From the NCBI RefSeq assembly GCF_001590905.1, contig NZ_BCTT01000023.1:1-33261 (forward strand): a stretch of 33,261 bases of DNA. The letters run 5' to 3'. The notes beneath the pieces were generated by a model, which did no database searches, was not told where the DNA came from, and was given only the letters and a program-made list of their open reading frames with translations. A program made the translations under genes and the position numbers. Positions 1 to 33,261 of this stretch are shown one piece after another. The DNA comes from Serratia grimesii NBRC 13537. Lineage in GTDB: Bacteria; Pseudomonadota; Gammaproteobacteria; Enterobacterales; Enterobacteriaceae. How positions within the stretch are numbered: the stretch's first letter is position 1; every line of letters starts with the position of its first letter.

Positions 1-10
1 CTTATTTAAA

Positions 11-38
11 TTATGCCTGCTTATTTTAGCAGGCATAA
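11..38. repeat. 10-bp perfect hairpin upstream of tRNA-Trp
   Basis: TTATGCCTGC at 11-20 is the exact reverse complement of GCAGGCATAA at 29-38, with an 8-base A/T-rich loop. It lies 15 bases before the mature 5' end of the tRNA. It probably sits in the spacer of an rRNA/tRNA transcript and could guide tRNA processing. There is no T-run after it, so it is not a simple terminator. The role is inferred. Confidence 0.6.
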
Positions 39-53
39 TGTTAAGCGTAATAT

Positions 54-129
54 AGGGGCGTAGCTCAGTTGGTAGAGCACCGGTCTCCAAAACCGGGTGT
101 CGCGAGTTCGAGTCTCTCCGCCCCTGCCA
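54..129 (+). tRNA. trpT: tRNA-Trp (anticodon CCA)
   Basis: A 76-base tRNA with a 7-bp acceptor stem (AGGGGCG paired with CGCCCCT), discriminator G and encoded CCA end. The D arm contains GCTCAGTTGGTAGAGC, the anticodon loop is CTCCAAA with CCA at 87-89, and the T loop is TTCGAGT. In E. coli trpT is the last gene of the rrnC operon and is followed by hdfR, maoP (yifE) and yifB. The same neighbours follow here, so the window probably begins at the distal end of an rRNA operon. A strong terminator follows 7 bases after the CCA end. Confidence 0.98.
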
Positions 130-135
130 TATTAG

Positions 136-166
136 AAACCCTTTGCGAAAGCGAAGGGTTTTTTTT
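136..166 (+). terminator. Rho-independent terminator after tRNA-Trp
   Basis: An 11-bp stem (136-146 with 151-161, one G-U pair) closes a GAAA tetraloop and leads into a run of eight T at 159-166. It most likely ends the rrn-tRNA transcript. Confidence 0.92.
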
Positions 167-765
167 GCTTTCTACTTTCTAAAAAATCCTCGCGGCCCCT
201 CCACGATCGCCTAAAAATAACACCGAAATAGTTCTTAAATTGAGCGTTACTTGTTTGTTTAATGAACAAAATATCGGTGATACCGCCCATTATTCCCATC
301 TCATTTTCGACTTTGCGCTAATGCGTCCCTGCCTTTATGGGCATTCATTTCGCCAGAAAAATAGATTGTAGATATAACAACAGCACCTTCGACTTAAGTC
401 CGCTCGGGTATTGGTTGTAACTATGGAAAATCCGTACGCTGTGGCTGTCTGACGAGCACCCTATTTCATTTCACATTTAAATTCTGGATCGCCGGTGTCG
501 CAATAGAGATATTTGGCACTGTATGTACCGTAAAACGGGTGTCTGGAGGAGATTGTTGGTTTGCTGAACCTTAAGGTGGCTCAACGCACCATTGGCACTG
601 TAGCGGTGATGTGTTCGCTATCACGCTGTGATGGGCGGTTGGCGTTATTGAACCGGGCACCATATCCTGCTGTTTTGTTTTCTCGGCCCCAGAAGGCGAG
701 GAGCGCGTTTTAACTCACCAGACGAGCTAAACCCTGCCACCCTCGCTTAAAGCCGCTATAGAGCG
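167..765. other. Gene-free stretch between tRNA-Trp and hdfR
   Basis: About 600 bases in which all frames are broken by stops and no recognisable coding region, repeat or RNA was seen. Short open pieces exist around 560-710 but none has a convincing ribosome binding site or a recognised product. In E. coli this spacer is much shorter. It may hold a decayed gene or an untranslated region, but nothing in it supports a specific call. Confidence 0.5.
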
Positions 766-1593
766 TCATGCTGTGGTATTTAAAGGTATTTTCAATAGTT
801 GCCGGATAAGCGGCTGCTGGTCGCTGTTTTGTAGCCAGACGGCATAGAGCGGACGAATAATCGGCGGGATCTCAGGGGCAGCTGCCAATTGGGGATAGTC
901 TTTCTCCCATTGGCTGGGCAGAAAGGCGCAGCCTCCGGTGGTTTCCAGGAGTTGTCGGGTCAGATGAGCTGAGGTAGTGGTGAGCACTGGGAGGTTATCC
1001 CCTTCTAGCATACGACTTTCCTGCTGATGGAAGTCTGCTCCCCATTCCAGCTTGATATACGGCATTGGCGCATGTTTATCGCGTAGGGTAGAGGAAAATA
1101 GTCGCAGCGAAAAATTACCTAATAGTTGGCTGGCCAGCTCATCCATCTTCGGTGGTTCGGTAGTGATGAGCAAATCGAGCTGTCTTTCATGTAACTGTTT
1201 TACCAAAGAGTGCCGTAGTGCGATCCGGGCTTCCAGCTGTAACGCCTCACGCTGCTGATAGAGCGATTGCAGCCATGGGGTCAGATAAGCCTCCCACAGC
1301 GACGCGGTCGCTCCGATGGACAACTCGGTATGTTGTAGTGAACGCACCACCTCTTTTTTTGCCAACTGCCATGTCATCATCAGGCTCTCAGCATAGGGCA
1401 AAAGCCGCTCCCCAGCAGGCGTCAGACGGATATTGTTGCGATGTCGGGTGAATAAATTTGCGCCTAATTGGTTTTCTAACTGGCGGATGCGAAAACTGAC
1501 GGCGGACTGCGTTAAGTACAAGGATTCTGCTGCTCGGCCAAAGTGACGCGTTCTACTGACCTCCAAAAAGGTTTTCAGTAATTCGGTATCCAC
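766..1593 (-). CDS. hdfR: LysR-family regulator HdfR
   Basis: A 275-residue LysR-type transcription regulator. The N-terminal winged helix-turn-helix (about residues 2-60, containing [20 protein letters not shown]) is nearly identical to E. coli HdfR, which represses flhDC and influences other genes. The rest is the effector-binding domain. I place the start at the GTG at 1593, not the ATG six bases upstream. GGAG lies six bases before the GTG but touches the ATG, and E. coli HdfR starts at the same MDTELLKTF. It is divergent from maoP with a 119-base spacer, as in E. coli. Given HdfR's known effect on flagella, it may connect functionally with the flagellar-type pdeH promoter at 17144, but that is inference. 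Confidence 0.93.
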
Positions 1594-1712
1594 ACCCATC
1601 TCCAGAAATTTTTATCGTTAAGATTTAAATGTTTTGTTTTACACAATGTCAAGCCTATCTAATACTCCGCGCCATAAACAGCACGGCCATGAGAGAATTA
1701 GGAGCGTGTCAG

Positions 1713-2051
1713 ATGGCGGATAGCTTCACCACGACCAATCGTTTTTTTGATAATAAACACTATCCTCGCGGGTTCTCCCGTCACGGCGATTTCACCATTA
1801 AAGAAGCGCAATTGCTAGAGCGTTTCGGGTATGCGTTTAACGAGCTGGACACGGGTAAACGCCAACCGGTCACTGAAGAAGAACAGTTGTTCGTCGCAGT
1901 GTGCCACGGTGAGCGCGAGCCGGTTACCGAGCAGGAAAAAGTATGGGCTAAATATCTGGTGCGCACACGCCGCCCGAAAAAATTCCATACTTTGTCTGGC
2001 GGTAAGCCGCAAGCTGATGCGGTGGAAGATTACACCGACAGCGACGATTGA
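1713..2051 (+). CDS. maoP: Macrodomain Ori organisation protein MaoP (YifE)
   Basis: A 112-residue protein, the same length as E. coli MaoP/YifE and alike throughout ([20 protein letters not shown] at the start, EDYTDSDD at the end). In E. coli MaoP acts with the maoS site to organise the Ori macrodomain. The start at 1713 is chosen because AGGAG at 1700-1704 is eight bases upstream and the N-terminus matches the family. An in-frame ATG at 1629 would add 28 residues not found in the family. It is divergent from hdfR and is followed at once by a strong terminator. Confidence 0.95.
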
Positions 2052-2056
2052 TAACG

Positions 2057-2080
2057 ATGGGGCCTTGGGGCCCCATTTTT
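2057..2080 (+). terminator. Terminator after maoP
   Basis: ATGGGGCC at 2057-2064 pairs with GGCCCCAT at 2069-2076 around a TTGG loop, and T continues to 2080. The T-run overlaps the stop codon of the convergent yifB gene, so the two genes share a very compact end. Confidence 0.88.
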
Positions 2081-3602
2081 ACTCCAGGCTGCGATGCAGT
2101 TGTAGCAACAGGCGGTCCATACTGCGGTAACCCAGCGCCTCGCTCAAATGACGCTTATCAATATCCCGATCTCCTGCCAAATCAGCCAGCGTACGGGCTA
2201 CTTTTAAAATCCTCTGCCAGGCGCGAACCGATAATCCCAACGAGTTTAACGTTGTTTCAAGAAAACCAGCATCTGCTGTGCTAAGCCGACAATCCCGATC
2301 GACTTCGTTATTATTCAGCAGGGCATTGATCTTCCCCGCCCGCTTAAGCTGCCTTTCACGTGCCAGCAGCACACGCGCTCTTACGTGTATGCTGCTTTCG
2401 CCAACGATGCGGCGTTTGCTCAACACACCAGGCGGCAGTAATGGCACCTCAATCGATAAATCGAAGCGATCGAGAAACGGCCCCGAAAGTCGCCCCAGGT
2501 AACGTAGCACCTGCTGGGGCGAAGCGCGGTTATGCATACCTTGATAGTGCCCGGTAGGGCTGGGGTTCATCGCGGCGATCAATTGCACTCTCGCTGGGAA
2601 GCGGACTTTGGCGCTGGCGCGTGAAATCACAATCTCGCCGGACTCCAGCGGTTCACGCAGGGCATCCAGCACGCGTCGTTCGAACTCAGGCAGTTCATCA
2701 AGAAACAGGACACCATTGTGTGCCATCGATATTTCACCTGGTCGTGGCAGCGTACCGCCCCCGACGAGTGCGGCCATAGAAGCACTGTGATGCGGCGCGC
2801 GAAACGGCCTCTGTCGCCATGGTAGCGCTTGTGCGGGATGCTGCAGCAGGCTGGCGACGCTGATGCTTTCCAGCGCCTCCTGGTCGGTCAGTGGAGGGAG
2901 CAGGCTATTTAGTCGGCTGGCCAACATGGTTTTCCCCGTTCCTGGTGGGCCGACCAGCAGCAAATTGTGGCCCCCGGCGGCGGCGATCTCCAGCGCCCGT
3001 TTTGCCTGCTCCTGACCCAGTATGTCCTGCAAGTCAGCAGGTTCTTGCACCGTATCCGCTGCAAGCGGGGCACTGGCTGCGGGTAAATCGCTTTTACCCA
3101 ACAAAAACGCACAAACCTCAAGCAGGTGTTCTGCCACCCGTGTCTCACTTTGTGTAATCAGCCCCACCTCTCGCCCATTGGCGGTAGCTAAAATCAACTG
3201 CCTACCCGCATCCAGTGCTGCCAGTGCAGCGGGTATTGCCCCGCTGACACCCCGTAATGCACCGGATAACGCCAGTTCCCCGAGGAACTCGTAGCGAGCC
3301 AGCTTATCGGCTGGCAGCTGCTCGGAGGCAGCAAGGATCGCCAGAGCAATCGGCAGGTCGTAGCGGCCGCCTTCTTTGGGGAGGTCCGCGGGTGCCAGGT
3401 TGACGGTGATGCGCCGGGCAGGAAAGGTGAAGCCATTGTTGATCAAAGCACTGCGCACCCGATCGCGCGCCTCTTTCACTGTTGTTTCCGGGAGACCGAC
3501 CATTGTTAAGCCGGGTAGTCCATTACTGATATGCACTTCGACCGTGACTGAAGGGGCCTGAACGCCCAGGGTGGCTCGGGTATAGATAACCGCCAATGAC
3601 AT
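2079..3602 (-). CDS. yifB: YifB, ComM-family AAA+ ATPase (Mg chelatase-like)
   Basis: 507 residues. The N-terminal ChlI-like domain (about 1-170) is followed by an AAA+ core with Walker A GPPGTGKT at 218-225 and Walker B VLFLDE at 298-303. The C-terminal Mg-chelatase-type domain follows, including GPFLDRFDLSIEVP near 374-387. In Haemophilus and Vibrio, ComM is a hexameric helicase that extends branches during natural transformation; the role in non-competent enterobacteria is not settled. GAGGAG lies a few bases upstream of the ATG. Its position between maoP and the ilv region is the usual one. The protein looks complete. Confidence 0.95.
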   Translation of the reverse strand: MSLAVIYTRATLGVQAPSVTVEVHISNGLPGLTMVGLPETTVKEARDRVRSALINNGFTFPARRITVNLAPADLPKEGGRYDLPIALAILAASEQLPADKLARYEFLGELALSGALRGVSGAIPAALAALDAGRQLILATANGREVGLITQSETRVAEHLLEVCAFLLGKSDLPAASAPLAADTVQEPADLQDILGQEQAKRALEIAAAGGHNLLLVGPPGTGKTMLASRLNSLLPPLTDQEALESISVASLLQHPAQALPWRQRPFRAPHHSASMAALVGGGTLPRPGEISMAHNGVLFLDELPEFERRVLDALREPLESGEIVISRASAKVRFPARVQLIAAMNPSPTGHYQGMHNRASPQQVLRYLGRLSGPFLDRFDLSIEVPLLPPGVLSKRRIVGESSIHVRARVLLARERQLKRAGKINALLNNNEVDRDCRLSTADAGFLETTLNSLGLSVRAWQRILKVARTLADLAGDRDIDKRHLSEALGYRSMDRLLLQLHRSLE

Positions 3603-3943
3603 ATTGCTCTCCTCGCTGAAGGCAACATGATGCGGAATATACGCAATAGAGGCGCGGTAACCTTGAAGTATTTGCGGGGGGAATCGTAATTAAAATAATA
3701 AATTTCATGTGGATAGTTATATTTTTGCGCTGCACAGCGCAAGAAGTGGCAATACCCCTTAACAATTACGTGAATGCTGCAACACATTAGCAGGCCAACC
3801 CTGTTGCGGTAGGAGGGGGAATGGGTGTATTTAACAATTGATTAAAATAAAAATCACTTCGTTAACAACCTCCGACCGCCAACGCATCCGCCACGGCAGC
3901 CGCTAAACCTCATGACCTCGTATTCTACGGTAGGGATAACATT
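3603..3943. other. Spacer between divergent yifB and MFS gene
   Basis: A 341-base divergent region. It contains the palindrome listed at 3725-3742 and an A/T-rich stretch at 3828-3865 that could hold promoter elements. I could not assign -35/-10 boxes with confidence. The ilv leader is not here; it lies beyond the MFS gene. Confidence 0.5.
3725..3742. repeat. 18-bp palindrome upstream of the MFS gene
   Basis: TTGCGCTG and CAGCGCAA are perfect 8-base inverted arms around a CA spacer. There is no T-run on either side, so an operator is more likely than a terminator. It lies 123 bases from the yifB start and about 200 bases from the MFS start, so either gene could be its target. Confidence 0.5.
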
Positions 3944-5176
3944 ATGTTTGGTTGGACCTCGCTGCAACGCAATGCAGCCATCGCCAGTTTTTCAAGCTGG
4001 ACGCTCGACGCTTTCGATTTTTTCGTGCTGGTATTTCTACTCAGCGATATCGCACAGTCTTTCCATGTCGGGATGGAGGAGGTGACACTGGCGATCTTAC
4101 TGACGCTGGCGGTGCGCCCGATTGGTGCGCTGATCTTTGGTCGAGTGGCTGAAAAGTATGGCCGCAAACCGATTTTGATGCTGAACATTGTCTTCTTCTC
4201 CGTGTTTGAACTGTTGTCTGCGGCGGCACCGTCGTTGACGGTATTCCTGTTGTTACGTGTGTTATATGGCGTGGCAATGGGCGGGATCTGGGGCGTGGCA
4301 TCGTCACTGGCGATGGAAACTATTCCCGATCGCTCACGTGGCTTAATGTCAGGGATTTTCCAGGCAGGTTACCCGTTCGGCTACCTATTGGCGGCAGTGG
4401 TGTATGGTCTGTTGTTTGAGGCGATTGGCTGGCGTGGCATGTTCGTTATCGGTGCCGCACCCATTTTGCTGCTGCCGTTTATTTATTATTGTGTGCAGGA
4501 GTCACCAGTGTGGTTGGCGGCACGTGAACGCAAGGAAAGCAGCGCATTACTGCCGGTACTGAAAAGTCATTGGAAGCTCTGTGGCTACCTGGTATTGCTG
4601 ATGGCGGCGTTCAATTTCTTCTCACACGGTACCCAGGATATGTACCCGGTATTTTTGAAAGTTCAGCATGGTTTCGATCCTAAAACCGTCAGTATCATCG
4701 CCATTAGCTACAATATCGCGTCAATTATTGGTGGCGTTTTCTTTGGGGCGCTGTCAGAAAAAATCGGCCGTAAGAAAGCGATTATCATTGCCGCATTACT
4801 GGCGTTGCCGGTGATTCCGTTATGGGCGTTCTCCAGCGGCTCACTGATGCTGGGAATTGGCGCATTCCTGATGCAGTTCATGGTACAGGGGGCTTGGGGC
4901 GTAATACCGACCTACCTCACTGAGTTGGTCCCGGCGAATACCCGCGCGGTGCTACCAGGGTTTGTTTACCAGTTGGGTAACTTGATCGCTTCCGTCAATG
5001 CCACACTGCAGGCAACGATCGCCGAGCATAATGGCCAGAATTATGGGTTGGCGATGGCAATTATCGCCGGCACGGTAGCGATTATCATTGCGCTGTTGGT
5101 GTTCTTTGGTAAAGACACACGCGGCAAGGCGATCTCGGGTGCAGTGAACCCCTCCAGCTCGCATGCCAGCGTGTGA
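3944..5176 (+). CDS. MFS transporter, sialate/lactate:H+ symporter-like (SHS) family
   Basis: 410 residues with about 12 hydrophobic membrane segments in two homologous halves. The MFS loop motif appears at 66-75 (GRVAEKYGRK) and again in the second half (GALSEKIGRKK). The DAFDFF pair of aspartates in the first helix (22-25) is typical of the sialate/lactate:proton symporter branch. AGGGA lies seven bases before the ATG. The substrate cannot be read from sequence: a carboxylate such as lactate or sialic acid is the family-based guess. It sits between yifB and the ilv leader, an interval with no transporter in E. coli. Its stop is 61 bases before the ilv -35 box and no terminator is visible, so read-through into ilvL is possible. 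Confidence 0.85.
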   Translation: MFGWTSLQRNAAIASFSSWTLDAFDFFVLVFLLSDIAQSFHVGMEEVTLAILLTLAVRPIGALIFGRVAEKYGRKPILMLNIVFFSVFELLSAAAPSLTVFLLLRVLYGVAMGGIWGVASSLAMETIPDRSRGLMSGIFQAGYPFGYLLAAVVYGLLFEAIGWRGMFVIGAAPILLLPFIYYCVQESPVWLAARERKESSALLPVLKSHWKLCGYLVLLMAAFNFFSHGTQDMYPVFLKVQHGFDPKTVSIIAISYNIASIIGGVFFGALSEKIGRKKAIIIAALLALPVIPLWAFSSGSLMLGIGAFLMQFMVQGAWGVIPTYLTELVPANTRAVLPGFVYQLGNLIASVNATLQATIAEHNGQNYGLAMAIIAGTVAIIIALLVFFGKDTRGKAISGAVNPSSSHASV

Positions 5177-5237
5177 AAACCGGGCATTTTGCACGAGGTA
5201 TGACCAGATTGCGCCGAATAATAACGCAAAAAAAGTG

Positions 5238-5266
5238 TTGTCATGCCGCGCGGGACTATGGTACCT
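5238..5266 (+). promoter_or_regulatory. Probable ilvL/ilvGMEDA promoter
   Basis: TTGTCA at 5238-5243 and GTACCT at 5261-5266 are 17 bases apart. The surrounding text (GCAAAAAAA before, CTATGG and TTCGAA after) lines up with the remembered E. coli ilv promoter region. The -10 box is weak, as it is in E. coli. Start of transcription would be near 5273, some 37 bases before the leader peptide. Confidence 0.6.
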
Positions 5267-5309
5267 CTGTAGGTATTAGTTCGAAACGAGCACAGTGAAC
5301 AAACCTATT

Positions 5310-5408
5310 ATGAAAGCCTTTGCCCAAGTGATTAGCCTAGTCGTGATTAGCGTGGTGGTGATTATTATCCCACCGTGCGGGGCTGCACTTGGACGAAGAA
5401 TGGCTTAG
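5310..5408 (+). CDS. ilvL: ilv operon leader peptide IlvL
   Basis: A 32-residue peptide with 13 Ile, Val or Leu residues, concentrated at 7-20 and followed by PPCGAALGR, the same core as the E. coli IlvL peptide. Ribosome stalling at these codons when charged Ile, Val or Leu tRNAs are scarce prevents formation of the downstream terminator and lets transcription continue into ilvG. The N-terminus differs from E. coli and the C-terminus is RRMA. It is followed 23 bases later by the attenuator hairpin. Confidence 0.96.
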   Translation: MKAFAQVISLVVISVVVIIIPPCGAALGRRMA

Positions 5409-5431
5409 AAAACAAGCCGGAATCGCAAGAG

Positions 5432-5463
5432 AACCCCCGCACCGTAAGGTCCGGGGGTTTTTT
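5432..5463 (+). terminator. ilv attenuator terminator
   Basis: CCCCCG at 5434-5439 pairs with CGGGGG at 5452-5457. Inside that is a C-C mismatch and then ACC/GGT around a GTAA loop, followed by six T at 5458-5463. It lies directly downstream of ilvL and closely matches the E. coli ilv attenuator. Ribosome stalling on ilvL should favour an alternative antiterminator fold. Confidence 0.93.
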
Positions 5464-5497
5464 ATTGGCAAGAGAAAAGTGAAGCGAGGATAAAAAC

Positions 5498-5548
5498 ATG
5501 AGTAACAGAACAAAATCCTGCAATTATCGAAGTAAGGCGGGGAAATAA
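5498..5548 (+). CDS. ilvX: Small protein IlvX
   Basis: A 16-residue open frame, the same length as the E. coli small protein IlvX, with the shared pattern M-x-N-x-T-K-x-C. GAGGA lies seven bases upstream. Its stop is two bases before the ilvG start, and the ilvG ribosome binding site (GGCGGGGA) lies inside its last codons, so translation of the two is probably coupled. The molecular function is not known. Confidence 0.8.
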
Positions 5549-5550
5549 CC

Positions 5551-7197
5551 ATGAACGGGGCTCAGTGGGTAGTACAAGCGTTGCGTGCGCAGGGGGTTGA
5601 TACGGTATTCGGCTATCCGGGTGGCGCAATCATGCCGGTCTACGATGCATTGTATGACGGCGGGGTGGAACACCTGCTGTGCCGCCACGAGCAAGGCGCC
5701 GCAATGGCCGCTATTGGATACGCTCGCTCAACCGGCAAGGTTGGCGTTTGCATCGCTACCTCCGGCCCCGGAGCCACCAACTTGATCACTGGCTTAGCCG
5801 ATGCCCTGCTGGATTCTGTTCCCGTGGTGGCGATTACTGGCCAGGTAGGTTCTGCGCTGATTGGTACCGATGCTTTTCAGGAGATCGATGTTCTCGGCCT
5901 GTCGTTGGCCTGCACTAAACACAGCTTCCTGGTGGAATCACTGGATGCGCTGCCGGGCATCATGGCGGAAGCCTTCGCCATCGCGAGCAGCGGTCGTCCT
6001 GGCCCCGTGCTGATCGACATCCCGAAAGACATCCAACTGGCTCACGGCGAATTGCACCCACATTTGATGCCGGTAGTGGAAGAACTGAATTACCCGGCGG
6101 CAGAGTTGGCACAAGCTGCTGAGCTGCTGGCGCAAGCACATAAGCCGATGTTGTACATCGGCGGTGGAGTAGGCATGGCGCAGGCGGTGCCGGAATTACG
6201 CGAGTTTATCGCGGCGACCCAAATGCCTAACGTCGTCACGCTGAAAGGGCTGGGTGCACCGGATGCTGAGCATCCGTATTACCTCGGTATGCTGGGTATG
6301 CACGGCACTAAAGCCGCCAATCTGGCGGTGCAAGAATGCGACTTGTTGATCGCTGTCGGTGCACGTTTTGACGATCGCGTGACCGGTAAACTGAATGCTT
6401 TTGCACCACACGCCAAGGTGATCCACATGGATATCGACCCGGCGGAAATGAGCAAATTACGTCAGGCGCATGTCGCGCTGCAGGGCGATTTAAAGGCTTT
6501 ATTGCCAGCGTTGCAGCAGCCACTGAATATCGCTGCCTGGCAGCAGCGAGTGGTTGAACTGAAAGAAACACATACCTGTCGTTACGATCATCCGGGCCAG
6601 CCGATTTACGCGCCACTGCTGTTGAAGCAGCTGTCCGAGCGCAAGCCGGCCAATAGCGTGGTCACCACAGATGTGGGCCAGCACCAGATGTGGACCGCAC
6701 AGCACATGACCTTTGAACGTCCTGAGAATTTCATCACTTCCAGCGGTTTGGGCACCATGGGCTTCGGCGTGCCGGCAGCAGTTGGCGCGCAGATGGCTCG
6801 CCCGGAAGATACGGTGATCTGCGTTTCTGGCGACGGTTCTTTCATGATGAACGTGCAGGAACTGGGTACCATCAAACGCAAACAGTTACCGCTGAAAATC
6901 GTTTTGCTGGATAACCAACGTTTGGGCATGGTTCGTCAGTGGCAGCAACTGTTTTTTGACGGACGTTACAGCGAAACCAATCTCTCCGATAACCCCGATT
7001 TCCTGATGTTGGCCAATGCCTTTGGCATCCCAGGCCAACGTATCACCCGCAAAGACCAGGTAGCAGATGCGCTTGATGCTTTATTCAACAGCGAAGGGCC
7101 TTACATGCTGCATGTGTCGATTGATGAACTCGAAAACGTCTGGCCGCTGGTGCCGCCGGGTGCCGGTAACGAAACCATGTTGGAGAAAATATCATGA
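5551..7197 (+). CDS. ilvG: Acetolactate synthase II large subunit (complete)
   Basis: 548 residues with no frameshift, unlike the inactive ilvG of E. coli K-12. It condenses two pyruvates to acetolactate, or pyruvate plus 2-oxobutyrate to acetohydroxybutyrate, using thiamine diphosphate, FAD and magnesium in the cytoplasm. Visible features are the catalytic Glu47 in CRHEQGA, a central FAD-binding domain and the C-terminal ThDP motif, GDGS at 427-430 followed by LLDNQRLGM. It overlaps ilvM by four bases (ATGA), coupling production of the two subunits. Expression is set by the ilvL attenuator. Confidence 0.97.
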
Positions 7198-7451
7198 TGC
7201 ACCATCAACTCTCGATCCAGGCCCGTTTTCGCCCTGAAATGTTAGAGCGTGTATTGCGCGTCGTGCGTCATCGTGGCTTTCAGGTTTGTGCTATGAATAT
7301 GGCTGCGGCTGCAAATACCGACAAGATTAATATTGAATTGACCGTTGCCAGCCAGCGCCCGGTGGATCTACTGTCATCTCAGTTGAGCAAACTGATGGAC
7401 GTCTCCTGCGTTGAGATCCAGCAACAAACATCACAACAAATACGCGCCTGA
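7194..7451 (+). CDS. ilvM: Acetolactate synthase II small (regulatory) subunit
   Basis: 85 residues, a single ACT-type domain closely similar to E. coli IlvM ([17 protein letters not shown] core at about 18-30, [15 protein letters not shown] near 46-60). It stabilises and activates the IlvG catalytic subunit; isozyme II is known to be insensitive to valine. The start overlaps the ilvG stop as ATGA. A second ATG follows at once (7197), so either could be used. Confidence 0.95.
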
Positions 7452-7473
7452 CGCGCGAGAAGGATAAATAACA

Positions 7474-8400
7474 ATGACGAAGAAAGCCGATTACATTTGG
7501 TTCAATGGCGAGATGGTTCCTTGGGCTGACGCCAAAGTGCACGTGATGTCACATGCGTTGCATTACGGCACTTCGGTGTTTGAAGGGGTCCGTTGCTACG
7601 ACTCCCATAAAGGGCCGGTGGTGTTCCGTCACCGTGAGCATATGCAACGCCTGCATGACTCGGCAAAAATCTACCGTATGCCGGTATCGCAAAGTGTTGA
7701 TGAGCTGATGGAAGCCTGCCGTGCCACGCTGCGTAAAAACAATCTGGGCAGTGCTTATATTCGTCCGTTAGTGTTTGTGGGGGACGTTGGTATGGGGGTC
7801 AACCCGCCAGCCGGTTACAAAACAGACGTGATTATCGCGGCGTTTCCTTGGGGCGCGTACCTGGGTGAAGAGGCGCTGGATCAAGGCATCGATGCAATGG
7901 TCTCGTCCTGGCACCGTGTGGCCCCAAATACCATTCCAACCGCGGCCAAAGCGGGGGGTAACTACCTCTCGTCTCTGCTGGTGGGCAGCGAAGCACGCCG
8001 CCATGGTTATCAGGAAGGGATCGCGCTGGATGTGCACGGCTATATTTCCGAAGGTGCAGGCGAGAACTTGTTTGAAGTGAAAGACGGTGTGCTGTTTACC
8101 CCACCGTTTACTTCTTCTGCTCTGCCGGGTATCACCCGCGATGCCATCATCAAGCTGGCGAAAGACATGGGCTTTGAAGTGCGTGAGCAGGTCTTGTCGC
8201 GTGAGTCACTCTACCTGGCCGATGAAGTGTTCATGTCCGGTACCGCTGCAGAAATCACACCGGTGCGTAGCGTTGATGGCATTCAGGTCGGTATTGGCAA
8301 ATGTGGGCCGGTAACCAAACAGATCCAACAGGCGTTCTTTGGCCTGTTCACTGGCAAGACTGAAGATAAGTATGGGTGGTTGGATCCGGTAAACCCATAA
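7474..8400 (+). CDS. ilvE: Branched-chain amino acid aminotransferase
   Basis: 308 residues, class IV PLP aminotransferase and very similar to E. coli IlvE. It carries out the last step to Ile, Val and Leu, using glutamate as amino donor. The PLP lysine is Lys159 in the TIPTAAKAGGNYLSS segment, and the FEGVRCYDS and EGAGENLFEV segments of the family are present. It lies 22 bases after ilvM with a GAAGGA-type ribosome binding site. An ERIC element begins two bases after its stop, separating it from ilvD in the same operon. Confidence 0.97.
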   Translation: MTKKADYIWFNGEMVPWADAKVHVMSHALHYGTSVFEGVRCYDSHKGPVVFRHREHMQRLHDSAKIYRMPVSQSVDELMEACRATLRKNNLGSAYIRPLVFVGDVGMGVNPPAGYKTDVIIAAFPWGAYLGEEALDQGIDAMVSSWHRVAPNTIPTAAKAGGNYLSSLLVGSEARRHGYQEGIALDVHGYISEGAGENLFEVKDGVLFTPPFTSSALPGITRDAIIKLAKDMGFEVREQVLSRESLYLADEVFMSGTAAEITPVRSVDGIQVGIGKCGPVTKQIQQAFFGLFTGKTEDKYGWLDPVNP

Positions 8401-8402
8401 TT

Positions 8403-8525
8403 TACCCGTCGTCTTTCAAGCTGCAGCGTTGTTACCTGCACTATCTCACCCCAGTCACTTACTGAAGTAAGTTCCTGGGGATGAGATAGCTGGCCGCCTA
8501 ACTGCAGTTTGAAATCCATAGGGTA
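8403..8525. repeat. ERIC (IRU) element between ilvE and ilvD
   Basis: 123 bases bounded by TACCC and GGGTA, with the diagnostic core CACCCCAGTCACTTACTGAA followed by GTAAGTTCCTGGGGATGAG. The whole element is an imperfect palindrome and would form a long hairpin in the ilvGMEDA transcript. In Yersinia, ERIC hairpins in mRNA are reported to affect message stability; a similar effect on ilvE relative to ilvD is possible. Confidence 0.92.
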
Positions 8526-8600
8526 AAAATGGCAGACAAGATAAGACAAAATGGGCGGTTCGTTCGCCGCCTGTAAATGAATACATTTGGAGTGAAGAGC

Positions 8601-10451
8601 ATGCCTAAGTACCGTTCCGCTACCACCACCCACGGCCGTAATATGGCGGGTGCCCGCGCATTATGGCGCGCGACCGGAATGACCGACGACGATTTTGGTA
8701 AACCCATTATTGCGGTGGTCAACTCATTCACCCAGTTCGTTCCGGGCCATGTGCATCTGCGTGATTTGGGCAAGCTGGTTGCAGAACAGATCGAAGCCTC
8801 AGGCGGCGTTGCCAAAGAGTTCAACACCATTGCGGTAGATGACGGTATCGCCATGGGGCACGGCGGCATGCTTTATTCCCTGCCGTCGCGTGAACTGATC
8901 GCCGACTCGGTTGAATACATGGTAAATGCTCACTGCGCGGATGCGATGGTGTGTATCTCCAATTGCGACAAGATCACTCCAGGGATGCTGATGGCGTCAC
9001 TGCGCCTGAACATTCCTGTGATTTTCGTTTCCGGCGGCCCGATGGAAGCCGGCAAGACCAAGCTTTCCGACAAAATCATCAAGCTGGATCTGATCGACGC
9101 CATGATTCAGGGCGCCAACCCGAACGTCAGCGATGCCGACAGCGCACAGATCGAACGCTCCGCCTGTCCGACCTGCGGTTCCTGTTCCGGTATGTTCACT
9201 GCCAACTCGATGAACTGCCTGACTGAAGCCCTGGGCTTGTCCCAACCGGGCAACGGCTCGCTGCTGGCGACCCACGCTGACCGTAAGGATCTGTTCCTCA
9301 ACGCCGGTAAACGCATCGTAGCGTTGACCAAACGTTACTACGAACAGGACGACGAAAGCGCACTGCCACGCAGCATCGCCAACAAGGCCGCGTTCGAAAA
9401 CGCGATGACGCTGGACATCGCGATGGGCGGTTCGACCAACACCGTGTTGCACCTGCTGGCGGCGGCTCAGGAAGGTGAAATTGACTTCACCATGGAAGAT
9501 ATTGACCGTCTGTCACGCAAGGTACCGCATCTGTGCAAAGTGGCGCCAAGCACCCAGAAATATCATATGGAAGACGTCCACCGTGCCGGTGGCGTACTGG
9601 CCATCTTGGGTGAGTTGGATCGTGCGGGCCTGATGAACCGCGACGTCGACAATATTTTGGGCATGAAACTGACGGAAACACTGAATCAGTACGACATCAT
9701 GCTGACGCAGGATGAGGCGGTGAAGAAAATGTTCCGTGCGGGCCCGGCAGGTATTCGTACGACTCAGGCGTTCTCGCAGGATTGTCGTTGGGATACGCTG
9801 GATGATGATCGCGCAGAAGGCTGTATCCGCTCGCTGGAAAATGCTTTCAGCCTGGAAGGTGGCTTGGCTGTGTTGTACGGCAACATGGCACTGGACGGCA
9901 GCATTGTGAAAACCGCCGGTGTCGACAAAGACAACCTGACTTTCCGCGGCCCAGCAAAAGTGTACGAAAGTCAGGACACGGCGGTAGAAGCAATCTTGGG
10001 TGGCAAAGTGGTTGCCGGTGACGTAGTCGTGATCCGCTATGAAGGGCCGAAAGGTGGGCCGGGCATGCAGGAAATGCTGTACCCAACCACTTATCTGAAA
10101 TCCATGGGGCTTGGCAAGGCTTGTGCCTTGATTACCGACGGACGTTTTTCTGGCGGCACCTCTGGCCTGTCTATCGGGCACGTTTCTCCAGAAGCGGGCA
10201 GCGGTGGCCTGATTGCGCTGATCGAAGATGGCGACATGATCGACATCGACATTCCAAAACGCAGCATGGTACTGGATGTGTCGGACAGCGAACTGGCAGC
10301 TCGTCGTGAAGTGGAATTGGCGCGTGGTGATCAAGCCTGGACCCCGAAAAATCGTGAACGTCAGGTTTCCTTCGCTCTGCGCGCCTACGCCACCCTGGCG
10401 ACCAGTGCCGATAAAGGTGCCGTGCGCGACAAGAGTAAACTGGGAGGCTAA
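8601..10451 (+). CDS. ilvD: Dihydroxy-acid dehydratase
   Basis: 616 residues, the same length as E. coli IlvD and nearly identical in many stretches. It dehydrates dihydroxy-isovalerate and dihydroxy-methylvalerate to the 2-oxo acids. Candidate iron-sulfur ligands are Cys122 in NCDKITPGM and Cys195 in [11 protein letters not shown]. The C-terminal half contains the conserved [19 protein letters not shown]. The start at 8601 ([14 protein letters not shown]) matches the family and has GGAGTG upstream. An in-frame ATG at 8577 is rejected. ilvA begins five bases after its stop. Confidence 0.97.
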
Positions 10452-10456
10452 GCATC

Positions 10457-12001
10457 ATGGCGGTATCGCAACCCCTACCCGACGCTCCCTGCGGCGCGGA
10501 GTATTTGCGAGCGGTACTCCGCTCGCCGGTTTATGAGGTGGCTCAGGTCACCCCATTACAGACCATGAGCAAAATCTCTTCACGCCTCGGCAATACCATT
10601 TTGGTGAAGCGTGAAGATCGTCAGCCAGTGCACAGTTTCAAGCTGCGAGGGGCTTACGCCATGATCGCCAGCCTGAACGAAGAGCAAAAGGCACGCGGTG
10701 TGGTGACGGCTTCTGCGGGCAACCACGCCCAGGGCGTAGCGTATTCCGGCAAACGCTTGGGCATCAAAACGTTGATCGTGATGCCGGTGTCCACCGCAGA
10801 TATCAAAGTGGATGCGGTACGTAGTTTTGGTGGTGAAGTGCTGTTACACGGTGCCAACTTTGATGAAGCCAAGGCCAGAGCGATTGAGCTTTCACTCAAA
10901 CAAGGCATGACCTTTGTCCCACCCTTTGATCACCCAACGGTGATCGCTGGGCAGGGTACGCTGGCAATGGAGCTATTGCAGCAAGACGCGCATCTTGACC
11001 GGGTGTTTGTGCCGGTTGGCGGTGGCGGTCTGGCAGCCGGTGTGGCGGTATTGATCAAGCAACTGATGCCGCAGATCAAAGTGATTGGCGTGGAAGCGGA
11101 AGATTCAGCGTGCCTGCGGGCGGCGCTGGACGCCGGACATCCGGTGGACCTGGCGCGTGTCGGCTTGTTTGCCGAAGGCGTGGCGGTGAAACGCATCGGT
11201 GACGAAACCTTCCGCCTGTGTCGTGAATACCTGGACGATGTGATCACCGTTGACAGCGACGCCATTTGTGCTGCGGTCAAAGATCTGTTTGAAGATGTGC
11301 GCGCCATTGCCGAACCGTCCGGTGCGCTGGCCTTGGCCGGACTGAAAAAGTATGTACAACAGCACAATATTCAGGGCGAACGTTTGGCGCACGTCTTGTC
11401 CGGTGCCAACCTGAATTTCCATGGCTTGCGCTATGTATCGGAACGCTGCGAATTAGGTGAACAGCGTGAAGCCCTGCTGGCGGTGACCATTCCAGAACAG
11501 AAAGGCAGTTTCCTGAAGTTTTGCCAACTGCTGGGTGGGCGTTCGGTGACGGAATTTAACTACCGATACGCCGATGCGGATAACGCCTGCATTTTCGTCG
11601 GTGTTCGTCTGACACGCGGTCATGCCGAACGGCTGGAAATTCTTGATGAGCTACACGCCGATGGTTATCAGGTGGTGGATCTGTCCGACGATGAAATGGC
11701 CAAGCTGCACGTGCGTTATATGGTGGGGGGACGTCCTTCGAAGCCACTGCGCGAGCGTCTGTACAGCTTTGAGTTCCCGGAGTCGCCAGGTGCATTGCTG
11801 AAGTTCCTGCAGACGTTGGGTACCCACTGGAATATTTCGCTGTTCCACTATCGTAGTCACGGTACCGATTTTGGTCGTGTGTTGGCGGGCTTCGAGTTGT
11901 CGCAAACTGAACCTGAGTTTGAGCAACACCTTCAGGCATTGGGCTACGACTGCCACGATGAAACGGATAATCCGGCATTCCGCTTCTTTTTGCAGGGCTA
12001 A
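10457..12001 (+). CDS. ilvA: Biosynthetic threonine ammonia-lyase
   Basis: 514 residues, matching E. coli IlvA in length and sequence. It deaminates threonine to 2-oxobutyrate, the committed step to isoleucine. PLP binds Lys62 in PVHSFKLRGAYAM, and the glycine-rich phosphate-binding loop VGGGGLAAG is present. The C-terminal third holds two ACT-like domains that mediate isoleucine inhibition in the family. GGGAGG of the ilvD tail acts as ribosome binding site. It is the last classical gene of the operon, but another gene follows after only 21 bases. Confidence 0.97.
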   Translation: MAVSQPLPDAPCGAEYLRAVLRSPVYEVAQVTPLQTMSKISSRLGNTILVKREDRQPVHSFKLRGAYAMIASLNEEQKARGVVTASAGNHAQGVAYSGKRLGIKTLIVMPVSTADIKVDAVRSFGGEVLLHGANFDEAKARAIELSLKQGMTFVPPFDHPTVIAGQGTLAMELLQQDAHLDRVFVPVGGGGLAAGVAVLIKQLMPQIKVIGVEAEDSACLRAALDAGHPVDLARVGLFAEGVAVKRIGDETFRLCREYLDDVITVDSDAICAAVKDLFEDVRAIAEPSGALALAGLKKYVQQHNIQGERLAHVLSGANLNFHGLRYVSERCELGEQREALLAVTIPEQKGSFLKFCQLLGGRSVTEFNYRYADADNACIFVGVRLTRGHAERLEILDELHADGYQVVDLSDDEMAKLHVRYMVGGRPSKPLRERLYSFEFPESPGALLKFLQTLGTHWNISLFHYRSHGTDFGRVLAGFELSQTEPEFEQHLQALGYDCHDETDNPAFRFFLQG

Positions 12002-12022
12002 AGGCGTTAACAAGGACGGCGT

Positions 12023-12724
12023 ATGACTGACAAATTTAGTGGCTTTAGCCAGCAAGGCCTGAATTTTCTCCAGCAGGTGCGCATCGAAAACGACAAGGAA
12101 TGGTTTGAGGCCAACCGCAGCGTTTACGATCACGAACTGCTGACGCCGTTCCGTTCACTGGTGGCTGAACTTAGCCCGGTGATGCTGGCAATTGACCCGC
12201 AGTTTGAAATCCGGCCGGCGATCGGCAAAACGCTGTCGCGCATTCACCGCGACACGCGTTTTTCGCATGATAAATCGCGTTACCGCAGCCGCATGTGGCT
12301 GACGTTTAAACGACCGAGCAAAGACTGGAAGGACGCACCGGTTTATTTCTTCGAACTGGGGCCGGACATGTTGCGCTATGGGTTGGGATATTACAGTGCC
12401 AACAAGCAAACCATGGATCTGTTTCGCCATACGCTACAGCGCCGCCCGCAGCCCTTTTTAGAGGTGGCGGCTTGCTGTCAGCCGCCATTTGAGCTGGTGG
12501 GGGAAAGCTACAAGCGTCCGTTGGTGAAAGAACAGGCGGCAGAAATCGCCACCTGGTACAACCGTAAATCCTTTGCGGTGATGGCGACCGACAGTCAGGT
12601 GGAAAAGCTGTTTAGTGCCGGTTTGGTGCAGATTTTGGCGCAGGGCTTTCTACAACTGGAGCAGCTCTACCACTGGCTGATGCAGGTGGAGGCGATGAAG
12701 CAGGTCGATCCCTCTGACCTATGA
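12023..12724 (+). CDS. DUF2461 (TIGR02453-type) family protein
   Basis: 233 residues recognised as a DUF2461 member. Family hallmarks are KEWFEANRSVY at about 25-35, SRIHRDTRFSHDKSRYR at 72-88 and YYSANKQTMDLFR in the middle. No signal peptide or membrane segment is visible. The function of the family is unknown. It begins 21 bases after ilvA with AAGGACG upstream of the ATG and no terminator between, so it is probably the distal gene of the ilv operon and would respond to the same attenuator. An ERIC element follows one base after its stop. The family call is by eye. Confidence 0.85.
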   Translation: MTDKFSGFSQQGLNFLQQVRIENDKEWFEANRSVYDHELLTPFRSLVAELSPVMLAIDPQFEIRPAIGKTLSRIHRDTRFSHDKSRYRSRMWLTFKRPSKDWKDAPVYFFELGPDMLRYGLGYYSANKQTMDLFRHTLQRRPQPFLEVAACCQPPFELVGESYKRPLVKEQAAEIATWYNRKSFAVMATDSQVEKLFSAGLVQILAQGFLQLEQLYHWLMQVEAMKQVDPSDL

Positions 12725-12725
12725 A

Positions 12726-12887
12726 TACCCGTCGTCTTTCAAGCGACAGCGTTGTTACCTGCACTCGCTCACCCGTAGGGTGCGAATACATTCGTCCCGA
12801 TTGACACGGGCGCAGCATGCAGCGCCCCTACTCAGCCTGGGGATGAACGAGCTTGGCGCCTGGCGGTAACTTGAAATCCATTGGGTA
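12726..12887. repeat. ERIC (IRU) variant with altered centre
   Basis: 162 bases with the same ends as the element at 8403 (TACCCGTCGTCTTTCAAG at the left, TTGAAATCCATTGGGTA at the right). The usual core is replaced by about 60 bases that contain the nested inverted repeats CGAAT/ATTCG and GGGCGC/GCGCCC before rejoining at CCTGGGGATGA. It lies between the convergent ends of the DUF2461 gene and ilvY and may help separate their transcripts. Confidence 0.85.
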
Positions 12888-12923
12888 TCTTTATTTATCA
12901 AATTATAGCGAATCAACGGTCTT

Positions 12924-13805
12924 TTAAAGTAAGCGCCAGAAAGCATCGATCAGTGGGTCGCTGAGCCGTTTTTTCTGCACACAGACTCCTAATTCGAACG
13001 GTTCGACCATAGAGATATTATCTAACTGAGATATACGATTACGCACGGGTTCTGGGCTGTTGTCTACGACCACGCCGGGGATCAGCGCAATACCACAGCC
13101 CAGCGCCACCATTGAGACGATGGCCTCGTGGCCGCCAACGGTGGCGTAAATCAGTGGATTGGCAATACGTTGGCGACGGAACCACAGTTCGATACGTTTT
13201 CGCGACGGACCATGCTCCGGCAGGATAAACGGGATATTGGCCCAGTCGGGATGTTCGGCAAAAGCCTGGCTGCGTACAGCACAAGGCAGCGCCGGAGCAA
13301 TCAGCACCAGCGGGATCTCGCCGATTTTGGTGAACGCCACGCTGGTGGGCAGGGTTTCTGGGCGCCCGGCGATGCCGAGGTCGGCTTCGTTGGATTGTAC
13401 TTTATCGACGGCATCCGCGGCGTCACCGGTGGTGAGCTTGATCTCCACCAGCGGGTGTTGTGCGCGAAAGCGATCGAGTATCGGCGGCAGATGGCTGTAG
13501 GCGGCAGTCACCGAGCAAAACAGCCGTAATTCGCCGCTCAAAGATGGACCATGCTGGCCAAGTGAATGCTTGAGTTGCTGGTATTGCAATAGCGTTTGCT
13601 GGGCAAAATCTTTTAGTTGTTCACCGGCATCGGTGAGCTGCACCGTGCGGTTATCGCGCAAAAACAGCGGCTGCCCGAGGATCTCTTCCAGCCGTTGGAT
13701 TTGGCGGGACAGCGTCGACGGGCTGACGTGCATCGCCTTGGCGGTGCGGCCAAAGTGATGGCTTTCAGCCAGATGGAGGAACAGCTTTAAATCACGCAAA
13801 TCCAT
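12924..13805 (-). CDS. ilvY: LysR-family activator IlvY
   Basis: 293 residues, close to E. coli IlvY (about 297). The N-terminal winged helix (FGRTAKAMHVSPSTLSRQIQ) and the effector domain are conserved (CSVTAAYSHLPPILDRF; IYATVGGHEAIVSMVALGCG). IlvY activates ilvC when acetolactate or acetohydroxybutyrate, the substrates of IlvC, accumulate, and represses itself. The start at 13805 (MDLRDLKLFLHLAESHHFG) matches the family. A longer in-frame start at 13850 would run through the operator. The ribosome binding site is weak. Divergent from ilvC, as in E. coli. Confidence 0.95.
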   Translation of the reverse strand: MDLRDLKLFLHLAESHHFGRTAKAMHVSPSTLSRQIQRLEEILGQPLFLRDNRTVQLTDAGEQLKDFAQQTLLQYQQLKHSLGQHGPSLSGELRLFCSVTAAYSHLPPILDRFRAQHPLVEIKLTTGDAADAVDKVQSNEADLGIAGRPETLPTSVAFTKIGEIPLVLIAPALPCAVRSQAFAEHPDWANIPFILPEHGPSRKRIELWFRRQRIANPLIYATVGGHEAIVSMVALGCGIALIPGVVVDNSPEPVRNRISQLDNISMVEPFELGVCVQKKRLSDPLIDAFWRLL

Positions 13806-13829
13806 ATCAGTACGCTCGCAGCAAGAGTG

Positions 13830-13844
13830 TTGCATAAATTGCAA
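13830..13844. promoter_or_regulatory. Candidate IlvY operator
   Basis: The dyad TTGCA-TAAAT-TGCAA lies 25 bases upstream of the ilvY start. It has the form of a LysR-type site and resembles the remembered E. coli ilvY operator. It would serve autorepression of ilvY and activation of ilvC. A second operator expected nearer the ilvC promoter could not be defined. Confidence 0.6.
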
Positions 13845-13864
13845 TGTCACATTCGTAATATATC

Positions 13865-13893
13865 AATTTAAGCAACACGTTTCCTGTTATACA
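13865..13893 (+). promoter_or_regulatory. Probable ilvC promoter
   Basis: TATACA at 13888-13893 is a good -10 box. The hexamer 17 bases upstream (AATTTA) is a poor -35, as expected of an activator-dependent promoter. The text TATCAATTT...TTCCTGT...AT matches the remembered E. coli ilvC promoter region. The leader to the ilvC start would be about 140 bases. Confidence 0.5.
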
Positions 13894-13986
13894 TTGAGTT
13901 TAACGAATCTCCGCACAGACAGGGCGGGGAATGAAAATAACATGCACCCTCTGTATTTCAATTGGCAGCTAATGCAGATAACAACG

Positions 13987-14010
13987 CTGCAATTTGAAAG
14001 ACGACGGATA
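13987..14010. repeat. ERIC end fragment in the ilvC leader
   Basis: CTGCAATTTGAAAGACGACG plus GATA is the reverse complement of the left end of the ERIC elements at 8403 and 12726, with about two differences. No core or other end is nearby. It looks like a remnant of an ERIC lost by deletion, lying 32 bases before the ilvC start. Confidence 0.6.
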
Positions 14011-14042
14011 TGCAAGACACAACATCTAACTGGAGTACCACC

Positions 14043-15518
14043 ATGGCTAACTATTTCAACACCTTGAACCTGCGTCAGCAGTTGGCGCAATTAGGCAAAT
14101 GTCGCTTTATGGCACGTGAAGAATTTGCTGATGAAGCGGGCTACCTGAAAGGCAAAAAAGTGGTGATTGTCGGCTGTGGCGCACAGGGCCTGAACCAGGG
14201 TCTGAACATGCGTGACTCAGGCCTGGATGTTGCCTATGCCCTGCGTAAAGAAGCCATTGATGAAAAACGTCCTTCATGGCGTAAGGCGACCGAAAATGGC
14301 TTCAAAGTAGGGACTTACGAAGATTTGATCCCACAGGCAGACTTGGTTGTTAACCTGACTCCAGACAAGCAGCATACTTCTGTTGTGCGTGCAGTACAGC
14401 CGCTGATGAAAGACGGTGCAGCGCTGGGCTACTCACATGGCTTCAACATCGTTGAAGTGGGTGAGCAAGTGCGTAAAGACATCACCGTGGTGATGGTTGC
14501 GCCAAAATGTCCGGGCACCGAAGTGCGCGAAGAATACAAACGTGGTTTCGGCGTACCGACTCTGATTGCGGTTCACCCGGAAAACGATCCGAAAGGGGAA
14601 GGCATGGCGATTGCCAAAGCCTGGGCCGCTGCGACCGGCGGTCACCGTGCTGGCGTACTGGAGTCTTCTTTCGTTGCCGAAGTGAAATCTGACCTGATGG
14701 GTGAGCAGACCATTCTGTGTGGCATGTTGCAGGCGGGTTCACTGCTGTGCTTCGACAAGCTGGTTGCTGAAGGCACTGACCCGGCTTATGCAGAAAAACT
14801 GATCCAGTTCGGTTGGGAAACCATTACCGAAGCGCTGAAGCAAGGCGGTATCACGCTGATGATGGATCGCCTGTCCAATCCAGCCAAACTGCGCGCCTTT
14901 TCGCTGTCTGAGCAGCTGAAAGAGATCATGGCGCCACTGTTCCAGAAACACATGGATGACATCATCTCCGGCGCTTTCTCTGGCGGCATGATGGCTGACT
15001 GGGCAGAAGACGATGTGAAACTGCTGAACTGGCGTGAAGAGACCGGCAAATCAGCGTTCGAAAACGCGCCGCAGTTCGAAGGTAAAATCAGCGAGCAGGA
15101 ATACTTTGACCATGGCGTGTTGATGGTAGCTATGGTGAAAGCCGGTGTTGAACTGGCGTTCGAAACCATGGTTGATGCGGGCATCATCGAAGAATCCGCT
15201 TACTACGAATCACTGCACGAGCTGCCGCTGATCGCCAACACCATTGCGCGTAAGCGTCTGTACGAAATGAACGTGGTTATCTCTGATACCGCAGAATACG
15301 GCAACTACCTGTTTGCCAACGCGGCAGTGCCGTTGCTGAAAGAGTTCATGACCACCCTGCAGGCGGGTGACCTGGGCAAATCTGTAGCCGGTACCTCGGT
15401 AGACAACGCGCAACTGCGTGACGTGAACGAAGCGGTGCGTAATCACCCAATCGAATCTGTTGGTCGTAAACTGCGTGGGTATATGACCGATATGAAACGT
15501 ATCGCGGTGGCAGGCTAA
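14043..15518 (+). CDS. ilvC: Ketol-acid reductoisomerase (class II)
   Basis: 491 residues, the same length as the long E. coli enzyme and very similar. It rearranges and reduces acetolactate and acetohydroxybutyrate using NADPH and magnesium. The dinucleotide-binding loop GCGAQG is at 44-49; Arg68, Arg76 and Ser78 are the NADPH phosphate-binding residues known in E. coli. The C-terminal half is the duplicated helical KARI domain. The start at 14043 ([14 protein letters not shown]) matches the family, with TGGAGT upstream; the in-frame ATG at 14010 lies in the ERIC fragment and is rejected. Expected to be induced through IlvY. Confidence 0.97.
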
Positions 15519-15715
15519 AACCCGTTGTCTTTCAAGCCGCAGCGTTGTTACCTGCTTTACAAGACCCATCCGTGGGTCTTGTCCCTTAGGGGCCGCTGCA
15601 AGCCGCGTTCAAATCTGTTCCCGACAGATTTGTCATTCACCCCAGTTACTTACTTAAGTAAGCTCCGGGGATGAGTGAGCTAGGCACCTAGCTGCAACTT
15701 GAAATACTTAGGGTT
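15519..15715. repeat. Enlarged ERIC element with two-hairpin insert
   Basis: About 197 bases. The ends and core match the element at 8403 (GTCTTTCAAGC at the left, CACCCCAGTTACTTACTTAA in the core, CTTGAAATACTTAGGG at the right). An insert of about 75 bases at roughly 15556-15633 holds two perfect hairpins: 15559-15568 with 15573-15582 (10 bp, TCCG loop) and 15610-15618 with 15624-15632 (9 bp). It lies immediately after ilvC, where the gene order departs from that of E. coli. Confidence 0.85.
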
Positions 15716-15752
15716 TAAAATTTTTAGGGGTTCAAAATTCTGGGTCCGATAA

Positions 15753-15778
15753 AAAGGCCAGCCTCGTTGCTGGCCTTT
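15753..15778. terminator. Bidirectional terminator between ilvC and kdgK
   Basis: AAAGGCCAGC at 15753-15762 pairs perfectly with GCTGGCCTTT at 15769-15778 around a six-base loop. Flanking A's on the left give a T-run for the minus strand. It can serve both convergent genes. Confidence 0.88.
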
Positions 15779-15784
15779 CGCATT

Positions 15785-16717
15785 TTATTGCGGCATGGCC
15801 GTTAGCGGAATAATGGCCCCGGGGTACTGGATCACCGTACTGGCCGTCAGATGGCCGCGCTGCGCCGCCTGCACGGCATCTCCGCCAGTTAAACGGACCG
15901 CCAGATAACCTGCGCTGAAGGAGTCGCCCGCCGCCGTGGTATCCACCACCTTTTCCTTCGGCAGGCGCACCGCTGGGATCTCAAATTCAGTACCTTCGGC
16001 ACTGAATACCAGACAGCTATCTGCGCCGCGTTTAATCACTATCTCCGTCACGCCCAGCTGTTGGGTGCGCTGCACCACCTGTTCCAGCGGCAGTTTGCCC
16101 CACAGCAAGTCTTCATCATCCAGTGTCAGAAAGGCAATGTCTGTACAAGCCAGCACGTCGCGATAGGCCTGCTGTGCTTCTTCCTTGTTTTGCCACAACC
16201 GTGGACGATAGTTGTTATCGAAAATCACCTTACCCCCGTTGGCGTGACACTGGCGCAGCAAGGTCAGCAGTCGAGCACGGCTGGTGGCATCGAGAATCGC
16301 AACGCTGATACCACTGAGATACAGATAATCGAATTGGGCCAGTTGTTCGCACAGGCTTTCCGTCTGTGGGCCAGCGAGCCAGTAGCGAGCGGCAGCGTCG
16401 TTGCGCCAGTAATAGAAGGTGCGTTCGCCAGTCTCATCGGTTTCGATCACGTATAACCCCGGCAGCTTGTTTTCCAGTCGTTGGATCAGACGGGTGTTCA
16501 CCTTTTCCTGCTGCCATGCCAGCAGCATTTGCTGGCTGAAACTGTCGGTACCGAGTGCGGTAACGTAATGTACCTGTAGCGCCGTTTCTGCCACTTGGCG
16601 GGCGATGTAAACCGCCGTGTTTAACGTGTCGCCGCCAAATCCGCGGCTAAGGTCGGAGCCTTTCTGCGACAGCTCAATCATGCATTCGCCGATCACGGCA
16701 AGATTCTGGGTGGTCAT
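15785..16717 (-). CDS. kdgK: 2-dehydro-3-deoxygluconate kinase
   Basis: 310 residues of the PfkB/ribokinase family, clearly matching E. coli KdgK (309). It phosphorylates KDG to KDPG, feeding hexuronate and pectin breakdown into the Entner-Doudoroff aldolase. Substrate-side motifs include GFGGDTLNT at 26-34; the catalytic Asp265 lies in DTTAAGDSFSAG (259-270). I start at the ATG at 16717 (MTTQNLAVIGECMIELS); a TTG at 16726 is possible but less likely. A near-perfect KdgR operator lies 87 bases upstream. In E. coli its neighbour is pdeH, as here apart from the inserted tautomerase. Confidence 0.95.
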   Translation of the reverse strand: MTTQNLAVIGECMIELSQKGSDLSRGFGGDTLNTAVYIARQVAETALQVHYVTALGTDSFSQQMLLAWQQEKVNTRLIQRLENKLPGLYVIETDETGERTFYYWRNDAAARYWLAGPQTESLCEQLAQFDYLYLSGISVAILDATSRARLLTLLRQCHANGGKVIFDNNYRPRLWQNKEEAQQAYRDVLACTDIAFLTLDDEDLLWGKLPLEQVVQRTQQLGVTEIVIKRGADSCLVFSAEGTEFEIPAVRLPKEKVVDTTAAGDSFSAGYLAVRLTGGDAVQAAQRGHLTASTVIQYPGAIIPLTAMPQ

Positions 16718-16803
16718 AGTCAACAAGCCCTGGCTAAAGGTGTGAGGTGAATTGATGCGAGATGTATCCAGTCTCAGCGCAAGGGGCGGGGGGAGTCAAC
16801 GAA

Positions 16804-16822
16804 AATAAAACAACGTTTTAAT
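16804..16822 (-). promoter_or_regulatory. KdgR operator upstream of kdgK
   Basis: AATAAAACAACGTTTTAAT matches 18 of 19 positions of the KdgR consensus AATRAAAYRNYRTTTYATT described in Dickeya/Pectobacterium. Its position before kdgK, a known KdgR target, supports repression relieved by KDG. The core promoter boxes could not be fixed. Confidence 0.75.
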
Positions 16823-16837
16823 TTATTTATGATCGCG

Positions 16838-16863
16838 ATCGGGAAACCATAAAGTTTCCCGAT
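16838..16863. repeat. 10-bp perfect hairpin after the tautomerase gene
   Basis: ATCGGGAAAC at 16838-16847 pairs with GTTTCCCGAT at 16854-16863 around CATAAA. It overlaps a second small palindrome, GATCGCGATC at 16831-16840. No T-run follows on the minus strand, so it is not a standard terminator, though it may protect the 3' end of the tautomerase message. Confidence 0.6.
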
Positions 16864-16883
16864 ACAGGTCGAACATTGGGGTG

Positions 16884-17087
16884 TTATTTAGCTGCGGCGC
16901 GTAGCTCGGTGACGCATTGACCGCCGATGCCCCAATTATCAGTATCTACTTCATCAATGACCACTACGGTGGTGGCCGGGTTTTTCCCCAGTGTATCCAC
17001 CAGCAATTGGGTGACTCCAGCGATAAGCTGTTTCTTTTGCTCTGGCGTCGCGCCTTCGCGGGTAATTTTGATATTTACGTAGGGCAT
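16884..17087 (-). CDS. 4-oxalocrotonate tautomerase-like small protein
   Basis: 67 residues before Met removal, the usual size of a 4-OT subunit. It begins Met-Pro-Tyr, so processing exposes the catalytic N-terminal proline. The C-terminal WGIGG motif aligns with FGIGG of 4-OT. By eye, the two arginines used by 4-OT (Arg11, Arg39) are not conserved, with A and V at the aligned places, so the substrate is probably not 4-oxalocrotonate. AAGGA lies upstream of the ATG at 17087. It lies between kdgK and pdeH, genes that adjoin in E. coli. It may be independent of kdgK, which has its own operator. Confidence 0.85.
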   Translation of the reverse strand: MPYVNIKITREGATPEQKKQLIAGVTQLLVDTLGKNPATTVVVIDEVDTDNWGIGGQCVTELRAAAK

Positions 17088-17143
17088 GTTTTTTCCTTGG
17101 GTTTTGAGACGGCTATTCAATGTAGAAGGCTTTCACTGCCGCT

Positions 17144-17170
17144 TAAAGTTTTATTACCTACTGCCGATAA
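17144..17170 (+). promoter_or_regulatory. Sigma-28 (FliA) promoter for pdeH
   Basis: TAAAGTTT at 17144-17151, an 11-base spacer, then GCCGATAA at 17163-17170. This is an exact match to the enterobacterial flagellar sigma-28 consensus. Transcription would start near 17178, upstream of the pdeH start. E. coli pdeH (yhjH) is a known class 3 flagellar gene. Confidence 0.93.
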
Positions 17171-17216
17171 AGCAAGGGAAGCAATCACGCAGCCTGAGCG
17201 TTTTCATTCCCCTTCG

Positions 17217-18017
17217 ATGGCGATAGTACCAATGACAACCAAGATGACTTCTGGTCTGCTGGCGCCACTCTTTGCCGTATGCACGCATATAAAAGCGCAG
17301 CATTACTGGCGGCAATGCCGGCGCCAGTATACTTTCCAACCTATCTACCGTACCTCCGGTACTTTGTTGGCGCTCGAGCTGCTAACGGCGGTATATCATC
17401 CGTCCGCGCCAGATAAACCCCTATCACCGGAACTCTATTTTGCGGCTCTCAGCGTCCGTAAACGGCTGCAGGTCATTCAGGAACAGCTTGAATTGCTCCA
17501 ACGCTGGCAACCGCTGCTGACTCTCCACGGGTTGATGGTCTCGGTTAATATTGACGGGATTGCGCTGGAGGCATTGCAGCGACAGGGGGCATTGCAACGC
17601 CAGATTGCCAACATGCCATATCTGCGTTTTGAGCTGGTGGAACACGCGGGAATGGCGTTGAATGGCCCATTGCATCAAATTGCGGGTGCAGAACGATTGT
17701 GGTTGGATGATTTTGGTAGTGGGCTGGCGAATTTCTCTGCCGTTAGCACCTGGCGCTATCAATATATTAAGGTGGCGCGTGAGTTATTTACCTTGCTTAA
17801 GCAAACGGAAGACGGCATCCAACTGCTAGCGACATTGGTCAGAATGATGAACCAACACAGTGAAGGGGTGATTGTCGAAGGGGTGGAAACTGAGCAAGAA
17901 TGGTTGCTGGTACAGCGCTCCGGTGCGTTGGCTGCCCAAGGCTATTACCTTTCACGCCCGGCCCGTTTTGAAACCCTGCAAACCCTGCCTACATTGTTTT
18001 CTGCGCCTACTGTTTGA
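17217..18017 (+). CDS. pdeH: Cyclic di-GMP phosphodiesterase PdeH (YhjH)
   Basis: 266 residues from the ATG at 17217; E. coli PdeH has 255. It is a stand-alone cytoplasmic EAL domain that hydrolyses c-di-GMP and keeps flagella turning. Motifs are ELL at 54-56 in place of EAL (E. coli also has ELL), SVNIDG at 109-114, FELVEH at 138-143, LDDFGSG at 163-169, Lys185, and VEGVE at 220-224. The catalytic residues appear present. The frame is open back to 16917, but those codons lie upstream of the sigma-28 start site and antisense to the tautomerase gene. ATGs at 17232 and 17244 are also possible; none has a clear ribosome binding site. Confidence 0.93.
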   Translation: MAIVPMTTKMTSGLLAPLFAVCTHIKAQHYWRQCRRQYTFQPIYRTSGTLLALELLTAVYHPSAPDKPLSPELYFAALSVRKRLQVIQEQLELLQRWQPLLTLHGLMVSVNIDGIALEALQRQGALQRQIANMPYLRFELVEHAGMALNGPLHQIAGAERLWLDDFGSGLANFSAVSTWRYQYIKVARELFTLLKQTEDGIQLLATLVRMMNQHSEGVIVEGVETEQEWLLVQRSGALAAQGYYLSRPARFETLQTLPTLFSAPTV

Positions 18018-18119
18018 TCACCCGTCACCCTAAAGCGTGAACTCTTGCCTATCCTCGGCTAGGCTTGGTAAAGGCTGCTTATCAATTGAGTAGCAAGTTA
18101 TCGCGTTCAGGGAGCCATG

Positions 18120-20153
18120 ATGACAAGAACAGGTAAAGCGTTCACTTGGGTTGGTGGCATTGTGCTGTTGATCATCGCCGCATTGGTGATCTTTGTGCTG
18201 ACCTTCGACTGGAACCGCCTCAAACCAACGATTAATGACAAGGTGTCTGCCGAGCTGCACCGCCCGTTCGCCATCCGTGGCGAGTTGGGGGTTAACTGGG
18301 CGCGCGATAAAGGTGAGCGCGGCTGGCGGGCTTGGCTGCCGTGGCCAAAAATTCATGCTGAAGACATAGTGCTCGGCAATCCGAAAAATATCCCAGGCGA
18401 CAGCATGGCCCAATTGCAGCGCGTTGATGCCAGCATTTCACCCTTGGCGCTGCTGGGTAAAGAACTGTTGATCCCGCGGATTTGGCTGACACAGCCAAGT
18501 GCCAACTTACAGCGACTGGCCAATGGCGATAATAACTGGACCTTCAACCTGGCGGGTGATCCTAATCAACCACCGTCAGCCTGGTCGGTAAATATTCATG
18601 ACATTGTATTTGACCGTGGGCAGATTGATTTCAAAGATGCCACGCTGAAGGCCGATTTCCGTGCGGTGATTGATCCGCTCGGCAAACCTTTATCGTTCAG
18701 TGAAGTGACAGGCAAAAAAGAGGCTGGTACCGCGGTTACCCCTGATTATGTTTTCGGCTGGAAGGTGAAAGGCAAATACAACGGCGAGCCTCTATCGGGT
18801 AGTGGCAAGATTGGTGGCATGTTATCTCTACAAAACGCCGAGGTGCCTTTCCCACTGCAAGCTGATGTACGCTCTGGTTCCACCCGCGTGGTTGTGGCCG
18901 GTACGCTGTCCGATCCGATGAATCTTGGTGGTTTGGATCTGCAACTTAAATTCTCCGGCGAGAGTCTGGGCAACCTGTATGCCCTCACTGGCGTGTTGTT
19001 GCCCAATACCCCGCCGTACTCCACCGATGGTCACCTGATCGCTCGCCTTCATGAGAAAGGGGGGGCAGTGTTCCAGTACCAGAAGTTTGATGGGAAAATT
19101 GGCGACAGCGATATTCACGGTAATTTGAAATATGTCGCTAGCAAACCCCGGCCGAAATTGAGTGGGGAAGTGCTGTCGAAACAGCTACGCTTTGCCGACC
19201 TGGCACCTCTGATTGGTGCTGATTCCAATTCTGAAAAAGCCAGTCGCGGTGAGAAGAGCCGTCAGCCGGCAGGCAAAGTGCTGCCAGTAGAGAAGTTTGA
19301 TACCAAAAGCTGGAAGGTGATGGATGCAGACGTCAAATTCACCGCTAAGCGCATTGAACGTGGCAGCTCACTGCCACTGAGCGATCTCTATACCCATTTG
19401 CAGTTGGATAACGGCGCAATCTTGATGGATCCGCTACGGTTCGGCGTCGCTGGCGGTAACCTCAATGCGATTCTTCATCTCGACGGTGGCAAAAACCCGA
19501 TGCAGGGCCGGGTGGATATGCACGCGCGTAAATTCCAACTGAAGGAATTGTTGCCGAATGTAGGATCGATGAAGCGCAGTCTGGGACAATTAAACGGAGA
19601 TGCCAAACTGACCGGCAGCGGCAATTCGGTAGCTGACCTACTGGCGACCAGCAGCGGCGATTTACGTATGGTGATCAACAATGGGGTAATCAGCCGGAGT
19701 CTGATGGAAATCCTCGGGTTGAACGTTGGTAACTATCTGGTGGCACAACTGTTTGGTGATGACGTTGTGGGGATAAACTGCGCGGCAGCGGATGTGGGGA
19801 TTCGTAGTGGTGTGGCCGCACCACGGTTGTTTGTGTTCGACACGGAGAACGCCATTATCAATATCAGCGGTAATACTAATCTCGCCACGGAGCGGTTGGA
19901 CTTGTCCATCGATCCAGAAAGTAAAGGTATGCGAGTGCTGACACTACGTTCACCGCTTTACGTAAAAGGTACCTTTGCACACCCGGATGCCGGCGTGAAG
20001 GCCGGTCCGCTCATTGCGCGCGGTGCAGCGGCGGTGGCATTGGGCGTGGTGCTGACGCCGGCAGCGGCCCTGCTGGCACTGGTTTCCCCAAGCGAAGGCG
20101 GTGAAGAAAACCAGTGCGGACAAATCTTGCAGCAGATGAAAAAGAAGAAATGA
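18120..20153 (+). CDS. yhjG: AsmA-family protein YhjG
   Basis: 677 residues, closely similar to E. coli YhjG. A single N-terminal membrane anchor (about residues 10-32) precedes a large periplasmic domain with the AsmA-type ends (NRLKPTINDKVSAELHRPFAI at the start; NVGNYLVAQLFGDD and PESKGMRVLTLRSPLYVKGTF near the end). AsmA-like proteins are linked to phospholipid transport between the membranes; YhjG is a minor, poorly understood member. AGGGAG lies five bases before this ATG and only two before the preceding ATG at 18117, so 18120 is preferred. It lies 102 bases after pdeH, with the same order as in E. coli. Confidence 0.93.
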   Translation: MTRTGKAFTWVGGIVLLIIAALVIFVLTFDWNRLKPTINDKVSAELHRPFAIRGELGVNWARDKGERGWRAWLPWPKIHAEDIVLGNPKNIPGDSMAQLQRVDASISPLALLGKELLIPRIWLTQPSANLQRLANGDNNWTFNLAGDPNQPPSAWSVNIHDIVFDRGQIDFKDATLKADFRAVIDPLGKPLSFSEVTGKKEAGTAVTPDYVFGWKVKGKYNGEPLSGSGKIGGMLSLQNAEVPFPLQADVRSGSTRVVVAGTLSDPMNLGGLDLQLKFSGESLGNLYALTGVLLPNTPPYSTDGHLIARLHEKGGAVFQYQKFDGKIGDSDIHGNLKYVASKPRPKLSGEVLSKQLRFADLAPLIGADSNSEKASRGEKSRQPAGKVLPVEKFDTKSWKVMDADVKFTAKRIERGSSLPLSDLYTHLQLDNGAILMDPLRFGVAGGNLNAILHLDGGKNPMQGRVDMHARKFQLKELLPNVGSMKRSLGQLNGDAKLTGSGNSVADLLATSSGDLRMVINNGVISRSLMEILGLNVGNYLVAQLFGDDVVGINCAAADVGIRSGVAAPRLFVFDTENAIINISGNTNLATERLDLSIDPESKGMRVLTLRSPLYVKGTFAHPDAGVKAGPLIARGAAAVALGVVLTPAAALLALVSPSEGGEENQCGQILQQMKKKK

Positions 20154-20161
20154 TCGTAAAA

Positions 20162-20188
20162 GCCCGCAGATAACCTGCGGGCCGTTTT
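20162..20188. terminator. Terminator between yhjG and cdh
   Basis: GCCCGCAG at 20162-20169 pairs with CTGCGGGC at 20175-20182; TTTT follows at 20185-20188 and AAAA precedes it. It can act on both convergent genes and overlaps the cdh stop codon. Confidence 0.85.
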
Positions 20189-20951
20189 ACTTCAATACCT
20201 GACAGTCATGATCCTGGATCTCTTCTGATGAAGCCAAAGTAAACGGCAGCAGGCTGCGCTCGGTGGCCAGCAACAGAAAATCACCGCTGGGTAATGCGGT
20301 CATTGCCAGTCCAAAACTCCCCATACGCCCGTTTGCGTGAGCAATCCCCTCTGCCAACAAGCGGAAAGCACCCTGTTTACTCAGCTCCTCAGGCGTTACC
20401 CGACGCGCTAAATAGTCATGGCCCAGCAGGCCGCCAGGTATTGGCTCCCACTGCTCGCTGTAATCCGCCGCATACTGCGCCAGCTGCGTTTTTACCGACG
20501 GCAGCAGGCAGGAGATGTGAATGTGCAACTGATTCTGAGTGCGGCCATAGGCTGAATTAATCGCCAGCGAAATATCGGCGTCGTCGATCGTCTTGCCATA
20601 TTTATCGGCCATAAAGTGCCGTGCTTGCCAGGCTTGCTCAAAGAAGTTTGGGGTGGAGGCTGCCAGTACCGCGGGGCTTTCAATGCCGGTGATTTTTGTG
20701 CTTGGCATCAACAGATATTGCAGCGGCCCGTTACGATCTTTGAACACCACAAAGCCAGCCTGTGTGTCAACCTGCGCACAGGGTGCCGGATTGTTATGCG
20801 CCAGTTGGTTGGGCAGGCACTGTTGGCTGACAATGCGCCACAGTGCGCTCGATTGGGGAGGAGTTACCCATATCCAGAGCGCGGCAGTAATCGCGATGGC
20901 GACCATCACTAACGGCGCAACGTACAAAAATAGCCTGCGGCGCAGAGACAT
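20187..20951 (-). CDS. cdh: CDP-diacylglycerol pyrophosphatase
   Basis: 254 residues, recognisably E. coli Cdh. It splits CDP-diacylglycerol into phosphatidate and CMP at the inner membrane. An N-terminal membrane anchor (about 8-30) precedes the HIT-like catalytic region QLHIHISC at 141-148, with its histidines 143 and 145. GPLQYLLMPSTKITGIESP and GLLGHDYLARRV are shared with the family. Placement beside yhjG, another envelope lipid gene, is notable; in E. coli cdh lies elsewhere. No strong promoter was seen. The next gene on the same strand upstream, yhjE, ends 107 bases away, so co-transcription is possible. Confidence 0.93.
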   Translation of the reverse strand: MSLRRRLFLYVAPLVMVAIAITAALWIWVTPPQSSALWRIVSQQCLPNQLAHNNPAPCAQVDTQAGFVVFKDRNGPLQYLLMPSTKITGIESPAVLAASTPNFFEQAWQARHFMADKYGKTIDDADISLAINSAYGRTQNQLHIHISCLLPSVKTQLAQYAADYSEQWEPIPGGLLGHDYLARRVTPEELSKQGAFRLLAEGIAHANGRMGSFGLAMTALPSGDFLLLATERSLLPFTLASSEEIQDHDCQVLK

Positions 20952-21058
20952 GATTGATTTCCGTTTCCGTAAAAAGAGAAGCGTTCAGCATAGTCTGGTT
21001 TTATGACAGGTGACAGTGCGGGAAATGCGGCCCGTGTGACAGGGCCGCAGAAGCAGGA

Positions 21059-22381
21059 TTACAGTGACTTGTCTCGGGTCTCTTTCATCAGTAGCAGGGC
21101 GATCAGCGTGAGGCTGGCCATCGCTGCCAAATACAGACCGACATAGAACAAACCGTAATGGGTCGCCAGCCAGGTAGCGATGTAAGGCGCCACAGCTGCG
21201 CCGAGGATCGAGGCCACATTGTAGGAGAACGACGCACCGGTATAGCGCACTTCGGTCGGGAATAACTCGGGCAGAAGTGCGCCCATCGGACCGAAAGTCA
21301 GGCCCATGATGCTCAGACCGCACAGCAGGAAGCCCATCACCAGCGTTTGGTTACCGGAACCCAACATGCTTGGGAATAGGAAAGCGAAGGCGATCATCAG
21401 CAGGGTGATGACGATCATGGTCTTACGGCGGCCAAAGGCATCTGCCAGCAGGCCGGCAATTGGCACCATCACGCCAAAGCCAATCACCGCCACCATCAGC
21501 ATCCACAGGAAGCTGTTGCGTGAGTATCCCAACCCCAGCGGTTGCGGTGTCGTACCGTAGGTCATTGAGTAAACCGTCATCAGATAGAACAGGGTATAGG
21601 TTGCCAGCATGATAAAGGTGCCAAGGATGGTCACCTTCAGGTGTTTGCTCAGCAAGGTGCCGAGCGGAATTTTCACCTGTTTGCCTGCTTTTGCTACCTT
21701 GGCGAATACCGGGGTTTCATGCAGCGATACACGAACATACAGGCCGATTAGCACCAGTGCGGCGGACAGGATGAAGGGTACGCGCCAGCCCCATTCCATA
21801 AACTGCTGATCTGTCAGCAGCCAGGAGAGTAGCAGGAAGGTGCCGTTGGCGAAGAAGAAGCCAATAGGTGCACCCAGTTGAGGGAACGAGCCATACAGCG
21901 CACGTTTTCTGGCTGGGGCGTTCTCGGTAGCCAGCAAAGCGGCTCCTCCCCATTCACCACCAAGGCCCAGCCCCTGACCGAAGCGCGCCAGCGCCAGCAG
22001 GATGGGGGCGAAGATGCCGATGGTTTCGTAGCTTGGCAGCAAGCCAATCAGTACGGTAGAAATCCCCATGGTGAGCAGTGAGGCGACCAGCGTCACCTTG
22101 CGGCCTACACGATCCCCAAAGTGCCCGAACAGTGCCGAACCAATCGGACGTGCGATAAAGGCGACGGCGAAAGTGGCCAGTGACTGTAGCGTCGCTGTCG
22201 TGGGATCACCCTGCGGGAAGAAGATATGCGGGAATACGATCACCGCAGCGGTAGCGTAAATATAGAAATCGAAAAACTCGATGGCGGTCCCGACCAGCGA
22301 GGCGACAATCACTTTTCCGCGCGAGTTAACAGGTGTTGACGCGTCGTCGGCGTCCAGAGTTGGTGCGATGGAGGCTTGCAT
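21059..22381 (-). CDS. yhjE: MFS transporter YhjE, metabolite:H+ symporter family
   Basis: 440 residues with about 12 membrane segments, near-identical in many stretches to E. coli YhjE. The MFS loop motif GHFGDRVGRK is at 86-95, and the family stretch GGEWGGAALLATENAP follows the fourth helix. Members of the metabolite:H+ symporter group carry organic acids or betaines; the YhjE substrate is not established. The start is the ATG at 22381 with a weak ribosome binding site. It lies between yhjD and the cdh/yhjG pair, as in E. coli except for cdh. Confidence 0.93.
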   Translation of the reverse strand: MQASIAPTLDADDASTPVNSRGKVIVASLVGTAIEFFDFYIYATAAVIVFPHIFFPQGDPTTATLQSLATFAVAFIARPIGSALFGHFGDRVGRKVTLVASLLTMGISTVLIGLLPSYETIGIFAPILLALARFGQGLGLGGEWGGAALLATENAPARKRALYGSFPQLGAPIGFFFANGTFLLLSWLLTDQQFMEWGWRVPFILSAALVLIGLYVRVSLHETPVFAKVAKAGKQVKIPLGTLLSKHLKVTILGTFIMLATYTLFYLMTVYSMTYGTTPQPLGLGYSRNSFLWMLMVAVIGFGVMVPIAGLLADAFGRRKTMIVITLLMIAFAFLFPSMLGSGNQTLVMGFLLCGLSIMGLTFGPMGALLPELFPTEVRYTGASFSYNVASILGAAVAPYIATWLATHYGLFYVGLYLAAMASLTLIALLLMKETRDKSL

Positions 22382-22665
22382 AATATTTCTTATATTTTGA
22401 ATTTGTAAAAATCCATCTTAGTCATAGCAATATGCCTTTTCAATGCTGAAACTTTGCACAATACCGTGATTAACCGGTTAAAAAGCTTAATGTTTCACTG
22501 GCGTGTTTCTACGTGGATTTTAACGTTGCCAAATGAATGATTTGCAGACTGAATACCTGTAAAAGCCGGAAAGAAAAGTTAGCGGGTAGTTTGTTGTGCT
22601 GGTTTTGGTGGGTATGGTGGTTGTATTTTAGTTTTATGCGCTGGTTTATTGGTTGTTTGTTGAAA
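22382..22665. other. Spacer upstream of yhjE, with palindrome
   Basis: A 284-base A/T-rich spacer, part of the 328-base gap between yhjE and yhjD. It contains the perfect 12-bp palindrome TTAACCGGTTAA at 22470-22481, about 90 bases upstream of the yhjE start, which could be an operator. No coding region was seen and no promoter boxes could be fixed. Confidence 0.5.
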
Positions 22666-22695
22666 TAAAAAACCGGCCATCAGAGTGTGGCCGGT
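22666..22695 (-). terminator. Terminator after yhjD
   Basis: On the minus strand ACCGGCCA (22695-22688) pairs with TGGCCGGT (22679-22672), followed by a run of T. It lies 15 bases after the yhjD stop and separates yhjD from yhjE. Confidence 0.9.
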
Positions 22696-22709
22696 ATGAT
22701 TGCGTTGCT

Positions 22710-23729
22710 TCAGGGATCGGTTCGTTCCGATGTTGGTAGCGTTTTATCCTCTTTATACTGGGCAGTGGCAATCCAGGCGGCGCAGAACAGCGTCAGACGC
22801 GCGAAGAAATAGAAGAAGGCCATCAGCCCAATGACTGAACCAAAGGCGGCGCCCGAAGGGGATTTAGCGACCTGTGGTAGCGTCATTGTCATCACAAACT
22901 TAATCACCTCGAAACCGATAGCAGCAAGCAGCGTGCCGCGTAACAGCGCCTTTTTCTTGGGTTTATGCCGTGGCAGCATCCAAAATATCCAGAGGAACAG
23001 CAGGTAGTTAGCGAAAATAGAGATCGACAGTGCAATCAGCGTCATCGCCGGACGCAGCCAATCGATACCTTCCAGGCCCAAAGCACGGACGATCGCCGCC
23101 TGTGCCGAGCCGGCGATGGACGTCAGCGTTAACGTAATAATCAGTGCCACCACCAGACCGCTCAGTGAGATAAAGTCTCGGGTGTATTTGAAATAGATTT
23201 TTTCCTGGTCCTGCGGATTGCGTTCCCATACGTCACGCGATTGCGCGCGGATAGCCTCACGCAGGTTGCCCATCCAACTGATCCCCGAATACAGTGCCAG
23301 TGCCAGGCCGGTCAGCCCCACGGTCGTACGCTGCTGAATAGCGGTATTAACGGTATTTTTGAGCGTGCTGGCCAGAGTAGGGTCACTGATGCTACCGACA
23401 ATTTTATTTATCAGCTCGGTCAGCAGGTCGGGGTTGGACGCCAGCACAAAACCAACAGCGGCGAATGACACCATCAGTATCGGGATCAGCGACAGAAATG
23501 AGAAATAGGTAATGGCGGCGCCGAATTGGCTGCCCAGACGATCGTTAAAGCGCTCGGTAGCACGTAACAGGTGGGCGATACTTGGCCAGGCTTTGATGCG
23601 CTCAACGAGGCGTGAAAAACCGGAAATACGCCGGTCAATTTTCTGGTGGCCGGTTTTGATGGCGATCAGCGGTTTTTGTGCCGCTTCATTGTTGGGCTGA
23701 TGGGGGTCTTTATCTGATCCTGTAGGCAT
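22710..23729 (-). CDS. yhjD: Inner membrane protein YhjD (YihY/BrkB family)
   Basis: 339 residues, closely matching E. coli YhjD. A hydrophilic N-terminal tail of about 70 residues precedes six or so membrane segments. Conserved stretches are ATERFNDRLGSQFGAAITYF, GNLREAIRAQSRDVWERNPQ and SPSGAAFGSVIGLMAFFYFF. The family was once misnamed ribonuclease BN. In E. coli an altered YhjD suppresses the lethality of lacking Kdo on lipid A, which suggests a role in envelope lipid traffic. An ERIC element lies 28 bases upstream of the start. Confidence 0.93.
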   Translation of the reverse strand: MPTGSDKDPHQPNNEAAQKPLIAIKTGHQKIDRRISGFSRLVERIKAWPSIAHLLRATERFNDRLGSQFGAAITYFSFLSLIPILMVSFAAVGFVLASNPDLLTELINKIVGSISDPTLASTLKNTVNTAIQQRTTVGLTGLALALYSGISWMGNLREAIRAQSRDVWERNPQDQEKIYFKYTRDFISLSGLVVALIITLTLTSIAGSAQAAIVRALGLEGIDWLRPAMTLIALSISIFANYLLFLWIFWMLPRHKPKKKALLRGTLLAAIGFEVIKFVMTMTLPQVAKSPSGAAFGSVIGLMAFFYFFARLTLFCAAWIATAQYKEDKTLPTSERTDP

Positions 23730-23757
23730 TACGTCATGATTTCCTTAACGATAAATA

Positions 23758-23880
23758 TACCCGCCATATTTCAAATTACCTGTGCGTTGGCTGCTGTGGA
23801 TTACCTGAATCACTTACTCTAATAAGCTCATCGGGACTCGCTCAGTTGCCACCGTCCTGCAACTCGAATTATTTAGGGTA
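23758..23880. repeat. ERIC (IRU) element between yhjD and rpfF
   Basis: 123 bases bounded by TACCC and GGGTA. The core (CACTTACTCTAATAAGCTCA) is more diverged than in the ilv copies, but the right end, CCTGCAACTCGAATTATTTA, is close to the ERIC consensus. It lies in the divergent space between yhjD and rpfF. Confidence 0.85.
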
Positions 23881-24193
23881 GAGGCTCTCTCAGCTTTGAT
23901 TATAGCCAAAAGGCTCGCCGGTTTGGCCACAAGGGCGGCAACCGACTAGTTTTTGAGCTTAGCGCGTTCACCATGTCAGTGAAATGCTACTGCTCATCGT
24001 TAGGTAAAATTCTTATATCAGCCGCGTACCAGCACGGTTTTTTTCATTCACCGACCTCCAATTTTTATCTGTTTCATCACCAAGAAAGCGTTTACTCATG
24101 ATGTGGCGCTGCGGTTTATCGACCGTCGCGTTGCTGCAGCCGTAGGGGCTGGAACGGTTTTAACTGTCATCAATAGATAAAATGGAAGGTCAT
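23881..24193. other. Upstream region of rpfF
   Basis: 313 bases between the ERIC and the rpfF start. Nothing coding was recognised. It has a TTATAT at about 24012 and scattered T-runs but no promoter could be assigned, and no obvious regulator site was seen. Confidence 0.4.
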
Positions 24194-25060
24194 ATGAAAT
24201 TGCTAAATCATCCCACCTGTCGTCCGTTTACCGAAGCGGGCAATTTGACACAGATTTCCGCCTTCTATGAAGAAGAGCGGCACATCATGTGGATGCTGCT
24301 GCGCGCGGAACCACGTCCTTGTTTTAATCAGGCGTTAATTGAAGACATCATGACGTTGGCGCAGGCGGCCAAAGAGTCATCATTGCAGTTTGATTTTTGG
24401 GTAACTGGCTCGCTGGTGCCGAATATGTTCAACGTCGGCGGCGATCTGCAGTTTTTTGCGGAGGCAATTAAAAACCGCAAGCGTGAGGCAATGATGGCTT
24501 ACGCACGTGCTTGCATCGACTGTGTACATGCGGCAGCACGCGGATTTGACACCGGAGCAGTCAGTATTGCCATGGTGGAGGGCAGCGCGCTGGGCGGTGG
24601 TTTTGAAGCCGCATTGGCGCACCATTTTGTTTTGGCGCAGAACAACGCGCGCATGGGGTTCCCAGAAATTGCCTTTAACCTGTTTCCTGGCATGGGCGGT
24701 TACTCGCTGGTGGCGCGCAAGGCAGGCATGCGTCTGGCGGAAGAGCTGATTTGGGGCGGTGAGTCGCACACGGCAGAATGGTTTGAAAGCCGTGGGCTGG
24801 TTGATCAGCTATTCCAACCCGGCGACGCCTACGTGGCTACGCGTACCTTCATTGATACTATCCGGCCTAAATTGAACGGTATGCGTGCGATGTTGCGCGC
24901 CCGCCAGCGGGTGCTGCAATTGACGCGTTCTGAATTGATGGATATTACCGAGGATTGGGTGCATTCAGCCTTCACCATTGAGGAGAAAGATCGCGCCTAT
25001 ATTGAACGCTTAGTTATGTTGCAGGACCGCCACACGTTGAACCTGCGTCGTGCAGGCTAA
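24194..25060 (+). CDS. rpfF: DSF-family signal synthase RpfF (crotonase fold)
   Basis: 288 residues of the crotonase (enoyl-CoA hydratase) fold. RpfF makes cis-2-unsaturated fatty acid signals (DSF, BDSF) from acyl-ACP by dehydration and thioester cleavage. The two catalytic glutamates of Xanthomonas RpfF (Glu141, Glu161) correspond to Glu138 in EGSALGGGFEAAL and Glu158 in GFPEIAFNLFPGMG, with the same spacing of 20. I start at the ATG at 24194 because GGAAGGT lies just upstream; an in-frame ATG at 24182 contains that site. It is convergent with rpfR, 16 bases between stops. A general enoyl-CoA hydratase is the alternative, but the gene partner argues for RpfF. Confidence 0.92.
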   Translation: MKLLNHPTCRPFTEAGNLTQISAFYEEERHIMWMLLRAEPRPCFNQALIEDIMTLAQAAKESSLQFDFWVTGSLVPNMFNVGGDLQFFAEAIKNRKREAMMAYARACIDCVHAAARGFDTGAVSIAMVEGSALGGGFEAALAHHFVLAQNNARMGFPEIAFNLFPGMGGYSLVARKAGMRLAEELIWGGESHTAEWFESRGLVDQLFQPGDAYVATRTFIDTIRPKLNGMRAMLRARQRVLQLTRSELMDITEDWVHSAFTIEEKDRAYIERLVMLQDRHTLNLRRAG

Positions 25061-25069
25061 TATGACCCT

Positions 25070-25099
25070 GCCCGCATCACGCTGAGGGGGATTGCGGGC
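25070..25099. repeat. Inverted repeat at the rpfF/rpfR convergent ends
   Basis: GCCCGCA at 25070-25076 pairs with TGCGGGC at 25093-25099 over a 16-base loop. It spans the rpfR stop codon. There is no T-run, so at best it is a weak terminator; the two transcripts probably overlap. Confidence 0.4.
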
Positions 25100-27071
25100 G
25101 ATAAGACAGCAGCCAATGCTCCAGCTGTTCTGGGAGCATTGGCCGCGCAAACAGAAATCCTTGTTTCTCATCAACACCGACTTCATCAAGGAATTGGTTC
25201 TCGCTCTCGGTCTCTACACCTTCGGCAATCACCCGGAATTTGAGGGCTTCTGCTGCTGCAACGATAGCGCGTACCAGCGATTGTGAAACTGGATTGAAAT
25301 TCACGCCACGAACAAAACTTTTATCCAGTTTGATGGCATCCAGTGGGATACGCGACAGTTGTGCCAGCGAAGAGTAACCCGTGCCAAAATCATCCAGATG
25401 GACCTGCGCGCCCAGTTCGCGTAGCCGGGTGATTACCTCGCGTGCCCGTTTTTCGTCCTCAATCAGGCTGCTTTCTGTTAGCTCGAAGTCCAAGAGACAA
25501 GGTATCAACTGATTCTGTTGCAGCACCTGCGCGAGATCCTCGACGATAGAGTCATCCACCAACTGCCGTGCAGAAAGGTTGACCGCGACCCGCAGTTCTA
25601 ATCCCTGACGTTTCCAGTGTGCTGCCTGTTTGGCGGCAGTTTGCAGAACCCAGCGACCGAGCGGCCCGATCAGGCCGGATTCTTCGGCGTAAGAGATAAA
25701 TTGCAGGGGGGGAATCAGGCCGCGCTCGGGCGAATCCCAGCGTACCAGGGCTTCCACGCTGCACACCTTGCCGCTGAGTGCCTCAATTTTGGGCTGGTAG
25801 TACACCACTAATTGATTTTGCTCCAACCCCTTACGCAGATTGGTATCCAGCCACATATATTCCGCGACGCGTTTGTTCATCTCTGGCGAGAACACGGTGT
25901 AAGTGCGTTTGCCATGTTCTTTGGCGACATACATGGCGGTATCGGCGCTACGGATCAGACTGTCGAGATCGTTGCCATGTTCAGGGCACAGTGCGATACC
26001 AATGGAACATCCGGTGTAAACTTCAATAAGGCCAATGCGGAACGGTGTTTTCAGCCGGTCGATAATCCGCTGGGCTAACCGTTGTAACATCTCACGATCG
26101 GCTTCTTGCGCGAGTACAAGGAACTCGTCCCCTCCCAGGCGAGCCAAGGTTTGGTCCGGAGCAAGGCAACCCAGAACCGCCAGCGACACCTCTACCAGTA
26201 AACGATCGCCGAACATATGGCCGTAGGCATCGTTGACCTTCTTAAAGTTGTCGAGATCGAGATACACCAGTCCGATGTTGTTGCCATCACGTGTGGCGAT
26301 CGACTGGGTAATTTTGTCCTGGATGGCATTACGATTTGGCAGGCCGGTAATGATGTCGGTATTGGCTAGTACTCGCAGGCGTTCCTGGGCGCGACGCTCT
26401 TCGGTGATGTCGGTGCCGGAACAAATCAGAAAGACTTCATTTTTACCGCTGCCACTGTGCACGAACTTATTACGGAACAAAAATAACCGCTCGCCCTTTA
26501 CCGTTTTGATCCAGCGTTCCACTTCATAGGACGACCCATTGCGGAAAAAACCGGCGATATTGCGTCGCGATGCCGTGGCTTCTTCCGGGCTCATAAATAA
26601 TTGAAAGACGTTTTTGCCGATAACATCATGTTCGTGCAGGCCGGTGTATTCTTCGCTTAGACGGTTGAAGCGCTGGATACGCCCATGCTGATCGACGATC
26701 ACAATCACGGAATTGGCTTCTGACACCACTTGCTCGGCAAAGGAGAGGCCGTGCACCAGATCGCGAGCGACCGACTGGGTATCGCTGAAGGCAGAGGCGG
26801 TGCCCGCCCATTCCAGATTGTTGATCCGACGACCGACCAGGTGCAGGTGTATTGGCTCACCGCCCAGCGTGATAGTGATATCTAAGCTGGCGGTAATACC
26901 GCTAAGGCGGCGGATTTTTGCAGCCTGCATGGCGCTGAGTGCCACAGCCATATGTGTTTTGCCTTTGACTGCCGATAACGCCAGGGCATTGCTGTCAAAC
27001 GCCAACCGCCAATAAGGGCTGTTGGTGCCGAAGTGGGCGTTAAGAAGCATAGGGCCTTGGTCTGCGAACAT
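25077..27071 (-). CDS. rpfR: RpfR: DSF receptor, PAS-GGDEF-EAL c-di-GMP enzyme
   Basis: 664 residues, homologous along its length to E. coli PdeR (YciR/Gmr) and RpfR of Cronobacter and Burkholderia. Order: N-terminal RpfF-interaction (FI) domain about 1-95, PAS domain about 110-225, GGDEF domain about 230-395 with GGDEF at 313-317, and EAL domain about 410-655. The EAL motif is at 440-442, with FELTE at 529-533, LDDFGTGYSS at 559-568 and AEGVE at 616-620. Catalytic motifs of both domains look intact. In the family, binding of BDSF to the PAS domain raises phosphodiesterase activity, and RpfF binds the FI domain. GAGGA lies seven bases before the ATG. It is convergent with rpfF. Confidence 0.95.
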   Translation of the reverse strand: MFADQGPMLLNAHFGTNSPYWRLAFDSNALALSAVKGKTHMAVALSAMQAAKIRRLSGITASLDITITLGGEPIHLHLVGRRINNLEWAGTASAFSDTQSVARDLVHGLSFAEQVVSEANSVIVIVDQHGRIQRFNRLSEEYTGLHEHDVIGKNVFQLFMSPEEATASRRNIAGFFRNGSSYEVERWIKTVKGERLFLFRNKFVHSGSGKNEVFLICSGTDITEERRAQERLRVLANTDIITGLPNRNAIQDKITQSIATRDGNNIGLVYLDLDNFKKVNDAYGHMFGDRLLVEVSLAVLGCLAPDQTLARLGGDEFLVLAQEADREMLQRLAQRIIDRLKTPFRIGLIEVYTGCSIGIALCPEHGNDLDSLIRSADTAMYVAKEHGKRTYTVFSPEMNKRVAEYMWLDTNLRKGLEQNQLVVYYQPKIEALSGKVCSVEALVRWDSPERGLIPPLQFISYAEESGLIGPLGRWVLQTAAKQAAHWKRQGLELRVAVNLSARQLVDDSIVEDLAQVLQQNQLIPCLLDFELTESSLIEDEKRAREVITRLRELGAQVHLDDFGTGYSSLAQLSRIPLDAIKLDKSFVRGVNFNPVSQSLVRAIVAAAEALKFRVIAEGVETESENQFLDEVGVDEKQGFLFARPMLPEQLEHWLLSYRPQSPSA

Positions 27072-27477
27072 GATGATTCCTCAAAAGGGCACGACAGCCA
27101 GATCTGTGCGATGAGCGCAACAGCAGGTTTCTGGCCCGATAGTGGCCGTAGTGCACGTATCTCCATCATATAACACGTTTTTCACCGTCGGTGGATGAAA
27201 CTATTATATAAGTAATAATTAGTTTTGCCCTATAAACGACACATTGCCACCCGTTGCCTTAGAGTGTAAGTGAGAACCTGCTGATTCGAGAGGTTAGTAC
27301 GATTTTTGTGCATGGATGTCTTCATCGTCTTGTTGCAGGGCGGTTGTAGCAGAGAGGGCTAAATTATAATAAAGCGAGCAGATGGCAGGAATAATCCTAT
27401 AGAGCTAAACGTCATCTTGAGGTGGATGTTATGCCGGTGTGAAATCAAAATTTCCGCATAGTAGGCATCATCTTCAT
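27072..27477. other. Upstream region of rpfR
   Basis: About 400 bases without a recognisable gene, part of a 564-base gap. A perfect TATAAT on the minus strand at 27208-27203 could be the -10 box of an rpfR promoter, giving a leader of about 125 bases, but its -35 is poor (AGGGCA). The rest shows nothing I can name. Confidence 0.4.
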
Positions 27478-27495
27478 AATTCACTCATTATTGGC
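27478..27495 (+). promoter_or_regulatory. Candidate BaeR box upstream of spy
   Basis: The 3' ten bases, CATTATTGGC, match the known BaeR box TTTTTCTCCATDATTGGC exactly; over all 18 positions 12 match. It lies 140 bases upstream of the spy start. E. coli spy is activated by BaeR and CpxR. No CpxR repeat (GTAAA-N5-GTAAA) was seen. A possible promoter, TTTACA at 27524-27529 with TATGTT at 27546-27551, follows. Confidence 0.5.
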
Positions 27496-27635
27496 GAATA
27501 AAACTGTTTTGGGCTTTAATAAATTTACACTCCATCGCATTACTATATGTTTAGTAGCCTATTATTATCTCCGACGAAAGAAGAGCCTGTTCACGTACAG
27601 CGCTCCTGATGAAGAATAACTTTAAGGAAATGATT

Positions 27636-28136
27636 ATGCGTAAACTGACCGCTTTATTTGTTGCCTCTACTCTGGCGCTGGGTTCTGCTTCTATGGCTTT
27701 CGCTGCGGATACGACAACGGCACCGGCGGCGACGGATTCATCTGCTGCACCGATGAAAATGATGCACCATAAAGGCGAAGGTAAGGGTGGGCCATTTGCG
27801 GGTCTGAACCTGACCGAACAACAGCGCCAACAAATGCGCGACATCATGAAAGAATCGCACCAGAAGCGCGGCGCAGGTATGAAAGAGGAACGTCAGGCCC
27901 TACATAGCCTGGTTGCTTCCGACAGCTTCGACGAAGCCAAAGCGAAAACGCAAATTGATGCCATTAGCAAAGCGCAATCTGAACATATGTTGGAACGCGC
28001 CAAAGCTGAAAATAAAATGTATAACCTGCTGACACCTGAGCAGAAAAAACAATACAATGAGAATTATCAGAAACGCGAACAGAAAATGATGGACCACATG
28101 AATAATATGAAGTCGAAAATGACGACAGCGCAGTAA
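27636..28136 (+). CDS. spy: Periplasmic chaperone Spy
   Basis: 166 residues. The signal peptide is nearly the same as in E. coli Spy (MRKLTALFVASTLALGS) with cleavage expected after AFA at 23. The mature protein is helical and charged, with the two LTxxQ motifs of the Spy/CpxP family at 59-63 (LTEQQ) and 132-136 (LTPEQ) and a Met/His/Lys-rich stretch near 40-50. Spy is an ATP-independent cradle-shaped chaperone induced by envelope stress. AAGGA lies upstream of the ATG at 27636; an ATG at 27609 would add nine residues before the signal peptide and is rejected. CpxP is the close relative, but the signal region and missing CpxP features favour Spy. Confidence 0.93.
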   Translation: MRKLTALFVASTLALGSASMAFAADTTTAPAATDSSAAPMKMMHHKGEGKGGPFAGLNLTEQQRQQMRDIMKESHQKRGAGMKEERQALHSLVASDSFDEAKAKTQIDAISKAQSEHMLERAKAENKMYNLLTPEQKKQYNENYQKREQKMMDHMNNMKSKMTTAQ

Positions 28137-28154
28137 TAATTTCATGAGGTAAGT

Positions 28155-28186
28155 AAAAAGGGCCGGATTATTATCTGGCCCTTTTT
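28155..28186. terminator. Bidirectional terminator between spy and UPF0261 gene
   Basis: AAAAAGGGCC at 28155-28164 pairs with GGCCCTTTTT at 28177-28186, with further T-rich bases after. It can end both convergent transcripts. Confidence 0.9.
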
Positions 28187-28210
28187 ATTTTTCGGGGTAA
28201 AAATATTTAT

Positions 28211-29455
28211 TTACAGCGAGTGTGATGGGTAGCGTGTATCCAGTCCGCTGGCAATGTGCTGAAATTGCTCGGTAATAATCTGCGAAAATCGCGGGTCGTT
28301 AATATGATAATCCGTTTTTACCAACCGCCGTTTGTTTGTTGGCTGCATCGTGCATTCCAGCGCCTGAACAAAAGCGTCTAACGCCAACGGATCCCAAAAA
28401 GGCTGTCCTGGCGCATCCAGTGCGGACACACCCCCTCCGGGGATCACAAAGCGTATTTCCCCTGTACAAGCATTCATTTTTTCCCCGATCCAACGTCCTA
28501 TCTGTGCATTCTCCTGTGGCGTGGTACGCACCAGTGTAACCTGGGGATTATGTCGATGGCGTAGGCGTCCGGCATAGCGTGCCGGTACGGTGTCGGGCGA
28601 AGCAAAATTGATCATGTCTATTGCGCCACAAGACAGTACGCAAGGAATACTGGTACGGGCGATGGCCCCGAAACGATCTTCATTGCAGGGTAAAACTCCG
28701 TCGAACAGATAATCGGCCACCTCAGTGATGGTCAGATCCAGCGCGGCACTGAGCAAACGGCTGTCGATCAACTTTTCCAGTGCTCTACCACCGCTGCCCG
28801 TTGCGTGGAAAACCAAGCAGTCCCAGTGGGACTCCAGTGTGGCAACAACGTTCTGTATACAGGGTGTGGTGACACCGAACATCGTCAAACCGAGCGCGGG
28901 TTTACCCCCGACTTCATCGTTGGAAGCAAAGCGTACGGCCCCTGCAATCTGGCACGCTGCATTGTTCAGGACGCGTCGTGAGATACGGTTGAGACCGGCG
29001 ATATCAGTGACGGAATACAGCATGGTGATATCGCTGTTGCCGACATAGGCCGAAACGTCACCTGCCGCCATGCTTGAGACCATTAATTTTGGCAGACCAA
29101 TAGGCAACTGCTGCATCGCTGGGGTGATAATGGCTGTGCCGCCGGAACCGCCCAGACCAAGCAGGGCCGCGATATCATTGCGAGTCAAAATAAAGCGTTC
29201 GAAAGCGACAGCCATGGCGGCAATAGCTTGGCCCCGGTCATGGCAAAATACGGCGTTAGCTCCCTCAGGGTGATAACGGGCAATTTCCGCTGCGCTAATA
29301 TCGGTAAGTGAGCTTGTTGGAAGGAGACGTGTCGAGAGATCAACGGTCAAAGTGGATAAACCTAGGCTGGAGATAGTCTGACGAACATACTCCAGTTCTT
29401 GTCCTTTGGTATCTGCTGTGGTAGCAATGTAGATAAATGTTGAAGTATCAGCCAC
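28211..29455 (-). CDS. UPF0261 family, Tm-1-like ATP-binding domain protein
   Basis: 414 residues recognised as UPF0261, the bacterial relative of the N-terminal domain of plant Tm-1. Visible features are [19 protein letters not shown] at about 100-118, a central [15 protein letters not shown] at 217-231, and a C-terminal [19 protein letters not shown] at 338-356. No signal or membrane segment. The start is GTG at 29455, with CAGGA eight bases upstream. Bacterial members often stand next to a gene for the Tm-1 C-terminal TIM-barrel (PEP hydrolase-like) protein; none is in this window. It is divergent from a TetR-family gene across two shared palindromes, so it is probably that regulator's target. 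Biochemical function is not established. Confidence 0.85.
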
Positions 29456-29564
29456 TGCTTATTCCTGCGGATTTTATAAATTATTTATTAAAATTATAGT
29501 GTTATTTGTTTTTTTGGATCCCTGGTGTTGGCGATTTAATACTGAATGATTAATATATCTACAT

Positions 29565-29584
29565 AATGAGACGCTAGTGTCATT
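29565..29584. promoter_or_regulatory. Candidate TetR-type operator, site 2
   Basis: AATGAGAC-GCTA-GTGTCATT, an inverted repeat with one mismatch. Its core ATGAGA-N6-TGTCAT has the same half-site and spacing as the perfect palindrome at 29606, with centres 43 bp apart (about four helical turns). It lies 110 bases upstream of the UPF0261 start. Confidence 0.6.
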
Positions 29585-29605
29585 TATGCAAGGCAAGGTC
29601 AGTTC

Positions 29606-29629
29606 AAAATGAGATGTCAGTCTCATTTT
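29606..29629. promoter_or_regulatory. Candidate TetR-type operator, site 1
   Basis: AAAATGAGA at 29606-29614 and TCTCATTTT at 29621-29629 are perfect 9-base inverted arms around a six-base spacer. The position in the divergent spacer between a TetR-family gene and the UPF0261 gene suggests it is the regulator's own binding site. Confidence 0.75.
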
Positions 29630-29729
29630 TGACCATCTAATGTTACCGACGAAGTGGAATGCTGTCGGTTTTGTGGTTATCGCGTGTTGTCCCGGGACGG
29701 GGAAAGCGAATAAGTATGATGAGGTAGCT

Positions 29730-30365
29730 GTGGTAATAACTGCTTTTCCCATGAAACAGGACCAAACTCTGACATCGACTCGGGCAAGAACCCATCGCTT
29801 ATTGTTGACCAGTGCCATGGCGTTGTATGACGAAGGGGTATTTCCTTCAATTACCGAGCTTGCCGCGCATGCACAGGTATCTCGTGCCACTGCCTATCGT
29901 TATTTCCCCACCCAAAGCGAATTGATTGCCGCTGTTGTGGCCGAAAGTCTGGGGCCGATTCTGGAATGGCAACCACAGGATCAGGACGCACTGAAACGCA
30001 TTCAGCAACTACTCACATTCGCTTATCCCCAAATGGAGCAGCACGAAGGGGCTCTGCGTGCCGCGTTGCAACTTTCGTTACAACAGTGGGCGAAAGCGAC
30101 ACCGGGTGAGAAATTTGTCCGCGGTAACCGTAAGCGCCTGCTTAATCTGGCGGTTGAGCCACTCCGGGATAAACTGCCGTCTGAGGAGTTGCAACGAGTC
30201 ATTCATTCTTTTTCGCTGATTTATGGCTCGGAAGTTTTTCTGGTACTGAAAGATATTTGGGGGCTGGATCTCGGCGGTATTCAGGATGTGACGCAATGGA
30301 TGGCGAAAGCCATTATTCGTCAGGCCGAAGAAGATGCGATGAACAGCAGAAAACCGCTAGCATGA
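29730..30365 (+). CDS. TetR-family transcription regulator
   Basis: 211 residues from a GTG at 29730, or 204 from the ATG at 29751. The TetR helix-turn-helix is clear: SITELAAHAQVSRATAYRYF, residues 33-52 in the shorter numbering. The C-terminal ligand-binding part is helical with no recognisable ligand signature. GAGG lies five bases before the GTG, while the ATG has no ribosome binding site, so the GTG is preferred slightly. The neighbouring UPF0261 gene on the other strand and the two palindromes between them suggest local autoregulation. The inducer is unknown. Confidence 0.88.
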   Translation: MVITAFPMKQDQTLTSTRARTHRLLLTSAMALYDEGVFPSITELAAHAQVSRATAYRYFPTQSELIAAVVAESLGPILEWQPQDQDALKRIQQLLTFAYPQMEQHEGALRAALQLSLQQWAKATPGEKFVRGNRKRLLNLAVEPLRDKLPSEELQRVIHSFSLIYGSEVFLVLKDIWGLDLGGIQDVTQWMAKAIIRQAEEDAMNSRKPLA

Positions 30366-30773
30366 TAGTCCAATTTTTACAGTCATTCTCGGCGAAAACC
30401 AGCAGATTTCACTGAGTGAGTATTGGCAATTGTTATAATTTAAAGTGATAAAAAGAGCGTTTTAAGCATTTTTAGATAGGCCGAAGTGGGGAGCCCCATC
30501 CGGCTTTTTTTGTTTTTATTATTTATATTTATCAGATAATTATTTCTGATCATCGACGCGAGAAACGGATCATTCCTCACCCTTTTTTGCCATTGAAGAT
30601 CCTTATGTCTCCCCGCCTTATTTAGCCGTTTATTGTGTTCCCCGATTAAGTCCCCGCGCCTTTGACACATTAGGCGTGCTTGAGATTGTTGTGCTTTATT
30701 TATTTGGTGTTACGAAACTGTTACACAAAAAAATCAATAAGACATTTGCAAACAACAATGGACGGTATCTGGG
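30366..30773. other. Spacer between tetR and the autotransporter gene
   Basis: 408 bases. The first part holds the terminator at 30480-30511. The rest is A/T-rich with no recognised gene; it should contain the promoter of the autotransporter, but I could not fix -35/-10 boxes. Confidence 0.5.
30480..30511 (+). terminator. Terminator downstream of tetR
   Basis: GCCG at 30480-30483 pairs with CGGC at 30501-30504, and TGGGG at 30487-30491 with CCCCA at 30494-30498, separated by a small internal loop. Seven T follow at 30505-30511. It shields the autotransporter gene from read-through. Confidence 0.85.
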
Positions 30774-33261
30774 ATGGAAAATAGACGTAAAGGAGTCAAG
30801 CCTGTTCAGGCGGCCTTCGGCTGGCCTGAAATTGGTGTTAATCGTGCACAGTGGAGTGCGATGCTTTTTTGCCTGGTGGCGATCGGTGGGGCGCAGGCTG
30901 CCCCTTATGTTGAAAGCGGTAAACCGGGCGATCCTGCTAGCTGGCGCAGTAAAGAGTTCAACGCAGAATGGGGGCTGGGGGCGATCCACGCCGATCAAGC
31001 CTACGCCGCCGGTTATAGCGGAAAAGGCGTAAAGCTCGGCATTTTCGATCAACCGGTATATGCCAAACACCCGGAGTTTGCCAGCCAAGACAAAGTGATC
31101 AACCTGGTCACTACTGGTATTCGCGAATACACCGATCCCTACATTCCGGTGAAAAAAGGCGACGTATTCCGCTATGACGGCACGCCGAGCGTGGATTCCG
31201 ACGGCACCCTGGGTTCACATGGCACCCATGTGGGTGGCATCGCTGCCGGCAACCGCGATGGTGGCGAGATGCACGGCGTGGCGTTCAACGCACAAATCAT
31301 CAGCGCGGAAAACGGCGACCCTGGGCCGGAAGACGGCATCATTCTCGGTAACGATGGTGCGGTGTACCAGGCCGGCTGGGATGCGTTGATCGCCAGCGGC
31401 GCACGCATTATCAACAACAGCTGGGGCATTGGCATCACTGAGAAGTTTGATCAGGGTGGCAAGGATCCGGCTTATCCCCACTTCACGCTCGCCGACGCGC
31501 AGAAACAATTCGATCAAATCAAACAGATCCTTGGCACCAAAGCCGGTGGCGCTTATCAGGGCGCAATTGATGCGGCACGCAGCGGTATCGTCACCATTTT
31601 TGCGGCCGGTAACGACTCCAACCTCAATAACCCGGACGCCATGGCCGGTCTGGCCTATTTCGTGCCGGAGATAGCCCCCAACTGGCTGTCGGTCGCCAGT
31701 CTGCAGGATCCGAACAACACCGGCGATTACAGCATCAGTACCTTCTCCTCCCGCTGTGGCTATACCGCCAGCTTCTGCGTTGCCGCGCCGGGCACCAGGG
31801 TGTACAGCTCAATCATTGAAGGCAACAGCGTAGATAACCTGACCACCGGTTATGCCAAATACAGCGGGACCTCAATGGCGGCGCCACACGTGGCCGGCAG
31901 CATTGCGGTGCTGATGGAACGTTTCCCGTACATGACCGGCGCGCAGGTTGCCTCAGTGCTGAAGACCACCACCACCGATATGGGCGCACCGGGTATCGAT
32001 GCACTGTACGGCTGGGGGATGATCAATCTGGGCAAGGCGATTAACGGGCCGGGCATGTTTGTTACCGAGCAGGATATTCCTGAAGAGTTTCGGGTTAGCG
32101 GCGCTTACGGCCCTGAGCAGTTTGTCGTGAATCTGCCGGGTGTCGGCGCGGTACTGGACAAGGGCAAACCGACCGAGCGCGTGTGTGACGATATTCATTG
32201 TGGGCTGGATGTCTGGAGTAACAACATTTCCGGTCACGGTGGCCTGATCAAACAGGGCATCGGTACCCTGGTGCTGACCGGCAACAATAGTTACGCAGGG
32301 CCGACGCTGATCAATCAGGGCCTGTTGGCAATCAACGGTTCGGTCACCTCGGACGTTACGGTGCAAAACGCCGGTGTGCTGGGCGGCTCCGGTACCCTGG
32401 GGTCATTGACGGCCCGCAGTGGCGGCACCGTGGCGCCGGGCAACTCGATCGGGACGTTGAATGTAGCAGGTAATGTCAGCTTCGAACCGGGTTCCCGCTA
32501 TGCGGTAGAAGTGGCGCCAAACGGCCAGAGCGATCGGATCCAAAGCAGCGGATCGGCAACGATCGGTGGCGGTGAAGTCGTGGTGTTGCAGGAACAAAAC
32601 ACCAACCTGCTGTCGCAAGATAGCGTGAGCAGTTTGCTTGGCCGCCAGTACAACATTCTGACTGCCCAGCAGGGGATAAGCGGGCAGTTTTCTTCTACTT
32701 CAACTTTTTCTCCCTTCCTCGGCGCCGGGCTGACCTACCAGCCCAATCAGGTGACGTTGAACGTCGGTCGTAACGACACCGCCTTTGCCAGCGTGGCCGC
32801 CACCCAAAACGAACGTGCAGTAGCAGCCGCGGCGGATGCCCTGGCGGCGGGAAACCCGGTGTACGAGAGCATCCTCAATGCCGGTTCGGCAGGGGAGGCC
32901 CGTCAGGCGTTCCGTCAGCTGTCCGGGCAGATCCACGCGGATATTGCCTCGGCACAGGTTAACGACAGCCGTTACCTGCGTGATGCGTTGAACGGCCGAC
33001 TGCGACAGGCAGAAGGACTGGCAACCTCGCCGGACATCAAGGCGGACGACGACGGAGGTGCCTGGGCGCAGTTGCTGGGGGCCTGGGACCATGCGTCGGG
33101 CGATGCCAATGCGACGGGCTATCAGGCATCGACCTACGGTGTGCTGGTGGGGCTGGACTCGGCGTTGGCGGATGACTGGCGCTTGGGTGTGGCGACCGGC
33201 TACACCCGGACGTCACTGGATGGCGGCTACGGCTCGAATGCCGACAGCGACAACTACCACC
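30774..33261 (+). CDS. Subtilisin-like (S8) serine protease autotransporter, cut by window end
   Basis: 829 codons are visible and the frame is still open at the edge. An extended N-terminus (1-29) precedes a signal core at about 30-42 (MLFCLVAIGGAQA). The S8 protease domain follows, with catalytic Asp92 (GIFDQPV), His149 (GSHGTHVGG) and Ser367 (SGTSMAAPHVAG), and oxyanion Asn280 (AAGND). An autotransporter-associated repeat lies at about 488-521 (GTLVLTGNNSYAGPT). The outer-membrane beta-barrel begins near 762 (GAWAQLLGAWDHASGD); most of it lies outside. The layout fits the Serratia Ssp-type secreted proteases. The ATG at 30774 is the first in frame after a stop at 30738; its ribosome binding site is weak. 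Starting at Met30 would leave a signal with no positive charge. Confidence 0.95.
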   Translation, partial: MENRRKGVKPVQAAFGWPEIGVNRAQWSAMLFCLVAIGGAQAAPYVESGKPGDPASWRSKEFNAEWGLGAIHADQAYAAGYSGKGVKLGIFDQPVYAKHPEFASQDKVINLVTTGIREYTDPYIPVKKGDVFRYDGTPSVDSDGTLGSHGTHVGGIAAGNRDGGEMHGVAFNAQIISAENGDPGPEDGIILGNDGAVYQAGWDALIASGARIINNSWGIGITEKFDQGGKDPAYPHFTLADAQKQFDQIKQILGTKAGGAYQGAIDAARSGIVTIFAAGNDSNLNNPDAMAGLAYFVPEIAPNWLSVASLQDPNNTGDYSISTFSSRCGYTASFCVAAPGTRVYSSIIEGNSVDNLTTGYAKYSGTSMAAPHVAGSIAVLMERFPYMTGAQVASVLKTTTTDMGAPGIDALYGWGMINLGKAINGPGMFVTEQDIPEEFRVSGAYGPEQFVVNLPGVGAVLDKGKPTERVCDDIHCGLDVWSNNISGHGGLIKQGIGTLVLTGNNSYAGPTLINQGLLAINGSVTSDVTVQNAGVLGGSGTLGSLTARSGGTVAPGNSIGTLNVAGNVSFEPGSRYAVEVAPNGQSDRIQSSGSATIGGGEVVVLQEQNTNLLSQDSVSSLLGRQYNILTAQQGISGQFSSTSTFSPFLGAGLTYQPNQVTLNVGRNDTAFASVAATQNERAVAAAADALAAGNPVYESILNAGSAGEARQAFRQLSGQIHADIASAQVNDSRYLRDALNGRLRQAEGLATSPDIKADDDGGAWAQLLGAWDHASGDANATGYQASTYGVLVGLDSALADDWRLGVATGYTRTSLDGGYGSNADSDNYH

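Follow-up and report, generated by a model that had tools for sequence, protein, structure and literature searches.

We suggest that two palindromic sites in the spacer between divergent tetR and UPF0261 genes of Serratia grimesii NBRC 13537 are the operators of a local TetR repressor that would be dedicated to UPF0261 and would also regulate itself, a reading to which we give a probability of roughly 85%. They lie in a stretch of 33,261 nucleotides, which we refer to as the window. The sites themselves, their conservation, their specificity for a single locus, their co-occurrence with TetR and their spacing classes were all obtained directly. As a type of system, a local TetR regulator and its two putative operators are nothing unusual. 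The closest known counterparts are of the TetR/tetA type, where a TetR-family repressor controls itself and a divergently oriented target gene; the present case differs in that the target belongs to the unexplained UPF0261 family and is not an efflux pump. What makes it interesting is how strong and how broad the footprint is, together with the fact that the protein family it would govern is both widespread and unexplained.

Site 1, the putative operator nearer UPF0261, occupies positions 29565-29584 (no strand assigned; core TGAGAC-GCTA-GTGTCA at 29567-29582). It reads AATGAGAC-GCTA-GTGTCATT and is complementary in seven of its eight pairs. Site 2, the putative operator nearer tetR, occupies 29606-29629 (no strand assigned; core TGAGAT-GTCA-GTCTCA at 29610-29625) and reads AAAATGAGA-TGTCAG-TCTCATTTT, with two complementary 9-bp arms flanking six bases that do not pair. 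The centres of the two sites, at 29574.5 and 29617.5, are 43 bp apart. An earlier, sequence-only reading of this DNA had given the half-sites, the coordinates and the centre distance of both palindromes, and direct reading bears these out; it had also called 29606-29629 a perfect 24-bp palindrome, which holds for the arms and not for the unpaired centre, and is therefore slightly overstated. When a pattern built from both sites was searched at up to one mismatch, five strand-matches were seen in the window against a shuffle mean of 0.21, and none of 100 shuffles of the window reached five. These five are the two sites, each on both strands, and one further match at position 3596. Over the 5.07-Mb genome, ATGAGA-N6-TCTCAT occurs exactly at one place and with one mismatch at eight, site 1 included; at up to two mismatches, the whole genome gives 85 matches per strand versus 73 for a reversed control. 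Imperfect single matches are thus near the genome background, and so the case for the sites rests on their pairing and their conservation.

The gene presumed to be regulated (28211-29455, minus strand, GTG start) encodes a UPF0261 or Tm-1-like protein of 414 amino acids, whose family membership was confirmed by its PF06792 and PF23189 domains and by a Tm-1 N-terminal fold in domain and fold tests. On the plus strand, 29751-30365 encodes a TetR-family regulator (Pfam TetR_N) of about 204 amino acids. Its start codon is uncertain; we took the ATG at 29751, and the open frame begins at an ATG at 29640, which also lies beyond both sites. The divergent spacer, 29456-29750 (no strand assigned), was aligned in 24 Serratia genomes and holds both sites, and the gene coordinates agree with the earlier placement of the palindromes between divergent tetR and UPF0261 genes. 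The helix-turn-helix of the regulator (TetR_N, PF00440) scored 25.3 bits (cut-off 24) when the longer frame starting at 29640 was used, and residues 11-70 were modelled at block pLDDT values of 81-96 in the predicted structure. The segment SRATAYRYFP, which from its position we take to be the recognition helix, is invariant across a 23-row TetR alignment, with single changes in loci L209 and L222. Among the named TetR equivalogs (ScbR-type, KstR, MftR, BetI, FadR, HapR and SlmA), the best match reached 28.7 bits against an NCBIfam cut-off of 150, and no close relative of the regulator was named by NCBIfam, PDB sequence or fold searches.

A candidate UPF0261 promoter, TTGCAT-N17-CATTAT, may lie on the minus strand at 29563-29591, with three and four matches to the six consensus bases of its two hexamers. 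Site 1 overlaps the spacer of this candidate. The corresponding plus-strand columns, TGCAAG and ATAATGAGAC, are invariant in all 24 Serratia rows; neither hexamer matches the sigma-70 consensus well, and the candidate fell below the threshold of a consensus promoter scan, which did not report it. A conserved block, CCCTGGTGTTGG, was also seen in the UPF0261 leader, at 29520-29531 (no strand assigned), between the sites and the UPF0261 start. It reads CCAACACCAGGG on the UPF0261 strand and can be recognised, though altered in places, in the 24 Serratia rows of the alignment and with zero or one mismatch in loci L100-L103.

TetR-family regulators usually repress, and a small molecule acts as the inducer. 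We suggest that dimers of the neighbouring TetR would occupy both palindromes here, and that in the uninduced state the dimers on site 1 and site 2 would keep the UPF0261 promoter shut, since site 1 seems to overlap its core, with occupancy of site 2 limiting the transcription of tetR itself. The two dimers would be on roughly the same helical face of the DNA and would probably assist each other. A small molecule, most likely the substrate or product of UPF0261, would then release TetR and induce the unit. It is unlikely that TetR is instead an activator of UPF0261, or activates UPF0261 and represses itself, even though the sign of regulation is not readable from sequence and activators too can have phased site pairs. 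An operator that overlaps the candidate core promoter, as site 1 does, is usual for repression, and most characterised members of the TetR family repress.

An alignment of the spacer across Serratia and its relatives had been proposed beforehand as one check. We searched 30 Serratia genomes for UPF0261, TetR and the sites. UPF0261 was matched in 25 of these, in one of them (G005) as fragments only, and TetR was essentially full length in 24, with the copy in G002 ending about ten residues early. Genome G018 retains only the last third of TetR, and the TetR match in G005 is weak and unrelated. Both sites were kept in every one of the 24 Serratia genomes that have both genes, and it is because of this conservation that the site pair stands above chance. 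The spacing between the sites is 43 bp in 22 of these genomes, 45 bp in G004 and 42 bp in G022. With gaps scored as mismatches, the mean majority-base frequency in the 24-row alignment was 0.951 over the 24 half-site columns, compared with 0.677 in the N4 centres and 0.698 over the 263 other spacer columns; 18 of the 24 half-site columns are invariant, versus 38 of the 263 others. A better consensus for the sites is TGAGAC-N4-GTMTCA.

The motif is also specific for one locus. An exact TGAGACNNNNGTMTCA has a single match per genome in 22 of the 30 Serratia genomes, always within the tetR-UPF0261 spacer by its coordinates, and a reversed control of the same motif gave zero to three matches per strand, with a non-zero count in 10 of the 30. 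No exact match is seen in the window genome or in G023, although both genes are there, since every site is off by a base or two, in the window genome by one base each; the six other genomes without one are missing an intact gene pair. Enrichment was scored in 22 neighbourhoods of 12-14 kb, which had been picked for TetR or UPF0261 and not for sites. Their spacers, 6,586 positions in all, held 8, 27 and 5 sites at zero, one and two mismatches, against 0, 0 and 1 in 260,106 non-spacer positions, and at least one site was present in the spacer of each of the 22. By both the exact motif counts and this enrichment, the palindromic motif stands beside its own gene and nowhere else.

Moreover, the motif follows the regulator. 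Sites were found at none of 16 UPF0261 loci without this TetR (11 at 48-55% UPF0261 identity and five at 25-30%). One site each was seen at a locus where TetR faces PF09370 alone (L242) and at another where it faces a Dabb-domain protein (PF07876; L240), and four TetR paralogues with neither UPF0261 nor PF09370 (L238, L239, L241 and L243; 52-56% TetR identity) have no site at up to one mismatch within 11 kb. Therefore, it appears that the motif accompanies TetR where a related target remains, and that the helix SRATAYRYFP by itself does not predict the operator. Three of these paralogues (L239, L241 and L243) are divergent from a gene of 545-567 amino acids, the operator being missing, and may have changed their specificity. 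A gene of this type is EptA-like by Pfam in L242 and similar by eye in L241.

Two further arrangements were observed around these loci. In genome G088, the TetR and operator at L242:4096-5988 face PF09370 alone, with the EptA-like gene beyond, and the UPF0261 gene of that genome is at another TetR locus (L141), which has no recognised PF09370 gene. The Dabb-domain protein at L240:4944-5264 faces a second TetR copy with its operator, and at L236:2837-3163 such a protein follows PF09370. From these two loci, Dabb may be a further member of the regulon, serving the same process.

These results bear on whether the palindromes might serve a different, global regulator, TetR being an incidental neighbour. 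The link between TetR and the sites is itself drawn from sequence comparison, and the four site-less paralogues would suit such a regulator; however, an exact motif at one place in most of the Serratia genomes would hardly be expected from it, and the motif is absent from all 16 of the UPF0261 loci without this TetR, whereas two TetR loci keep it after the loss of UPF0261. We therefore regard a global regulator as very unlikely. The claim of a dedicated regulator, made before any of these comparisons, is strongly supported by a motif that is confined to a single locus in 22 of 30 genomes, is missing from 16 of 16 UPF0261 loci without this TetR, and shows the highest conservation of any part of the spacer.

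The TetR-UPF0261 unit is widespread. At the family level, 149 genomes were searched, and TetR was found at E values up to 1e-15 in 38, the matches in G045, G060 and G158 containing an internal stop codon. Not counting the window genome and G022, we inspected 28 of the family loci. A divergent UPF0261 gene is present in 26 of the 28, and all 26 have at least one site at up to two mismatches. Two or three sites at up to three mismatches were seen in 20 of these (14 with a spacing of 41-43 bp and six with 32-34 bp), and the remaining six have a single site. The two family-level TetR loci without UPF0261 have no TGAGAC-type site, and one of them has an ATGAGA-type site at three mismatches. In the order-level search, TetR was found in 10 of 197 genomes, with seven of the loci coming from one other family; five of the seven keep UPF0261 and one site each. 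The other two, L221 and L222, have lost UPF0261 and kept TetR together with an exact site; one of the TetR matches has an internal stop codon, and one of the two loci has a decayed UPF0261 remnant below the Pfam cut-off. Since a single site is seen in six of 26 family-level loci and in all five order-level loci with UPF0261, the pair is not always needed.

In the phylum-level search, in which up to seven candidates were scored per genome, TetR was found in 14 of 398 genomes: four of the same family as the window genome, seven of one other family, and three with distant TetRs. At all seven other-family loci (TetR identity 46-50%), UPF0261 is accompanied by a pair of sites spaced 19 bp apart, at up to three mismatches; the three distant TetRs (30-37% identity) have neither UPF0261 nor sites. 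Plasmids of Vibrio casei and V. alginolyticus carry a TetR-UPF0261-PF09370 arrangement with two sites 19 bp apart. On plasmids of Rhizobium johnstonii and Phyllobacterium, the unit is found close to a cupin gene and to an ABC transporter of the sugar type, with one site at one mismatch and one at three in each, and a locus of S. meliloti (L210) has degenerate sites only, at three mismatches. In E. coli, the spacer gave no match among 20,395 records.

Across these loci, the spacing of the sites falls into classes of 41-45, 32-34 and 19 bp, the last in Vibrio and rhizobia. The common spacings correspond to about 4.1, 3.1 and 1.8 helical turns; at 10.5 bp per turn, a spacing of 45 bp makes 4.3 turns and one of 19 bp makes 1.8, neither being a whole number. 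The proposal that the two sites are about four helical turns apart fits how they have evolved, the spacing being 41-45 bp or, in some genera, smaller by about a turn, at 32-34 bp. Dimers spaced by 41-45 or 32-34 bp would be near the same face, and those spaced by 19 bp roughly so. A Rayleigh R of 0.66 at a period of 10.5 was not relied on, since the 32 distances behind it include related, and hence non-independent, loci and omit two of the eleven 19-bp ones. That the inverted repeats, intergenic as they are, form RNA or DNA hairpins (a terminator or a leader structure) and are not protein sites is scarcely credible, as the region 29400-29800 has no terminator-like site and no Rfam match at the gathering threshold, and as the centres vary freely and the half-site letters are largely kept across genera, which pairing alone would not require.

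PF09370 is a candidate second target of TetR in most of the other genera sampled, and is absent here. It lies directly downstream of UPF0261 in seven of the 30 Serratia genomes and has no match in the other 23, that of the window included, six of which are also without an intact UPF0261. A PF09370-cluster gene was present in 15 of 20 neighbourhoods (two being Serratia genomes among the 30). Beyond UPF0261 and PF09370, no gene that might mark a linked pathway in Enterobacterales was common to all 20 neighbourhoods, and some occurred in two to eight. The median dN/dS of UPF0261 in the 17 Serratia genomes without PF09370 is about 2.7-fold above that in the seven with it, and that of TetR is nearly unchanged. 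An open frame of 700 amino acids in G015 and G016 had hinted at a fusion of UPF0261 with PF09370; this was rejected, since in our translation the UPF0261 frame stops after 418 residues in both.

As far as its accessible text goes, PMC5028733 reports that UPF0261 and PF09370 co-evolve, UPF0261 being present in 491 of the 504 bacterial genomes that have the TIM-barrel gene, and that UPF0261 occurs in bacteria, archaea and fungi and, when fused to the PF09370 TIM barrel, gave rise to the plant antiviral protein Tm-1. The UPF0261 protein described here resembles that of the published pair in having both Pfam domains, and differs in that the assembly of the window's genome has no PF09370 match. The words TetR and Serratia do not appear in the text of PMC5028733. 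From the accessible parts of other papers, COG5441 is UPF0261 (PMC2364660), COG5441 and COG5564 are a co-occurring pair in fungi (PMC8963296), a UPF0261 gene of Brucella is among the candidates of a virulence mutant screen (PMC2364660 and PMC12613988), and a fungal UPF0261 gene is among those changing in wood decay (PMC6867892). The accessible text of PMC5028733, PMC2364660, PMC12613988 and PMC6867892 does not treat the regulation of a bacterial UPF0261 gene, and that of PMC9618137, PMC12790356, PMC12167813 and PMC11837543 has nothing on a TetR-UPF0261 unit. Our literature search found no paper on the unit, in keeping with the initial remark that it was not recognised from the literature. Nor was the operator motif found in print, which is a weak test because papers rarely print motifs in that way. 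Saro_1862, a UPF0261 protein of Novosphingobium aromaticivorans that has bound acetovanillone according to the title of PDB entry 9mpy, is about 30% identical, and the search returned no paper on Saro_1862 or tying it to acetovanillone breakdown. That title may be a lead towards the hydroxyphenylethanone (acetovanillone) Hpe/Acv catabolic pathway, which is marked by genes for the kinase HpeHI and the biotin carboxylase HpeCBA.

The literature found, to the extent of its accessible text, gives no reaction or signal for bacterial UPF0261 proteins. A dedicated TetR with a defined putative operator could therefore be used to screen for the molecule that releases the regulator, providing a handle on UPF0261 function. 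In addition, site pairs whose spacing changes by steps near a helical turn, kept across two classes of bacteria, offer a natural series for the study of cooperative TetR binding. As a speculation that we hold with considerable doubt, TetR could be a sensor for the UPF0261 substrate, a phenolic or other small ketone-like compound of the class handled by an ATP-using UPF0261-PF09370 enzyme together with accessory small barrels of the Dabb and cupin types. If so, the regulator and operator, which are portable between the Alpha- and Gammaproteobacteria as well as onto plasmids, would reveal the chemistry still missing for the family that gave rise to plant Tm-1, and the Serratia clade that lacks PF09370 would be nature's own example of UPF0261 acting alone or having been repurposed.

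Elsewhere in the window, an Rfam scan placed a tRNA at 54-126, and Rfam RF02744 (the Rev39 5' UTR of soft-rot Enterobacteriaceae) matched at 5233-5535 with 179 bits. A large open frame at 30774-33260, which runs out of the window, resembles by eye a subtilisin-type autotransporter protease.
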